Source of the DNA: Calditrichia bacterium
Lineage (GTDB): Bacteria > Calditrichota > Calditrichia > Calditrichales > Calditrichaceae
Assembly: GCA_026983775.1 (NCBI GenBank)
Contig: JALSTK010000109.1
Location: 1 to 64,000 of the forward strand
DNA length: 64,000 nucleotides
Direction: 5' to 3'
A program made the position numbers and the translations under genes. The notes beneath the pieces are model-generated. The model had not been told where the DNA came from and made no database searches. It saw nothing but the letters and a program-made list of their open reading frames with translations. Numbering within the stretch: position 1 is the first letter of the stretch; each line of letters starts with the position of its first letter. Of the stretch, positions 1 to 64,000 are shown piece after piece.

Positions 1-454
1 CCTGTACGGCCTGCTCGCCATGCCATTTACTTTGCCCGTATACATTGATCGGGTGGGGGGTATCTTTTTCAGAATAGGGGGCCTGATCCCCGGCAAAGAC
101 AATGTCCGTAGAAAGGTAGATCATCCGGCAATTGTGTACCGCGCACCATCGGGCCAATTCGGCTGTGGCCAGAGCATTTACCCGTTCGGCCGTCTGGGCA
201 TCGGCCTGACAGGCTCCTAATCCGGCCATGGCCGCGGCATGGATTACCACATCAAAATGCTGATATTTTAGCTGAGCAGCAACATGCTCGGCTAAGTCCA
301 GAGAAATTAAGGGAATGGTTTCATAGAAAGGAGAAGAAATCCACCGCTCCGCATTGCGGATGGCACCCACAATTTGTACCCCCGCAGGTTTTTCACGTAA
401 TACATACTGACCAATGAAACCGCTGACACCGGTAATAAGAATACGTTTCGTCAT
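1..454 (-). CDS. RmlD-like extended SDR sugar-nucleotide reductase (partial, 3' end beyond window)
   Basis: The reading frame starts at the ATG at 452-454 and runs off the left edge, so about the first 151 residues are seen. It opens with a Rossmann strand and a nucleotide-binding glycine motif (ITGVSGFIG). About residue 120 it has STDIVFAGD, and near residue 143 the catalytic YxxxK (YGQSK). This arrangement is that of dTDP-4-dehydrorhamnose reductase (RmlD) and related NAD(P)-dependent sugar reductases or epimerases. It resembles the full RmlD-type gene at 12266-13168 in organisation and may be a paralogue. The substrate cannot be assigned. It lies 86 bases after the preceding DUF5683-type gene and has no obvious ribosome binding site or promoter of its own. 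The family is clear; the exact reaction is inferred. Confidence 0.8.
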   Translation of the reverse strand, partial: MTKRILITGVSGFIGQYVLREKPAGVQIVGAIRNAERWISSPFYETIPLISLDLAEHVAAQLKYQHFDVVIHAAAMAGLGACQADAQTAERVNALATAELARWCAVHNCRMIYLSTDIVFAGDQAPYSEKDTPHPINVYGQSKWHGEQAVQ

Positions 455-540
455 GCGGTAAAATAGCAGTTTTTATGATACAAAAAAAATGACCGGGCGC
501 AATTTTACGGTTTATGTTCCGAAAAAAATTTGAGCCGAAA

Positions 541-1320
541 TTAGAAGCGCCGCACCAACCGTAACCCCAGGTAAGAACGGGATCCCGCGGGAGAAGTGGA
601 CTCGAAACGGAATTGCCAGGCCCGGGTCTGTTCCAATTGCCGGTTATGGCGCCGGGCCAGACGCAAGGCATTCACTGCGCTGACCAGATGGTTCAAAACC
701 AGAGCTAATTGAAAATAGACTTCCTGATTCAGAATACTGTTGGCATGTAAACGGCGCCGGTCATACTCCAGACGATTCGTTTTTGAATCCCACTGCCAGA
801 AAAACTCGGGTGTCTCATCAAACATGGCCTCGAAATTCCGATCTCTTTCCCGCTGTTCATTGTAACCGTAAAGGTCATCATACTTGCCGATACTGCTCCA
901 GTATTTTAAATCTTTATGCTCACCGTTCACCCCGGCATGTTGTACGGCGAAGGCCATGTATTCATCTTCCAAGCGACCCGCATACCAGTTGTTGCCGTAC
1001 CAACCCAAACCCGCCAGTATTTCCATCCCGATAAAATAGGGTGTATACGAGGATGCGCCTACATAGTACTCGCCCATTCCGGGCAGAATCAGGCTCAAGA
1101 AAAAGGCTTTTCCCGGCGCTTTGTACGCCTTGCCTGCTATTTCGATCTTTTTGTTTTTTACCTGTCGGGTATATAAAACCGGCCCGGAATTTTGTATAGC
1201 CCGGATCAGGGCCTTACTCCGGGTAAAGGACCCTTGTAAAGGAGCGTTCTGAGCCGGGGCCAAACCGGCAAACAGGAGCAGCAGGAAAATCGTTTTACAT
1301 AACAGCTTAATATTTTTCAT
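541..1320 (-). CDS. DUF5683-type envelope protein with signal peptide
   Basis: This is a 259-residue protein if it starts at the ATG at 1320; a GTG three codons upstream is less likely, because the promoter seen at 1343-1372 leaves only a short leader. It has a cleavable signal peptide ending near AQN (residues 1-21). A hydrophobic segment with the motif LSLILPGMGEYYVG follows at about 70-85 and a second one at about 95-110. The LPG-G-YY-G pattern is characteristic of DUF5683 and related proteins of FCB bacteria, whose function is unknown. The C-terminal third has a helical segment with LVLNHLVSAVNA. The gene upstream (1452-2327) has the same plan, so the two are probably tandem paralogues. 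Location in the envelope is inferred from the signal peptide and the hydrophobic stretches. Confidence 0.7.
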   Translation of the reverse strand: MKNIKLLCKTIFLLLLFAGLAPAQNAPLQGSFTRSKALIRAIQNSGPVLYTRQVKNKKIEIAGKAYKAPGKAFFLSLILPGMGEYYVGASSYTPYFIGMEILAGLGWYGNNWYAGRLEDEYMAFAVQHAGVNGEHKDLKYWSSIGKYDDLYGYNEQRERDRNFEAMFDETPEFFWQWDSKTNRLEYDRRRLHANSILNQEVYFQLALVLNHLVSAVNALRLARRHNRQLEQTRAWQFRFESTSPAGSRSYLGLRLVRRF

Positions 1321-1342
1321 AGTACCCACTTAAATCATCTGT

Positions 1343-1372
1343 CTTATACATAAATACGAAAGCATCCGTCAA
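1343..1372 (-). promoter_or_regulatory. Sigma-70-like promoter for the 541-1320 gene
   Basis: Read on the minus strand, a -35 element TTGACG (1367-1372) and a -10 element TATAAG (1343-1348) are separated by 18 bases. The predicted start is close to position 1336, giving a leader of about 16 bases. This supports the ATG at 1320. Confidence 0.5.
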
Positions 1373-1451
1373 GTATCTTGTTAGAGAGTATTTCTATTGT
1401 AAATCATTCGCAGCGGTATTTGTTCCATCGTCTCCGATCCGCCATTCATGA

Positions 1452-2327
1452 TCACCAGCTTAGATTCAGGCCATACATGTTCACCACTTCATAGCCCACC
1501 CTCTGACGATGCGTATCAATAGAAAGGTGATATTTTTTATTATGAGCTTTAGCCGAATAGGCCGCTTCGAACATACTGGCCAGATGGTTCACCATGACCA
1601 AAATGACCATATTGGTCGCCACATCATAATATCCGTTACTCCGATCCCGCATGGACCGGTAAGCGGAAATATGCGGAGTCAGTTTCCGCAGATTATTAAT
1701 ATCATCATAATAATTGAAATCCGGTGCATCGTCCCAGCCCACACCGAACTGATGCAGATACTTGTATATCATCTCATAGTACTGTTGTGTTTTGGTATCG
1801 GGCAGAGTATGGGTGTAGCCCACCTGCGCTTCTTTTTGGCGCAAGGCGTTGATAACATCCTGCGTGTAATAGGATTCCAGAATCAGGTTATCCGTGCCGA
1901 TCTGTACCGTCGGGTCGGAATCCGACCAGACTCCCTCGGCCACCGCCTTGCTATAGACTTTTGACCAGTATTTACGCTCATTCCAATGGGCATCGCCGAA
2001 GTGTCTCATGCGCACATCCTCATCATCGCCTTTTTTATTGTAAACGACATTCGCTGTCCAGAAGGCGATTTCCAGTCCGGCAAAAACCGCCGTTTTCCAG
2101 TAAGAACCGTTATAGGCCTGACCGGCTCCGGGAAGCACTACAGAAAACAGGGCCGCTTTTATACCCGATTTACGCTGAATTTGTTTAACGGTCTGCCCGC
2201 TGTCCGCCTGCATGGCCCGGGACAACAAAGCAAAACGGGTAGGATTCAAATCAATCGGGGACGGATTTGTTCCCGCCATACCCCTTGAACTCATGAGCAA
2301 CATCAAAAAAATTACTAAAACACGCAT
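1452..2327 (-). CDS. DUF5683-type envelope protein with signal peptide (paralogue)
   Basis: This is a 291-residue protein with a signal peptide (residues 1-19, ending AMA-G). A conserved segment SVVLPGAGQAYNGSYW lies at about 62-77, followed by a hydrophobic helix at about 79-95. The LPGAGQ-YNG-W motif is the hallmark of DUF5683, a family of FCB envelope proteins of unknown role. A C-terminal helix (about 240-262) has the pattern VILVMVNHLASMFEAAYSA, matching the NHL segment of the 541-1320 product. This supports a tandem duplication followed by divergence. A good ribosome binding site (AGAGG) sits 8 bases before the ATG. The gene is 108 bases downstream of the metallopeptidase-barrel gene, with no convincing terminator between them. 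Confidence 0.75.
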   Translation of the reverse strand: MRVLVIFLMLLMSSRGMAGTNPSPIDLNPTRFALLSRAMQADSGQTVKQIQRKSGIKAALFSVVLPGAGQAYNGSYWKTAVFAGLEIAFWTANVVYNKKGDDEDVRMRHFGDAHWNERKYWSKVYSKAVAEGVWSDSDPTVQIGTDNLILESYYTQDVINALRQKEAQVGYTHTLPDTKTQQYYEMIYKYLHQFGVGWDDAPDFNYYDDINNLRKLTPHISAYRSMRDRSNGYYDVATNMVILVMVNHLASMFEAAYSAKAHNKKYHLSIDTHRQRVGYEVVNMYGLNLSW

Positions 2328-2435
2328 TGTTCGAACCTCTTCGTTGTTTTTACCATCCCGAAGATGGATAAAATTTCATTTTCGGACAACCAAAACCGTT
2401 CGTTAGTCCAAATCACCCTTCCTCTTCTACACCTT

Positions 2436-5400
2436 TTAATGCCACAATCCGCTACCTAAACTCTGCAATTTCTCCCGTAAATCGAATTCATATAACAAGC
2501 CGAAATAAAAGCGCCACTCCCTGGGATAGGTGACCATCCGCCCGCGGGAACCGTCCCAATTTTTGGCTTCGTCCAAAGGATACACCGCTTCGGCAAAAAA
2601 ACGAGTAGGAAAAATGGAATAAGAAAATGCATCCAATCGCAACTGCACCCCAATATCGCGTTTAAAATCCTTTAGCCTGAGCCGGGCATTATTACGCCAG
2701 GCATGACCGAAATCATAAAACATACCGAGATAAATTTTATTGAAATAGAGATGTTTAATACGCCAGTCCAGATGCCCGAATAAGGGGAACCGGTAGCTGA
2801 GAGTTGAAATCAATTTATAGCGTCCTTCTATACTGAAAAAGGAATAGCCTTTCATACCGAGCAGACCACCGGCATACAGATCAAAAAAACTGTCTACCGG
2901 GCGATCAATATAACCGCTTTGCAGACGAAAACTTATCGTATGCCCTGCTAACCAGGGATTTTTGAAATACTCTTCCCAATCCAGACTAAACTGGTTAAAT
3001 AGATATTTTTTGTATATTTCTTTTAAACCGATGGTGCTGACGGCAAAATCATTTAAAAAATCGTTGGATTCCAGACTGTACTGAAAAGAGACCAGCCTGC
3101 CCCCGGAAGGATTTATTTCGCTGTTCTTATCGGGATGAATCTGATTGACAATCACCTGGGCTTCCAGAGCCTGACCTTTTAAATACGTATAATGAAAGGT
3201 AAAAGGAATCTCCCATGTTTTACGATAGCTATCATACAGCTTTTTCTGGTCAATCTTGGCGTTGTAACGCCGCCAGACATAATTCAACTTCACATCGGCC
3301 GTATGGAAGAGTCGTTGGCGCAGACCCAGGCGTACCTCTGTCAAATCGAAGTTGATATCCCGATGATAATTTAAAGAATACCCACCCCTGGGCACATTCA
3401 ACGTGTCATTCCTGATATTGGCGGATAGATTGTAGGCTTCGATAAACAAGGTGGGGTTCATGGTATGGATCTCGAACGAACCGTACAGATCATAATCCAT
3501 ATAGCGATTCACCGCCGCCCCGGCAACCAAATTGTATTTATTCAAAACATCCGAAGAAACCAGAAAAAACCCGGGTTTTACGGTGCCGTAATCAATCCAT
3601 AATCTCGGTAGAATATGGATATCCGTAAAAGTTTGTTTATAGGGACGAATTTTGGGCAGCGGGGGTAGACTGTTATTATAATCAACCCTGGGTATTTTTT
3701 GAATATAGTGAGGGTCATACACAGCCCATTGTTTGTTTACTGACCGGGGATGATCCAGTTCATAAATATGGTAACCCAGACTGTCGTAATCGGCATAAAC
3801 CAGCTGACCCGATTCATCAACTGCGGGCATCATGGCCCCGCCGGTTACATTGGTAAGTAATTCGGTCCGACCGTTTTCTAAATTTCGTCGGTAAATATTG
3901 TAGATCCCGGTTGTGCTGGCCGCATAATACAGCCAGGGGCTGTGGGGTTGAAAGAAAGGATAGCGTATCTCTTCCGGAGCCGTCAGAAACATTCCGAAAG
4001 AATCGCGTTTCACATCATAGAAACCCAGGTTGCGGCCGTAAGCAATCGCCGTATCGAAGACAATAATCGAATCCGTATTGGACCAGCGGGGATGAAAAAT
4101 CTGCCGATCCGTTTCGAAATAAAGGACCTGCCGAATCGATCCGCCTTTGAAAGAAGCCTTACGATAATTTCTAATATCCCTCGGTACTCCTTCGGTCAGG
4201 CGGCCGTCTTCAATATTGTAATAAACGGCTTTAGTAAATTTATTGGGAATAGAATCCGGCAGGCGGTAGATATTTAACTGATTTAATCCGTCCGTGGCGG
4301 AAACAAACACTATTTTTTTACCGTCATGACTAAAGTCGGGATTAGTACCCCGTAACTGTTCGGTTAAGCGGATTTCCTTATCCTTTTTAAAATCGTACAA
4401 AAAGAGATCGTTATAGGCAGAGCCATACTTGTTGCGATCCTGGCGGGCATATACAAGATACCGGCCATCCGGAGACCAGCTCAGTGAAGAGGTGATTCTG
4501 GAGGCAATTGCTTTCTTTAATCCGCTTTTTCGATCATAAATATACAGTTTATTGATTCCGAAATAGTCTTCTCCGCGATTGGAAACATAGGCGATTTTTT
4601 TGCTATCCGGAGACCAACAGGGGTAGATATCGGCTGAACCGTTGATTTCGATTCCTTTGCCCTTCACTAAATGCCGGCGGATGATTGCGGTCTCTTTCAA
4701 ATATGTATCTTTCAGCGAATCGGACCAATCTTTATATAGCTTTTCTGCAGAATATCCGGTGGCTTTTTGCAGAGCGCCTTCAAAGGTCAGCGCACTCCAA
4801 TGGGAGCACCTGCCGGTAATCGAATCCAGAATCGATTCACCAAAGCGTTTCGCCAGATAATTGACCAAAGAAAACCCTTGATTATAAGAGGATTCATTAC
4901 CGTTGCTGCTTTTCCCGAATACGGTCATTTCATTATAAGTAAGCAGTTTATGATGCAACACCCGATCGCGTAAAATCATCTCCCGATGGGGATCGCGATA
5001 GTCATAACGACTGCCCGGTGCCTGGTGCTGAGCGGTTCCCTCGGCAAACCATACGGGCAGAGTAATGGAACTTACCGGATATACGACCAGCGTATTGGGA
5101 AAACCGCGTACCACATCTTTACGCCGTTCTTTTTCATACCCGATTATTTGAACAAACCCGAAAGGAAAGGTCAAACTACTTTTCATCATTTTCTGGATGG
5201 AAATCATATGGGTAAATTCATGGGTGACCACATTACGCAACCAGTTGGTCGTACCGCGCATGATATAATCCAGATTGGAAGCCCAGATTTCCACTTTATT
5301 ATCCAGAAAAAAAGCACCGCCGTTTGAATAATCGTCCGTGTCACGAATCACGAAATGGATTTTGGATTTAGGATGATAATCGTAGAGAGCCGTTACATGG

Positions 5401-5597
5401 GGATAAATATCCTCGGCAATTTTTGCGACGAGAAGCGCTGTCCGTCGGGTGCCTACCGCATAATGTACGGTAAAATGTTCCGTATCAAATGACTTCCATT
5501 GTAATTCGGGATGATTATATTCGGTAGATTGCGCCCGGGCCGTATTGACCAGCATAAAAAATGCACAAAGGAAGAGAATATGTTTCATTGTGTTCAT
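2436..5597 (-). CDS. Secreted gluzincin peptidase / beta-propeller / outer-membrane barrel fusion
   Basis: This 1053-residue protein has a signal peptide (about 1-22). Residues 35-230 form a peptidase-MA-like domain with HEFTH at 126-130 and a downstream WFAEG (Glu186) as the third zinc ligand, the HEXXH-plus-Glu arrangement of gluzincins. About residues 315-660 hold TolB/PD40-type propeller blades (YPCWSPDSKKIAYVS, LSWSPDGRYLVYA and similar). The last 300 or so residues resemble a bacterial surface antigen (BamA/D15) barrel, with many aromatic beta-strands and the motif GGLLGMKGYSFF. Family knowledge suggests an outer-membrane protein; whether the protease faces the surface or the periplasm cannot be read from the sequence. 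Its start is 5 bases after the stop of the M6-like cargo gene, so the two are probably co-translated. The ATG at 5588 is an alternative start. Confidence 0.8.
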   Translation of the reverse strand: MNTMKHILFLCAFFMLVNTARAQSTEYNHPELQWKSFDTEHFTVHYAVGTRRTALLVAKIAEDIYPHVTALYDYHPKSKIHFVIRDTDDYSNGGAFFLDNKVEIWASNLDYIMRGTTNWLRNVVTHEFTHMISIQKMMKSSLTFPFGFVQIIGYEKERRKDVVRGFPNTLVVYPVSSITLPVWFAEGTAQHQAPGSRYDYRDPHREMILRDRVLHHKLLTYNEMTVFGKSSNGNESSYNQGFSLVNYLAKRFGESILDSITGRCSHWSALTFEGALQKATGYSAEKLYKDWSDSLKDTYLKETAIIRRHLVKGKGIEINGSADIYPCWSPDSKKIAYVSNRGEDYFGINKLYIYDRKSGLKKAIASRITSSLSWSPDGRYLVYARQDRNKYGSAYNDLFLYDFKKDKEIRLTEQLRGTNPDFSHDGKKIVFVSATDGLNQLNIYRLPDSIPNKFTKAVYYNIEDGRLTEGVPRDIRNYRKASFKGGSIRQVLYFETDRQIFHPRWSNTDSIIVFDTAIAYGRNLGFYDVKRDSFGMFLTAPEEIRYPFFQPHSPWLYYAASTTGIYNIYRRNLENGRTELLTNVTGGAMMPAVDESGQLVYADYDSLGYHIYELDHPRSVNKQWAVYDPHYIQKIPRVDYNNSLPPLPKIRPYKQTFTDIHILPRLWIDYGTVKPGFFLVSSDVLNKYNLVAGAAVNRYMDYDLYGSFEIHTMNPTLFIEAYNLSANIRNDTLNVPRGGYSLNYHRDINFDLTEVRLGLRQRLFHTADVKLNYVWRRYNAKIDQKKLYDSYRKTWEIPFTFHYTYLKGQALEAQVIVNQIHPDKNSEINPSGGRLVSFQYSLESNDFLNDFAVSTIGLKEIYKKYLFNQFSLDWEEYFKNPWLAGHTISFRLQSGYIDRPVDSFFDLYAGGLLGMKGYSFFSIEGRYKLISTLSYRFPLFGHLDWRIKHLYFNKIYLGMFYDFGHAWRNNARLRLKDFKRDIGVQLRLDAFSYSIFPTRFFAEAVYPLDEAKNWDGSRGRMVTYPREWRFYFGLLYEFDLREKLQSLGSGLWH

Positions 5598-5602
5598 TGG
5601 AA

Positions 5603-8575
5603 TTAATGTACCACCATAATTTTAATAATCTTTCGTTCCGTTCTCGTCGCCGATTTTGCTTCGACCCGACACAGATAGATACCGGAAGCTTTGCCGCTAA
5701 CATTCCAGGCAATCTCATTGGCCATCTGTCCCTTACCCGGGCCGTCAAATTCATCCACCGCTTCTCCGCTGGTATCAAAAATTTTGATATGCACTGCGGC
5801 ATCTTCGGTGAGATAGTAGCGAATAGTCGTAAAATTTCCCTGATTCGGATTAGGGTAGTTATAGACCCTTTTGAAAGGCATGAGTTCGTTGGATACCGGC
5901 TGATAAACCAGCCCCTGTTCCAGGAGCATATTGTTCGATGCGTCGATACGTTCCTGCTTCCATAGATACGAAGAAGGGTCGCTTTTCGGAGACAATTGCC
6001 AGCCCAAAACCGTACCCTTCCGGGTGACAGCCAGCAGTTCCATGGCCGGATCGGCATCCAATTGGACGATCATCGGCGTAGAAGTCAAAGAGAAACCGGC
6101 CGAAAGCGGGAAGCCGCCGACACTTTGGCCCAGGATATTAAAAGCCATCAGTTGACCGTCGGAGGTGACACTCAGAAAATCCAAAGTCCCGTCTCCGTCC
6201 AGATCACCGATCAGAGGGGTCCCGACCAAGGATTGACCCGGTTCCAGGTAAGTATCTATGGGAAACCCGGATACCAGATTACCCTGCTGGTTAAGTGCCA
6301 CGATTTGAGAAGGTGTATTAAAAACCAAATCGTAGGTTCCCAGACCTTCGATGTCGGCCACCGCAAACTGGCCGGTCACTTCGAACTGAGTCGGCCATTC
6401 CTGCCACTGCGAACCGGGAGCATCGGTTTTAAAAGAAAAATGCCCGCTCCCGGCCGAATAAATAAAAGTGGCCATGGTTTGATCGTTAAGCCGAACCCGG
6501 GCGGCGTAAGTGGTCTGCCGGGGGAAATCTACTACGCTTCCCTTACTGTTAATCAATAATGGAAGCTCAGGTCTTTCCCGTTTTTGACGGGAGACAATCT
6601 GTCCCAGACGGTCTACGGCATATACCGAATCGTTTAAAGCGGAAACATAGACCCATTGCTTTCGGCTGATCAGTTCTGCAGAAAGCCCTTGCGAGAAGGA
6701 GATCGGGCTGAACAGAGGAGCTAACAGAGAATCCGCCGTCATGGCGGTCAGATCAAAACCGTATAGCGTATCCCCGGAGAGCACGAACAGGGCGTCGTAT
6801 CGTTGATCTTGATTGCTATCCATCAAAGCCAGAGGAAGTTCTTTCGCGGATATACCGATCCGGGCAATATCCCGAACGGGATAACCGAATAGAGACTTTC
6901 CTTCAGGGCCGACCGCATAAATACCTCCGTTTTGCGAAACCATGAAAGCGAAGGTTCCTTGTTGGCCTTCAACGGCACCGGCAATACTGGTACCCGGAAA
7001 TGAATCAACCGCAGATAGATGAACCGGAAAACCGGTCTCGTTCATATCCTGCAGGTAATCGAAAGACATGGATAGCCCTTTGTTGCTGGAGAAGTTTTTT
7101 AAAACCACATGGGAGAAAGCGTGGTTGCGGTTCGCCCGACTGGCCGGGATGGAACGACTCGAAAATTCGTTGGTATAGCGCTCGAATCCTTCCAGGTAGG
7201 TGGGACGGTTACGGAACCAGAAATCAGCCAGCCATCCTAAATCCTTTTGATAGCCCGCTTCCAGTAAGGTATAGGTTTGACCGATATCCTGAGCACCGTC
7301 CGCTTCTTCAATTTTGACCGCCATGTTCCGGGGATCATCATTAATGGCCTGTTCCCCTCCTTTTTCCCGAATGATCCGTTCATCCACATGCCAGATCAAA
7401 ATACCCGCCCCGGGCAAGCCCCAATCATAATTGGGTACGGAAAGCAATACACCGCTCTCACCAATCTCGATTTTGTCTCCATAATACCGCTTAAGAATCT
7501 CGAGATAGGATGGAGGCTCATTGCGTTCACTGTAAAATACATCATACAGAGAATCTATTTTTACCCGGGCATTTCCGCGAAATTCGAGTAAGTAATATTC
7601 ACTGTCATTAATCGGTACCTGAACCATGGTAGGCAAACCGGAAGGGTTTTCCGAACCCAATCGGGCCAGCTTCACCTGATTTTGGGGGTGTTGCAGAACA
7701 AGCGTTTCACCCCAGCCCAACAGCTTTCGCGAGAAGGCGCCCGGCGGGGATGGAACCAGGCCGTTCATGTTCAACAGTCCGGCATCCATCAGACCGAAGC
7801 GGCCTACGCCGGTCCGTTGGGTAGACGGACTGAACAGGTCATACAGGCCAAGATAGGAGCCGATATTGGAAACGAACATTCCGGTCAGGGCGATCTGAAT
7901 GCCCGGCCTGTTTTCCGTTTCAGGCAAAAGAATACCGGAGCGAACCCGAAAGGTGCCGTTATTGACCCGAACACCGTCAAATTGATTGCCGATAGATTTT
8001 TGAATAAAATCCCGGGTCAGATAAAGCGAGGGGATATCCTGGGGAGTGACATCATAGCCCAAATTGACATCTTTGCCTATGCCGGCATGAAAAATAACCA
8101 CCAGGTCATATTTGCTGAAATCGATGTGCGCATCCGATTGATCGGCCGCTTGCACGGCATCGATAAATAGTTTACTCAGACCCTGATTGATCGCCTGATT
8201 GGTTGTATTGGGATTGTAATAGCCCATATCATGGGGAAGTTCGAAGGATTCGTTTTCCGTAGCCGGATATACATCACCTTTTATGGCCACATGCCCGTTG
8301 GAAACCTTCGCAAAATAATTGGCAGCCGCCCGAACCTGATCTTCAAAATAGAGACGATTATGGGGAGCAGGGTCAATCGCATAGGGATCGGTGGTAGTCG
8401 TATCGATCATGAATCTGCCGTCGCCGCTGGTTAATCCGTTATGATCCGGAAGAAAGGAAACACGCAAAGCACAAATTCGGATGGAATCCGTTGCGCCCTG
8501 GGCCTGAACCGAAAAGTACACGATAAAATTCAGTAATACACTGAACATAAATAGAGTAAGATATTTTTTCATCAT
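5603..8575 (-). CDS. T9SS cargo with an M6-like protease domain lacking the catalytic HEXXH
   Basis: This 990-residue protein has a signal peptide (about 1-26). The N-terminal half follows the M6 (immune inhibitor A-like) plan: RVSFLPDHN-LTSGDGRF near 38-55, then GLYDLF, GRFGLMDAGLLN and LLGWGE at about 243-290. At the place where active M6 enzymes have HEFGH-LGLPDLY, this protein has S236-N237-I-G-S240, then YLGLYDLF. All three catalytic or zinc-binding residues are therefore replaced. Residues from about 520 to 880 hold FG-GAP/VCBS-like repeats (IGDLDGDGTLDFLSV). The last 90 or so residues are a T9SS type A sorting domain (YNYPNPNQGNFTTI, then a C-terminal beta-sandwich). Export and surface attachment by T9SS are inferred from that domain. 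It stands between a terminator (8624-8649) and the active metallopeptidase gene. Confidence 0.8.
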   Translation of the reverse strand: MMKKYLTLFMFSVLLNFIVYFSVQAQGATDSIRICALRVSFLPDHNGLTSGDGRFMIDTTTTDPYAIDPAPHNRLYFEDQVRAAANYFAKVSNGHVAIKGDVYPATENESFELPHDMGYYNPNTTNQAINQGLSKLFIDAVQAADQSDAHIDFSKYDLVVIFHAGIGKDVNLGYDVTPQDIPSLYLTRDFIQKSIGNQFDGVRVNNGTFRVRSGILLPETENRPGIQIALTGMFVSNIGSYLGLYDLFSPSTQRTGVGRFGLMDAGLLNMNGLVPSPPGAFSRKLLGWGETLVLQHPQNQVKLARLGSENPSGLPTMVQVPINDSEYYLLEFRGNARVKIDSLYDVFYSERNEPPSYLEILKRYYGDKIEIGESGVLLSVPNYDWGLPGAGILIWHVDERIIREKGGEQAINDDPRNMAVKIEEADGAQDIGQTYTLLEAGYQKDLGWLADFWFRNRPTYLEGFERYTNEFSSRSIPASRANRNHAFSHVVLKNFSSNKGLSMSFDYLQDMNETGFPVHLSAVDSFPGTSIAGAVEGQQGTFAFMVSQNGGIYAVGPEGKSLFGYPVRDIARIGISAKELPLALMDSNQDQRYDALFVLSGDTLYGFDLTAMTADSLLAPLFSPISFSQGLSAELISRKQWVYVSALNDSVYAVDRLGQIVSRQKRERPELPLLINSKGSVVDFPRQTTYAARVRLNDQTMATFIYSAGSGHFSFKTDAPGSQWQEWPTQFEVTGQFAVADIEGLGTYDLVFNTPSQIVALNQQGNLVSGFPIDTYLEPGQSLVGTPLIGDLDGDGTLDFLSVTSDGQLMAFNILGQSVGGFPLSAGFSLTSTPMIVQLDADPAMELLAVTRKGTVLGWQLSPKSDPSSYLWKQERIDASNNMLLEQGLVYQPVSNELMPFKRVYNYPNPNQGNFTTIRYYLTEDAAVHIKIFDTSGEAVDEFDGPGKGQMANEIAWNVSGKASGIYLCRVEAKSATRTERKIIKIMVVH

Positions 8576-8623
8576 CAGATTTTCTTAGACAAGATTAGCA
8601 TTTATAAAATACGGGCTATTCAG

Positions 8624-8649
8624 AAAAAGGGAACCTTTCGGTTCCCTTT
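8624..8649 (-). terminator. Rho-independent terminator after the second porV gene
   Basis: A perfect 10-bp stem (8626-8635 with 8640-8649) closes a 4-base loop. On the minus strand it is followed by a short T-rich tail. It lies 10 bases past the porV-like stop codon. Confidence 0.85.
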
Positions 8650-8658
8650 CTGATTGAA

Positions 8659-9750
8659 TTAGAATTTAACAGCCAGCGAAAAACGCATCGTGTCTGATAG
8701 CGGATGATCCTGGGCTGCGGAAATGTAGCTGAAATCAATAGCAAAAATATTATAACCGATACCGGCTCCAAAGGTTGCGAATTTTCTTCCGCCGAATTTT
8801 TCATTTTCATAAAAATATCCGGCACGCAGGGCGATAAGCGTTCCGTAGCGGTATTCCAAACCAACGGAGTGGGTAAAACGTTTCATACGATCCTTGATAG
8901 GTCCATTTACCCAGCTTGAGAAAAACACGGCTTTAAAAACATTATCCGAAGTTCCGTCTCTGTGTTTAACCACCAGCAGGCGATTTATATCGTACACTAC
9001 GGTAATGCTGTTGAAACCGTCATCATAGGCTTTATAGGCCAGTCCGGCCCGCAGATTGGTAGGCATGGGATCGGCCTGTTTCCGGTCGATATACGTTACT
9101 TTCGGCCCGAAATTGGACAAATTGAATCCCAAATTTAAACGGTTATCGAAAATCTTATAGGCCGGAGTCCACAGCATGCCCAGGTCCACCGCAAAGGTAG
9201 TGGCCCGTCCTTGCCGGTCTTCCGAGCCCACGCTCACATTGGTCAGATTACTCTGCACAATCTTGGCATTAATGCCTACCCCCAGATTTTCCTCTAATTT
9301 GGTAGCATAACTTAAGGTCAACGCATATTCGAAGGAATCAAATGTGCCCAATTCATTCCCGGTCTCATCGGTCCACACATTTTTACCCAAATTAAGAAAG
9401 GTTATACTGGCTCCGACCATGCCTACATCATTGATATACATACGACCGGCCATATAATCATAGAACAAATCGCTAAAATTGAATTGAGGCAGCCATTTGG
9501 CATGCATAAATGAAATTTCGCGCGGTTTATCCACTTCCGGATCGTCATATTGAAAAGCCAAACCGGCCGGATTCCAGAAGATGGCGGTTGCATCATTAAC
9601 GAGAGCAGCGCCGGATTCCCCCATACCTCCGTTCCGGGCACCGGGTGTAATCAACAGGAACGGTACAGCCGCTTCCCCCTGGGCAAATAACTGCTGCATG
9701 GGGATCAGCATCAGAATTGCCATCGATAAAAACATCATAAATCGTTTCAT
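8659..9750 (-). CDS. PorV/PorQ-family outer-membrane protein (second PorV paralogue)
   Basis: The start is set at the ATG at 9750 because a strong ribosome binding site (GGAGG, 9759-9763) lies 8 bases upstream. This gives 363 residues. A signal peptide (about 1-23, ending LFAQ) is followed by the family signature at the mature N-terminus: PGARNGGMGESGAALVNDATAIFWNPAGLA. The rest is a series of amphipathic beta-strands ending in FSLAVKF with a C-terminal Phe, as expected for an outer-membrane barrel of the FadL-like PorV/PorQ (UPF0164) group. In T9SS, PorV carries cargo to the sortase PorU. A second PorV-like gene (33317-34330) sits directly beside the sortase, so this copy may serve specific cargo such as the M6-like protein encoded next. 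The leader is unusual (see 9751-9942). Confidence 0.85.
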   Translation of the reverse strand: MKRFMMFLSMAILMLIPMQQLFAQGEAAVPFLLITPGARNGGMGESGAALVNDATAIFWNPAGLAFQYDDPEVDKPREISFMHAKWLPQFNFSDLFYDYMAGRMYINDVGMVGASITFLNLGKNVWTDETGNELGTFDSFEYALTLSYATKLEENLGVGINAKIVQSNLTNVSVGSEDRQGRATTFAVDLGMLWTPAYKIFDNRLNLGFNLSNFGPKVTYIDRKQADPMPTNLRAGLAYKAYDDGFNSITVVYDINRLLVVKHRDGTSDNVFKAVFFSSWVNGPIKDRMKRFTHSVGLEYRYGTLIALRAGYFYENEKFGGRKFATFGAGIGYNIFAIDFSYISAAQDHPLSDTMRFSLAVKF

Positions 9751-9942
9751 AAAATTTTCCTCCAAAAAAAAACCGATTAAATGGATCAACTTCCTTTAAT
9801 CCAATTAACCGGTCCAATTATCACAAAAGCCAGTTCATTTGTTAAAGGCAGACTAATCCACTAAAAAATCTGGACTAATTATGTTCACCAAAAACCTTTA
9901 ACAAACGACTATAGGCGTTTCCTCAGATAATCAATATAAAGT
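9751..9942 (-). promoter_or_regulatory. Long structured leader of the second porV gene, possible attenuator
   Basis: From the predicted start near 9942 to the ATG the leader is about 190 bases. It contains a perfect 11-bp stem (9895-9905 with 9838-9848) enclosing a 9-bp inner stem (9871-9879 with 9852-9860, two G-U pairs, 10-base loop). A terminator-like hairpin follows at 9773-9812, whose nine-base T run directly touches the ribosome binding site. A segment of the inner stem (9856-9865) could instead pair with the 3' arm of the terminator (9777-9786, 9 of 10 with one G-U). That would allow mutually exclusive folds. This reading is by eye, and I do not recognise a known riboswitch class. Confidence 0.45.
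9764..9812 (-). terminator. Intrinsic terminator hairpin abutting the porV ribosome binding site
   Basis: On the minus strand, 9799-9812 pairs with 9773-9786 (14 positions, one mismatch and one G-U) around a 12-base loop. Nine T residues (9764-9772) follow. The hairpin could end transcripts of the accA-thioesterase-Trm112 operon. However, a good promoter (9949-9977) lies upstream of it, so transcripts from there to porV must pass through it. Confidence 0.65.
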
Positions 9943-9948
9943 GAGCAA

Positions 9949-9977
9949 AATATAAGCGCTAAGTACAATTTTGTCAA
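9949..9977 (-). promoter_or_regulatory. Strong sigma-70-like promoter upstream of the second porV gene
   Basis: A perfect -35 TTGACA (9972-9977) and a -10 TATATT (9949-9954) are separated by 17 bases. The promoter starts 20 bases after the Trm112 stop codon, and the predicted start is near 9942. Confidence 0.7.
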
Positions 9978-9996
9978 GTACTTTTTGCACACCTGC

Positions 9997-10161
9997 TCAG
10001 AATGATTCCGCTTCTTCTAAAAGCATAATCGGTATATCGTCTTCAATCTTGAATTTTAATCGACAATTGGGACAGATTAAAAGGTTATGCGCTTCATCAT
10101 ATTCCAAATCCCCTTTGCATTTGGGACAGGCTAATATCTCTAAAAGTTGTTTATCAAGCAT
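9997..10161 (-). CDS. Trm112-family small zinc-binding protein (YcaR/UPF0434-like)
   Basis: A 54-residue frame from the ATG at 10159-10161 to a TGA at 9997-9999. It has two CxxC pairs, C12-P-K-C15 and C30-P-N-C33. The surrounding pattern is LLEILACPKCKGDL, then LICPNCRLKFKIEDDIPIMLLEEA, which is the Trm112/UPF0434 family signature. In other bacteria such proteins are small zinc proteins, some of which act as partners that activate methyltransferases; the bacterial role is poorly defined. The gene follows the YbgC-type thioesterase by 13 bases and is probably the last gene of the long operon that starts at 19146. The identity is clear from the motif, but the partner is unknown. Confidence 0.9.
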   Translation of the reverse strand: MLDKQLLEILACPKCKGDLEYDEAHNLLICPNCRLKFKIEDDIPIMLLEEAESF

Positions 10162-10174
10162 TGTATACCTTCAT

Positions 10175-10585
10175 TTAAAAATAGGGTTCAAGAGCCTGCA
10201 TAAAACTACGCGGCGGCCGCGTCGCCTTATAATCGGCGGAGATAAAACCGTGAGAAGAGTATCCGCTGCAGATAATTTTTTCTTCTTCGTTTCTCACCTC
10301 ATATTCTATCCGGAATTTGGCTCCGGGCTTTTTAGGCAAACGGGCTAAAATTTTTAATCGATCGTCGAAACGGGCCGGACGGAGATAGGTAACGTGAACT
10401 TCCAGTACAGGGAGCAAATATCCCTTTTGTTCCAGATCGGCATAAGAGATTCCTACCGATCGCATCAGCTCGATCCGGGCCAACTCAAACCAGATAATAT
10501 AATTCGAATGATGAGCATATTTCATCTGGTCCGCTTCCGCATAGCGCACCCGAACCAGCGATGTGTGTTCGATCATTCTTTCCAT
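10175..10585 (-). CDS. YbgC/FadM-type acyl-CoA thioesterase (4HBT hotdog fold)
   Basis: A protein of about 136 residues with the hotdog-thioesterase pattern [31 protein letters not shown] near the N-terminus; the Asp of AEAD is the likely catalytic residue. It continues with the [13 protein letters not shown] strand and a C-terminal SSHGFISAD strand. The family hydrolyses acyl-CoA or related thioesters, and YbgC proteins are often linked to envelope lipid metabolism. The start is ambiguous: the ATG at 10585 gives the longest frame, while the ATG at 10576 overlaps the accA stop as ATGA, a classic coupled start. Position directly after accA fits a role in acyl metabolism, but the substrate is unknown. 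Confidence 0.85.
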
Positions 10586-11541
10586 GAACCCATTTTACTA
10601 TACTTATCCAGACGTTGTTCCAATAATTCCCGGCGGGGAATTTGCATCAATTCCCGTAAATGGCGCAGGATGGCTTCCTTGACTATTTGCGCGGCCTGTT
10701 CGGTATTGTGGTGGGCACCGCCTTCCGGTTCTTTAATAATTTCATCGACAATTCCCAGTTCCAGTAAATCCGGAGCCGACACCTTCATGGCTTCGGCCGC
10801 TTCGGGAGCTTTTGCCGCGTCTCTCCAAAGAATAGCGGCACAACCCTCCGGACTAATAACCGAATACCAGGAATTTTCCAGCATGAGGATACGATCGCCC
10901 ACACCGATGCCCAACGCACCGCCTGAGGCACCTTCACCGATAATCACATTAATCAGCGGGACCGGCATACGGGCCATGCGAAACAGGTTTCTGGCAATCG
11001 CCTCGGCCTGACCCCGTTCCTCGGCGCCGATTCCGGGATAAGCTCCGGGTGTATCGATTAACGTGATGATCGGTTTATCAAACTTTACGGCCAGATCCAT
11101 CACTCTTAAGGCCTTGCGATAACCTTCGGGATTAGGCATACCGAAATTACGGTACAAATTATCTTTAGTACCCCGTCCTTTTTGCTGACCGATGATAATA
11201 ACCGAAAATTCATCTAACTGAGCCAGCCCGGAAACGATCGCTCTATCATCGGCAAAATGACGGTCACCGTGCAGTTCTTCGAAATAGCTGCACATATGTC
11301 CGATGTAGTCCAGAGTATAGGGGCGCAGCGGATGACGGGCTAACTGGACCCGCTGCCAGCGGGTAAGATTGGAATAGATTTCTTTACGTAGCTGGCCCGC
11401 TTTTTTCTCCAACCGTTTTATATCATCATCGAGTTCGAGGCCGGATGAAAGGGCATACTCCCGCATTTCATGAATTTTTTCTTCCAGCTCGACAACCGGT
11501 CTTTCAAACTCGAGTACAAATTTCTGTGTTTTTAAGGCCAT
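10573..11541 (-). CDS. accA: Acetyl-CoA carboxylase carboxyltransferase subunit alpha
   Basis: A 322-residue protein of the normal AccA length. It has an N-terminal helical region ([14 protein letters not shown]). The crotonase-like carboxyltransferase core carries [18 protein letters not shown] and [20 protein letters not shown], followed by [13 protein letters not shown]. With AccD it transfers the carboxyl group from carboxybiotin to acetyl-CoA, making malonyl-CoA for fatty acid synthesis in the cytoplasm. The accD, accB and accC genes are not in the window. It is separated from the Dpm1-like gene upstream by only 6 bases and overlaps the thioesterase start, so it belongs to the long 19.1-10 kb operon. 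Confidence 0.97.
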
Positions 11542-11547
11542 ACCGTT

Positions 11548-12273
11548 TTACACCTTATTGATGAGACTGGCAATGCGCAATTTCCAAACCAAAAAAATGG
11601 CTTCCCACATAATTTTTTTCGACAGTTTCGATTCACCCACCTGACGATCTATAAAAATAATCGGGATCTCTTTAATCCTATATCCCCTTTTCCAGGTCTT
11701 AAAAGTCATCTCGATTTGAAAGGCATATCCATTGGATTTAATATGATCCAAATCGATGTTTTCCAATACCTCTCTGCGAAAACATTTAAAGCCCCCGGTC
11801 AAATCCCGCGTAGGCATACCGGTTACAACCCGCGTATACACATTCGCAAAATAGCTTAATAACAATCGTTTCAAAGGCCAGTTAACCACATTCACACCGA
11901 GAATGTAGCGTGATCCGAGAACCAAGTCATTATCCTCAAGCGCCTTAAGAAAATTGGGTATTTCCTTCGGATCATGAGAAAAGTCGGCGTCCATCTCAAA
12001 AATGTATTCAAATCCTTGCTGAAGTGCAACTTTAAATCCGGCAATATAGGCTCTACCCAATCCTTCTTTCTTTGCTCTTTGCAAAAGATGGATCTGAGGA
12101 TTATTTTTCATCAGCCTTTTTATAACCTCGGCCGTACCGTCCGGAGAACTGTCATCAACAAACAGGATATGTATATCCGGCTGATTTTGAAAAATTGCTT
12201 TTACAAGAGGCGGGACATTTTCCACTTCATTATACGTGGGGACAATGACAATCGCCCTGGAAGCGTCAAGCAT
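11548..12273 (-). CDS. Dpm1-like polyprenyl-phosphate sugar synthase (GT2)
   Basis: A 241-residue GT-A glycosyltransferase. The motifs follow dolichol/polyprenol-phosphate mannosyltransferases in order: VPTYNEVENV (11-20), VDDSSPDGT (39-47), the DxD-type EMDADFSHDP (93-102), LGSRY, and GGFKCFRREVLE, followed by VGESKLS. It is the short, soluble form without the C-terminal membrane domain. The family moves mannose or glucose from a nucleotide sugar to a polyprenyl phosphate at the inner membrane, and the product is then used by GT-C enzymes facing the periplasm. A GT-C-like DUF2723 gene begins the same operon (16498-19146), which suggests donor and user are encoded together. The gene overlaps the RmlD gene by 8 bases. 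Which sugar is used is not known. Confidence 0.85.
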   Translation of the reverse strand: MLDASRAIVIVPTYNEVENVPPLVKAIFQNQPDIHILFVDDSSPDGTAEVIKRLMKNNPQIHLLQRAKKEGLGRAYIAGFKVALQQGFEYIFEMDADFSHDPKEIPNFLKALEDNDLVLGSRYILGVNVVNWPLKRLLLSYFANVYTRVVTGMPTRDLTGGFKCFRREVLENIDLDHIKSNGYAFQIEMTFKTWKRGYRIKEIPIIFIDRQVGESKLSKKIMWEAIFLVWKLRIASLINKV

Positions 12274-13168
12274 AATATTCCCGGTATTCTTTTCTAAATC
12301 GAATCAATGCCTTTTCCACGGAATCCGGTTCCCACCCCGTATAGTTAAATAATTTGTCAATCTTAAAAGAAGAATTTCTGGGACGGGGAGCCTTTTGTTC
12401 CAATTCACTGGTCTCTATCGGTTGAATTAATGAAGCGTCCAGTTCGAAAACTTCAGCAATCTTGCGGGCGAAATCATAACGACTGATCTGATCCGGACTG
12501 GACACATGAAATAAACCATACGCTTCGTTTTCCAGCAGTCGAACGATTGCTTCGGCTAAATCGGGAGCATAGGTCGGGCTGCCAATCTGGTCGGTGACCA
12601 CCTTAATCGTCTTACCTTCCTGCAATTGTTTTACGACCCAGGTAACAAAGTTGGGCCGGACCTTGTTTCCCATTCCATACAACACCTGTGTCCTGACAAT
12701 GATATATTCCAGGGATCCGGAAAGAATAATATTCTCGGCAGCCAACTTACTGCGCGCATAATTGCCCCTGGGATTGGGCTTATCGATTTCACGGTATAAC
12801 CCATCCTCTCCATCGAATACATAGTCCGTTGAAATATGGATCAGGATCGGTTTGAAAGCCACGGAACTTTCCAGAATATTTTCGATGGCATGTACATTTA
12901 CACCCCAGCAAATCTCTCGGTGTTCTTCGCATCCGTCTACGTCCGTAAAAGCCGCTGCATTAATAATGATATCCGGTTTCACATCTTCCAACAGACGTCG
13001 GGTCTGAAGACGGTTGGTTAAATCCACCGCCCGATATTCAACTTTCAATGCTTCAAGAAAATTATCCTGTTCCACGGAAGAGCCGAGTACATGATAATGA
13101 TTCTTAAAACGACGAACAAGATTCTGCCCCAACAATCCATTGGAGCCAAAAATCAATACTGTTTGCAT
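12266..13168 (-). CDS. rmlD: dTDP-4-dehydrorhamnose reductase
   Basis: The start is placed at the ATG at 13168, which gives 300 residues, the family length, and begins directly with the Rossmann strand MQTVLIFGSNGLLGQ (glycine motif at 8-14). The open frame continues 53 codons upstream but that part lies inside the PfkB gene and does not look like protein of this family. STDYVFDG (113-120) and the catalytic YARSK (Tyr137, Lys141) are present. The enzyme reduces dTDP-4-keto-rhamnose to dTDP-rhamnose with NAD(P)H. The other rml genes are not in this window, so the exact substrate is inferred from the family. It overlaps the PfkB gene by 16 bases. Confidence 0.85.
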   Translation of the reverse strand: MQTVLIFGSNGLLGQNLVRRFKNHYHVLGSSVEQDNFLEALKVEYRAVDLTNRLQTRRLLEDVKPDIIINAAAFTDVDGCEEHREICWGVNVHAIENILESSVAFKPILIHISTDYVFDGEDGLYREIDKPNPRGNYARSKLAAENIILSGSLEYIIVRTQVLYGMGNKVRPNFVTWVVKQLQEGKTIKVVTDQIGSPTYAPDLAEAIVRLLENEAYGLFHVSSPDQISRYDFARKIAEVFELDASLIQPIETSELEQKAPRPRNSSFKIDKLFNYTGWEPDSVEKALIRFRKEYREYYA

Positions 13169-14073
13169 GAAAATTCCCTTAATTTTTGCTGTAGCAGCAC
13201 CGGATCCGGTAATCCACGAAACGTCCCTGTAAGAGCGGCAATCCGATTGGCACATTTTGCCGCCTCGTGAATATCTTGTGATTTCAGATACTCGATTAAA
13301 AATCCGGCCATAAATGCATCCCCGCATCCTATGGGATCAACAACATCGATTTGGCCGGGAGGTGTTTGATCCAAACGCAGTACGTGACGACCTTCCTGGT
13401 ATACAGTCGTACTGCCGTGATGGGAACGTGTTAAATTAAGAATATTTTGTTCTTTAAAGCAAGAATTCTGTTGAAAAAATTGTAAATCCGATTGATTTTG
13501 TGCGATAGATCGAAATTCCGGCTCATTAAGTTGAATAATATCGGCCTCACGAATCCACTGTATCACCTCAGGATTATAGCGAAAGAAGCGCCTGCCATCC
13601 CCTTCTCTTCCCAATAGCAAACTATGAACATCCAGAGCAATGGTTCCCGGATAAATATGACGCAATCGCCGATAATCGGCAAAACGAATATCCCACCCGG
13701 AAATCATATTAACCAAAATAGCCGCATTGTCCAATATGATCTCCAGGACATCATAGGGCAAAGGCGGGTGGGGATATCTTGAATATTCTGTTCGCTCATC
13801 TCCGCCCTGATAGTACAAATCCACCTGATTATTGGGCCCCGTATAGGATAATAATCCCTCCGTTCGAATTTGATTGTCTGCGGCAAACAGGCTAAATACT
13901 TCATCGCGGATATCCCGGCCGACATAACTAACCGGGTACAAATAGTCGTTTTCATCCAAAACGGCACGGAACGCATTGATCGAGTACATGAGTCCGCCCA
14001 GGCTCCGAACCACGGTGCCATCCGAATAATGAATCCTATCTTTCACTATAGTACCGATAACGGCGATCTTCAT
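13153..14073 (-). CDS. PfkB-family carbohydrate kinase
   Basis: A 306-residue ribokinase-like protein. It starts MKIAVIGTIVKDRI, has a GG turn at 26-27 and a C-terminal PfkB signature DVVDPIGCGDAFMAGF. The catalytic base is Asp252 in GCGDAF, where most relatives have GAGDAF. The family phosphorylates sugars, nucleosides or related alcohols with ATP in the cytoplasm. The substrate is not evident: the gene lies between a small membrane protein and rmlD, so a role in sugar activation for glycosylation is possible but only inferred. It is spaced 19 bases from the upstream gene and overlaps rmlD. Confidence 0.85.
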   Translation of the reverse strand: MKIAVIGTIVKDRIHYSDGTVVRSLGGLMYSINAFRAVLDENDYLYPVSYVGRDIRDEVFSLFAADNQIRTEGLLSYTGPNNQVDLYYQGGDERTEYSRYPHPPLPYDVLEIILDNAAILVNMISGWDIRFADYRRLRHIYPGTIALDVHSLLLGREGDGRRFFRYNPEVIQWIREADIIQLNEPEFRSIAQNQSDLQFFQQNSCFKEQNILNLTRSHHGSTTVYQEGRHVLRLDQTPPGQIDVVDPIGCGDAFMAGFLIEYLKSQDIHEAAKCANRIAALTGTFRGLPDPVLLQQKLREFSCKQY

Positions 14074-14092
14074 GTTATGATCCGCATATAGG

Positions 14093-14509
14093 CTAAAAAG
14101 TTTTGATTATCAAACCGGTTACTTCCTCACCAAAACAGGAATAAATCAACTCCGGCACCTGAAGCCGGGTGACCGCTTTATTGAACAGTCCGTCATTTAC
14201 TCCCTCTTCATTCGGCCAGGAAGGACCGAACCTTATTTGAATCGGGTCGTTGGGTCGTTCTTTAATCAACGTGAGTCTGTTTCCGGGCTGATCTCTACGA
14301 TAGATTTCGATCCAAAACCAATCTCTTTCGATAAGTTCTTTAATCCGCCGCTGAAATCTTTCTCGTCGTTTTTTATTCAAATAGACTAAACGTTTCTGTC
14401 TTCTTTTGGCCCGTTGTTTGACTAATACTTTTCTTTTTATAAAAGTAGAGGCCAGAAGCAAAGCCGTAAATCCGGCTACCCAAAAGATAACCAGGAAAAA
14501 GGAACGCAT
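14093..14509 (-). CDS. Small membrane-anchored basic protein, unknown
   Basis: A 138-residue protein that I do not recognise. It has one N-terminal membrane segment (about residues 4-22) followed by a very basic stretch with many Arg and Lys (24-60), so the N-terminus is likely outside and the rest cytoplasmic. The remaining 75 residues are predicted to be beta-rich soluble protein (WFWIEIYRRD, LTLIKERPNDPIQIRFG). It sits 2 bases after the stop of the DUF4837 lipoprotein gene and 19 bases before the PfkB gene. It is therefore certainly part of the same transcription unit, but the context gives no specific function. Confidence 0.65.
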   Translation of the reverse strand: MRSFFLVIFWVAGFTALLLASTFIKRKVLVKQRAKRRQKRLVYLNKKRRERFQRRIKELIERDWFWIEIYRRDQPGNRLTLIKERPNDPIQIRFGPSWPNEEGVNDGLFNKAVTRLQVPELIYSCFGEEVTGLIIKTF

Positions 14510-14511
14510 TT

Positions 14512-15537
14512 TTATTTCTTATCGGTCAGCTCAAAAGTATGCGCAATCACTTCCAACTGGTCTAAAAACGGCTCTTTCAGTTTACCCGGAGCCATAACGG
14601 CAATATCGATAAAATGTATGACCGAATCGAGTTGGTCATACACGGCATACATGCGGAACGGGCCTCCAACCAGCAACGAATCATTACGCCATATTCCGAC
14701 TACTTTCTTTGTAGGCCGTCCTTCAAAGTCGACGGTGGTCAGGTAGGTTTCATCCCCTACCACCACATCGCCTCCGTAATATGTTTTGGCCATTCGGTTA
14801 CGAATAGCAATCAGGGAATTCATATTCAACAGGCTGCTATCCCCTTTTGTCTGCCAGATGGATATCCAACGATCGGGATAAAGACGCCGGAGCCAGACAT
14901 ATTTTTTATCCACATCCTGATTGGCAATAAAATAGTCGTGTTGCAAACGGACCTTCCAGCCATAATGTGTACTCAGATATTTTTCCAGGTCTTTCAGTTC
15001 CCCCTGCTCAAACATTCCCTTAGTTAAACGCGCATAATACTTTTTTTCAAACGTTTTGTATATCTGATCCTTGAAACGATTAAAACGGGTTTTAAAATCC
15101 CGAATGGTGGGAGCATACATAATTAAGCCGACCTGATCTCTGGCGAATAAATCGTTATTATAGAAATAAAAATAATTGCTGTCGGCTATTTCCTGCTTGA
15201 ACTGCTTCGGCAAAATTTTAGTCAAATAATCGCTAACCGGTCCGGAACTATCGGCCGTACCCAGGAAAAAAAGGTTCATCCTCGATTTGAATTCACTTAG
15301 TTTATTAAGAGGAATCCAGGTTATATAGAATGTTTTTTCCGAATGAGGCGTGTATATTTCCTTCTCAAAGACGGCTTCTACCTGATCGCCTACCCGGGCA
15401 TAGAGCGCGGAATCTGCAAATAAAAAAATACGATGCTGATAGCCCATAGTGCTCGGTTTCAGATTACAGCCATTCAGCATCCAAAGTATGAGCAGGAGGA
15501 ATATGGCTAAACTTCTAATCAGAATTTTTCGCAACAT
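14512..15537 (-). CDS. DUF4837-family lipoprotein
   Basis: A 341-residue protein with an N-terminal hydrophobic segment (8-20) ending in a lipobox (LNGC, lipidated Cys24). The rest matches the plan of DUF4837 lipoproteins common in Bacteroidota and relatives: an early GSADS-like FADSALYARVGDQVEAVFE segment, IMYAPTIRDFKTRF, and the late DLEKYLSTHYGWKVRLQHDYF. The function of the family is unknown. Lipid attachment and likely outer-membrane location are inferred from the lipobox and the presence of lol genes. It overlaps the upstream flippase-like gene by 23 bases, which points to coupled translation. Confidence 0.8.
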   Translation of the reverse strand: MLRKILIRSLAIFLLLILWMLNGCNLKPSTMGYQHRIFLFADSALYARVGDQVEAVFEKEIYTPHSEKTFYITWIPLNKLSEFKSRMNLFFLGTADSSGPVSDYLTKILPKQFKQEIADSNYFYFYNNDLFARDQVGLIMYAPTIRDFKTRFNRFKDQIYKTFEKKYYARLTKGMFEQGELKDLEKYLSTHYGWKVRLQHDYFIANQDVDKKYVWLRRLYPDRWISIWQTKGDSSLLNMNSLIAIRNRMAKTYYGGDVVVGDETYLTTVDFEGRPTKKVVGIWRNDSLLVGGPFRMYAVYDQLDSVIHFIDIAVMAPGKLKEPFLDQLEVIAHTFELTDKK

Positions 15538-16498
15538 GATGTTCTCCTAACTTGTTTTGTTTTTTCTGCAGAATGAAAAGGACCGCGCCCCAGGCGGATA
15601 TTACCATGGGGATGATCAAATTCATAAAAGAGAGCGAAATAGCAGCTGCACTGGAAATCCCGATTCTTCCCAACAGGCTGACGAATCCCAGATCCCGAAT
15701 CCCCACCCCATTAATAGAGGGAAGCATGGTCAAAACAAATGTGACCGGAACAACCATGAACAGATAACTCAGCTCAATATGCAAATCAAAAGCCAGGGCC
15801 AGAAAATAATTCATCATCACGATGGAAGCCTGAGAAGCAAGCGAAAGTATGAAAACGTAAATTAGAACCCGTCTGCGTGCACTAAAATGATGAATCGCCT
15901 CGAAGAGCTTATTCAATTTCTCACCGATACTGAAAATAGTAAACTTGTCAAACATTTTCAAGACCAGCTTGAAAGGCCGGTTTTGAATAATGATGACAAA
16001 AAAAACCAGGATGGAGGTAAAGAGCGCGATGGAAAGAAGAACCAGGCGCTTACTGTGAAACCTCTGAGAGACAAAGAAGAGAGCAATAATAGCCAGCAAA
16101 AGGGTGGCAGCAATACCTAACATACGTTCGATGATGACACTGGCAAAGCTGGTCGTCCGGTCGCCTGTATCCTGATTGACTTTATAGATACGCATTAAAT
16201 CACCACCGATACTGGTAGGTAAAAAATTATTGAAAAACATACCGATTAAATAAAAACCGAATAAGCGGCTCAATTTTACATCCGCATGGTATCCTTTCAA
16301 CAATACCTGCCAACGGAAAGACATGATGAAAATCGCCAGAAGGATAAACAATAAAGCCCAGAACAGATGCCACAGGCCGTGGGTCGCATCCACTCGGGTG
16401 AATACTTCCCATATTTTCCGCGGTTCTGCCCTATAGATCAAATAAGACAGCAGACTTACGGAAATTAAAATTTTTATGAATGTCTTGAGATGACGCAT
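15515..16498 (-). CDS. Flippase-like integral membrane protein (LPG synthase TM / UPF0104 family)
   Basis: A 327-residue polytopic protein with about eight hydrophobic segments. It carries the family signature FYLIGMFFNNFLPTSIGGDLMRIYKV at about 82-107, and MVVPVTFVLTMLPSINGVGIRDLGFVSLLGRIGIS at about 244-278. Relatives include the membrane part of lysylphosphatidylglycerol synthase and AglD-type proteins linked to polyprenyl-phosphate sugars or lipid flipping. In this operon, with a Dpm1-like enzyme and a DUF2723 transferase, a role in moving a lipid-linked sugar across the inner membrane is plausible but inferred. It overlaps the DUF2723 stop by one base (TAATG arrangement). Confidence 0.85.
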   Translation of the reverse strand: MRHLKTFIKILISVSLLSYLIYRAEPRKIWEVFTRVDATHGLWHLFWALLFILLAIFIMSFRWQVLLKGYHADVKLSRLFGFYLIGMFFNNFLPTSIGGDLMRIYKVNQDTGDRTTSFASVIIERMLGIAATLLLAIIALFFVSQRFHSKRLVLLSIALFTSILVFFVIIIQNRPFKLVLKMFDKFTIFSIGEKLNKLFEAIHHFSARRRVLIYVFILSLASQASIVMMNYFLALAFDLHIELSYLFMVVPVTFVLTMLPSINGVGIRDLGFVSLLGRIGISSAAAISLSFMNLIIPMVISAWGAVLFILQKKQNKLGEHHVAKNSD

Positions 16499-19146
16499 TA
16501 ATTTTTAGACGTAGTATCTTTCTTCAGGGATTGCATAATGCGCTTGGCATTGCGATCACCGGGATGAATTTGCAGCCACTGCTCCAGGGCATCTACGGCC
16601 TTGGCACGCTGACCGCTCATCTGATAGGCATTCAGCAATAAGCTTAACACACGCGGATTAGCCGGATTAAGCTCGTATGATTTTTCCAATAAATCTGCGG
16701 CTGTTTTCGGCTGTCCTAACCTTAGCAGGTTTTCGCCGATCATGGGCAGATTTGCGTTTTCCCGGTCATTGGCCAGAATACTGTCTTTATAGGCCGGATC
16801 CGCAACCACCAGATAAGCATCCTTTATTCCGCTCAATTTCGGGTTCCAGGGAATAACTTGTGGGGAAATCTTTTTAGTCATCAAATCAACAAGCTCTTTC
16901 ACCTTGTCGTATTTCTTATTCAACATGTAATATTGAGCCAATTGAATAAATCCCGAACGATAGTTTTGCAAGAGACTAACAATCATACGATTAAAATAAA
17001 CACGGGGATTATTCAAATTACGATATTTGTACACATGGACCAGATTATTATACAGTTTATCTACGGATATTCTCCAGTTCTTATAGGGCACCAGTTTCAT
17101 AACCAGGCCATCCATACGCATATAATCGCGCAAACCGTTTAAAAGATTACTGTAAGGAATGGTTACGGCAAAATAGATGGGACGGCGCCAGCGGTTGGCA
17201 GCTATGATATTTAAAATCATCCAGTCCTGAGTGCGTAAATAGCTTCCTCTGTATGGAACATTAATAGTGGGCTTCACAAGGAATTTAATTTCCCTCGGTA
17301 TTTCCAATGATTTCGGAGCAAATTGTTTGATATATTCGGCTTGCTCCGCTTTAGCTGCTCTGAGGGGTACTTCTACCGAAACCTTCTGTGCTTTCCAGGG
17401 ACGAACACCTACCCGGTCGATTTCAATATCACTCATCCGCATGGGTACCCGCGGCTCCAAATCGCGGAGTTGCTTAATATACCAATCGGTGTTCAGAAGG
17501 CTCAGGTTTACAATCCGTACATCGGTGCGAACTCCGGCCACTTCCTGTAAATACCAGAGAGGGAAGGTATCGTTATCGCCATTGGTAAAAAGTACGGCAT
17601 TCGGTTCACACGACATGAGCATATTGTAAGAATAATCCCAGGCCACATAATTGCCGGAGCGGTTATGGGAATGAAAATTTTTAGCCAACATATTCCCGGG
17701 AATGGCCACCAGGAGAACTGCGAAAAGCGTATAGATTATAGCAGGTTTTAATTTTTCCGCCGATTTGAAAACATATTCTTTTAAAAGCTCCATTAATCCC
17801 GCAAACCCGAGACCGACCCAGATGGAATAGGCAAAAAAGCTGCCCACATAGCTATAATCCCGTTCGCGCGGTTGAGGGTCCGGTTGATTGAGATAGAGGA
17901 CGATGGCCAGGCCGGTCATAAAAAACAAAGCCAGCACGGCCAAAGCCCGTTTGGAGTCTCGCAAAAAGTGCCACAGCAATCCAATTAGACCCAAAATAAG
18001 AGGAAGCATTAAAAACTGCATAAAATCCACATTGGTTTCATCGGAAGACATGCCGGCGAATTGCCATAAAAAATAACGCACATACATATGCTCGATCTGG
18101 TAATCCCAGAAGAAATCCCAGGTGGAATCGTATTTCCGGGCATTTTCGGAGGTACGCCATACATCTTTACGATCGGTAATGGAATGTTCTCCGTATTGTT
18201 CACGCTCGATATATGCCATGAAATTCTTCACGTTTTCCGGATTGTTTTCATCGATTTTAGGATTCAGATTGGAGCGAATGTAGATGGTGGCGTAAGTGGA
18301 GTACCCTATGGTTATAAGCAGAATGGAAGCAAAAACCAAAATATAGGCACTTTTCTTATTGCTAATGGCCCACCAGGTTGCCCAGATAATAGCGATAAAA
18401 AACACCGTCAGACCGATCGCTCCGAATTTCAAAGCAATATAAGGCATGTATTTAACCATTCCCGGATAAACGGCCAGCATAATAACAGCCGTTACAGCGA
18501 CCAAAATCATAAATGATTTCGTATTAAAATCATATTTTTTATAGTAATAGATCATGGTGACAAAAGGCAGGGCCAGGACATTAAGTAAGTGCACCCCGAT
18601 GGCCAGGCCGATCAGATAGGCAATTATAAGCAGATACCGTTCATTGCCGGGTTTATCCGATTTTGTGGACCAGACCAGAATCAACCAGATAATCAAGGAG
18701 GTAAACAGCATGGAGGAAGCATACACTTCGGCTTCAGCGGCATTGAACCAGAAGCTATGGGTAAAGGCAAACGTTAAAGAGCCGAGGATACCGGAAAAAA
18801 TTGCGACCAACCAATCCGTTTTGGTTTCCAGCTTGCCCTTGTATTCGCGATAGAGATGGACAATGATCAAATAGAGCAGCGCTACCGTAATTGCGCTGGC
18901 CAGCACGGAAATCAGATTTACCCGAAAACCTATATCATGTACAATAGGTAATAAAGTAAATAAGCGTCCTACTAATAAAAAGAGCGGTGCGCCGGGAGGA
19001 TGAGGTACGGCCATCCGGTAACTGCAGGCAATAAATTCGCCGCAATCCCAGAAAGACAGAGTGGGGGCTACCGTGGCAAAATAAACAACCGTAGATAAAA
19101 CAAGAATCACTGCAAAGATAATTTTATTCAGCTTCTGCATATCCAT
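16498..19146 (-). CDS. DUF2723 GT-C-like membrane glycosyltransferase with C-terminal TPR
   Basis: An 882-residue protein. It begins with a membrane helix (8-26) and then the DUF2723 signature FWDCGEFIACSYRMAVPHPPGAPLF (30-54), where Asp and Glu of DCGEF are the expected GT-C catalytic or metal residues. More than ten hydrophobic segments follow up to about residue 490, then a soluble periplasmic part and, at about 790-870, TPR-like repeats (AADLLEKSYELNPANPRVLSLLLNAYQ). GT-C proteins transfer sugars from polyprenyl carriers in the periplasm, and relatives of DUF2723 are proposed to glycosylate proteins. The start ATG at 19146 is preceded by AAGGA at good spacing. It is the first gene of the operon that ends at Trm112. 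Confidence 0.85.
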   Translation of the reverse strand: MDMQKLNKIIFAVILVLSTVVYFATVAPTLSFWDCGEFIACSYRMAVPHPPGAPLFLLVGRLFTLLPIVHDIGFRVNLISVLASAITVALLYLIIVHLYREYKGKLETKTDWLVAIFSGILGSLTFAFTHSFWFNAAEAEVYASSMLFTSLIIWLILVWSTKSDKPGNERYLLIIAYLIGLAIGVHLLNVLALPFVTMIYYYKKYDFNTKSFMILVAVTAVIMLAVYPGMVKYMPYIALKFGAIGLTVFFIAIIWATWWAISNKKSAYILVFASILLITIGYSTYATIYIRSNLNPKIDENNPENVKNFMAYIEREQYGEHSITDRKDVWRTSENARKYDSTWDFFWDYQIEHMYVRYFLWQFAGMSSDETNVDFMQFLMLPLILGLIGLLWHFLRDSKRALAVLALFFMTGLAIVLYLNQPDPQPRERDYSYVGSFFAYSIWVGLGFAGLMELLKEYVFKSAEKLKPAIIYTLFAVLLVAIPGNMLAKNFHSHNRSGNYVAWDYSYNMLMSCEPNAVLFTNGDNDTFPLWYLQEVAGVRTDVRIVNLSLLNTDWYIKQLRDLEPRVPMRMSDIEIDRVGVRPWKAQKVSVEVPLRAAKAEQAEYIKQFAPKSLEIPREIKFLVKPTINVPYRGSYLRTQDWMILNIIAANRWRRPIYFAVTIPYSNLLNGLRDYMRMDGLVMKLVPYKNWRISVDKLYNNLVHVYKYRNLNNPRVYFNRMIVSLLQNYRSGFIQLAQYYMLNKKYDKVKELVDLMTKKISPQVIPWNPKLSGIKDAYLVVADPAYKDSILANDRENANLPMIGENLLRLGQPKTAADLLEKSYELNPANPRVLSLLLNAYQMSGQRAKAVDALEQWLQIHPGDRNAKRIMQSLKKDTTSKN

Positions 19147-19489
19147 GAGTCAAGTCCTTAATTACTAAATAAACAGTTTCTTTTCAGGCGGTTTCGGTTC
19201 ACAAATAAAGTTAAAATTAAAATTCTTAAATTTGTTCCCGGGCCTATTTTTTTAGAATCATGAAAAGTAAGGAAATTGATTATGAAGTGCAAGATGAAAT
19301 TTAGATCATATTGAAAAACATCCCTATTTCAAACAGGAATGCGCTCACCACCCGGATCTGTGTCCGGCCGCCACAAAGCCGGGCAGGCAAATGCTGCAGC
19401 AAAGATGGCATTCCCGTGCAAACTCCCCAAAAAATATCGCAGGGTATTTGGGGAATGGATCGGATATAATACTCAGACACGACAGGATC
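19147..19489 (-). other. Intergenic region between GT2 and DUF2723 genes
   Basis: The 343 bases carry no gene I can support. A short minus-strand open frame with a GTG start (about 19285-19465) has no ribosome binding site and no recognisable sequence. An imperfect hairpin (19425-19428 with 19450-19453 plus inner A-T pairs) lies after the GT2 stop but lacks a T run. I could not define the promoter of the DUF2723 operon, which must lie here. Confidence 0.5.
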
Positions 19490-20551
19490 CTATAGGTGCT
19501 TCCTGAACCGGTGCACGCATTGTTCCGGTTTTTTCTTGAGTAAAAAATGTTCGATTACAATGCTGTTACGGTACATATTGGCCATTATTTTTTTGTCCCC
19601 CACAACTCGTAATTTTTGGACTTCTTTTCTTTTTCGAAGAATCATTACCGGATGGATGGCAATATAGCCCAGGGCCCGCAACACGGCCCTGGCTCGTTTT
19701 CCACCCCATAAAAGCGTATCCGCTATTACGGTCACCATTTCCAGCAGGACTCGCAAAGGAAACAGCAGACATAACCATCTAAAAGAATAATTTTTTAACA
19801 TCATAATTAAATTATTACGGTGATTCAAATACATTTTACGTTGGTTATCGCTGCGTAAGGTGTATCCTGAATAATGGTAGATATGGGTTTTCGTTGTGAC
19901 TACATTACGAAATCCGGCCAATTGGGCCCGCCAGTTCAAATCGATTTCTTCCTGATGGGCAAAAAAGTCTTCATCGAGTAAACCGATTTTCTCCACAACT
20001 TGTTTTCTAAGCAGTAATGCACAACCCGATGTCCAGAATATATCCGGTTCGATTGTATCATATTGACCCCGATCCTTTTCGACCAGATCGAAAATACGGC
20101 CCCGGGCAAAAGGATAACCGAACAGGTCCATCTCACCGCCGGCCGCTCCGGAATAATCAAAATAATGATGATCCTGAATAGATAGAATTTTAGGTTGGAC
20201 CATGGCTATCCGGGAATCCGTTTGCAAAGCCGCAACCATCTCATGTAAAAAGTTTTCCGGCATCACCGTATCGTTGTTTAGCAGCAGCACATATTCAGTC
20301 CGTGTCAGATGAATGCCCTGATTGCAGGCACCGGCATAGCCCCGGTTCACCTCGTTCTGCACGATTTCCACTTGCGGATATTTCTCTTGCACCATCTTCT
20401 GGCTGCCGTCCCGGGAACCGTTATCTATCAGAATGGTACGGAAGGCCGAAAAGGTATTCCCATATAGTGATCGCAGACAATCATCTAAAATTTTAAGACC
20501 GTTGTAATGGGGAATAATAACCGTTACCAGCGGCGTGAGTGTTCCTTCCAT
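19490..20551 (-). CDS. GT2-family glycosyltransferase (rhamnosyltransferase-like)
   Basis: A 353-residue protein with an N-terminal GT-A domain: VTVIIPHYNGLKILDDCLRSL (9-29), ILIDNGSRDGS (40-50), NRGYAGACNQGI and LLLNNDTVMPENFL, and later WTSGCALLLRKQVVEKIGLLDEDFFAHQEEIDLNWRAQLAG, the acceptor-side pattern of GlcNAc- and rhamnosyltransferases of polysaccharide synthesis. The C-terminal 80 residues are hydrophobic then basic (RKRKEVQK), suggesting membrane association. The sugar and acceptor cannot be told. It begins 21 bases after the recG stop and ends the lysS-lol-recG transcription unit. Confidence 0.85.
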   Translation of the reverse strand: MEGTLTPLVTVIIPHYNGLKILDDCLRSLYGNTFSAFRTILIDNGSRDGSQKMVQEKYPQVEIVQNEVNRGYAGACNQGIHLTRTEYVLLLNNDTVMPENFLHEMVAALQTDSRIAMVQPKILSIQDHHYFDYSGAAGGEMDLFGYPFARGRIFDLVEKDRGQYDTIEPDIFWTSGCALLLRKQVVEKIGLLDEDFFAHQEEIDLNWRAQLAGFRNVVTTKTHIYHYSGYTLRSDNQRKMYLNHRNNLIMMLKNYSFRWLCLLFPLRVLLEMVTVIADTLLWGGKRARAVLRALGYIAIHPVMILRKRKEVQKLRVVGDKKIMANMYRNSIVIEHFLLKKKPEQCVHRFRKHL

Positions 20552-20572
20552 TGAGCAAACATTTCCTTTTCT

Positions 20573-22669
20573 TTAGCTGATAGTGAACAATTGCAGCCGA
20601 TCCGCCAAATGGGTGCGCAGATAGGCATTTAACGCTTTATTCTCCGGTTTACGTAAAAAAGCATCCTCGCCGACTAAATGGTATGCATCGCTGCGGGCGT
20701 CTTCCAGAATGGGTCGGTCGGTTATGGGGTTAGCCAGTTTAAAATCGGGCATCCCGCTCTGTTTCGTGCCGAAAAAATCACCCCAGCCGCGAAGTTCCAG
20801 ATCCCGTTCGGCAATTAAAAATCCATCCTGGGTTTCGGTCATAATCTTAATACGCTGTTGAGCTATTTCTCCAATGTTATAGGGAGTCTTCAGGACGCAA
20901 TAAGATTTATGCTCTCCCCGGCCTACTCTGCCCCGTAATTGATGGAGCTGGGACAGACCGAAGCGTTCGGCATGTTCAATGACCATAATCGTGGCATTGG
21001 GCACATCCACTCCAACTTCAATGACCGTGGTGGACACTAAAATATGGATTCTATTTTTTACGAACAATTGCATAATTCTGTCTTTTTCGGCTGCTTTCAA
21101 CCGTCCGTGCAGCAAACCGACTTTAAAATCCTTAAAAGGGCCTTTTGATAAAAATTCAAAGCCTTCCGTGGCGGCCTTCAGATCGAGCTTTTCACTTTCC
21201 TCAACCAGGGGATATACAATATAGGCCTGCCGTCCCTTAAGAATGTTTTCCATAATAAATTTGTATATTTCCGCTGCTTTATTATCGAAGCGCCAAACCG
21301 TGGTAACAGGCTGACGGTTGGCGGGCATTTCATCAAGAACCGATACATCCAGACTGCCGTATACGGTTAGAGCCAGAGTTCTGGGGATGGGTGTGGCGGT
21401 CATAACCAGAACATCCGCATACAACCCTTTTTCGATCAGTTTGCCCCGCTGCATCACACCAAATCGATGTTGTTCGTCGATCACGATCAGGCCCAGATTT
21501 TTAAAACCGACCGCATCCTGAATTAAGGCGTGCGTACCGATTACAATATGAGGCTGAGCACTATTCAATTCCTCTTTAAGTTGTTTGCGTATTGCCGATT
21601 TCGTACTTCCCGTCAGCAAACTAAGGGGCACCTTCAACGGTTTAAGTAATTTGCTAATATTGATAAAATGCTGCTCAGCCAGAATTTCGGTCGGCACCAT
21701 TAAAGCGGCCTGTTTTCCGTTGTCGACTGCTATTAACATGGCCATCACGGCCACCAGGGTTTTACCCGATCCCACATCCCCTTGCAACAAACGGTTCATG
21801 GGCGCCGCAGATCGCATATCCTGGCGGATTTCATGCATGACCTTTTTTTGGGCCCGGGTTAAATCAAAGGGAAGACTTTTGTACAAAGCATTCAAACGGC
21901 TACTCTTTTCGGTAAAGGCGATGCCTATCGGTTTCTCTTTTCTATGGCGATGCTGCAAAGCCAGCATGAGTTGCGGGAAAAAGAACTCCTCATATTTCAG
22001 GCGATACAGAGCCTTTTCCAATAACTCATTTTCCCGGGGCAAATGGATTTGACGGAAAGCTTCCTGGCGCGGAAGGAAATGATGGCGGCTAAAAAGCTGT
22101 TCATTGAAAATCTCCTGGGGCAGAATATCGGGTTTCTCAAGCAAACCGGAAAAAATGCGCCGAAAAGTATAGGAATTTAAACCGACTTTTTTAAAAGCAT
22201 CATTCCCGGGATACAGAGGTAAAATTTTTCCGGTATGCAGCAGTTTGGAAATATCACCTTCTCCCAGACGGTCGAAATCCGGATGCTGCATTTGAAATCC
22301 GCGGTAGAAATGCACTTTGCCGGAAAGGGAAATCCACTCGCCCACTTTAAACAATTTCTTAAAATAATTGGCCGAATTAAACCAGACCGCTTCCATGATA
22401 CCCGTTTCATCGCTGATGACTATATAAAAAATCGGACGACGAAAGCGGCGCACTCCGGTAGCCTCGATCTTACCGATAACCGTTACTTCCTGATCCGGCT
22501 GTAATTGATCGAGAGGGATTATTTTGCTTCGATCTATGTAACGTCTGGGATAGAAATTCAGAAGATCGAAAAGAGAATGAATCCCGAACTGAGCAAGGAC
22601 CTCTGCCCGTTTGGGGCCGATACCTTTGATGTATTGTAATTCCGAAGGGGCTTTTGACTGTTCAGGCAT
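20573..22669 (-). CDS. recG: ATP-dependent DNA helicase RecG
   Basis: A 698-residue superfamily 2 helicase of typical RecG length. It has an N-terminal wedge with helix-hairpin-helix-like LQYIKGIGPKRAEVLAQFGIHSLFDLLNFYPRRYIDRS. The OB fold follows, then Walker A GDVGSGKT at about 297-304, the Walker B variant DEQH in VIDEQHRFGVMQR, and motif VI GRVGRGEHKSYC. RecG reverses stalled replication forks and branches Holliday junctions. The GT2 gene follows and lolD precedes; this mixture is genomic packing rather than a pathway. The identity is firm. Confidence 0.97.
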   Translation of the reverse strand: MPEQSKAPSELQYIKGIGPKRAEVLAQFGIHSLFDLLNFYPRRYIDRSKIIPLDQLQPDQEVTVIGKIEATGVRRFRRPIFYIVISDETGIMEAVWFNSANYFKKLFKVGEWISLSGKVHFYRGFQMQHPDFDRLGEGDISKLLHTGKILPLYPGNDAFKKVGLNSYTFRRIFSGLLEKPDILPQEIFNEQLFSRHHFLPRQEAFRQIHLPRENELLEKALYRLKYEEFFFPQLMLALQHRHRKEKPIGIAFTEKSSRLNALYKSLPFDLTRAQKKVMHEIRQDMRSAAPMNRLLQGDVGSGKTLVAVMAMLIAVDNGKQAALMVPTEILAEQHFINISKLLKPLKVPLSLLTGSTKSAIRKQLKEELNSAQPHIVIGTHALIQDAVGFKNLGLIVIDEQHRFGVMQRGKLIEKGLYADVLVMTATPIPRTLALTVYGSLDVSVLDEMPANRQPVTTVWRFDNKAAEIYKFIMENILKGRQAYIVYPLVEESEKLDLKAATEGFEFLSKGPFKDFKVGLLHGRLKAAEKDRIMQLFVKNRIHILVSTTVIEVGVDVPNATIMVIEHAERFGLSQLHQLRGRVGRGEHKSYCVLKTPYNIGEIAQQRIKIMTETQDGFLIAERDLELRGWGDFFGTKQSGMPDFKLANPITDRPILEDARSDAYHLVGEDAFLRKPENKALNAYLRTHLADRLQLFTIS

Positions 22670-22720
22670 CTTCTGTTATTCGGATTGAGTGCAAGAGTTT
22701 TAAATTACAACATCACTTAT

Positions 22721-23416
22721 TCATGCTTTTTTGACTATTTCCCGGGCAACCCGCCCGTCTTCCAGTAAAATGACCCGTTTGGCCGCGTCGTCCATATCCT
22801 GAGAATGAGTTACTATAACCAGAGTCTGTTTTAATTTTCGGTTCAGGCTCAGCAATAAATGGTATAGCATTTCAGAGTTTTTAGTATCCAGATTCCCGGT
22901 GGGCTCGTCGGCCAGGAGCAAATCGGGTTGATTGACCAACGCCCGGGCTACTGCCACCCGTTGCTGCTCACCGCCGGACAGTTCATTCGGTTTATGCTCC
23001 AGGCGGTGTTCCAGTCCCACCTCGTTGAGAATATATCGGGCATATTCTTCTTTTTGTTTGGAAAAAGGTTCATGCATAACGGACGGTAACAACACATTTT
23101 CGAAGGCGGTAAATTCGGGAAGAAGATGGTGGAATTGAAACACAAACCCGATATGTCGATTACGGAAACGGGCCAGATGGTCATTTTTCAATTGGTTCAG
23201 ATTCTGGCTCTTAATCCAGACCTCACCGGAGGTAGGCAAATCCAATCCGCCCATGACATGAAGCAAGGTGCTTTTCCCCACTCCCGAAGGACCACGGATT
23301 ACCACCACTTCCCCGGCTTCAAATTCCAGACTAATACCTCTCAGCACCTCAACTTGTGTGGGTTCGCTGCTATAGGTCTTATAGATATCATTTATCTTGA
23401 CAATCGGTTGCGCCAT
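22721..23416 (-). CDS. lolD: Lipoprotein-releasing ABC transporter ATP-binding protein
   Basis: A 231-residue ATPase with Walker A GPSGVGKST (42-50), LSGGEQQRVAVARAL signature and Walker B LLLADEPTGNLD. The layout and length match LolD, which drives release of mature lipoproteins from the inner membrane to the chaperone LolA. Its permease gene lies immediately upstream (23456-24697). The general MacB/LolD/FtsE group is hard to split by sequence alone, but the LolC/E-type permease next door supports LolD. Likely lipoprotein clients in this window are the DUF4837 protein and the FnIII lipoprotein. Confidence 0.92.
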   Translation of the reverse strand: MAQPIVKINDIYKTYSSEPTQVEVLRGISLEFEAGEVVVIRGPSGVGKSTLLHVMGGLDLPTSGEVWIKSQNLNQLKNDHLARFRNRHIGFVFQFHHLLPEFTAFENVLLPSVMHEPFSKQKEEYARYILNEVGLEHRLEHKPNELSGGEQQRVAVARALVNQPDLLLADEPTGNLDTKNSEMLYHLLLSLNRKLKQTLVIVTHSQDMDDAAKRVILLEDGRVAREIVKKA

Positions 23417-23455
23417 TATTCATTCCGCTTTGTAATTTGATTCGTAACTGCTCTG

Positions 23456-24697
23456 TTATTCATAACGGATTGCTTCCACGGGCACTAATTTTGAAGCACG
23501 GTAGGCCGGATACAAGGCGGCCAGCAAGCTAAGTAAAATGGAGACCGATGCTATGGAAATAAAATCCGTCCAGTGCGTTACCATGGGCAATGAGCTAATT
23601 AAATAGACGTCGCCCGGAAGTTTAATAATCTGATAATGAATTTGTAGAAAAGCGGCCCCATAGCCGATCAGAGTACCGAGAAAAGTACCGATTACTCCGA
23701 CCAATAATCCTTCGTACAGGAAGATTTTCAGCACGCTTTTCGAGGAAGCACCCATGGATTTTAGGATGCCGATTTCCCTTGTTTTTTCCATGACCACCAT
23801 AATCAATGAGCTGATAATATTAAAAGCGGCCACCATAATAATCAAACTCAGAATGATAAAAGAACCCCATTTTTCAATTTCCATCCAACTGTACAGAGAG
23901 CGGTTAAGCTGGAACCAGGTTTCGGCGAGATAAGGGTAGCCCAGCTCATCTTCCAGAGTAGCGGCAACCTGGCGGGCATTGGTATAATCATCCAGTTTGA
24001 GCTCGATCCAGGTTACGGCCCCCGGAGGCAGACCGAATAATTTTCTGGCTTCTTTCAAAGAAATATAGGAGAGGGTTTTATCGTATTCATAATAACCGAT
24101 TTCCACCAGCCCAGCCACATAAAAGCGCTGGATGCGGGGCTGGGAAAAAATGCCTCCCTTTTTGGGCATGGTCCACAGCGTAACCACATCACCGATATGG
24201 GTCGAACGGATGGCATCGGCCAGATAGCGCCCCAGAACAATACCGGGTAATCGTTTTCCGCCGATTTCCTTTTCGGAAAAATCCAGGCTGCCCAACACCA
24301 TTTTATCCCCTATATCGGTTACTTTTACCGCCATCCGGGGATCGATCGCCTTAATGATGGTGGCATATTGATTATCCTGCCCGGAAATCATGCCCTTATC
24401 GACAATAGTCGGAGAAACGGCTTTCACATGCTTTACCTTGCGGGCCAGGGTCATCACGGAGTCGGTACGGGTGATGGGCTCTACATAATACTTACGCAGA
24501 CGAACATGGGCATCGGCTCCCAGCAACCGCGACCGTACTTCCTGCTCAAATCCGTTCATCACCGAAAGAACGAGGATCAGAGCGGTCACTCCGATGGTGA
24601 CACCTGCGATCGAAACATAGGTAATGATAGAAATAAAGCCGGTTCGTCGTTTGGCCTTGAAGTAACGCTTGGCAATAAAAAATTCGAATGATTTCAT
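23456..24697 (-). CDS. lolC: Lipoprotein-releasing ABC transporter permease (LolC/LolE type)
   Basis: A 413-residue protein starting [64 protein letters not shown]. This is the LolC/E signature with a first membrane helix at about 22-45, a large periplasmic MacB-like domain (50-270), and three more helices in the last 150 residues ([41 protein letters not shown]). A single permease is seen, so the complex may be a homodimer as in organisms with one LolF-like subunit; no second permease is in the window. Its ATG overlaps the lysS stop as ATGA. Confidence 0.9.
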
Positions 24698-26187
24698 TTA
24701 TTTTCCGGCCTCATCTGCGGGAAAAGAATCACATCCCTGATACTGGGCTGATTGGTTAATAGCATGACCATGCGATCGATACCGATGCCTAATCCGGCGG
24801 TAGGCGGCATACCGATTTCCAAAGCACGCAGAAAATCCTCATCCATTTCCTGGGCTTCCAGATCACCGCGGGCTTTTAATTTCATCTGTTCTTCAAAGCG
24901 GGCCCGTTGATCGAGAGGATCGTTCAGCTCACTAAAGGCATTGGCTACTTCTTTCCCGGCGATAATCGGCTCGAAGCGTTCCACAACGCGGGGATTTTCA
25001 CGGTGCTTTTTTGCCAGAGGAGACATTTCCAGCGGATAATCGATAATGAAGGTCGGCTGAATCAATTTCGGCTCTACCAATTCTCCAAAAATTTCATCGA
25101 TTATTTTTCCTCTGCCCATCTCCGGTTCCAGCTCTACATGTAATTTGCCCGCTACTTTTCGCAGAGCCTTCTCATCCATGTCCGTTAAGTCCTGACCGGT
25201 AAATTCCTGAATGGCATCGAACATAGTCAGACGTTTCCAGGGAGGCGCTAAATCTATTTCATAGGTTCCCACGGTTATTTTACTGGTCCCCAATACCCGC
25301 TGAGCAACATGATTGAAAATCCGTTCCACGAATTCCATCATCCACTTATAATCCTTGTAAGCCACATAAAGTTCCATCATGGTAAATTCAGGATTGTGAA
25401 AACGGTCCATTCCTTCATTGCGAAAATCTTTGGCGAATTCATAAACCCGGTCGAACCCACCCACAATCAGACGCTTCAGATAAAGTTCATTGGCAATGCG
25501 TAAATAAAAATCCCTGTCCAGAGCATTATGATGGGTCACAAAGGGTCTGGCCGCAGCTCCACCGTAAATAGGCTGCATGATCGGTGTTTCCACTTCTAAG
25601 AAACCCTGCTGATTTAAGAAATCCCGCATGGTACTGATGATTTGCGACCGTTTGATAAAAACCTCTTTCACTTCCGGATTGACCACCAAATCCACGTAGC
25701 GCTGCCGATAACGCATCTCCTTGTCCGCAAACTGATCGTAGACTATCTTCTGCCCGTCTTCTTCCTTTTCTTTTACAATGGGCAGGGGACGGATCGACTT
25801 GGATAGTAATCGGATCTCTTTGGCAAAGACGGTGATCTCTCCGGTACGGGTTTTGAAGACCTGACCATGAATCCCGATATGATCGCCAATGTCTAAAATT
25901 TTGAATAATTCAAACCCCTGATCACCGATTTCATTCTTCCTGATATAGGCCTGAATACGGCCCTGTTCATCCTGGATATGACAAAAAGCCGCTTTACCCA
26001 TCAAACGAACCGACATCATGCGTCCGGCGATGGAGACCTCTTTTTCCTCCAAATCTTCAAAATGATCTTTAATATCCCGGGATTTATGGGATTGATCGAA
26101 TTCATAAGGATAGGGATTAATACCCATCTCCCGAATCTTATCTAATTTTTCTTTACGAATTTGTATAAGCTGATTAAAATCTTCCAA
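24694..26187 (-). CDS. lysS: Lysyl-tRNA synthetase (class II)
   Basis: A 497-residue enzyme with an N-terminal OB-fold anticodon-binding domain (about 55-165) and a class II catalytic core. Motif 2 is [20 protein letters not shown] and motif 3 is [13 protein letters not shown] at the C-terminus. It charges tRNA-Lys. The start is a TTG at 26187, chosen because AAAGGAG stands 6 bases upstream and no ATG is nearby. prfB lies 90 bases upstream; prfB-lysS is also adjacent in Escherichia coli. The stop overlaps the lolC start. Confidence 0.97.
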
Positions 26188-26277
26188 TGAGCGCTCCTTT
26201 AACTTTGTAAAAATGGATCCTGTCCCTTACCGGAAAGCACGGAAAATGATTCAACGCTACATTCCAGGAGATAGCGG

Positions 26278-27379
26278 TTAATTCCCTCCGAATTGAGACA
26301 AATAGGATTCGATAAACTGTATCAAGTCGCCATCCATTACCTGCTGAATATTGCTTGTTTCCACATTGGTGCGATGGTCCTTAACCATATTGTAGGGATG
26401 AAACACGTAAGATCGTATCTGGCTGCCCCAGGCAATATCCTGTTTTTCGTTTTCATATTCTTTTTTCCTGGCCTGCTGTTCTTCCAGTTTTTGTTGATAC
26501 AAACGGGAAGCGAGTATTTTCAAGGCATTGGCTTTATTTTTGTGCTGAGATCGTTCGTTCTGGCAGGAAACCACAGTTCCTGTGGGAAGATGGGTAATGC
26601 GAATCGCCGAATCGGTTTTATTCACATGCTGTCCCCCTGCCCCGCTGGCCCGAAAAGTGTCGATGCGCAAATCAGCGGGATTCATATCGATCTCAATCGT
26701 ATCGTCAATTTCCGGCAGCACAAAGACCGAAGCGAAGGAGGTATGGCGGCGGCTGTTGGAATCAAAGGGAGAGATACGTACCAGACGATGCACACCGTTT
26801 TCCGCTTTGAGATAGCCATAGGCATAGGGTCCCGTTACTTCGATGGTCACACTTTTGATTCCGGCTTCATCACCGGACTGCAAGTCCATAATATTCGTTT
26901 TAAAGCCCCGCAGTTCCGCAAAACGCAGATACATGCGCATCAACATTTCGGCCCAATCCTGGCTTTCGGTTCCACCGGCCCCGGGATGTATCGTCAGTAT
27001 GGCATTTTTACGATCATCTTTACCGCCCAGCATACGCCTGAATTCCAGGTCCGAAATTTTTTTATCAACAATTTGTAGTTGCTTTTGATAATCGGCGGCA
27101 ATCTCAGGATCGGCATCTTCTTGCTGAAACTCGGCTAAAATCTGCAAGTCATCCAGTTGAGCCTTACATTCGTTCCAGGCTTCGATCCAATCTTTACGGC
27201 TATTGATTTCTTTCAGAATGCCCTGTGCTTTTTCATTGTCCAGCCAAAAATCATCGACCAAGGTCTTCTTTTCAAGTTCTTTTACTTCCTCTTCTTTAGA
27301 ATCCAGGTCAAAGATAACTCCGAAGTTTCCTTAACCGTTGCTGAAAATCCTTTATAGCAGCATTTACCTGAGTTTCCAT
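26278..27379 (-). CDS. prfB: Peptide chain release factor 2 with programmed +1 frameshift
   Basis: The gene begins at the ATG at 27379 and reads 23 codons to CTT (27311-27313) followed by an in-frame TGA (27308-27310). Skipping one base continues the frame at GAC (27307-27309) to the stop at 26278. The site is TAT CTT TGA C with a GGAG sequence 3 bases upstream as an internal Shine-Dalgarno, the classic autoregulatory arrangement. The product is 366 residues, the normal RF2 length. The SPF anticodon-like motif is at about 203-205 and the catalytic GGQ at about 248-250. RF2 ends translation at TGA and TAA, and low RF2 raises its own frameshifting. The start is 4 bases from the stop of the SpoIID gene. 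Confidence 0.96.
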
Positions 27380-27383
27380 CTGC

Positions 27384-28967
27384 TTAATAAATCCTTTCTA
27401 TCTGACAGTTTTCAAAATAATGCAATAAAATTTGTTTGTAGTCCTTACCCTTCGTCGCTAATTTGGTGGCCCCTGCTTTGCAGAGTCCAACTCCATGACC
27501 TTTACCCGCCCCTATGAAAACAAAGTTAAGGGGAACCCCCTCGTTATCCAGTTCTGTTTTGATGATGAAACAAGAACTATTCAAAAAGGTTTCCGAAAGG
27601 GCAGAACGGATATTATGTTCACCGGCGATATGAACATTTTTCAGGCTTCCCAGTATTTCTATCTCTTTAATCCGGCCGGAAACCCCTCTTTTAAGAGGAA
27701 TAATTTCATAGATAATGCCCACATCTTCCCCGGTTTTTTCACGCATGATCTCTTCCAGCTCATTACGCGTATAAAATACTTCCCAGCGAAATGAATCCGC
27801 ACTTAATTCGTAGGAATCGGCCCACTGCTGGACGTCGATTTTACAATTAACTTCGGGCCGGGTCATAATCCATTTTCGGACATCTTCTTCCTTAGTCAAA
27901 TCCAACCCCGGATCATCCACGGCCTCTCCATCGAATTTACCTTGAATATAGGGTACATCTTCATTTAGCCAGACACCGGAAGTATTTTCAGTATGGCCTC
28001 CACAGGAGTAACTAAAATAGGCATTACAGATACGGCCATGATTTTGTAAGACCTGTCCTACCGTTTGCCTGACGGCCGCATCCACTTGCGGAGCTTTGAT
28101 CTTTTTACCGTAATAGCGCAGGCAATGGCTGTCGCTACAAAAGTCGAACCCTTCGTCGGCATGCTTCTGCCCCAGGCGGGCAAATACATAGCTACGGGCT
28201 ACAATGGCCATGCTTCTGATAAACTCTTCCGGAGCGTGCGGACTGATTTCAGAAAGCAACACACCTTTTAAATAGTCTTCCACCGCTAGTTCATTAATCC
28301 CCGATAAAGAGCTGTGTTCATCAATTATGATCTTAAGCCGGCCCCTGTAAAAAAGATCCTTATGTTCGGTCTTTTGCCCATGCAGGTGACGAATGGGAAA
28401 ATGTTTAATTCTTAGATAGCCTTTATTGTTTTTGGGCACTACCTGAATGAAATTATTCACCTCAATAAATTGTTCATAATTCGCGTCATAGATTTCAATG
28501 CGGCCATGAGCAGGCTTCAGGAGTCGGCGATAAATTCTGGAGTGAACAATCTGCCCGAATTCTTTCGAAGAATGATGAGCCTCTTTTTCCGTGGAGAAGG
28601 GTCCGGCCAGAACCATATATTTCTGATTGGAAAACACCCGATGTTTATCAATAAATATAGTACCACCGATTTCATGTAAAAGTATATTATCCTGTTTCTG
28701 TTTGTAGACAGAAAGTAATTCTTCCATTTCCCTGCGGTTCTCGGATTCCCGAAGGATCAGGTAATACGCATACTCCGGCAATTGACTATCCTTAACTTTG
28801 ATGCGCCAAAACCCGTTGTTTTGAATATCGGGAAAAAGAACATTATTATGCTCGTCCCGGAATTGATAATCCGCAATATCAAACTGCAAATCGATATGAT
28901 CTTGCTGTTTGAAGGCGCAGATTTGTAATTGCGGTTGACCGCTTTCTGTCGGTAAATATATCTCCAT
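27384..28967 (-). CDS. SpoIID/LytB-domain protein without visible signal peptide
   Basis: A 527-residue protein from the ATG at 28967; a TTG three codons upstream is possible. The first 220 residues are unassigned but contain a SPOR-like stretch YMVLAGPFSTEKEA. From about 230 the SpoIID domain is clear: LAVEDYLKGVLLSEISPHAPEEFIRSMAIVARSYVFAR, then the conserved CFSYSCGG-like YFSYSCGGHTE and C-terminal GAGKGHGVGLCKAGA. SpoIID enzymes are lytic transglycosylases of denuded peptidoglycan in spore formers, and homologues occur widely in non-sporulating bacteria. No N-terminal hydrophobic signal is present, so export is uncertain. It is the first gene of the prfB-lysS-lol-recG unit. Confidence 0.85.
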   Translation of the reverse strand: MEIYLPTESGQPQLQICAFKQQDHIDLQFDIADYQFRDEHNNVLFPDIQNNGFWRIKVKDSQLPEYAYYLILRESENRREMEELLSVYKQKQDNILLHEIGGTIFIDKHRVFSNQKYMVLAGPFSTEKEAHHSSKEFGQIVHSRIYRRLLKPAHGRIEIYDANYEQFIEVNNFIQVVPKNNKGYLRIKHFPIRHLHGQKTEHKDLFYRGRLKIIIDEHSSLSGINELAVEDYLKGVLLSEISPHAPEEFIRSMAIVARSYVFARLGQKHADEGFDFCSDSHCLRYYGKKIKAPQVDAAVRQTVGQVLQNHGRICNAYFSYSCGGHTENTSGVWLNEDVPYIQGKFDGEAVDDPGLDLTKEEDVRKWIMTRPEVNCKIDVQQWADSYELSADSFRWEVFYTRNELEEIMREKTGEDVGIIYEIIPLKRGVSGRIKEIEILGSLKNVHIAGEHNIRSALSETFLNSSCFIIKTELDNEGVPLNFVFIGAGKGHGVGLCKAGATKLATKGKDYKQILLHYFENCQIERIY

Positions 28968-29486
28968 GAAATCCAACTATTGTTTAAACCCGATCTTTCT
29001 TTTGCCTGCCATAGAATTCAGTGTCAATGCGCATAAGTGTAGGGATCCGTTTTTTTAAAAAACTCCCTTTCTGAGAGAAGAAATTTATTCTAATCCACAA
29101 TTAGCCTTTGCATCCATCCTGTTTTTCACGTGTACAGGGCTTCACCTGAGATCCCTCTTACAGCCTAGGATGAACATACCGAGGAACAAGTAATTTATGT
29201 TGCATGGAACCAGCAGTTATCCTATCTGACATTTGGTTGAATTCGAATACACACAGTCAGATAAGATGTCTGGAAGAAAAGACTTATTGAATATTATTCC
29301 AAGAAGAAGATCCATTTTTGCTTTTATATTTTTATTCCTTCGATCTAATAAATTTCCCGGTTAGTCATGCCCCCTTCGGTTTTTTACTCCATACCTTACT
29401 CTTTAAAAATCAAATTTAATTTTTTTTAGGAAACTAAGCAAATAAAGCGTTTTGCGGCAGGTTGTGGGTGATAAAAAAATGAGGAG
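28968..29486 (-). other. Intergenic region upstream of the SpoIID-prfB operon
   Basis: No gene is supported; both strands give only frames of about 32 codons here. The promoter of the operon must lie within it but I could not pick one convincingly. One notable feature is an 8-bp inverted repeat (29223-29230 and 29256-29263, spaced by 25 bases) with a small AT-rich palindrome (29241-29248) at its centre. Confidence 0.5.
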
Positions 29487-29517
29487 AAAAAAAATCCCCT
29501 GCCATAAGACAGGGGAT
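29487..29517 (-). terminator. Rho-independent terminator after the paralogous barrel genes
   Basis: A perfect 8-bp stem (29494-29501 with 29510-29517) with an 8-base loop is followed on the minus strand by a T run (29487-29494). It lies 8 bases past the stop of the 29525-30667 gene and closes the T9SS region. Confidence 0.9.
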
Positions 29518-29524
29518 AGGAATA

Positions 29525-30667
29525 TTAATTCTGTTCTTCTTCCATTATTTGTTTGAGCTCTTGCAGTTCTTTCTCGGCTTGTTTACGCTCTTCTTTCAGC
29601 TTATTCAGTTCTTCCTGAACGTCTTCGGCTTTCTGACGGTCTTCCACAATCTTCTGGAAGAATTCAACCCGTTTGTTAAACTGTTCGCGCTCGATCTCGG
29701 CCGTGCTTTTTCTGCTGGTGGTAAAGGGCAAAATTTTAATATTCAATCCCATCTGCACCCGCCAGGCCGCATAATTCGGCAAATCCAATTGCTCCGGTGT
29801 TTTATTCGGTACACCGACCGTAGTATTTTCATCCTTGCTGATACGAATATCAATACCCAGATCCATGGACAACCAGGAAAGGGCTTTATAGCGAATACTG
29901 GGTGTGATATAGGTATAATTTTCCCTGCTGTAGACAAATTCATCCGGTTCGGTAAGATAAGAAATGCCGAAGGCTTCCAGACGATAATCAAACATGGAAG
30001 TGGGATAGACCATACCGAACGCATATTGCAATTCGGAGGAATTTTTCGTGGCTCTCAATTCATTACCGTTGGAAAATTTAAATAACACCTTATCCGCCTC
30101 GTTATGATTCCACCAACCCACGTTTAAATGTATACCGAGCGAACGATCGGGTAAATAGGGATCCATAAAATAGGACAAAGCACCTGTAAATCCGTATTCG
30201 GTAGCACCGCTGGCGTATTCGGTAAAGGGATAGTTATGTACTTCACCCGTGGCCAGCCTGAGATTCGTCAGCACCGCTCCATAAAAATGTCTTTGCATAA
30301 AGGCAAAGGATCCGGCTTTTAAGGTAAGAAAAATATCACCCGGAAGATTATACTCATTGGAATAGTGTGTATCCTGGTAAACACGGGGAGCGATAGTAAA
30401 ATCCAGGTGATCAACAATACCGTAGGTTAAATTAAAATTACCGGCTACCAGCCAATAATTTACGGCATGAAAATTTTGCGGAGCCTGCCCGGAACCGATG
30501 AATTCGGTCGCTCTGGTAAAAAAGTTCATATTGGAATGCAACTCAAGCCGTCCACTGTCAAACGTTCTGGCACTTTGCGTGTGGATCAGACTGCGGCTGC
30601 CATTGGGTGGTTGACTAAATGCTACACTACAGGCAAGCACTAATAAAACCAGACTGATCTTTTTCAT
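29525..30667 (-). CDS. Outer-membrane beta-barrel protein with C-terminal coiled coil (paralogue B)
   Basis: A 380-residue protein with a signal peptide (1-18, ending AFSQ). Residues 20-320 are alternating beta-strands rich in aromatic residues, including NYWLVAGNFNLTYGI, VYQDTHYSNEYNLPGDIFLTLKAGS and ATGEVHNYPFTEYASGA, consistent with an outer-membrane barrel. The last 60 residues (about 320-380) are highly charged heptads (REQFNKRVEFFQKIVEDRQKA, then repeated Glu-Lys-Leu) and form a coiled coil. About half the positions match the product of 30828-31991 by eye, so it is a tandem duplicate. I do not recognise the family. The ribosome binding site GAGGAGG is strong. Confidence 0.7.
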   Translation of the reverse strand: MKKISLVLLVLACSVAFSQPPNGSRSLIHTQSARTFDSGRLELHSNMNFFTRATEFIGSGQAPQNFHAVNYWLVAGNFNLTYGIVDHLDFTIAPRVYQDTHYSNEYNLPGDIFLTLKAGSFAFMQRHFYGAVLTNLRLATGEVHNYPFTEYASGATEYGFTGALSYFMDPYLPDRSLGIHLNVGWWNHNEADKVLFKFSNGNELRATKNSSELQYAFGMVYPTSMFDYRLEAFGISYLTEPDEFVYSRENYTYITPSIRYKALSWLSMDLGIDIRISKDENTTVGVPNKTPEQLDLPNYAAWRVQMGLNIKILPFTTSRKSTAEIEREQFNKRVEFFQKIVEDRQKAEDVQEELNKLKEERKQAEKELQELKQIMEEEQN

Positions 30668-30827
30668 TTCACCCTCCTCAAAAGAGTTATATGCTCTATT
30701 TTTTAAACATCATTTTTATAGCTACAACCAAGTTATTCTCATCCTCGGCAAAACCAGAGTAGACTTAAGATATAAATTTTTTAGCATTATCGCAATAAGT
30801 TGTAAAAAAAATAGTATCTTAGCTTCT

Positions 30828-31991
30828 TTAGTCTTCCAATAGTTTCTTCAGGTCTTCAATCTCTTTTTCCGCTTCTTTGCGAACCTTACGCAGATTTTCC
30901 ACCTCTTTCTCTGCCTTCTTGGCCTTTTGTTTTTCGTTCAGAATGGATTCTATGAGCCTGGTCTCTTCCTGCCTTTGCCGGGTTTCATAGTCACGTATGG
31001 TTCTCTGCCCTTTACCCAACAAATTTAAAGAGAGATTGGCCCCCATATAAACCTTCCAGGCCGGATAACTGCTGGGCATATCGATCGATTTCGAGATATC
31101 CGGAATATCGGCGGTTGTATTCTGACGGTCACCCGGCGAAAGCCTGAAATCAGCACCGATATCAAGAGACAGCCAGTCCACCGGTTTGTAACGAATACTG
31201 GGGCTGAAATAGGCCCATTCTTCCGCACTGTATACAAAATTATCCGGTTCGGTAATATAGAGCATTCCGGAAAGTTCGGCCCGGAAATCAAACATAGGAG
31301 AGGGAATCACGGCGGCTAAAGCCATCCGGAACTCTTTGGAACTTTTAGTGGCGATCAGTTTGTCCCCCTTCTGATGGGTATGGAAAAAATGCTGGTAGGT
31401 ATAAATTGTTTTCCCTGCTTCGTTGTGATTCCAGAAGCCCATATTAAAATGAATATTGAGAGAACGTTGAGGAAGGTACTGATCTTCATAAAAAGAAAAT
31501 GCCGCCAAAAAACCGTATTCCAGGGCACCGCTGGCATATTCGGTAAAGGGGTAATTATGAACCTCTCCGGTAGGAATCCGGAAGCTGGTCAAAAATCCGG
31601 CTTGAAAATGCTGTTGACCGAAAACAAAAGAACCCGCGCGTAAGGTTAAAAAAAGATCGTCCGGAAGATTGAATTCGTTGGTATAGTGGGTATCTTGGTA
31701 AACGCGTATTCCCAAAGTAGCATCAAGATGATCCATAATGCCGTAAGTAAAAATAGCATTTCCGGCCACAAGCCAGTAATTCACGGTTTTGAAATCAATG
31801 GGTTTACTCTGGCCGATGAAATCGCCGGCTTTGGTAAAAAAGTCCATATTGGTAAACATACCCAGCTTCCCTTTCTCAAAAGTGGTCGCCGTCTGGGTAT
31901 GCATCAGGGTTTTCGCTCCATTGGTGAGCTGCGCCATTGTTGTACTGACCGTTAGGACCAAAAGGAACAGCAAAATTTTTTGTACTTTCAT
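30828..31991 (-). CDS. Outer-membrane beta-barrel protein with C-terminal coiled coil (paralogue A)
   Basis: A 387-residue protein with a signal peptide (1-20, ending TMAQ). The mature part begins LTNGAKTLMHTQTATTFEKG and shares long blocks with paralogue B, such as VNYWLVAGN, TYGIMDHLDA, VYQDTHYTNEFNLPDD and GEVHNYPFTEYASGA. Residues from about 330 to the end form a Lys/Glu-rich coiled coil with a leucine heptad (LIESILNEKQKAKKAEKEVENL). The gene is 34 bases after the SLBB gene and is probably transcribed with the sortase cluster. The barrel suggests outer-membrane location; the coiled coil could dangle in the periplasm and bind another component. The function is not known. Confidence 0.7.
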   Translation of the reverse strand: MKVQKILLFLLVLTVSTTMAQLTNGAKTLMHTQTATTFEKGKLGMFTNMDFFTKAGDFIGQSKPIDFKTVNYWLVAGNAIFTYGIMDHLDATLGIRVYQDTHYTNEFNLPDDLFLTLRAGSFVFGQQHFQAGFLTSFRIPTGEVHNYPFTEYASGALEYGFLAAFSFYEDQYLPQRSLNIHFNMGFWNHNEAGKTIYTYQHFFHTHQKGDKLIATKSSKEFRMALAAVIPSPMFDFRAELSGMLYITEPDNFVYSAEEWAYFSPSIRYKPVDWLSLDIGADFRLSPGDRQNTTADIPDISKSIDMPSSYPAWKVYMGANLSLNLLGKGQRTIRDYETRQRQEETRLIESILNEKQKAKKAEKEVENLRKVRKEAEKEIEDLKKLLED

Positions 31992-32025
31992 AAGACGCTC
32001 TCCGAGCTTTATTTACTAAGCAAAA

Positions 32026-32520
32026 TTAATATCGAACACGGGTAGCCAGGACAAAGACATTGGCAATAATCGCCAAATCACGAAAAATAGCTACCATTCG
32101 GGTAAAAACATCCTGAATACTTCCGGAAACAATAATCGTATCCCCGGGCTGAAGAATGGGTAATAAACTATTATCGCCCGTTTTTAAAAATTTTTCCACA
32201 TCGACCTGAATCACTTCCTGATTTTTACGGACAATACGGACATCGCTCAGGCGGGCTGTCTTCAAGGGACCCCCTGCCGATGATATGAGGTCGATCAGAG
32301 TATACGAACTGGGCACGCTGTAAATACCGGGACGCTGGACATGTCCCCAAAGGTTAACATTAACGAGCAGGATATCTCCGCTACCCAGAATATATTGCGC
32401 CGGTCGGTCGGAATATCGTCCTACCTGGGGTTGCTGATTGAAATTGGGCATTTGGTTTAAATTTTGTCCAAAAGCCATCATCGCAAATAGTAAAAGAAAT
32501 ACAGTAAGCTTTATTTTCAT
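32026..32520 (-). CDS. Small SLBB/polysaccharide-export-like protein
   Basis: A 164-residue protein from the ATG at 32520 (one base overlap with the lipoprotein stop, TGATG; GGAG 6 bases upstream). A signal peptide (about 1-18, ending AFGQ) is followed by YILGSGDILLVNVNLWGHVQRPGIYSVPSSYTLIDLISSAGG, which joins the start of a Poly_export domain to an SLBB beta-grasp. LQPGDTIIVSGS follows, and the last 35 residues contain a hydrophobic helix (TRMVAIFRDLAIIANVFVLATRV). Wza-type export proteins have two or more such domains and a C-terminal outer-membrane helix, so this is a minimal version. Its place inside the PorU-PorV cluster is unusual and suggests a role in the secretion machinery, which is inference. 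Confidence 0.8.
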   Translation of the reverse strand: MKIKLTVFLLLFAMMAFGQNLNQMPNFNQQPQVGRYSDRPAQYILGSGDILLVNVNLWGHVQRPGIYSVPSSYTLIDLISSAGGPLKTARLSDVRIVRKNQEVIQVDVEKFLKTGDNSLLPILQPGDTIIVSGSIQDVFTRMVAIFRDLAIIANVFVLATRVRY

Positions 32521-33320
32521 CAATTACTCCATTTCACTGTAAATACCGCCCACTCGGATTCCGATCCCGAAAAAAATTGTTCTTCCGTGTTCTCGGCTCC
32601 CACACAATCGATTCGCCAGCGATACTTGCCATCGGCGAACACCTGTTTTAGCCAATCTCCACTCAACAGATAAGATTGCGGTGACTGATAGGTCGATTTG
32701 ATTATTTTCAAATAGACTACCGGATGGAAGTCTTCGCTGACAAATGCTTCCACCCGTAAAATATATTGATCCGGCGTTTGCCCGGAATTCATCCACCATT
32801 CAAATTCCATTTGCGGCTGACTCACCACGGTGGAATTTCCATTCAAAGATAAATTCGCCGCCCGCTCCAACAACTGATAGGAAAGTGTATCGGAAGGGTC
32901 ACTTTCCAACTTGTCTTTATTGACAACGGTTACAAAATAATAATATCGAACATTCTTTTGCAAATCTTGAGTATCAATGAACAACGAATCGATACTTCCG
33001 GCCTGATTTAATTTTTTTTCAGCTATCACATTAAAATTTATCAGTCCGGCCGGGTCTTCACTGCGATAAATATTGTAATGATCCAGTTCCGCCGTTTTCA
33101 CCGGATTATACCACATAAGCTGAATGCCATTGACAGCAGCACCGATGTTTTCCGCAGCATCAATTCCGGGTTCACCATCCAGCGTATCGGCCCCTGCGGT
33201 ACGCAAAACCATCTCTACCCGCGGAGGGGGCTGGGACTTTCCCGAACCCGGATTTTTACAGGATATGACTAATAATAAAATAATCCAAACAAAATACAAA
33301 CTTTTTTTTAATTTCATCAT
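32520..33320 (-). CDS. FnIII-like lipoprotein of the sortase cluster
   Basis: A 266-residue protein with an N-terminal hydrophobic stretch (8-19) and lipobox (LLVISC, lipidated Cys21). Residues 60-145 look like a fibronectin type III module: VNGIQLMWYNPVKTAELDHYNIYRSED, then NVRYYYFVTVVNKDKLESDPSD. A second beta-rich module runs to the C-terminus (YRWRIDCVGAENTEEQF). The family is not one I can name. The start overlaps the porV stop as ATGA and its stop overlaps the next start, so production is coupled to PorV. A lipid-anchored periplasmic or surface accessory of the sortase complex is an inference from position only. Confidence 0.75.
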   Translation of the reverse strand: MMKLKKSLYFVWIILLLVISCKNPGSGKSQPPPRVEMVLRTAGADTLDGEPGIDAAENIGAAVNGIQLMWYNPVKTAELDHYNIYRSEDPAGLINFNVIAEKKLNQAGSIDSLFIDTQDLQKNVRYYYFVTVVNKDKLESDPSDTLSYQLLERAANLSLNGNSTVVSQPQMEFEWWMNSGQTPDQYILRVEAFVSEDFHPVVYLKIIKSTYQSPQSYLLSGDWLKQVFADGKYRWRIDCVGAENTEEQFFSGSESEWAVFTVKWSN

Positions 33321-34330
33321 AGACCGAACTGTAAGGATACGCGATGAGAATTACCTAAATCATGGCTCTGAAACGCATAATCCAGATGGAATTTCCATAA
33401 ATAGATTCCCGCACCGGCCGTGACGAATCCGGCATTGGTTCCGAAACGAACGGCAAAACGCGAATTATATAAATATTCCATACCCAGATTAATAGAACCC
33501 GTATAACGTGAATTCAGGTCGAAGCTGAAAGTGAACTGACTGTTCAGAGCGGATAGAGGCTGAATATAAGAAAACCCGTATTTAAAATTTCTGGCGATAC
33601 GATCCTTATGCCTCGAATCCGTATTCCAACTGATTTGTGTATTGGCAAAATCCTGAACATTGATACCGAACGCCAAATCTCCATAATGGGGATCGGAAAA
33701 AATTTCATTCAGTCCGATCCTCACGATCATTCCCGCATCCAGACCGACGCCGCTACCCGTATTTTCAAATAATTTTTGACGGATCATCTTAAGATTAAAA
33801 CCGAATCCGACATCAATGGGTATCTCGAAATATTGCCATCCCAGATCCAGATTCCAGGGTACATATTTGGCAAAACTAATAATATAGGCATCATCCGCAC
33901 TACTGAAAAAGGAACCCGGTTCGCCGGTCAGGGGTTCGGCCAGTCCGTGAATTCTCTGATACGCATTGATAGCCTGATTATCTTCGTAATTATAGACGGG
34001 AATATCGTCCACTGCCAGGCGCATCCAGGCCAGGGAAACGGTAGCCCCACCGAAAATAGGTATGGCGATACTACCATAACTCTGGGTCTCCAACGTGTTG
34101 AACAGACGAGCATACATAGTGGCGGCCTGAATGTTCGGTAAAAAGGCCAGACCGGCCGGATTCCAGTAAAAGCCCGTTGCATCGTTGCTTAAGGCAACCT
34201 GAGCGCCACCCATACCGAGGGCCCGGGCTCCGATGCCTAATTCCAGAAACGAACCGGCATAGCGCGAACTCTGCGCCCAGCTTAAATGAACCATCAATCC
34301 AATGGCTATGATAATATATATTTTCTTCAT
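33317..34330 (-). CDS. porV: PorV-family T9SS outer-membrane shuttle protein (beside PorU)
   Basis: A 337-residue protein with a signal peptide (1-19, ending WAQ). The mature N-terminus carries the family signature FLELGIGARALGMGGAQVALSNDATGFYWNPAGLA, then about a dozen barrel strands and a C-terminal HRVSLQFGL typical of outer-membrane insertion. In T9SS, PorV (LptO) is a 14-stranded barrel that takes cargo from the translocon to the sortase PorU at the surface. Adjacency to the PorU-like gene, with an ATGA overlap, makes this copy the canonical partner. The paralogue at 8659-9750 has the same signature. The PorQ relative has the same fold, so the letter is chosen from context. Confidence 0.85.
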   Translation of the reverse strand: MKKIYIIIAIGLMVHLSWAQSSRYAGSFLELGIGARALGMGGAQVALSNDATGFYWNPAGLAFLPNIQAATMYARLFNTLETQSYGSIAIPIFGGATVSLAWMRLAVDDIPVYNYEDNQAINAYQRIHGLAEPLTGEPGSFFSSADDAYIISFAKYVPWNLDLGWQYFEIPIDVGFGFNLKMIRQKLFENTGSGVGLDAGMIVRIGLNEIFSDPHYGDLAFGINVQDFANTQISWNTDSRHKDRIARNFKYGFSYIQPLSALNSQFTFSFDLNSRYTGSINLGMEYLYNSRFAVRFGTNAGFVTAGAGIYLWKFHLDYAFQSHDLGNSHRVSLQFGL

Positions 34331-37300
34331 CTCAATCGTGCGATCTTTAAAGTATGTTTTACCGTTTTTCCTTTATATCTGCCGCTGACCACTGCGAAAT
34401 ATACACCGTTGGCTACAGGTGCTCCGTCATCATCCGTTCCGTCCCAGATGAGCTCATGATAAGAAGGCATCCTGACATTGTCTCCGGCAACGGATTCGTC
34501 CAGATCGAGCATATTCCTGCGTATCAATCGGCCCGAGGTGGTATAGATCTTAATCGAAAAATCATCGATTTCATTATCACTGTCCACATAAAAAGAGATA
34601 ATGGTCTGATCCGCAAACGGATTCGGATAATTACCGAATACGCGAATATCAAAACCGGCGTTTACCTGAAAATTGAATTCCTGAGAAGATACATTACCGT
34701 TTATATCGGCCACCTCCACCGTAATATGATGGAGGCCGGGGTCCAGTTTGGGAGAAGTGGTAACCGATACCGAACGAGCATTTTTCAGGCTATCCGGTAT
34801 GGAAACTTCGCCGGGAATCAAGGGTCGGCCGTTGGTGATTAAGGTGCGGTCGTCTATTTTTAAATTCAGGCTATGCGTGTAATTGACCCCGTTTTCATCC
34901 TGCAAAAGAACGGAAAGGGAAGGATTGCGTACCACCAATGTATTTTTAATCAAGGGACGTCCATTCGCCGTAACTTCAATAAAAGGGCTCTTGTGATCGT
35001 TGCCGTAAAACAAGGTATAAGTCCCCGAAGCATCAATATGAGTCAGGGCTTTTGATCCGTTCACGGTTGTAGGAATTTTTACCCATAAGTTTAAAAACAG
35101 ATCGTATTTATAAAACGAAATATCCGGCCATTTGTCCGCCTGATATTTTGTACTGTCCAGCATAGCGGTAAGTTGAGCAGGAACCGTTTTATTTGCCAAA
35201 TCAGCCGGAAACTTGAGGGCGATGGCCAGTGTATCGCCGGTAGTGGAAAGCGGAATATAGCTCAAACCACCCTGACCGTTCTCCTTAAGTTGTTGATGTA
35301 TATCCGTTCTCTCGAAATGAACGACGGCATCTCCGGATAAGCCGTTTTCAGCGATGAAAAATCGTACCTTATCTGTAATCGGAATACTCTGATTTGAAAC
35401 GCCGTCCAGGGTGGTTCCCAATACTTTTTTTACCCAGATGTAATCCGTAGAAAGTTGTTTTTCTACCCGATTATTGTCTTCGTTCCGTTCGCTGATTTGG
35501 TGATCCGGATCGATTATAATACGGAAAGTACGCTGATCTCTATACTGTAAAGAATCGTAGCGAACGGTTAAGGTCTTCCGCTCTCTAGCATTTAAAGGGG
35601 TGAATAGCCGGACAAAAGGAGTGGCATGGGCTATTCCATAATCATCATAGCAAGCAATTGGTACATCGGTAAGACTGGTATCGGATTGATTTTCGACCGT
35701 AAACTGCAATTTCAACTGATCCGTACCCGCATATTGGATACTTTTCGGATCAATAAGCAAATCGGGACGAGGGTCCCAAATAGAAATTGTATTGTAGCGA
35801 TAAACGATCTGCAGGCTGTCCCTGTATAGCTCACGAACATCAAAATATTTCTTCCCTCCGCTCGAAAATCCCGTAAAAGGCTGCACTGATCGGTACAAGC
35901 TATCGTTGACCGCTATCATGTCCACGGTTCCGGCATAAACGTTAGACCGGTTGAAGTCACGGAAATTGTTCAATTTTATGGAGGATATTTGCTGATCACT
36001 TTTAACTTTAAGGATGAACGAGATCGGCTCTCCTACTTTGGGCCGGGCCGGTTCTGTGGTTAATTCCGTAACGATCGGTTTTTCCACGGCAAATTCATTC
36101 CAGCCGGCAGCGTCGCTTTCGCCGTCATTCACGTATGCCTTGACCCGCAGTATTTGCCCCGCAGCGGTTGAATCTGGAGCATAAGCCACATGATAGGATC
36201 CGGAAGTCAGGGTAAAATCACGGGAAAATAGCAGACTGTCCCGTTGATCGGTTATCTTCAGTTGTCCGTTCGCAGAAGAAACATAGGGCGACACAAGATC
36301 TATTTGAACCGTATCTCCCAAAGAAATCGATTGGGGAGTGACATGAACCGCGAGGCTGTAATCCGGTTTCTGTATCTTGAGCGAGGGATCGCCGAATAAA
36401 TTGTACTGCGAAACCATGGAATACTTCAGCCCCCCGTAACCCGGAGTATACATACTGCCCTCTTCCGTATTATAAACCGAATTGCTGAAATAGAGGATTT
36501 TCATCAAATCCACGGCTTCGCCAAAGCTAAGATGATCGTCCCACAAATAATCGAACAGGCCCCACTCCGTGGCAAAATCATTGTATTTCCAGCCTACCCC
36601 GGAGGCAGCCAAAATACCGATCGCCCCCTTTTGAGGAGCCAATAACATTTTTTCGGCCAGACCGATCCGGCCCGGATTCTCATAGGCTCCCGTGAAACAG
36701 GTCATACTGGCTACAAAGGGCAGCTTATAGCCGTTATTCATGCGATCCACATCGTCCAAATCCAGCAGACTCACATCGGCCCAGATGCCTCCGCCCCCGT
36801 GCCCCAGAAAGTTAACGAAGGATAAGCCCTCGTCAAAGTCTTCGATCAGATCGGTGGTCCCGCCGAAATTAGGATCATAGCCGCTGATTCGCGTGTCTTT
36901 TACCGTATTCAGGCGATTAGCGAAGATATGTTGTGGTAACCGATAGTTAATCAAACGTAGATTCTGACCGCGAAATATCGGTCGTCTGGTCAGATATTCC
37001 CGGTCACCGGAACCGGCATCATTACCGCTGATGAACAAGGCCCTGTTGCGCCACGGTCCGGGTGGCGGATCATTTTGAAAATGCTCTACTTTGTCTAAGT
37101 AATTTAACAAATCTTCGTTGGTAGCGGCCGGAATTCTGGAGACAATCACATCGGGAATATAATCATCCCCGTCGATCAATGCGTATTGGAAATCAGAAGA
37201 GGCCGCGCCGAATTTTTCCGTCTGGAAAAAGAGAGTCGGCACCAGATCCGCATCTTTTTTAATCTTGCCTTTATAGTCATAGGAGCCCTTACCAATGAGA

Positions 37301-39396
37301 ACCACATATTGTAAAGGAGTGGATTGATCCCAATTCCGGTAGACAAATTTTATAAAATTTTTAATAGCCAGAGGGGATTTGATGCCATAATTAAAATAAT
37401 CATAAATATTCTCAACCGTTACCACCTGGGGATGGAAGCCCGCTTCTTCTTTTAACTCCTTGAGTTTTAAAGCATTCTTATAGAAGAGATCATGGGTAAT
37501 AATCAAATAGTCACATTTATTGTCATAGTCGAACAGACTTTTCACCAGGGTTCCGGAATTCCAGGGAATAAATTTCTTGATTTGCAGCGGCTTTTTTTTA
37601 GCCTCTTCGGTGAGCGCCACATATTGCACGTTCGGATCAAAAATTTGATCCTGGAAAGAAACGCTGTACGAAGAAAAATGGTTATCCGTTACAAAATCAA
37701 TTTTACTGTTGATGATTTTGGAAATTCCGATCTTATAGACTTCAATATCCGAATTGCTGAAACCGTCCACATTGATCTGGATATTATCGCCGTAATTCAC
37801 ATAGGTATTATTAAAAAACTCCGGGTCCACATGGAATTTGATATAGTCTTGATACGCCCGGTATTTGCGTAGATAGGTCAGGTCGAACCAATTCAATAAA
37901 ACGATATCGGTTACGCCGGTCTGAAACATATCCACTTCCAGGCGATTATTACCGTTATTTAAAATGGATTGAGGGAGCTTGACGGCCGAATCGGCATTGG
38001 TAATAACCCGCATATCCTGATCACGCCAACCGTCCCCGGCATCGATCTGACCGATCAATTTAGATTTGTCCCCCTTGCCACGCAGTTTAAGCTGTACCTG
38101 ATGGCCGCTCAAAGGATTCGTATCGGAAGAATAGAATGATTTACCCCTGAACATGGCCTTAATCTGCACATTGTTACCGGATTCGAAAGGATGAGGGACA
38201 TAAAAATCATAAGCTACACCTTCCGGAGCACTAATTCCGGAATCGTAAAACCAATGATCCAGCTCATAGGAGGGACGATTTAAAAGTTGCGGAGAATGGC
38301 CGAAATTTTCGCGATGACTGTCCCGCTCAAAATGCAGCGTTTCCGTGTAAGCATAGGGGCTAAAGATATAACCGTTACCGGTATTCACCAATCCCCCGCT
38401 CTCTTCGGTGAGACGCTGCCCGGCCGAAGTTCCTTCTACCAGCCAATACACATTGACATCACTGAAAGGATCTTCATACATATCGGGATACTTTTTCATG
38501 AAGGTCTTTTCATTTTTCTCCGCCCAAAATTCGAAGTAATCCTTTTCATCAAAAGTACCGTCTTCGCCGCCTTTAAAATAGATCGGAACCTGAACCCCCT
38601 TATTAAAAACTTTCAAATTCAAAGGATTCACCTTATCCACCGGGTAATCGGCTTCCACCAGGTCTTCATAGGTAATTTTATATAAACCTTCCCGGTCAAT
38701 ATACAATTTATAAACATTCAGATGATTCAGAGCCGGATTGAAGTTAAACCCGGAAGTTTGTTTCTTTAAACTACCTGTCGGGGCAGATGCTTCATTTTCG
38801 TACAGTGTTTTTCCGTTCAGTAATTTGTTTCCCAGGAATTCTATGGATTTGCCATTACGGGGGATGGCCCGAGCCGAATTGATCCGGACCTGGTCCGGAA
38901 TAATTTCCACCTTCATCTCGCTTATCCAGCTCAATACCGAACCGGATGGATCATAGCGAACCGGAGTGATGGTAAGTGAAAATAAAGAGAGATGCCGGAA
39001 TTGACCCACATATTTTATGACCACTGAAGAGGCGGGAAAGTTTATATCCTTATGGCCGGGATCAAAGAGATAAGCATCGACTTTTTCATATTTCTCTTTT
39101 TGGGACAGGATTCGTACTACCGGCATTTGCCGACCCGGCAAATTGATCAATCGGGTAAAAACCGGTACATACGCTCCGCTGGCATCCGCCATATTTCTGG
39201 CCGAAGCATACGAAGCATAAACCTTTTTATCACTATTTTGAATTAACTGCGGCTTATCGAACGTGAATTGAAACTGATATTTCTGAGGCCCCGACTGTAC
39301 GATGCTGGAGTGAAAATCGGCCGCGAACGAAAAATGAAACATCAAAATAAGCGAGCTAAGAAGGATAGGAATTTTATAAAAATCAGCTATTTTCAT
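34327..39396 (-). CDS. porU: T9SS sortase, PorU-like C25 (gingipain-family) cysteine peptidase
   Basis: A 1689-residue protein with an N-terminal membrane-like signal (8-25). The long N-terminal region is beta-rich. The C25 peptidase domain spans about 625-1010, with catalytic His866 in FLGHGGGG and Cys900 in SMTCFTGAYENPGR. Ig-like and CARDB-like modules follow (DLLIDPKSIQYAGTDQLKLQFTVENQS at about 1240). The last 100 or so residues form a T9SS-type C-terminal domain (FGNYPNPFADQTIISFYVD, then IYTTSGRLIRRN, ending KHTLKIARLR). PorU removes the sorting domain of cargo and links cargo to a surface anchor. C25 plus long N-terminal beta region plus adjacent porV fit PorU; a secreted gingipain-like protease is the main alternative. 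Confidence 0.85.
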   Translation of the reverse strand: MKIADFYKIPILLSSLILMFHFSFAADFHSSIVQSGPQKYQFQFTFDKPQLIQNSDKKVYASYASARNMADASGAYVPVFTRLINLPGRQMPVVRILSQKEKYEKVDAYLFDPGHKDINFPASSVVIKYVGQFRHLSLFSLTITPVRYDPSGSVLSWISEMKVEIIPDQVRINSARAIPRNGKSIEFLGNKLLNGKTLYENEASAPTGSLKKQTSGFNFNPALNHLNVYKLYIDREGLYKITYEDLVEADYPVDKVNPLNLKVFNKGVQVPIYFKGGEDGTFDEKDYFEFWAEKNEKTFMKKYPDMYEDPFSDVNVYWLVEGTSAGQRLTEESGGLVNTGNGYIFSPYAYTETLHFERDSHRENFGHSPQLLNRPSYELDHWFYDSGISAPEGVAYDFYVPHPFESGNNVQIKAMFRGKSFYSSDTNPLSGHQVQLKLRGKGDKSKLIGQIDAGDGWRDQDMRVITNADSAVKLPQSILNNGNNRLEVDMFQTGVTDIVLLNWFDLTYLRKYRAYQDYIKFHVDPEFFNNTYVNYGDNIQINVDGFSNSDIEVYKIGISKIINSKIDFVTDNHFSSYSVSFQDQIFDPNVQYVALTEEAKKKPLQIKKFIPWNSGTLVKSLFDYDNKCDYLIITHDLFYKNALKLKELKEEAGFHPQVVTVENIYDYFNYGIKSPLAIKNFIKFVYRNWDQSTPLQYVVLIGKGSYDYKGKIKKDADLVPTLFFQTEKFGAASSDFQYALIDGDDYIPDVIVSRIPAATNEDLLNYLDKVEHFQNDPPPGPWRNRALFISGNDAGSGDREYLTRRPIFRGQNLRLINYRLPQHIFANRLNTVKDTRISGYDPNFGGTTDLIEDFDEGLSFVNFLGHGGGGIWADVSLLDLDDVDRMNNGYKLPFVASMTCFTGAYENPGRIGLAEKMLLAPQKGAIGILAASGVGWKYNDFATEWGLFDYLWDDHLSFGEAVDLMKILYFSNSVYNTEEGSMYTPGYGGLKYSMVSQYNLFGDPSLKIQKPDYSLAVHVTPQSISLGDTVQIDLVSPYVSSANGQLKITDQRDSLLFSRDFTLTSGSYHVAYAPDSTAAGQILRVKAYVNDGESDAAGWNEFAVEKPIVTELTTEPARPKVGEPISFILKVKSDQQISSIKLNNFRDFNRSNVYAGTVDMIAVNDSLYRSVQPFTGFSSGGKKYFDVRELYRDSLQIVYRYNTISIWDPRPDLLIDPKSIQYAGTDQLKLQFTVENQSDTSLTDVPIACYDDYGIAHATPFVRLFTPLNARERKTLTVRYDSLQYRDQRTFRIIIDPDHQISERNEDNNRVEKQLSTDYIWVKKVLGTTLDGVSNQSIPITDKVRFFIAENGLSGDAVVHFERTDIHQQLKENGQGGLSYIPLSTTGDTLAIALKFPADLANKTVPAQLTAMLDSTKYQADKWPDISFYKYDLFLNLWVKIPTTVNGSKALTHIDASGTYTLFYGNDHKSPFIEVTANGRPLIKNTLVVRNPSLSVLLQDENGVNYTHSLNLKIDDRTLITNGRPLIPGEVSIPDSLKNARSVSVTTSPKLDPGLHHITVEVADINGNVSSQEFNFQVNAGFDIRVFGNYPNPFADQTIISFYVDSDNEIDDFSIKIYTTSGRLIRRNMLDLDESVAGDNVRMPSYHELIWDGTDDDGAPVANGVYFAVVSGRYKGKTVKHTLKIARLR

Positions 39397-39499
39397 AATC
39401 TCAAATATTGTTACTCAAAAATAAAAGATAAAACAAAGCAATCAAGACAATTATTTCTCTCTCACGGAAAAAAGTATTTTTTCCCGCTATTTTCCTGCA

Positions 39500-39536
39500 T
39501 ATAAAGAAATAGGAATCAGAAAACATCCTGATTCCT
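39500..39536 (-). terminator. Rho-independent terminator after the 1418-residue cargo gene
   Basis: A perfect 9-bp stem (39511-39519 with 39528-39536) and an 8-base loop, followed on the minus strand by a T-rich tail broken by A and C. It stands 38 bases past the cargo stop codon and before the porU start. Confidence 0.7.
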
Positions 39537-39573
39537 AATTCTTAAGAGACACGGATTCTCTATGATCCCTTTA

Positions 39574-42500
39574 TTATTTAAGTAAAACCATTTTACCCAA
39601 TTTCTGATACTTACCGGCTACGAACCGATAAATATACATACCGCTGGAAACCTTATTTCCGAAGCGATCCGTCGCATCCCATGATACCACATGTTCGCCG
39701 GCATCAAAATTTTGATTGTTAATCAGTACTTTTACCAGCGAACCGGTCAGATCATAGATAGCCATCTTGACGGTTTGCCGTTCCGGCAACTGGAAGCGTA
39801 AATGGGTTGTCGGATTAAAAGGATTCGGATAGTTATTAAACAGGGTATATTCGGTCGGTACCGGTATACTAACCTGAATAGTTTTTTCCTCTACCCGCAA
39901 ACCGTTAACATTGACTGATTCCAATTTATAACGATAGTTCAATCCTGCAACCACATTATTATCGACAAAGCTGTAATTGCTTTCGCTGGAATAAGTTCCC
40001 TGTCCGGCAATCAGTTCGTCGTTAATCTGTTGCCAGGCATCGGGATTATCCATGGAAGTGCGGTAAACATTAAATCCCTGGTTATTCAGTTCCGAAGCGG
40101 TTGTCCAGGAGAGAGCCACTTTACCGTAATCGGCCTGAGCTTCAAATGAAACCAGCTCCACGGGCAGAGAATTGTCGCCGTTTTGGGAACCGAGAGTAAA
40201 ATACTGCATGGTCGATACAGTATTGGATATCACCGTACCCGAACTGCTATTACCGGAAGTACCGCCATTTCCGGCACTCGTATAGGTACCGCTCTGCGTA
40301 GCGGAAGTAGCCACGGCCAGGTCGTCCAAAGAACCATCCACATTATCGCTCGATCCCCAGGATAAGCGTACCTGACATCCTGATATGGAACCGGAAGTAA
40401 GCGTGCCAACCCAGTATCTAGCCGCAGAAATATGATCCAGAGTAGCGTCGGTTGTTCCGCCGGGGTTGGAAGAGATCATCTCGAAACGGATCACCGGATC
40501 GGTTCCGGCAAGATTGACCAATTCCACTGGACGATAATCACCGGAATTGCCGATCGGGTAGTACTTACTTCCCGTACCGACATGAGCCAGCGGACCGTTG
40601 ATATAACGGGCCGAGCTGTATCCCGATATGGAGCCGGAACTTCCGATAGTCAACAGATTTGTGGTTGTGGTGTTTATTAACCCGGCCGACAATGTAAGCG
40701 TACCGGCAATAATAACCGAATGATTCAGAGTTAATCCGTTACTATTATTAAGCGTCAAATTCCCGATGGATATATCCGCGGAACCACTACCTGCGATAGC
40801 CTGGGCAGCACTTCCGGAAAAGGTCACCGTGCCGCCGATCGTCCCGGCGTCTACGGTAAAGGTAGTGCCGTTAAAGGTTAATCCGCCGCTATAGGTGGCA
40901 TTACCAAGCGTGTTCGTATAATTTCCGGTCACGGTAAAGGCCAGAGAGGTCGAAAAGGCCGTTGAACTCTGTTTCGTCAAATTTCCACTAACCGTAATAG
41001 CGGTGGTACCGCTGGTACCCGAAGCCCCGTTAATCACCAGATTTCCACCATAGGCATCACCGTAAACAGACGAGCCGCTTTGGTATTCAACCTCACCGCT
41101 ATAGGTAGTTAAACTCGGATCGTAAGCGGAACCGTTCATGGTTATGGACGAACCGGAATAGATAAGTTTATCGCTGCTGCCTACATTTATGGCATCGGAA
41201 GTCGCCGTCAGATCAACCGTTGCACTCTTGTCCATTGTTAAAGAAATGCTGTGGGTAGCATCGGACGATATATGGATACTTGCAAAGGAAGTCTGGGTAA
41301 CACCTGCATCGTAAATCACCGTATAATTCTGCGCCAGGGCCGAATTATCCAGTAAAACCGCATCACCGGTTTGAGGAACCACATCGCCTACCCAGTTGGC
41401 TGCCGTACTCCAATTATTATCCGCTCCGCCGCCATCCCAGGTAACCGCAGTGGTAGCAGAACCAAAAGTCACCAGATAGGGACTATCGCTGGGTAAAGCT
41501 GTGAAGCCCGAAGCCAATACAGTATTATCGGTCGTATTAATATCCGTGGAAGGATTGGTCGTACCCACCGTCCAGGTCGGAGTTGCACTGGCCTGGACCA
41601 GTACTCTGTTTCGGGTTTCAGGAGAAAAATTACCATCTTCAAAAGTACCGGTAAAAGAGTAAGTAAAGCTCGTGGGAGCCGTACCTCGTTCTCTTAGGAT
41701 ATAATGGGACGATTGATCAATTGCGCTGATACCGTTGGGTCGGGTACCTTCCGTAAAACTGGCGGTAGAATGTTCGATCTCAATGACACTGGTTCCGCCG
41801 AATGTACCGGCTGTATAGTTAAATACGGCCGATCGAAGAGCCGAAGTTCCTACCGGAAAAGTAAAGGAACCGGTAGAGGTAAATTGTTTTCTCAGCGGAC
41901 CCTTTACATAACGGGCGGCTGCAGTACCGGAGATAGATCCGCTCGTGCTGATAACCAGAATATTTGAAGAACTTGTATTGACCGTTGCATTTTGATTAAA
42001 CGTTAATGTACCGTTTACTGTAACCGTACCGCTGATATTCAAGCCGGCCGTATTGTTCATATTCACATTTCCGAAAGTCGCGCCACTCGGAGTTGTTTCC
42101 AGAGAAGTTCCGTTAAATTCGAATGTACTTCCGCTGGCTGTCGTTAGCGTACTGAGCCCGGAAACGGATTTACCGCCGGTAGTAAAGGTCGATGTGCCGT
42201 TTAAGGTTAAAGTAGCCGTACTCAAAGCCCCGTTCCTGACTGTAAAGGTACTGCTGTTACTAAGGATAAGAGCACCGGAAGAGATGGTCACCGTTCCGTC
42301 GGCAATTACATCGCCGTTGGTCACCGTAAAGTTATTGGTAATGGTGGGTGAGCCGCTAATAGTCAAATCGTTAGCCGTGCCGCTTCCGCCTTTATTGACG
42401 GTCAGATTGTCCAGAGTCACTGACCCGCTAATGGTTTGAGCCAGTTGGGTCGTGCCGTCACCGACATTAATACTGCCTGTACTCGTAACAGACCCGGAGC

Positions 42501-43830
42501 CGGCGATGTCACTGGAGGCGATGGAACCCAGAACCGTAAGGTTATTACTGCCCATGGCCAGGGTGCCGGCCACGATGTTTAAAGTTTTGGGGATGACCCG
42601 ATCCGTGGCCGAAACGGTTACGGTTTTTCCGGAGTTATTAACCGTCACATTGGAAGGACGGGTTGTGCTTCCTGTGGGCCATTCATCGCCGACCGTCACA
42701 TCCGCTGCCGGAGAGGGAGCATATTCGAGGGTCGTCGTATTGGCATTATCATATCGCAAGGTACCGCTAACCGAAATGGACCCATTGATTTGAGTCAGTT
42801 TATTGTCCACCTCGCAAGTTACACCGGAAGGGATCGTAACCGCACCGCTTTGCAAAACAACATTCGGCGCTCCGGTTGACGGCCATTCATCCGCGTCGAC
42901 CGTACCTCCAACCGAATATTTTAAAGTACCGCTACTGCCATATGTTAAGGTACTATTGGTGAGCGTTACAGCCCCTTTGGCCGTACCTGTAAAATTAAGT
43001 GTACCGTTTATTTGATAGGCGGTAGAGCCACTATTATCAGAGAATTCAAGCACATTATTTGTATTGTCAGATTGGAAGTCTATATTATTGAATGTAATAG
43101 TAGATGCAGTTGAAGTATTGGATATAATTAAGGTAGCCGCATTAACCGGGGGCGGTGGAGGATCATATACTGCATTCAAACTAAATGTACAGGAAGATTG
43201 GGGAGAGAATGTTCCGCTTTGTATGGAAATGATTGTCGCCGATGTACCTGTAACCGATGTTTTCCAGGTATTGCTCGGTTGGAAAGTAGCACCCGTCACG
43301 AACAATTCCGAAAAATCCTGACTACCGGAAGTATTCGTAAAAGTTCCGCTGCTGAATTCAACATTATAAAATGTTATTGTACCGGAACCGCTCAAAGTTT
43401 TACTTGTAGTACCATCGAATTTTACTGAAACATAGGTAAGTGTACCGCTTACATCCAAATTACCCGAGATCGTTACATTACGGCTCGTAGCATAAGTCAG
43501 ATCTTCCAAGGTACCACTCACGGTAACATTACCGTTTACATCCAATAAATGACCGTTTACATCCAAGGTACCCCGAATATCCAAAGAATTTAATGCAGCG
43601 CTACTTACATCCAGTGTCACAGTGGTTCCTGAAGCTATGATTACATCATCCCCTGCCTGAGGCACTCCATTATCCCACGTCCCACTGGCACTCCAATTAC
43701 CATCCGCTACAGAAGTAATGGTAGCGGCCAACACACCGGAAGCGAACATAAAAATTATAGCAACGCTTACGATCGTCACCTTACTTATCGATTCCGTAAA
43801 TACATCTGTCAATCTGGTAAAAATCTTCAT
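39574..43830 (-). CDS. Large secreted beta-strand-repeat protein with T9SS sorting domain
   Basis: A 1418-residue protein with a long signal peptide (1-35, with an extended charged start and ending GVLAA). The body is rich in Ser, Thr, Gly and Asn and made of short repeated beta units (SGTLTLNGTSTF, NLTVNKGGSG and so on), like a right-handed beta-helix or adhesin stalk. G8-like modules occur at the start (NWSASGTWDNGVPQAGDDVIIASG, about 43-66) and again near residue 810 (NNWSTAANWVGDVVPQTGDAVLL). A single FnIII-like module (VALSWTTASELNNQGFNVYR, about 1240) precedes the T9SS domain (FNNYPNPFNPTTHLRFQLP, ending GKYQKLGKMVLLK). A strong GGAGG site precedes the ATG. Surface adhesin or matrix protein is a reasonable but unproven role. 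Confidence 0.85.
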   Translation of the reverse strand: MKIFTRLTDVFTESISKVTIVSVAIIFMFASGVLAATITSVADGNWSASGTWDNGVPQAGDDVIIASGTTVTLDVSSAALNSLDIRGTLDVNGHLLDVNGNVTVSGTLEDLTYATSRNVTISGNLDVSGTLTYVSVKFDGTTSKTLSGSGTITFYNVEFSSGTFTNTSGSQDFSELFVTGATFQPSNTWKTSVTGTSATIISIQSGTFSPQSSCTFSLNAVYDPPPPPVNAATLIISNTSTASTITFNNIDFQSDNTNNVLEFSDNSGSTAYQINGTLNFTGTAKGAVTLTNSTLTYGSSGTLKYSVGGTVDADEWPSTGAPNVVLQSGAVTIPSGVTCEVDNKLTQINGSISVSGTLRYDNANTTTLEYAPSPAADVTVGDEWPTGSTTRPSNVTVNNSGKTVTVSATDRVIPKTLNIVAGTLAMGSNNLTVLGSIASSDIAGSGSVTSTGSINVGDGTTQLAQTISGSVTLDNLTVNKGGSGTANDLTISGSPTITNNFTVTNGDVIADGTVTISSGALILSNSSTFTVRNGALSTATLTLNGTSTFTTGGKSVSGLSTLTTASGSTFEFNGTSLETTPSGATFGNVNMNNTAGLNISGTVTVNGTLTFNQNATVNTSSSNILVISTSGSISGTAAARYVKGPLRKQFTSTGSFTFPVGTSALRSAVFNYTAGTFGGTSVIEIEHSTASFTEGTRPNGISAIDQSSHYILRERGTAPTSFTYSFTGTFEDGNFSPETRNRVLVQASATPTWTVGTTNPSTDINTTDNTVLASGFTALPSDSPYLVTFGSATTAVTWDGGGADNNWSTAANWVGDVVPQTGDAVLLDNSALAQNYTVIYDAGVTQTSFASIHISSDATHSISLTMDKSATVDLTATSDAINVGSSDKLIYSGSSITMNGSAYDPSLTTYSGEVEYQSGSSVYGDAYGGNLVINGASGTSGTTAITVSGNLTKQSSTAFSTSLAFTVTGNYTNTLGNATYSGGLTFNGTTFTVDAGTIGGTVTFSGSAAQAIAGSGSADISIGNLTLNNSNGLTLNHSVIIAGTLTLSAGLINTTTTNLLTIGSSGSISGYSSARYINGPLAHVGTGSKYYPIGNSGDYRPVELVNLAGTDPVIRFEMISSNPGGTTDATLDHISAARYWVGTLTSGSISGCQVRLSWGSSDNVDGSLDDLAVATSATQSGTYTSAGNGGTSGNSSSGTVISNTVSTMQYFTLGSQNGDNSLPVELVSFEAQADYGKVALSWTTASELNNQGFNVYRTSMDNPDAWQQINDELIAGQGTYSSESNYSFVDNNVVAGLNYRYKLESVNVNGLRVEEKTIQVSIPVPTEYTLFNNYPNPFNPTTHLRFQLPERQTVKMAIYDLTGSLVKVLINNQNFDAGEHVVSWDATDRFGNKVSSGMYIYRFVAGKYQKLGKMVLLK

Positions 43831-43882
43831 ACGACCTCCAGAGATCTTATTTCCTTATCATTTTTCTTCTTCTTTATCTATC

Positions 43883-44677
43883 TCAAAATCTGAATATTCT
43901 TGATGGTTTTTCAACCGGCTTCGGTGAAAATATTTCATTCAGCTTTTTGCGCATCATATTTTCGGTGATGCCTCTCGTTAATTTTCCTCCTTCGGCAAAA
44001 GAGATCATGCCCGTTTCTTCGGAAACCACGATAATAAAAGCATCCGACTGTTCCGAGAGTCCCACCGCGGCCCGGTGCCGGGTCCCGATCGCCGGATCCA
44101 AATCCGGATTTTGAGACAACGGTAAAATACATTTGGCCGCAACGGCAACATCGTTTTGAATGACCAGAGCCCCGTCGTGCAAAGGCGAACGGGGGTTAAA
44201 GATGGAACTGATTAATTGTTTGGATAGCTGAGCCTGTAATAAGATGCCCGTTTCTACGATGGGCTTAAGCTGCATATCGCGAATGATGACCAAAAGAGCG
44301 CCAAAATTCTTCCGCGAAAGTTCCAGACAGGCATCCGCAATATGATCGATATACTTATAATCATCCACCTGCACAAAGGTTCTCACCAATCGGCTCTGCC
44401 CCAAATAAATAAGCAGTCTGCGCAGTTCCGGTTGAAAAATAATTACAAAGGCCAAAACCCAAACCGTTTTCAAGCTGGACATAATCCAACTGAGAGCGCT
44501 CATATTCAGCAACTCTCCAACGATCGATATCAACAAAATCACCAGCAAGCCGGTAAACATACGAATGGCAACGCTGCCCTTTAGAAACTGATATAATTCA
44601 TAAAAAAGCGTCGTTACTAAGAAAATATCGATAAAATCGATTATGGTTACCGGTAAAAACCCAATTTTAAAGAGCAT
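43883..44677 (-). CDS. cdaA: Diadenylate cyclase (c-di-AMP synthase), CdaA/DacA type
   Basis: A 264-residue protein with three N-terminal membrane helices (about 12-32, 38-58, 65-85) and a DisA_N cyclase domain. The catalytic DGA motif is at 168-170 (SPLHDGALVIQ) and RHR at 200-202 (GTRHRAAVGLSE). It makes cyclic di-AMP from two ATP at the inner membrane. The usual partner cdaR is not visible. folP lies upstream with a promoter between them, and the cargo gene begins 52 bases downstream of the cdaA stop with no terminator seen. Signalling targets in osmolyte transport and envelope control are family knowledge, not shown here. Confidence 0.95.
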   Translation of the reverse strand: MLFKIGFLPVTIIDFIDIFLVTTLFYELYQFLKGSVAIRMFTGLLVILLISIVGELLNMSALSWIMSSLKTVWVLAFVIIFQPELRRLLIYLGQSRLVRTFVQVDDYKYIDHIADACLELSRKNFGALLVIIRDMQLKPIVETGILLQAQLSKQLISSIFNPRSPLHDGALVIQNDVAVAAKCILPLSQNPDLDPAIGTRHRAAVGLSEQSDAFIIVVSEETGMISFAEGGKLTRGITENMMRKKLNEIFSPKPVEKPSRIFRF

Positions 44678-44791
44678 TTATTTGTTTCGTGTTCGACAAC
44701 TATTTGAAGTTCTTTAATATTTTCCCTTATTTTGATTATATTGTTTAGAAAATATTCACCGCATAATTCATAAGATGTTATAATTTATAGG

Positions 44792-44820
44792 AATATAGTC
44801 TATTCATAAATGAATTTCAA
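44792..44820 (-). promoter_or_regulatory. Sigma-70-like promoter for cdaA
   Basis: On the minus strand, TTGAAA (44815-44820) and TATATT (44792-44797) are separated by 17 bases. The leader to the cdaA ATG would be about 110 bases. No ribosome binding site is evident before the ATG. Confidence 0.55.
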
Positions 44821-44900
44821 CTGAAAAAAACATCCAATGGATTTATTTTTTCTCTATTTCTTACATAATTTTAACTTCAAATAAAATGATCTGTATCAAT

Positions 44901-46058
44901 TTAGCCCCTACCGGCGATTTTTTGGGCAATTTTCAGAGCATCGCCGGTGGCTTTAACATCATGTACGCGCAGAATATCGGCTCCGTTTAACCAGGCCATT
45001 ACATTAGCAGCCAGGGTTCCGTCCCGGCGATCTTTAATATCCGTTTCAAGAATCGTACCAATGAATGATTTGCGGGATAAACCGACCAAAATCGGCTTAT
45101 GCAAAAATTTGAAATCGTTCAGATCCCGGATCAGACGCAGGTTATCTTCCAAGCGTTTTCCAAAGCCGATACCCGGATCAATCGCTATCGGGCGCACTCC
45201 GGCTTCTTCGAAACACGTTACCCGCTCCTCCAAAAAATCGTAGACTTCCCGGGTAACGTCTTCATACTGTGGATGATTCTGCATATTTTCAGGCTGACCC
45301 TTCATGTGCATTAAAATCACAGCGGCGTGAAATTTATTCACAATTTCAACCATAGTCGGGTCAAATACCCCGGCACTGATATCATTGACCATATCTGCCC
45401 CGGCCTGCAAAGCTTTCAGGGCAACCCGGCTTTTGTACGTATCAATGGAAATCAATACATTGCTTTGCCTGCGGAGCATCTCTATCACGGGAAGTACACG
45501 TCGGATTTCCTCCTCGGCCGAAACCCGTTGCGCTCCCGGTCGGCTCGATTCTCCACCGATATCGATGATTTGCGCTCCCTGTTCGACCATGAGCAGAGCC
45601 TGATCCACGGCGGAACGGGCATCCGGATATTTTCCTCCATCCGAAAAAGAGTCCGGAGTAACATTGAGAATCCCCATAATAAACGGACCGCGATTGAAAT
45701 CCAGTTGTCCGTGATCCAACTTCCATACAGGCTTCGGCGATGCAACCAACAGGGTTTGTATCCTGTTAAAAGCCTTTTGCAGATCCGTATCCATAGCGGG
45801 ATCTGTCTCCAGGATACTCCGTATCGACTTTGGATTCAGGCAAAGAAATATATTCTGTCCCCTAACGTATCCACCGCCGGAAGAGGAATCCAATACGGGT
45901 ATAATCTTTTTTCGAAATCGAGTGATTTGTGAATTGCTCAGCCTGGAAAAATGAAAGAGATAACGATGCAGACAGGATTCCTGTAATGAAATTTTATATT
46001 GAGTGTCGACTTCCCGAAGGCGCGCCCGGGATGAGATATAAATAGCTCTACTTTTCAT
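44901..46058 (-). CDS. folP: Dihydropteroate synthase with an N-terminal extension
   Basis: A 385-residue protein. The TIM-barrel DHPS core begins near residue 125 with FIMGILNVTPDSFSDGG, followed by IIDIGGESSRPGA, VLISIDTYKS and, near the end, KPILVGLSRKSFIGTI and RVHDVKATGDAL. This joins 6-hydroxymethyl-dihydropterin diphosphate to p-aminobenzoate in folate synthesis. The extra 120 or so residues at the N-terminus resemble none of the folate enzymes I can recognise. Most FolP proteins are about 270-290 residues. The first ATG overlaps the TPR gene stop, so the extension is likely translated. Folate function is certain, the extension is not explained. Confidence 0.93.
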   Translation of the reverse strand: MKSRAIYISSRARLREVDTQYKISLQESCLHRYLFHFSRLSNSQITRFRKKIIPVLDSSSGGGYVRGQNIFLCLNPKSIRSILETDPAMDTDLQKAFNRIQTLLVASPKPVWKLDHGQLDFNRGPFIMGILNVTPDSFSDGGKYPDARSAVDQALLMVEQGAQIIDIGGESSRPGAQRVSAEEEIRRVLPVIEMLRRQSNVLISIDTYKSRVALKALQAGADMVNDISAGVFDPTMVEIVNKFHAAVILMHMKGQPENMQNHPQYEDVTREVYDFLEERVTCFEEAGVRPIAIDPGIGFGKRLEDNLRLIRDLNDFKFLHKPILVGLSRKSFIGTILETDIKDRRDGTLAANVMAWLNGADILRVHDVKATGDALKIAQKIAGRG

Positions 46059-47634
46059 GTTGCTTTTTAGTCAAACTGTCGGCCAGGATAACCCGGATGC
46101 CCTTCATGGCCTCCTTAGCATAGGAATCATCGTCCCCTGTTTTGCGTTTTACCCGTTCCCGGTAATATTTCAACGCCAGTCGGTTATTACCCAACAAACG
46201 ATAGGTTATACCGGCATACAGATAGGCGTCCAGATTATGGTCTATTTTTATGGCTTGCAAAAAATAGGGTAAGGCTTTTTTATAATGCTTGAGCATGAAT
46301 TGAACAACACCCATATTATAGTGGGCATTTGAATCGTTGGGATAGCGTTGCAGCATGAGTTTAAAGATACGTTCGGCCTGGTCATAATCGGATATTTTAA
46401 GAGAAATAGAGCCCAGCAAACTCAACATGCGGGCATCTCCCCGGCGGATTTTTAAAAAATTCTGAATGGTCTTCATGGCCATGGTCGTGCCCAGACCGGA
46501 AGGAGTCCCTGTTCCGGAAACGTAATATTCGTGGGCCAGGGCATACACGGCATCACGATAGCCGGGATCCAGATATACGGCCTTTTTAAGTAATTCAATC
46601 CGGTTTTTATAACCCAGATCTCTCAGCCGTTGAGGCAATAAAAAACTTAACCGGTAGTGGATACGGCTGTTCGTGGGATCGTCGGCCAGAGCCTTTTTTA
46701 AAAAGATTTCCGCCTTACCAAAATCTTCCGTAAATATCGCCATTCTGCCCAGCCAATAGGCAACATCCGGCGTATCCAGACGCTGTCGAATCAATTCCGC
46801 CAGAATACGCCTGGCCTGCTCAAACTCCGGAATCTTGATTTCACTCTCTAAATATTCCACTTTTTGGCGATCGATTTTGCGTTGCATGCCGATATGAACC
46901 AGTGCGGCCGCTTTTAATACCCTCAGGTCCGGGGACGGATTATCATCCGCAAGAAGTAAAATCTGCCGATATCGTTTTTGCAACAGAGCCAGTTCCCCTT
47001 GTAAGAACGTTTCATTCACATCCTTATCGGGTAGAGGACTGTCCCTGAACAGATCCGTTTTTTCAGATAACCAGGTTAATATCTTACGGCTGTCCGCCAA
47101 AGAATGAATTTGTGTTTCTTCTGTTTGATCCTGATTTCCCGAAATATGGTGCAGGGTGAAACGGATTCCCGAATCACTAAAAGTACTGGTCAGAATGATT
47201 TGTGCGCCGACCAGACGGGCGACTTTCGGCCAGAGAGGATAAGAGGAAGCCGAATCGGGGCCGATGGTTTCGTAAAGCCATTGCCAGCGATGAATAAAAT
47301 ATTTGTCTTTTAAATGATGAAAGGTATTTCTCCGAAAATATTCGGGAAAATAATAATTACGGGCTTTAGCCCTGACCAAGGTACGGTTGTCCGCAGTCGG
47401 CAAAACGGCAAGCCGCACCGGGGGCCGGGGAGGACGCGTGGCCAGCCAGATGGATAGGTAGACCAGTAAAATTACAACCGTATACAGGATACGGTCTTTT
47501 CTGACCCGTTGTTTGGACATAAGGCCGGAAGATTTCAGGAAGGACAGCAATAAATGCACACTAAGCAGTAACGCTAAGACCAGAATAATACCGCCGGGCA
47601 CTTTCCCGGATAAAAATTCGAAGGTGGTTTCCAT
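46048..47634 (-). CDS. Membrane-anchored TPR protein
   Basis: A 528-residue protein from the ATG at 47634 (AGGA 9 bases upstream; a TTG three codons earlier is possible). Two membrane helices (about 14-34 and 48-66) are followed by a TolB/CsgG-like strand (VRLAVLPTADNRTLVRA), then from about residue 195 a run of tetratricopeptide repeats (EIFLKKALADDPTNSRIHYRLSFLLP; AERIFKLMLQRYPNDSNAHYNMGVVQF; ALPYFLQAIKIDHNLDAYLYAGITY). Such proteins often scaffold complexes at the inner membrane. No specific partner is suggested by sequence. It follows ftsH by 235 bases that lack a clear terminator and overlaps the folP start. Confidence 0.8.
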   Translation of the reverse strand: METTFEFLSGKVPGGIILVLALLLSVHLLLSFLKSSGLMSKQRVRKDRILYTVVILLVYLSIWLATRPPRPPVRLAVLPTADNRTLVRAKARNYYFPEYFRRNTFHHLKDKYFIHRWQWLYETIGPDSASSYPLWPKVARLVGAQIILTSTFSDSGIRFTLHHISGNQDQTEETQIHSLADSRKILTWLSEKTDLFRDSPLPDKDVNETFLQGELALLQKRYRQILLLADDNPSPDLRVLKAAALVHIGMQRKIDRQKVEYLESEIKIPEFEQARRILAELIRQRLDTPDVAYWLGRMAIFTEDFGKAEIFLKKALADDPTNSRIHYRLSFLLPQRLRDLGYKNRIELLKKAVYLDPGYRDAVYALAHEYYVSGTGTPSGLGTTMAMKTIQNFLKIRRGDARMLSLLGSISLKISDYDQAERIFKLMLQRYPNDSNAHYNMGVVQFMLKHYKKALPYFLQAIKIDHNLDAYLYAGITYRLLGNNRLALKYYRERVKRKTGDDDSYAKEAMKGIRVILADSLTKKQHEK

Positions 47635-47878
47635 TTGCCGCAATCCTGTTAATTTCCTGTTTGCTACGCTTCACAGCCTCAATGTTAGCTCAGAAAGCAA
47701 ACCATTCGCCAAGTGAGATTCATTCCCGAATTTTTATTTCTACCCTGTTTTGGTAGTCCCCAAAATGGTGCCCTTCGCGCAAAAACCGCTGCGTGGTTGC
47801 ACAACCTAAAGGAGCTGAATTAGAATAGCGACCCGGGACGGATGGAGTTCCGATTCAACTCCTCAAACCATTCCGGAC

Positions 47879-49942
47879 TTAACCCTTCTGTTCCTTCTTC
47901 TCTTCGGAAGAGGGGGCAGATTTTTTCTTCGCGGTTTTCTTTTCAACCCCGGATTTTTTGCCGGATGCCGTACTTTTTCGGGGCCTGCCTCGCTTCTTCT
48001 TCTCAAGTTCCGTGGCAAAAGCTTTTGCCACCACCTTGTCGCCGCGCAGCACCTGATCGATCTGTTCCCCATCCAAGATTTCATGATCGAGCAAAGCCTG
48101 GGAGAGAGCGTGCAGTTTGTCGATATTATCGGATAATAACTTTTCGGCCCAGGCCTGGGCTTCGGCAACAATACGCCTTACCTCACCGTCTATTTCCTTG
48201 GCCGTTTCTTCGGAATAGTCACGATGTTGGGCGATTTCCCGGCCCAGGAAGATCTCTTCGTCCTTTTTACCGAAAGTTACCGGCCCCAGTTTTTCGCTCA
48301 TCCCCCATTCACACACCATTTTGCGGGCAATTTCTGTGGCTCGTTCAATATCATTTCCTGCACCGGTAGTAAAATGATTAAAGACTATTTTTTCCGCAGC
48401 ACGTCCACCCAGAAGCTGAGCCAGGCGTCCTTCCAGGAATTCACGGGAATAGGTATGCCGATCATCCAAAGGCAAATAAGCGGTAATACCGAGGGCCCGG
48501 CCTCTGGGAATAATGGTTACCTTATGAACCGGATCCGAGCCAGGAATTAGTTTGGCAACCAGCACGTGACCGGATTCGTGATAAGCGGTCGTCTTCTTTT
48601 CTTCGTCACTTATGAGCATGGATTTTCTTTCCATGCCCATCATGATTTTATCTTTGGCCTCTTCAAAATCCGCCATGGTAACCCGGGTATGATCACGCCG
48701 GGCAGCCAGCAGGGCGGCTTCGTTGACCAGATTCGCCAGATCGGCACCGGACAAACCGGGTGTCCCTTTGGCCAGGGTTTCCAGATTCACCGTATTATCC
48801 ACGGGTACTTTCCTGGTGTGTACGCGTAAAATGCCCTCCCTGCCGCGAACATCAGGCCGATCGACCACAATCTGACGGTCAAATCGACCGGGACGCAGCA
48901 AGGCTGAATCCAACACGTCGGGACGGTTGGTTGCAGCGATAAGAATTACGCCTTCTTTGGTATCGAAACCATCCATCTCCACTAACAATTGATTCAGGGT
49001 TTGCTCCCGCTCATCATGGCCACCGCCTAATCCTGCACCGCGATGCCGACCCACCGCATCGATTTCATCGATGAAAATAATACAGGGGGCATTTTTACGG
49101 CCTACTTCAAACAGATCGCGCACGCGGCTGGCGCCGACACCCACAAACATTTCCACAAAATCAGCTCCGCTCATGCTGAAGAAAGGAACCCCCGCTTCAC
49201 CGGCCACGGCTTTGGCCAGCAGCGTTTTACCGGTCCCCGGAGGGCCGAGTAAGAGAGCGCCCTTGGGGATCCTGCCCCCGAGGCGGGTAAATTTTCCGGG
49301 AGATTTGAGAAATTCTATAATTTCTTCCAGCTCCATTTTCGCCTCATCGGCACCGGCTACATCGGCAAAAGTAACCTTATTCTTATCCTCTGTCAGCATT
49401 TTGGCCTTACTCTTACCGAAACTGAATAATCCCCGCGAGCTGCTTCCGCCCTGCATCTTTCTGGCCATGAAAATCCAGGCGATCAGGATGAGCACCCAGG
49501 GCAATATGTTCACCAGCATGAGTGTCCACTCATTGGAGGGTTCGATAAACTGGATCGGAATCTGATGCTTCTTCCACTGCTCGACCATGGTATTATCGAG
49601 ATAAGGAAGAATGGTGCGAATGTATTGGCCGCGCCGGCTGGTTTTGGGGCCCTGAAATGTTTCCACATCCCGCAATTTTCCACGGAACAGATTTTCTTTT
49701 AAGGTGACTTTACCGCTTTCAATTTTATCTTCCTTAAGCAGACGCTGGTACACACTAAAATCAATTTCGACCTCTTCCGGCCGACTGCTGGGCCAGAGCG
49801 TACTGAACACGATGGCCGCCAGCAAGATAAGTACCCAAATCAAGCCGGTCTTTGAAGCCTTCTTCCACTGAAATTCATCATTGTTGTTCTTCTTTTTATC
49901 ATTATCCGGCGGGCGCTGGCCGTTTTCCGGTTTATTCGTCAT
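47879..49942 (-). CDS. ftsH: ATP-dependent zinc metalloprotease FtsH
   Basis: A 687-residue protein of the FtsH family. It has a membrane helix at about 32-50, a periplasmic domain, and a second helix at 142-160. The AAA domain carries Walker A GPPGTGKT (233-240) and SRH ([11 protein letters not shown]). The zinc site HESGH is at 455-459. FtsH degrades membrane and short-lived soluble proteins, including LpxC in some bacteria. The tail is odd: after about residue 645 it is strongly Lys-rich ([18 protein letters not shown]), including an AT-hook-like RGRPRK. ftsH follows hpt by 18 bases in the conserved tilS-hpt-ftsH order. Confidence 0.97.
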
Positions 49943-49960
49943 TAGTAAAAAAACTCCTTT

Positions 49961-50509
49961 CTAATCAATATAATAAATCGAGCGCAGATTACGTTTAAGC
50001 TGAGCGTCATCCAGTCCGTAACCGATTACATACTTATCTTCAATATTGAAGCCGATGTAGTCGAGTTTGATCGGAGTCATGTTTTTGGATGGCTTATTCA
50101 GAAGCGTTACAAATTTTAACTCCGTCGGTCCGAAAGCACTGAACATATGTTCCAAAAAAATGATCGAATTCCCCGAATCCACAATATCTTCTACGACAAT
50201 AACGGGACGATCTTTAATATCTGCACTTAACGGTTTTAAAATTTTGATATGACCGGAGGACTCCCGGCCGTCTCCATAACTTGAGATACGAATAAAATCC
50301 ATCTCCACATCCGTATTGATGAAACGTATCAAATCGGCAAGAAATATAAAACTACCGTTCAGCACTCCAATCAAAATGGGTGTTTTGTCTTTAAAATCCC
50401 TGGTGATTTGTTCCCCCAATTTTTCCAAACGCTTCTGTATATCCTCTTCCGACAGGAGCAAATGGTAATTTTCCGGAACAATTTCTTTTTGGTCATAACC
50501 ACAATTCAT
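49961..50509 (-). CDS. hpt: Hypoxanthine phosphoribosyltransferase
   Basis: A 182-residue type I phosphoribosyltransferase of normal length. Its PRPP-binding loop is VVEDIVDSG (105-113), and the flexible region ISSYGDGRESSGHIKI (75-90) is present. It salvages hypoxanthine and guanine to IMP and GMP. The ATG overlaps the tilS stop by four bases (ATGA), and ftsH follows, the same order as in many bacteria including Bacillus. The identity is firm. Confidence 0.95.
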   Translation of the reverse strand: MNCGYDQKEIVPENYHLLLSEEDIQKRLEKLGEQITRDFKDKTPILIGVLNGSFIFLADLIRFINTDVEMDFIRISSYGDGRESSGHIKILKPLSADIKDRPVIVVEDIVDSGNSIIFLEHMFSAFGPTELKFVTLLNKPSKNMTPIKLDYIGFNIEDKYVIGYGLDDAQLKRNLRSIYYID

Positions 50510-51876
50510 AGTGTTTCCTGCACTTCCATTGATAGTTTCATAAAATTTTTACACCCGGGACGAACTTTAAACCGTTCATCCAGGCGCCAACCTGCCACCC
50601 ATATGATTTGCTTCTTATAGCAAACAAGGGGGATATAATTTTTTTGCAATCGATCTATTTTCCGGTTGACAAAAAAATCACTTAGTTTTTGCCGGCCTTT
50701 CATCCCCAGGGGAATAAACCAATCACCCGGTTGCCAATATCGGACAGTTAAAGGGCCCTTTATCTGATCGCAACAGATATATTCCAGATTTGCCTGCGAC
50801 GAAAATCGTATATCCTTGTAATGAACTTTTTCTGCGCTTATTTTATTTCGCCCTAAATACACTATTTGGCCGGGAAAAAGTTCCTTTGTTTCAGCCTTAT
50901 GTGAAACGAATTGTGAAAACTGAATTGAAATCCGATTTTTTACTGCTACCGCTTCCTGAGCAATAATAAATGAAGCCCCAACCGCTGCGCTTTCGACAAA
51001 CCAATCAAAAGCCCGGAAATAATTCCCTGAAACGAATGAATTTACGGGATATATTAAAGAAATACAATACTGTAAAAACTGACGCCTTCTCCAGAGCGGT
51101 AATTTTTGGTAGGCGCGGATATTGAAATAGAATTCCCGATCCTTCTGTTCGAGCAACTTTCCGAAATCATGCTCATTCTGCAACGAAATATAACGGTGAA
51201 TTTGAGATAATTCTGTAAGGCTTCTGGCCATGTTCCGGTCAAAGTCCGCACCAAACACTTTACGGAAAGCGGGGACAATCTGGTGACGGATTCGGTTGCG
51301 TAAATGGTCGTCTTCATCATTGGTATAATCATTACGGAAAGGTATTTTATTCTGTTCGACATAACGTTCGATCTCGTGCCGGCTTAAGAAAAGCATGGGA
51401 CGGATAATCGCCCCTCTGCGCACAGGAATGCCTGTCAAACCTTTTAACGAGGAGCCCTTGGCCAGGCGCATCAACACGGTCTCAATCTGGTCATCCAATT
51501 GATGACCGGTTGCTAATCTGGCTACCGGGAACTTATCTAATTCCTGTTCGAAGGCGCTGTATCGGGCTTGACGCAGAACCTCTTCGCTGCTGCTCAGATC
51601 AAAACCCTGTAAATGTTTCACTGTAAAGGGAACCTTCTTTTGCCGACAAATATTACCCACCAGTATCTCATCCCGGTCGCTGTCCTCCCGGACGTGATGG
51701 TTGATATGCAGTACCCGCAAATGTAATTTTAATTGGGCTTGTGCTTTTTCAAACAAAGAAAGCATGGCCATGGAATCCAGGCCACCGGAAACAGCCAATA
51801 TTACCACATCGTCGGGATGTACAAGATGATTGGATCGAATGAAAGATATAAAACGTTTAATCAAAACTTTCCTCAC
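50506..51876 (-). CDS. tilS: tRNA(Ile)-lysidine synthase
   Basis: A 456-residue protein with the PP-loop ATP-binding motif VSGGLDS (29-35), the N-type ATPase core (ATGHQLDDQIETVLMRLAKGSSLKGLTGI), and the TilS C-terminal substrate-binding domains (RYWQPGDWFIPLGMKGRQKLSDFFVNRKI). It changes C34 of the tRNA-Ile with CAT anticodon to lysidine so it reads ATA. The start at 51876 is GTG; a TTG four codons downstream has a better spaced GAGGA. The gene begins 19 bases after a CAT tRNA, so the two share a transcript. Long-form TilS, as here, is common. Confidence 0.95.
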   Translation of the reverse strand: MRKVLIKRFISFIRSNHLVHPDDVVILAVSGGLDSMAMLSLFEKAQAQLKLHLRVLHINHHVREDSDRDEILVGNICRQKKVPFTVKHLQGFDLSSSEEVLRQARYSAFEQELDKFPVARLATGHQLDDQIETVLMRLAKGSSLKGLTGIPVRRGAIIRPMLFLSRHEIERYVEQNKIPFRNDYTNDEDDHLRNRIRHQIVPAFRKVFGADFDRNMARSLTELSQIHRYISLQNEHDFGKLLEQKDREFYFNIRAYQKLPLWRRRQFLQYCISLIYPVNSFVSGNYFRAFDWFVESAAVGASFIIAQEAVAVKNRISIQFSQFVSHKAETKELFPGQIVYLGRNKISAEKVHYKDIRFSSQANLEYICCDQIKGPLTVRYWQPGDWFIPLGMKGRQKLSDFFVNRKIDRLQKNYIPLVCYKKQIIWVAGWRLDERFKVRPGCKNFMKLSMEVQETL

Positions 51877-51895
51877 TAAATGGAGGATAAAAAAG

Positions 51896-51969
51896 TAGCG
51901 GTGCAGGGACTCGAACCCCGGACACTCGGATTATGATTCCGATGCTCTAACCAACTGAGCTACACCGCC
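51896..51969 (-). tRNA. tRNA-Met (anticodon CAT), probably elongator
   Basis: A 74-base cloverleaf: a 7-bp acceptor (one G-T), D arm GCTC/GAGC, anticodon stem TCGGA/TCCGA with loop ATCATAA (anticodon CAT), 5-base variable region, and a TTCGAGT T loop. The CCA end is not encoded. The body resembles elongator tRNA-Met (GGCGGTGTAGCTCAG start). A CAT anticodon could also be tRNA-Ile2, the TilS substrate, which only modelling can settle. Confidence 0.88.
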
Positions 51970-52005
51970 TTTATAAAAAAACAGGCGATCGTCACGATCA
52001 CCTGA

Positions 52006-52083
<78 letters not shown>

Positions 52084-52102
52084 ATCAATTTATAAGATTT
52101 TT

Positions 52103-52131
52103 AATTTAAGTCTTTCATAAGGATAAGTCAA
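52103..52131 (-). promoter_or_regulatory. Sigma-70-like promoter for the tRNA-tilS unit
   Basis: TTGACT (52126-52131) and TAAATT (52103-52108) are 17 bases apart on the minus strand. The predicted start is near 52096, about 12 bases before tRNA-fMet. This would transcribe both tRNAs and likely tilS, hpt and ftsH. Confidence 0.6.
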
Positions 52132-52267
52132 GATGAAAATTTAAAAATTTTCCCGGGGTTTCCTTATGATCAACGAACTCCTTCGGGATCAGAATCAGAG
52201 TAAATTACCATGGCCGCGAACCTATGCCCTGCCCGTTCACAAGCGGGTCTCTTTCCTATTAATACCA

Positions 52268-53302
52268 TTATCTTCTCTTTCCTATCTTATCCCGGATCAG
52301 GTCTAAAAAATCCTCTTCATGATCGAGGCGCATTTGTAAAGAGAGGGCCAGAAGGGGTGGATCGTCCGCCATATCCGGAAGATTCTGAATTTTTACCAAA
52401 TCTTTTTCCGTACACAAAAGACAGTGACAACCCTTGCTTTCGGCCATAGACTGAAGAAAGTGAATATCTTCTTTGCTATAACGGTAATGATCCGTAAAAG
52501 CCCGCTTATATCTTACATCCATTCCCCTTTGTTCCAAATCCTGAAAAAAGACTTCCGGATGAGCGATTCCCGCAAAAGCCGCCACGGCTTTCTTGCCGAG
52601 GTCTTTCAAACCGCCCCTGATATGAAACTGTTTATCCCTGAGGACTTCCGATTCCGCCTTAGCACAAAAGAATGGAAGTCCGGGAGAAAAGGGCCGATTA
52701 TCTTCCGCACTACAATGGGTAAATACGATCAGATCGGCCCGCCGGTAGTTGAATTTAAATTCACGCATGGTCCCGGATGGCACGGGCAGGTTTCTTTTCC
52801 AGGGTTCCTTTACATTTACCAATAAAATATTCACGTCACGGGCCACCGCCCGGTGCTGAAACGCATCATCCAGTAAAATGATCTCCGGCTTCCCGCTTTT
52901 TAAGGCCAGTTCAATGCCCTCCGCCCGTCGTTCGGCAACGACCACAATGGCCCGCGGAACACTATACGCCATCAGCAGCGGTTCGTCTCCGGCCTGATCC
53001 GCATCCAACAAAAGCCCATGGCCGTCCGAAACCAGTTGCGGCCCTTTGCTTTCCCTGCGGTACCCGCGGCTGACAATGGCCAGGGAATTCACCTCTTGCA
53101 GAAGACGGTTGGCCAGATAAATCGTGAAGGGAGTCTTCCCGGTTCCCCCTACGCTCAGATTGCCTATGGCAATCACCGGCAGAGAGAATGGATGCACAGG
53201 TAACAAGTGCGTGTCATAGAGCTTATTGCGAATTTGCATAATCAAACCGTAAAGCAGACTCAAAGGGAATAAAATGATTTTTAACAGCAGGGAGCTTCTC
53301 AC
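52268..53302 (-). CDS. lpxK: Tetraacyldisaccharide 4'-kinase
   Basis: A 344-residue protein of typical LpxK length. An N-terminal membrane-association helix (about 5-22) precedes IAIGNLSVGGTGKTP with Walker A G52-G-T-G-K-T57. IVSRGYRRES, AGDEPLLMA and EIILLDDAFQHRAVARD follow. LpxK phosphorylates the lipid A precursor at the 4' position on the inner membrane, which shows that this organism makes lipid A. The start is a GTG at 53302 overlapping the flippase stop (GTGA), with GAAGG upstream. The gap to the tRNA promoter shows a weak GC-rich hairpin but no T run. Confidence 0.95.
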   Translation of the reverse strand: MRSSLLLKIILFPLSLLYGLIMQIRNKLYDTHLLPVHPFSLPVIAIGNLSVGGTGKTPFTIYLANRLLQEVNSLAIVSRGYRRESKGPQLVSDGHGLLLDADQAGDEPLLMAYSVPRAIVVVAERRAEGIELALKSGKPEIILLDDAFQHRAVARDVNILLVNVKEPWKRNLPVPSGTMREFKFNYRRADLIVFTHCSAEDNRPFSPGLPFFCAKAESEVLRDKQFHIRGGLKDLGKKAVAAFAGIAHPEVFFQDLEQRGMDVRYKRAFTDHYRYSKEDIHFLQSMAESKGCHCLLCTEKDLVKIQNLPDMADDPPLLALSLQMRLDHEEDFLDLIRDKIGKRR

Positions 53303-54762
53303 CCTTCGTTCCTTCTAAACATTTGCAATACAGCCCGACTTTCTTCCGGTTTGAAGAATCCTCCGAGCAGGAGGAAAGCCGGAATACTCATTACGATCAA
53401 AAGACGCCATAAAAAGGTCAGATTCATAAAATAATAGCCGAACAGGGCGGCAATCAGCACCATAAACAAGAGGCCGATCCGTTTATATTCATAGGGCACC
53501 GGATAAATTCGGCGGGTAGCGATATAGATGGAAGCAGCCATGGTCATATAACTGAGCAGGGTGGCCCAGGCCGCTCCGATGATTCCGAAATGGGGCATAA
53601 GATAAAAATTGCTGCCTACATCTACCAGTGCCGCCAGGCCGGTAAAAACAACCATCATACCGGTCTTCTTTTTAATATAAATTCCTACCGTTAAATTAAC
53701 ATATAAGCCGTAAAAGAGGTAGGCTGTCAAAATGATCGGTATGACCGACATACCGCTCCAGTAGGCACTACCCATCAAATACCGGCCGGGAGCGAAAGGA
53801 ATCCGCAGGATATATTCGAGAAAATAGGTGCCGAATATGACCAGCCAGGAAGCAACCAGCACAAAATAGGTCATTACTTTGGAATAGATATGTTGCGGAT
53901 CGGACTCTTCTTTGGCCACTTTTAAGAAGAAAGGTTGCCAGGCGGTACGGAAAGCCATTACCACAAAAAGCATCAGCGAGCCGAACTTCCGGTTGGCCGC
54001 ATAGGTTCCGATCGCATCTTTATCCAGAAGCAAACGCATCAGATATTTATCACTCACTTCCACCGTAAGATAGGCCAGACCGTTGGGTAACATGGGTAAT
54101 CCGAAACGAACCAGAGTACGAAAGGCATCCTTTATAAAACGTCCGCTCAGATATTTCAATTGATAGGGCAAGAGAACCAGGACATTGATAAAAGCAGCGA
54201 TCAGATTGGCATACAAGATGCCCAACACTCCTTTGTGCCAAATCACGACCAATAGGATATCCAGAGAAAGCTCCAGCAGAAAGCGTCCGACACGGACGAC
54301 GGAATAAAGCGTTGATTTTTCTTCAGCGCGTAAAATGAGATAGGGTAAATTACCCAGGCTTTCCAGAAAAAGAATACCGGCAGCAATACGGATAAATGGA
54401 GCGTAGCGGGCGCTGCCGAATACCACATATCCGAGCGATCCTGCAAAAATCATCAGAAGCGCCGAAAGAACCACTCCGTTCAGCAACACCCCGACAAAAG
54501 CAGTGGTATACACGTCCTTCCGGCGAAATTTACCGAGAAAAAAATAGCGCATCAGCGCCAGATCCATGCCGTACAGATAGATGATGGTCATAAAGGCAAT
54601 GAAGGTATAGACCAGAGCCATATCCCCATAGTCGCTATTATGCGGTAAATAAGCCGGATCCGTATAAAAGGGCATCATCACGAAGCCCAAAGCTTTCTGA
54701 GCAAACGTGCTGAGCGTGTAAATAGACGAATGGCGCGCTAAATTTTTAATCTGTTTTAGCAT
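53299..54762 (-). CDS. Polysaccharide (Wzx-like) flippase, MATE/MVF superfamily
   Basis: A 487-residue polytopic protein with about 14 hydrophobic helices. The start is placed at the ATG at 54762, because AGGAAAA precedes it and the protein then starts LKQIKNLARHSSIYTLSTFAQKALGFVMMPFYT, as Wzx proteins do. The 23 extra codons upstream lie inside aroQ in another frame. Such proteins flip undecaprenyl-linked oligosaccharides across the inner membrane. The O-unit substrate is unknown. It overlaps the aroQ end by 17 bases and the lpxK start by 4, so it is co-translated with envelope genes. Confidence 0.88.
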   Translation of the reverse strand: MLKQIKNLARHSSIYTLSTFAQKALGFVMMPFYTDPAYLPHNSDYGDMALVYTFIAFMTIIYLYGMDLALMRYFFLGKFRRKDVYTTAFVGVLLNGVVLSALLMIFAGSLGYVVFGSARYAPFIRIAAGILFLESLGNLPYLILRAEEKSTLYSVVRVGRFLLELSLDILLVVIWHKGVLGILYANLIAAFINVLVLLPYQLKYLSGRFIKDAFRTLVRFGLPMLPNGLAYLTVEVSDKYLMRLLLDKDAIGTYAANRKFGSLMLFVVMAFRTAWQPFFLKVAKEESDPQHIYSKVMTYFVLVASWLVIFGTYFLEYILRIPFAPGRYLMGSAYWSGMSVIPIILTAYLFYGLYVNLTVGIYIKKKTGMMVVFTGLAALVDVGSNFYLMPHFGIIGAAWATLLSYMTMAASIYIATRRIYPVPYEYKRIGLLFMVLIAALFGYYFMNLTFLWRLLIVMSIPAFLLLGGFFKPEESRAVLQMFRRNEG

Positions 54763-55198
54763 TTTTCCTGCGCTTGATTTGGTGGGCCAATGCCTGAGCG
54801 GCCATGACATAACCATAGGCACCGAAACCACTGACCGTACCTACACACACCGCAGAAATAACCGATTTATTACGAAAAGATTCCCGGTTAAAGATGTTGC
54901 TGATATGGACTTCGGCTACCGGCAGATCAATGGATTCGATGGCATCCCGGATGGCGTAGGAATAGTGGGTAAGCGCGCCGGGATTAATCACGATTCCGTC
55001 ATATAAACGACGGGCCTCCTGAATTTTATCGACAATGGCTCCTTCGTGGTTGGACTGAAAAAAATCCAGACGGACTCTTTTAAAATAATCGCTGATAAAT
55101 GCATTGATATCATCCAAAGAACGATGCCCATACACATCCGGTTTGCGTTCTCCCAACAGGTTCAGATTCGGACCGTTGATAACAAGTATTTTCATCAT
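54746..55198 (-). CDS. aroQ: 3-dehydroquinate dehydratase, type II
   Basis: A 150-residue protein of the usual type II length. It starts at the ATG at 55198 with AAGGA 7 bases upstream. Conserved elements are VINGPNLNLLGERKPDVYG (catalytic Tyr near 23), NPGALTHYSYAIRDAI and EVHISNIFNRESFR with the active His. It dehydrates 3-dehydroquinate to 3-dehydroshikimate in aromatic amino-acid synthesis, as a cytoplasmic dodecamer. No other shikimate genes are near. Confidence 0.96.
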   Translation of the reverse strand: MMKILVINGPNLNLLGERKPDVYGHRSLDDINAFISDYFKRVRLDFFQSNHEGAIVDKIQEARRLYDGIVINPGALTHYSYAIRDAIESIDLPVAEVHISNIFNRESFRNKSVISAVCVGTVSGFGAYGYVMAAQALAHQIKRRKNAKTD

Positions 55199-55278
55199 AA
55201 TCAATTCCTTAGATTTTATACAAATCTTAGAGAAGAATATTGTAAGCTCTGAATTTTTTAATATTAATTCAAGAAATT

Positions 55279-55671
55279 CTATAATTCGCTGCCGGCCAGG
55301 CGGGATAATTCTTCCTCGTTCAAAGGGAAGACCTTTATCTTCGTGAAATTACGGATGTGAACTGTGCCTGCTTTAGCCTTGCGCGGTTTATGAACATCTT
55401 TAGCCTGACAATAGTGAACCGCTACCTTTCCCCCATGGCGCATCTGCGAATAATAGGCCGCCAACCGGGCCGCCAATTGTATGCTTTCTTTGGAAGGAAT
55501 CAAATTTTGTTCACCGCAGCGCAGCAAAACATGACTTCCCGAGACGCCGCTGACATGAAACCACAAATCATTGGCATGCGCTTCCTTTAGAGTTAAATAG
55601 TCATTGCTCACATCGTCCTGGCCGACCCAAATTTCCAAGCCCTCTGTGGATTTAAATTTTTTTATCTTCAT
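55279..55671 (-). CDS. Stand-alone NFACT-R (DUF814) RNA-binding protein
   Basis: A 130-residue protein with the NFACT-R signature: IWVGQDDVSNDYLTLKEAHANDLWFHVSGVSGSHVLLRCG (about 14-53), then ARLAAYYSQMRHGGKVAVHYCQAKDVHKPRKAKAGTV. In RqcH/Tae2 proteins this domain is at the end of a large ribosome quality control factor that binds stalled 50S-peptidyl-tRNA; here it stands alone. Its size suggests a small RNA- or ribosome-binding protein. No rqcH is seen in the window. The gene follows a 14-bp palindrome (55702-55715) by about 30 bases and precedes aroQ by 80 bases. Confidence 0.88.
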   Translation of the reverse strand: MKIKKFKSTEGLEIWVGQDDVSNDYLTLKEAHANDLWFHVSGVSGSHVLLRCGEQNLIPSKESIQLAARLAAYYSQMRHGGKVAVHYCQAKDVHKPRKAKAGTVHIRNFTKIKVFPLNEEELSRLAGSEL

Positions 55672-55701
55672 TTTGTAAACCTGAATAAAAATGGATTTTA
55701 C

Positions 55702-55715
55702 CTGTTGTACAACAG
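55702..55715. promoter_or_regulatory. 14-bp perfect palindrome upstream of NFACT-R gene
   Basis: CTGTTGTACAACAG reads the same on both strands. It lies 30 bases before the NFACT-R start and 46 bases after the stop of the 690-residue gene. It resembles a dimeric repressor site but does not match the E. coli LexA box spacing. No binding protein is known from the window. Confidence 0.35.
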
Positions 55716-55761
55716 CGGAATTTCTTTTCCAGGCATATTTCTACCAACTAACCACTAAAAT

Positions 55762-57834
55762 TTATTTATCGTGATCGACCGTAATTCTGTTTTCTTCCAC
55801 AATTTTCCGTGCTGCCTGCCGGATAGATTGCAGCCATTTATCTCCTTTCTTCAATTCTTCTTCCGCGCGTTGCAGGATATCATAATAGAGATGCCAGGCC
55901 GACTGTTCTCTTTCAAAAACCTTTTTTATCCATGTCTGCCCATTGTCCGGTTGTTCTATAAAGGGTTTCAGACGACCTACCGCCTGTCGCAAAAAGGCTA
56001 TCGCCCGTTCCGATCCGTCTTCTTGCGTCATGCGGAAATATCGTAAAGCCATACGTAGTAAAACAACCGTTACCGGGATTCCCGAGATAAAACATCCGGT
56101 GAAAGGATCCACCTGGTCCATAATATCCTTGACCGGCCAGGGCAAGGCCCGAGCGTAAACAGAAAATAACAGAATGCGCAGATAATCTCCGATTATTTTC
56201 CCCTCGGCAGCCGCTTCAATGGCTTCCCGGGCAAAAGTATCCTTATCGTGGCGCATGAATAAACCGGAAGCATGGTAGTACCGTAACGAAGGCGTGCCCT
56301 TCCATAAAACGGAAAGCAGGTAAGCCTGGTCTTCCGCCCGCCCCATTATCGTCGGTGTAAAGGGACGGAACCTGCGCAAAGCTTCCACTAAAATTCCATT
56401 TGTACCGCCGGTAACATGAAAGCGTTGAATGACTTGTTTTTTACCATCCGGATGGCCGGCACTTCCATAACGGGTCATCATTTCGGCTGCAGTACTTTGG
56501 GCCTGGGGCAGGCGGCTGTAAAAGATACGCTCGTCGAATTCCGGTTGCACCTGCCTTGGAAAAGGAACGTCCGCCGTGAAAAGCCCCCGCCCGATATCCC
56601 GGGCATTCACCAGCGCTCCGGCAATCATTCCCAGTTCCACCAAATGACCATCCGCATCCCGGCCCTTTGCTCCCCATACGGCAGAGGATAGTAGTTGCAA
56701 GGCTGTTGACCCGGTTTCAGCTTCTAATTCCTCTTCCGGAAAAACCTGATCCAGATCAATCTTAAAAGTCGCTTTTATCTGCGGATCGATGAAGACCTGC
56801 CAAAAGGCGCCGATCGCCTTAAGAAAGGAATAGTGTCGACCATATTCCCCATCGACTCCGAACACTTCCCGCAACCCCCCTACATCCGCTTCGGGGAAAA
56901 ACTTCTTTTGCAGGGGTAAAAGCACCTGACGAAAGATTTCATCCGTGGCGTCTTCCGAAAAAATAAAAAGATTGGTATGAAGCAAATTTCCATGCTTTTC
57001 GAACAAATCCTTAAAATAGGGCCGAACCAGGTTGTGCAATCCCCGGTGCGTGGTGGAAGTGGACAGGACGACCGTCAACCGTTCCTGCTTATCGATTGTG
57101 CCGTGGGTCTTTTCGTAAGCCATCATCTTTTCCAAACCCCGGATACCATAAAGGGCTTCGTTTTTATCGGGATCTATTCCCAACGGAATGGGATGGTCGT
57201 ACCAAAAGAGCTGTTTTTCCCGAAGGACTTGCCGGGCGGGAGGCTTTAACTCAACAGGAAGATGCCAATAATCTTCCTTGTTCGAGAGGGGCGGAGCGAG
57301 TAAAATATTGGATGTAAACAGAATTTCCCGGGCCGGATGCGTAATGGGCCGCGGGTCCGGCTTCTCAACAGTCACCGTCCGTTTTTGACGTAATTGATGA
57401 ATTTTTCGTTCCCGATCCCTTTCTGAAAACAATCCGACTCCTTCCGGGAAAAAGGCCGACCACAGGTCCTGCACACGTAATTCTTCGCCCCGGATGAGAC
57501 GCACGGAGAGATGTTCTAACGTATCGGCAAACTGCACATCGCTGACGGCAGCCTCTTCAATTTCTTCCGGGATCCGTTTGGCACCCCTTTGAAAAAAATC
57601 GGCCGCCTCCTTCCAGCGCCGATCCCTGCCGAATTCCGATAGAATCGTTCCGGCCTGTTCATAGTGAGGATGCTCTTTCCCGCACAAACAGATCAGAAAG
57701 GTCGTGACCAGGGTGGAAGGAATTTCTTGTATGGGTGGCTTCTCCGTCCATTGCTCATAGCGAATCCCATCTTTCACCAGCACATCCTTCAGCAAATGAT
57801 TCATTATGATCTGAAATGATATAACCGGATTCAT
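55762..57834 (-). CDS. Unrecognised 690-residue protein, possibly a GT-A-like glycosyltransferase
   Basis: A 690-residue protein that I cannot assign to a known family. The first 200 residues are helical, including a DUF-like acidic region. From about 250 it has a possible GT-A core: RLTVVLSTSTTHRGLHNLV (252-270), the Asp-rich pair FKIDLDQVF (357-365, with D360 and D362 as a DxD-like metal site), GRAEDQAYLLSVL (498-510) and the metal-type YYHASGLFMRHDKDTF (519-534). The order is like that of GT2/GT81 enzymes (donor strand, DxD, acceptor ED, late His). No transmembrane segment or signal peptide is seen. The ATG overlaps the DUF6599 stop as ATGA. A sugar transferase is my hypothesis, not proved. 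Confidence 0.5.
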   Translation of the reverse strand: MNPVISFQIIMNHLLKDVLVKDGIRYEQWTEKPPIQEIPSTLVTTFLICLCGKEHPHYEQAGTILSEFGRDRRWKEAADFFQRGAKRIPEEIEEAAVSDVQFADTLEHLSVRLIRGEELRVQDLWSAFFPEGVGLFSERDRERKIHQLRQKRTVTVEKPDPRPITHPAREILFTSNILLAPPLSNKEDYWHLPVELKPPARQVLREKQLFWYDHPIPLGIDPDKNEALYGIRGLEKMMAYEKTHGTIDKQERLTVVLSTSTTHRGLHNLVRPYFKDLFEKHGNLLHTNLFIFSEDATDEIFRQVLLPLQKKFFPEADVGGLREVFGVDGEYGRHYSFLKAIGAFWQVFIDPQIKATFKIDLDQVFPEEELEAETGSTALQLLSSAVWGAKGRDADGHLVELGMIAGALVNARDIGRGLFTADVPFPRQVQPEFDERIFYSRLPQAQSTAAEMMTRYGSAGHPDGKKQVIQRFHVTGGTNGILVEALRRFRPFTPTIMGRAEDQAYLLSVLWKGTPSLRYYHASGLFMRHDKDTFAREAIEAAAEGKIIGDYLRILLFSVYARALPWPVKDIMDQVDPFTGCFISGIPVTVVLLRMALRYFRMTQEDGSERAIAFLRQAVGRLKPFIEQPDNGQTWIKKVFEREQSAWHLYYDILQRAEEELKKGDKWLQSIRQAARKIVEENRITVDHDK

Positions 57835-58709
57835 CGGTTAGACCCGTCCTTTATGTTCAGCCACAGATCGCTATTCTTTAAAGCGATGGAAATGAGTTGT
57901 CCCTTTACCGTAAGCCGATAGCCATTGTTCGTGAGCTTTTGCAGCTTGTATTCTTCTTCCAGTCTTCCTATAACCTGATCAGGGATTTGTCGGTTTTTAT
58001 AGCGGATAATCAATATCCGAAACGAGGACCCGTGTTTCCGATAAGAGGCGGAAATTCCAATGGCCTGCGCAGATAACCGTAACTGATCGGCAGTGAACAG
58101 GGTAGTTACTTCCCGCAAGCTTAAAGGTCCCCTGATGATACGCCGGGAAGACGGTATCTGCCCCTCTTCGGGAAGAAGAGCCGACCATTGCGGTTCTTTG
58201 CTGCTTGCCGGAAGCTGAGTACCGATCATTTCAGCGAGATTCTGCATGGCTTCCCTGCATTTCGGCTTTCCGGAATAATTGGCAATACGCACCAGAACGG
58301 AATCGCGTACCAAGAGTATCTGCCAGTTATTGAAAGCACTGGCCGGGCCCAAATGAGGTGCAGGCCCGTCTTTGTGGCGCAGACGATAAAACATTCCCCA
58401 GGCACCCGGCTTGCCGGTCATTTCATATACTTCACCGATGATTTCATCGCTTCCGTTGCGATAGAATTGCACAGATAGAGCATGAAAACCCATCTCTAAA
58501 AAGATATCCGCGCCACCATCCAGATATATGGTTAGATCATGTCCCGAATAGGAACGCGGCTTCCCTTCCTGCTGCCAGTTTCCGGGCAAATGATGCGGCC
58601 AGATAATGGGTTGAGCCTGAACAGGAGGGGTCTGGAATACATAGACAAGCAAAAAGATGATGTAATATTTCAAATTTTTAAACGGTGCCCGTTGCCTGAT
58701 ACGTTTCAA
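57831..58709 (-). CDS. DUF6599-family secreted protein
   Basis: A 292-residue protein starting at a TTG (58709, AGGG 7-9 bases upstream; no ATG is available). It has a signal peptide (about 1-32, ending VQAQ). The body matches the DUF6599 plan: LTIYLDGGADIFLEMGFHALSVQFYRNGSDEIIGEVYEM, then PGAWGMFYRLRHKDG and RKHGSSFRILIIRY. The family is exported and of unknown function. Its stop overlaps the 690-residue gene start. It is 16 bases after the GH18 cargo gene. Confidence 0.75.
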   Translation of the reverse strand: MKRIRQRAPFKNLKYYIIFLLVYVFQTPPVQAQPIIWPHHLPGNWQQEGKPRSYSGHDLTIYLDGGADIFLEMGFHALSVQFYRNGSDEIIGEVYEMTGKPGAWGMFYRLRHKDGPAPHLGPASAFNNWQILLVRDSVLVRIANYSGKPKCREAMQNLAEMIGTQLPASSKEPQWSALLPEEGQIPSSRRIIRGPLSLREVTTLFTADQLRLSAQAIGISASYRKHGSSFRILIIRYKNRQIPDQVIGRLEEEYKLQKLTNNGYRLTVKGQLISIALKNSDLWLNIKDGSNR

Positions 58710-58725
58710 TTTAAAAACCCTGTTT

Positions 58726-61200
58726 TTATCGTATTAAAATCACCTTCTCCGTGGCTGAAAATCGGCCGGCCTCTATTTTAACCACATACACACCGCCGGC
58801 CAATCCCGTAGCGTTAAATACAATCCGGTGTCTGCCGGCTGCCATTCTCGTGTTGAGCAGCTCTTTGACCACCTGTCCCAAAATATTATAGACCGTTAGA
58901 CGCACCGGGCTGGCCGAAGGAATTTGGAAACGAATCATCGTTTGCGGATTATTGGTTTTACCGCCGCGGGCTCCTGCACCGAAAGGATTAGGATAATTGG
59001 GAAAGAGGCGAAACCGCCCGGGCGGGGCCGATTCATATTGCACAACAGGAGTTGCCTTATTGAAGAAATCGACGATCTTTGCCAGTACTTCCCGGCGGGC
59101 TTCCGCCGGATAGATCGTTTCAAAAGGGATGCTCATATTGACTACTTTCCCTTCGGCCCGGCCGTTTGGAAACATGCCGGAGAAGGAAACGGCCGCTCCT
59201 CCGGATGCGCTCGAAACGTTGTTGTATTTTAAGGCTAAGTTACTGCCGTTCATGGCGCTAATGGCATCCGGATAATCCACATCATAGGTAGCGTGATTGC
59301 CGTCATCAAAGTAAAACGAACTCACCCCTGCAAAGATTTGGCCCGGAACGGCTTCGGCCTGATAGTAGGTTCCGCGTTTGCCCAGCGGGGCGTCATCCAC
59401 ATAATGCGCTTTGAGAAAATCCTCATAAAATTGGCGGTCTTCCACCGATCCCTTATGAACCAGGTCCCAGCCGATTTCGGAACCGGATACAAAGAGATGG
59501 CCGCCGTTACGCAGATACTCCTTCACTACCGCCTGTTCCGGAACATTAAACGTAAAATCGACCGTGCTCTCATCACCCAAAAACCAGTCGACGATAAAGA
59601 AATCATTCGGATCGAAGGTTCCGTTCATAAGCGCCTCATTCTGCGCGGAAACCACCGCGTATCCCAGAGCGGAAAAAGCCGCGGCGTGTTGTCGAATAAA
59701 ATTATAGGTATTGCCCGGGCTGTTGCGATCGAAGCCATCCACAATAAGCACCGTTACGGGGTTTGGGGTGACCGTCGCAGCCAGGACACCGGAAGCAGCA
59801 CTCAGGCCGCACCCGTTCTTGGCCTTGCATTTAAAATAGTATAACTGCCCGTCACTAAAACCGCCGATCTCCGCCTGGTTGCCGTTAATATCCATGGAAT
59901 CGCTAAAAGTGATCCCGTCGCTTCCCCAATAGATGCGGTATCCATCGACAAAATCCTGCGCATCCAGATGAATAAAGACAGAATCACTTCCTTCCAGATT
60001 GGTTATAAAAAAACCCTGAGGCGGATCGGGTAAGGGTAACGTTCCCGGTGCATACCGTTTTCGCAGTTCATTCCACAATTCGCTGCGATCGTCGTCATAA
60101 CCCAGAGCCCACATACCCACGCCGCGATAATTTTTGCTATCGGCCAGCTCGTATTTGAGATCAAGAGAGCTATCCGTATCGAACCAGACCTGGTACCAGT
60201 CCGTGCCGATGCGATAAAAATACCACGGGGTCTGACTGCGGGAATCCCATTGTATTCCATAATTGATGGCCTCTTTCATTTCAGTCGTAAAAAAAGTCGC
60301 TCCGATAAACTGGATCGTTCCCGAATAAGCACTGCCGTCTTCGGTTTGCCAGCGTGAGCCATAATAAGGAAGACCTAAAATGAGTTTTTGCGGTTGACTA
60401 TCGGTGATTTGTTTATACTGGACTTCGACCGTATTGGTAATGTTATAGGAGCCTCCGCTCAACGGTGCCCCGGGGCCGCTGGTGCCGCTCCAGCCGCCAT
60501 AAAAGGCATAGCCCATAATAAATATATAGTCACAGGCATCGGCCAACCCGGCCAGCTTCCATCCGCCCCAGTTTACCGCCGGTCCGGCAAAAGAAACCTC
60601 CGAAGAAGGAAACTGTTCATGAACAAAACCGGTCAGATCGGCCATAAAAGCATTGAGCAGGCTGCCCCGGTCGGCCGAGTACAAACCTTCGAAATCTATA
60701 TTGATCCCGTCCAGATGGTAGGTACTTATCTTATTCTGTACATTTTTGAAAAAATTAGACTTAACTGTGGAATCCGTGAGCAAAGCATGAATTTCGTCCG
60801 CATCAAAATTGACGGCGACCATGACTACCCGCACGCCATGGGCATGCGCCTCATTAATGACATCGGTCCAGGGCCAGTAAGAGGGATTGCCGATACTTCC
60901 GTCGGCGTTTACCCCGAAATCAAATGCGGCGATATGGGTCAATAAATCATACTGTAAATACTTTCGGGCTTTCTTGTATTCCCAATCCGGAAGATAGCCG
61001 AAAATCGTCTTTTGCGGCGCTCTTTTGGGTAATCCTTGCCGGGCTTGAATATCACTACCGGAGGGATTAAAAAGAGACGGTTGTTTGGGAATATTGCTAT
61101 GTTCCAGCCATTGTTGATAATGAATGGAGTGTTGCGGCTGGCTGAACAGGCCTGATACAGAAAGCATTACAAGTAATCCGGCAACTAAAATCCGTTTCAT
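58726..61200 (-). CDS. GH18 chitinase-like T9SS cargo with GATase-like and FnIII modules
   Basis: An 824-residue protein with a signal peptide (about 1-20). The GH18 TIM barrel (about 62-385) has the catalytic motif DGINIDFE with Asp164, Asp169 and Glu171, then IMGYAFYGGWSG and GVGMWALGYDDD. An FnIII-like module is at 395-480. Residues about 485-720 look like a glutamine-amidotransferase-like flavodoxin fold (VTVLIVDGFDRN; GGHLFVSGSEIGWDLV). The last 85 residues are a T9SS sorting domain (LFPNYPNPFGAGARGG, ending SATEKVILIR). Family knowledge says GH18 cleaves chitin or peptidoglycan-like beta-1,4 linkages; substrate is unknown. AAGGA precedes the ATG. Confidence 0.88.
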   Translation of the reverse strand: MKRILVAGLLVMLSVSGLFSQPQHSIHYQQWLEHSNIPKQPSLFNPSGSDIQARQGLPKRAPQKTIFGYLPDWEYKKARKYLQYDLLTHIAAFDFGVNADGSIGNPSYWPWTDVINEAHAHGVRVVMVAVNFDADEIHALLTDSTVKSNFFKNVQNKISTYHLDGINIDFEGLYSADRGSLLNAFMADLTGFVHEQFPSSEVSFAGPAVNWGGWKLAGLADACDYIFIMGYAFYGGWSGTSGPGAPLSGGSYNITNTVEVQYKQITDSQPQKLILGLPYYGSRWQTEDGSAYSGTIQFIGATFFTTEMKEAINYGIQWDSRSQTPWYFYRIGTDWYQVWFDTDSSLDLKYELADSKNYRGVGMWALGYDDDRSELWNELRKRYAPGTLPLPDPPQGFFITNLEGSDSVFIHLDAQDFVDGYRIYWGSDGITFSDSMDINGNQAEIGGFSDGQLYYFKCKAKNGCGLSAASGVLAATVTPNPVTVLIVDGFDRNSPGNTYNFIRQHAAAFSALGYAVVSAQNEALMNGTFDPNDFFIVDWFLGDESTVDFTFNVPEQAVVKEYLRNGGHLFVSGSEIGWDLVHKGSVEDRQFYEDFLKAHYVDDAPLGKRGTYYQAEAVPGQIFAGVSSFYFDDGNHATYDVDYPDAISAMNGSNLALKYNNVSSASGGAAVSFSGMFPNGRAEGKVVNMSIPFETIYPAEARREVLAKIVDFFNKATPVVQYESAPPGRFRLFPNYPNPFGAGARGGKTNNPQTMIRFQIPSASPVRLTVYNILGQVVKELLNTRMAAGRHRIVFNATGLAGGVYVVKIEAGRFSATEKVILIR

Positions 61201-61309
61201 AATTTGGATTCCTTAAAAATAAGAGCGTGATCTTGCCCGGTCAGTTGCGGCAACAACGAATCGTTCCCCTGATTAAAATTTTTTCATCTGAATCCGGCCC
61301 TTTTACGGT

Positions 61310-62185
61310 TTAAATCCGGATTTGATTCCTGCCCCCTTCTTTGGCCCGATACATGGCCCGGTCGGCCGCTTCCACTAAAACCGATTCTTCCAATCCGTCG
61401 TCAGGGGCACAGGCAATGCCTCCGCTTACCCATACACAGACTTCCTCCAATTCAAAAGTGAGGTTGCTGATTTGTTTCCGCAGACGGTCGGCCACCCTTA
61501 CCGCCGTTGTCTTGTTCGTTTCCGGCATCAGAACGATGATCTCTTCTCCTCCGTAGCGGGCGATAATATCTACTTCGCGCATTTGGGAGAGCAGGCAATC
61601 GGCAATTCTCTTCAAAACCTCATCACCGAAATGATGACCGTAGGTATCGTTAATCCGTTTAAAATGGTCGATATCGAGCATTAAAACACTCAACTTTTGT
61701 TTATATCGCCGCACCCGATTCAATTCATGTTTAAAAAAAAGATGAAGGGCTCGGCGATTGTAAAGTCCGGTCAGCGCATCATAGCGAATCAATTGGGTCA
61801 GATTCTCATATTTGCTGATCAATGTATGCAGTTTGGCACTCAGAATTTTGGGATCATAGGGTTTTACGATATAGTCATCCACAATCAATTCATAGCCACG
61901 TACCACATCATCCCGCTCTCCTTTTGCAGAAAGAAAGATAAAAGGAATCAGTCTGAATTCCTCTCTGGCCAGCAACCGTTTCCTTAGTTCATACCCATCC
62001 ATTTGGGGCATCATAATATCCGAGAGGATAAGACTGGGAGTGATACTGGTCAGGACGGAAAGTGCTTCCACGCCATTGCCGGCGGCGACTACTTCATATC
62101 CCAAAGAGGTCAGGAAGGTATGAATCATTTTATTGGTTACGGGATCGTCTTCCACCAACAAAATTGTTTTGCTAAGATCGTTCAT
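61310..62185 (-). CDS. Response regulator with GGDEF diguanylate cyclase output
   Basis: A 291-residue protein from the ATG at 62185 (AGGGG 7 bases upstream). The receiver domain (1-120) has phospho-acceptor Asp56 in LILSDIMMPQMDG and Lys108 in IVKPYD. The GGDEF domain (about 135-290) has DALTGLYNRRAL, LDIDHFKRINDTYGH and the active site GGEEI at 212-216, a functional GGEEF variant. An inhibitory RxxD I-site (R203 to D206) stands five residues before it. Phosphorylation would switch c-di-GMP synthesis, with product feedback. No histidine kinase gene is next to it. Confidence 0.93.
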   Translation of the reverse strand: MNDLSKTILLVEDDPVTNKMIHTFLTSLGYEVVAAGNGVEALSVLTSITPSLILSDIMMPQMDGYELRKRLLAREEFRLIPFIFLSAKGERDDVVRGYELIVDDYIVKPYDPKILSAKLHTLISKYENLTQLIRYDALTGLYNRRALHLFFKHELNRVRRYKQKLSVLMLDIDHFKRINDTYGHHFGDEVLKRIADCLLSQMREVDIIARYGGEEIIVLMPETNKTTAVRVADRLRKQISNLTFELEEVCVWVSGGIACAPDDGLEESVLVEAADRAMYRAKEGGRNQIRI

Positions 62186-62241
62186 TGCATTCCCCTGGCT
62201 AAAATGATTCCCTGCATACAAAAAATTCCGGCCCGTTTACT

Positions 62242-62275
62242 AAAAACCCCCACCGACAGGGTTGGCCGATGGGGG
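62242..62275 (-). terminator. Rho-independent terminator after the M24 aminopeptidase
   Basis: An 11-bp stem with wobble pairs (62247-62257 with 62265-62275) and a short loop, followed on the minus strand by TTTTT. It lies 46 bases past the peptidase stop codon and isolates the response regulator gene. Confidence 0.85.
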
Positions 62276-62321
62276 ATGGCCTTTGCTATGGTCAAACATA
62301 AACCATGGAACGATTATTTCA

Positions 62322-63713
62322 TCATCCCTTACTGCACAGCTCTTCCACTTCCGTAATTTCCTTGGGGATGGGTTTGCCCAGGACGCGGTGACCCTCCTCC
62401 GTGATCAGTACATCATCCTCAATGCGGATTCCACCGAAGTCGAGATATTTCTCTACTTTTTTATAATTAATGAAGTCCTTGTGCTTCCTGTCTTTCTTCC
62501 ATTGCTCAATCAGAGCGGGAATAAAATAGATTCCGGGTTCAACGGTAAGCACAAACCCGGCTTGAAGCTCACGGGCCAGGCGCAAATAGGCCAAACCGAA
62601 CTGATCGCTTCTTTGCACCGTTTCGTCATAGCCCACATAATCTTCGCCCAGATTCTCCATATCATGAACATCGAGGCCCATCATGTGCCCAAGTCCATGG
62701 GGGAAGAACAGGGCATGGGCCCCTTCCTGTACCGCCGCTTCCACCTCACCCTGCATAAGGCCGAGGTCCTTCAGGCCCTGGGTGATGATACGGGCTGCAA
62801 GCAAATGAATGTCTTTGTAAGGTACACCCGGCTTCAGGGCGTCGATGGCTTCCAACTGGGATTGTAAAACAATACGATACACATCTTTCTGGCGATCGGA
62901 GAACTTGCCGCTTACGGGAAAAGTACGGGTAATATCGGCCGCATAGTGCATATCGGATTCCGCTCCGGAATCGTTGACCACCATGTCCCCTTCCTGCATA
63001 ATATTCCCATGGCTATGATTATGCAGAATCTCACCCCGTGTGGACAGAATAACCGGGAAGGAAACGGAAGCGCCTCCCGCTAAGGCGATGCCTTCGATCA
63101 GTCCGGCCAGAATCTGCTCCTTCATACCCGGCCGGGCCCGTACCATGGCCTGCATATGCATATGAGCGGTAACGGCATGGGCCTTTTCGATTTCTTCGAT
63201 TTCATGGTTATCTTTTACCGAGCGCTGGGCAACCACATTGCGGATCAGTTCTTCCGAAACATGAGCGGTCAAAAACGGATCGGTAATTCCCATTAGTTTC
63301 GATAAACGAAAACGATGTTCGTTGCGGTAGGGCGGCAGAAAATGAATGGTTCTCTTCTGTTCGATGGCCTGTCGTAAATAATCCGTCAGCTTATCCGAAG
63401 CGAGCGTTTCTTCCACACCGACCTCTTTAGCCCGGTCCTGCAAAGCCTGCTGCGGCCCCATCCAGATCACATCTTCCATATCCACATCATTGCCGAAAAT
63501 AATATGGCGATTTTCATCCACGTCGATAACCGCCGCCAGACCGGGTGCATCCAGACCGAAGTAATATAAAAAAGAACTATCCTGGCGAAAGCGATAGGTA
63601 TTATCTGCATAATTCATACTCACTTCTTCATTGCCCAGAAATAAAACAATTCCACCCGACATAGCATTTTGCAGAATTTCGCGACGTTTCGTATATACCT
63701 CTTTATCAAACAT
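62322..63713 (-). CDS. M24 family Xaa-Pro aminopeptidase (aminopeptidase P)
   Basis: A 463-residue protein. An N-terminal creatinase-like domain (1-175) ends before the pita-bread catalytic domain. The metal ligands of M24 are visible: DSGAESD and DITRTFP (two Asp), FPHGLGHMMGLDVHD (His), TVEPGIYF (Glu) and GGIRIEDDVLI (Glu). Such enzymes remove the first residue from peptides with proline in second position, in the cytoplasm. The protein has no signal peptide. The gene is alone, with a candidate promoter and operator upstream and a terminator downstream. PepP and PepQ types are hard to split, so no symbol is given. Confidence 0.92.
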   Translation of the reverse strand: MFDKEVYTKRREILQNAMSGGIVLFLGNEEVSMNYADNTYRFRQDSSFLYYFGLDAPGLAAVIDVDENRHIIFGNDVDMEDVIWMGPQQALQDRAKEVGVEETLASDKLTDYLRQAIEQKRTIHFLPPYRNEHRFRLSKLMGITDPFLTAHVSEELIRNVVAQRSVKDNHEIEEIEKAHAVTAHMHMQAMVRARPGMKEQILAGLIEGIALAGGASVSFPVILSTRGEILHNHSHGNIMQEGDMVVNDSGAESDMHYAADITRTFPVSGKFSDRQKDVYRIVLQSQLEAIDALKPGVPYKDIHLLAARIITQGLKDLGLMQGEVEAAVQEGAHALFFPHGLGHMMGLDVHDMENLGEDYVGYDETVQRSDQFGLAYLRLARELQAGFVLTVEPGIYFIPALIEQWKKDRKHKDFINYKKVEKYLDFGGIRIEDDVLITEEGHRVLGKPIPKEITEVEELCSKG

Positions 63714-64000
63714 GATGCTCTCCCTCTTTAGGCGTGATTTAATTTTTACCTAAATATAAAGAAGTTCCGGTAAAATAAAAATGCCTTTTGATGAAATAAT
63801 TTTTTGGCTTGCCTACCTCCCTGACCTCCCCTTTGAATAAATCGGTTGCACATCATTACAAATCGGTTCACTATTATAAGATTTTTGATAGTTTATCAAA
63901 TTTCAGATAATTTCAGATTCCGTAACAACTATCGGCTTCTTAAGATAATCCCGTAAACTCAATGCCCGGGGAGGATATTTGAATGAATGGAAATTCCGGC
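63714..64000 (-). other. Upstream intergenic region at the right edge
   Basis: Apart from the promoter and inverted repeat at 63873-63900, this 287-base stretch shows no gene on either strand. The window may end inside the intergenic region before the next gene. Confidence 0.5.
63873..63900 (-). promoter_or_regulatory. Promoter with overlapping inverted repeat, upstream of the aminopeptidase
   Basis: A perfect -10 TATAAT (63873-63878) is preceded, 16 bases away, by TTTGAT (63895-63900). The -35 overlaps a 7-bp inverted repeat TTTGATA/TATCAAA (63884-63890 and 63894-63900, 3-base spacer), which could be an operator. The leader would be about 150 bases. Confidence 0.4.

Follow-up and report, generated by a model that had tools for sequence, protein, structure and literature searches.

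Regulation of the T9SS is known mainly from Bacteroidota, via protein regulators, and factors of the RfaH, UpxY or LoaP type act on the leaders of surface-polysaccharide and secretion operons. In Porphyromonas gingivalis the expression of T9SS components is controlled by PorXY-SigP, a two-component system and sigma factor (PMC7712824). The element described here, which lies before porV in a 64,000-nucleotide stretch of Calditrichota DNA (the window), would share this role with PorXY-SigP but is a leader RNA. Like riboswitches with intrinsic-terminator platforms, the leader combines a promoter, a closing helix, a shared switching strand and a terminator before the start codon; unlike them, it has no match in Rfam, and its core is a long helix and a 5' box with a variable apical part. 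The extra conservation of one of its strands fits a capturing factor that frees the partner strand, as in protein-dependent attenuators, from which it differs in its targets, the T9SS attachment genes, and in that the capturing protein is hypothetical. It also precedes surface-polysaccharide and export operons, as do the leaders controlled by RfaH, UpxY or LoaP. We propose that the leader very probably attenuates porV transcription by switching between two states, and that it belongs to a multi-phylum family of leader RNAs not previously described; as a mechanism it would be of a known kind, while as an RNA family with a T9SS target set it appears to be new.

All elements of the leader lie on the minus strand of the window. 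A sigma-70-type promoter (TTGACA, 17 bases, TATATT; 9949..9977, 11 of 12 matches) precedes a leader RNA of ~190 nt (9751..9942), whose start site is inferred to lie ~7 nt past the -10 hexamer, and a promoter of like type is found upstream of the leader in most relatives. A conserved 5' box, GAGG..GCCTATAG (9909..9924; consensus GGAGnnnGCCUAUA), is followed by the 5' strand of helix P1, CGTTTGTTAAAGG (9895..9907), which pairs with the 3' strand, CCTTTAACAAATG (9836..9848), to give 13 bp including one G-U (9907-9895 with 9848-9836). P1 encloses a lineage-specific inner stem (9852..9879; 9879-9871 with 9860-9852), the apical part of which differs between lineages, with a loop varying in both length and sequence. 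The intrinsic terminator (9764..9813) consists of a stem at 9813-9772 and a T-run to 9764, directly followed by the Shine-Dalgarno sequence GGAGG of porV (9759..9763) and by the ATG start codon at 9750. A simple terminator pattern scan, used alone, did not list this hairpin, because its stem and loop fall outside the scan's rule. The leader has a folding energy of -57.0 kcal/mol, compared to -33.8 kcal/mol in 200 dinucleotide shuffles (z -6.3), and covariance model R1 matches the window at 9765-9928 with an E-value of 1.5e-18. A preliminary description of this DNA had reported the promoter, a leader of about 190 bases with a stem and an inner stem, and a terminator T-run ending where GGAGG begins, and we find each of these where it was placed.

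The same description called the downstream gene (8659..9750, minus strand; PF19572, 109.1 bits) a porV paralogue. This label is not upheld: the gene scores 261.9 bits with the NCBIfam PorV equivalog NF033710, above the cut-off of 250, and is thus PorV itself by that test. It is followed by a gene for an M6-like protease-related protein with a T9SS type A sorting domain (5603..8575, minus strand; TIGR04183 above cut-off), which scores 592.7 bits with NF052323, just under the cut-off of 600, and is a probable operon partner. The genes upstream of the leader encode AccA, a thioesterase and Trm112 (9997-11541).

Central to the proposed attenuator is a switching (antiterminator) strand (9842..9860), which has two possible pairing partners: its complements in P1 and the inner stem, or the terminator interior (9782..9799), to which it would bind in the putative ON state. 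Together, the two alternative pairings proposed earlier make up a single helix of 17 pairs (9860-9842 with 9799-9782), whose formation is incompatible with P1 as well as with the upper stem of the terminator. We compared such pairings across genomes in a swap test, in which duplexes were computed between each terminator interior (the upper part of the stem and the loop) and either its own upstream leader or those of others. Own pairing was the stronger among 25 genus representatives of Calditrichota (-16.4 vs -12.8 kcal/mol when swapped, sd 0.54, 0/20,000 permutations); the difference also held in f1 taken separately (p 0.0005) and in f3/f5/f6 (p 0.0012). Thirteen leaders of other phyla, partly picked by eye for layout, a choice to which the swap control is fair, gave -17.5 vs -13.1 kcal/mol (0/20,000), while 16 leaders of a fourth outside phylum, the phylum to which L092, L093 and L095 of the 13-leader set also belong, gave -21.5 vs -16.8 kcal/mol (0/20,000). 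For four leaders (L030, L036, L133 and L144) own pairing was no better than swapped. The position of the switching strand varies: in f1/f2 Calditrichota it is made up of the 3' strand of P1 plus the bases that precede it, in other clades of a segment after P1. As the switching helices differ in sequence between lineages, it is complementarity, not sequence, that is conserved. The leader therefore carries both hallmarks of an attenuator, an intrinsic terminator between promoter and start codon and, in silico, a mutually exclusive antiterminator pairing. When the two alternative structures were folded, P1 with the terminator came out as the more stable at all lengths tested; its advantage was 6.6 kcal/mol at position 9780, the decision point, and 20 kcal/mol in the full leader.

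Named relatives place the window's genome in Calditrichota. Our sample of this phylum comprises 40 genomes, 37 of which have a full PorV orthologue, the other three being without a complete PorV match. The leader lies directly upstream of porV in all 37 complete orthologues, with one copy per genome, and the R1 search likewise returns one real copy per Calditrichota genome, always before porV. From a MAFFT alignment of the 37 leaders (A1) as sole input, RNAalifold gives exactly P1 and the terminator, with two-sided changes at 11 pairs and 94.9% of alignment cells paired; the covariation score is 0.408, whereas shuffled alignments give 0.212 (0/500) and slid ones no more than 0.132. The stems expected in relatives are thus conserved, and both covary. 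Two-sided changes are found in 6 of the 9 pairs of the terminator lower stem, and one-sided changes in the P1 core are mostly G-U. A PorV-family paralogue in G002 (L043) is without such a leader. A second R1 match in G025 (L079) proved to be an ordinary terminator behind a peptidyl-prolyl isomerase gene, and model matches that coincide with other matches but lie on the other strand are the palindromic P1 read in reverse.

Comparison between genomes demonstrates, at the level of sequence, the helices, a terminator beside the start site, a complementarity that allows alternative pairing, and the association with particular genes, and a terminator/antiterminator switch is well supported as the class of mechanism. 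In the OFF state P1 would form first, extended in some lineages by an outer helix P0, and sequester the switching strand; the terminator hairpin would then close and transcription end just before the Shine-Dalgarno sequence. In the ON state P1 would remain unformed, and its 3' strand and adjacent bases would pair with the upper stem and loop of the terminator, keeping it open so that porV (or porU-porV) is made. Folding energies indicate OFF as the presumed default, and since it is preferred energetically at all lengths tested, release to ON would need an active trigger. The P1 5' strand carries 1.51 bits per position vs 1.02 for the 3' strand and is the more conserved in 11 of 12 pairs; with one-sided changes in the core being mostly G-U, it is probable that more than the pairing partner reads this strand. 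As its conservation goes beyond what base pairing would demand, we infer a trans-acting factor or ligand as the trigger, with the 5' box and this strand as its recognition site; release from OFF would occur when such a factor captures the strand.

Covariance models, the E-values of which are rough, detect the leader in at least five phyla beyond Calditrichota, where it almost always precedes either porV or an operon of porU and porV. R1 matches five genomes from three other phyla, each sampled by very few genomes; these copies precede porV followed by an M6-like protease gene (one), porU (two), a lipoprotein operon (one) and a polysaccharide operon (one). In the fourth outside phylum (82 genomes) R2 matches 27 genomes, and 19 of 20 inspected matches lie directly before porV. 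In genomes with a porU-porV operon, it is porU that the leader precedes: its layout there is readable by eye in L117, L118, L120, L121 and L122, and all three weak R2 matches in the set of such operons fall exactly before porU. Searching a 386-genome sample of the domain with R3, for which there are few genomes per phylum, adds G183, which lies outside the other listed phyla and has the leader just before porU; the true distribution is likely to be wider or patchier than this sample reveals. For G333 the PorU assignment is confirmed; for G094 and G183 it has support. Matches in G050 and G080 (E 0.03) were taken as false, neither being among the listed PorV-bearing genomes. Across phyla P1 retains a covariation score of 0.330 vs 0.200 shuffled (0/500), and G, C, U, A and U of the 5' box are nearly invariant in several phyla; in some lineages this box pairs with a 3' UAUAGGC segment to form P0. 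The covarying stems, the conserved complementarity in three independent sets of leaders and the linkage to porV and porU-porV across phyla support the earlier suggestion that an outer-membrane component of the T9SS is controlled by a switch or attenuator; the observation behind it is confirmed and understated the case.

Further copies extend the range of targets. In G474, G475, G476 and G097 a copy lies before an operon for a lipoprotein and a beta-propeller protein, which in G475 and G097 runs on into genes for PorV-family proteins (L158, L160). G433 carries one before genes for a nucleotide-sugar dehydrogenase and polysaccharide export, and G312 one ~250 nt before dTDP-sugar genes and genes for polysaccharide export and a chain-length determinant, possibly regulating them over that distance or functioning as an independent small RNA. 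PorU, PorV and PorZ of P. gingivalis are described as attaching secreted cargo to A-LPS (PMC5562754, PMC8545088); together with the targets seen here, this means that the target genes share one theme. The target set of PorV family, PorU sortase and some surface-polysaccharide operons suggests that the signal reports the cell-surface attachment of secreted proteins. A leader before porV or porU-porV in at least six phyla would constitute an RNA control layer for the T9SS and offer a sequence tag for finding the signal by which cells match secretion with surface anchoring. As side observations, the lipoprotein and beta-propeller operon has its own leader copy in L154, L155, L158 and L160 (another phylum and G097), the beta-propeller protein weakly resembles PorZ at its C-terminal end, and the G312 copy (L159, 3957-4119) is upstream of a surface-polysaccharide cluster.

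The alternative that survives best, which we regard as possible though on balance disfavoured, is a small-molecule riboswitch in the strict sense, with P1, the 5' box and the bulge that separates them as the aptamer and a ligand that would set the terminator by making P1 more or less stable. The logic of the expression platform is alike, conservation across phyla extends to the 5' box (GGAG..GCCUAUA) as well as the 5' strand of P1, and copies stand before different operons of one theme. The apical part, however, is unconserved, and the core is small and mostly helical, without a visible multi-helix pocket. A check for an aptamer domain shared by distant species found the P1 helix and 5' box kept across phyla, but no clear pocket. 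Nor is there a match to a known aptamer: Rfam 15 at gathering score gives no family for the window, in keeping with the earlier remark that no known riboswitch was recognised, or for 20 loci of other phyla, and up to E 5 the window leader has chance matches to unrelated families only. The titles and abstracts of open-access journal papers searched on the T9SS or PorV with riboswitches or antitermination, and on structured RNA in Caldithrix, contain no description of the leader, and a word search of two recent papers on new bacterial RNAs gives no mention of it. The leader is a candidate for a new class of regulatory RNA, and would add an orphan riboswitch-like class. A broader and rather doubtful idea is that of an ancient, widespread riboswitch or RNA sensor of cell-surface attachment, responding for example to an A-LPS-like anchor or a sugar-nucleotide precursor, which would set the PorU/PorV machinery of the T9SS and the matching surface polysaccharide in several phyla.

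Recognition of the leader by a specialised NusG paralogue (RfaH, UpxY or LoaP type) driving processive antitermination is improbable. Most Calditrichota checked do carry a second gene with a NusG domain, such as G000:C48:8240-8515 in the window's own genome. Among the genomes checked for NusG-domain genes, however, leader and paralogue did not occur together consistently: the single-contig genomes G029 and G097, as well as G312, have the leader yet one such gene, whereas G444, G455, G499 and G500 have two and no model match. Unlike in leaders controlled by these factors, the anatomy here is explained by a local terminator/antiterminator pair.

If the inverted repeat GTTTGTTAAAGG...CCTTTAACAAAC were instead an operator, two DNA half-sites bound by a transcription factor, its conservation in sequence would be accounted for, and operator half-sites can co-vary. 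This reading is very unlikely, as the arms are spaced by ~30 to >100 nt, too variable for a dimer in phase, the one-sided changes in the P1 core are mostly G-U, tolerated by RNA pairing but not necessarily by a DNA operator, and the complementarity to the terminator is left unexplained.

Hardly tenable is the simpler reading, already raised in the preliminary description, of an ordinary terminator of the upstream genes beside an unrelated promoter, with no switch. The hairpin and U-run do make a good intrinsic terminator, but the promoter separates this terminator from the upstream gene, P1, the terminator and the position next to the porV start are kept in 37/37 orthologues and in other phyla despite differing upstream genes, with the terminator staying beside the porV Shine-Dalgarno, and the complementarity of the switching strand exceeds that of swapped controls. 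Leader-peptide attenuation, in which a ribosome stalling on a short upstream frame would set the fold, is very improbable: some leaders contain short frames, but about half of the 37 have no start codon with Shine-Dalgarno and at least 8 codons, the others share no common position or peptide, and a search of all 37 found no conserved short reading frame.

Two observations lie beside the attenuator itself. In family f57 (G363, G090; L105, L106) porV has a leader of other sequence with the same strand-exchange logic, where GGCGTCC can pair with an upstream GACGCC or with GGACGC in the terminator. The gene order accA, thioesterase, Trm112, (leader) porV also partly recurs in other phyla, with accA and Trm112 upstream of porU in G333 (L120), accA, Trm112 and a thioesterase-like frame upstream of porU in G040 (L121), and Trm112 upstream of porV in G332 (L107).
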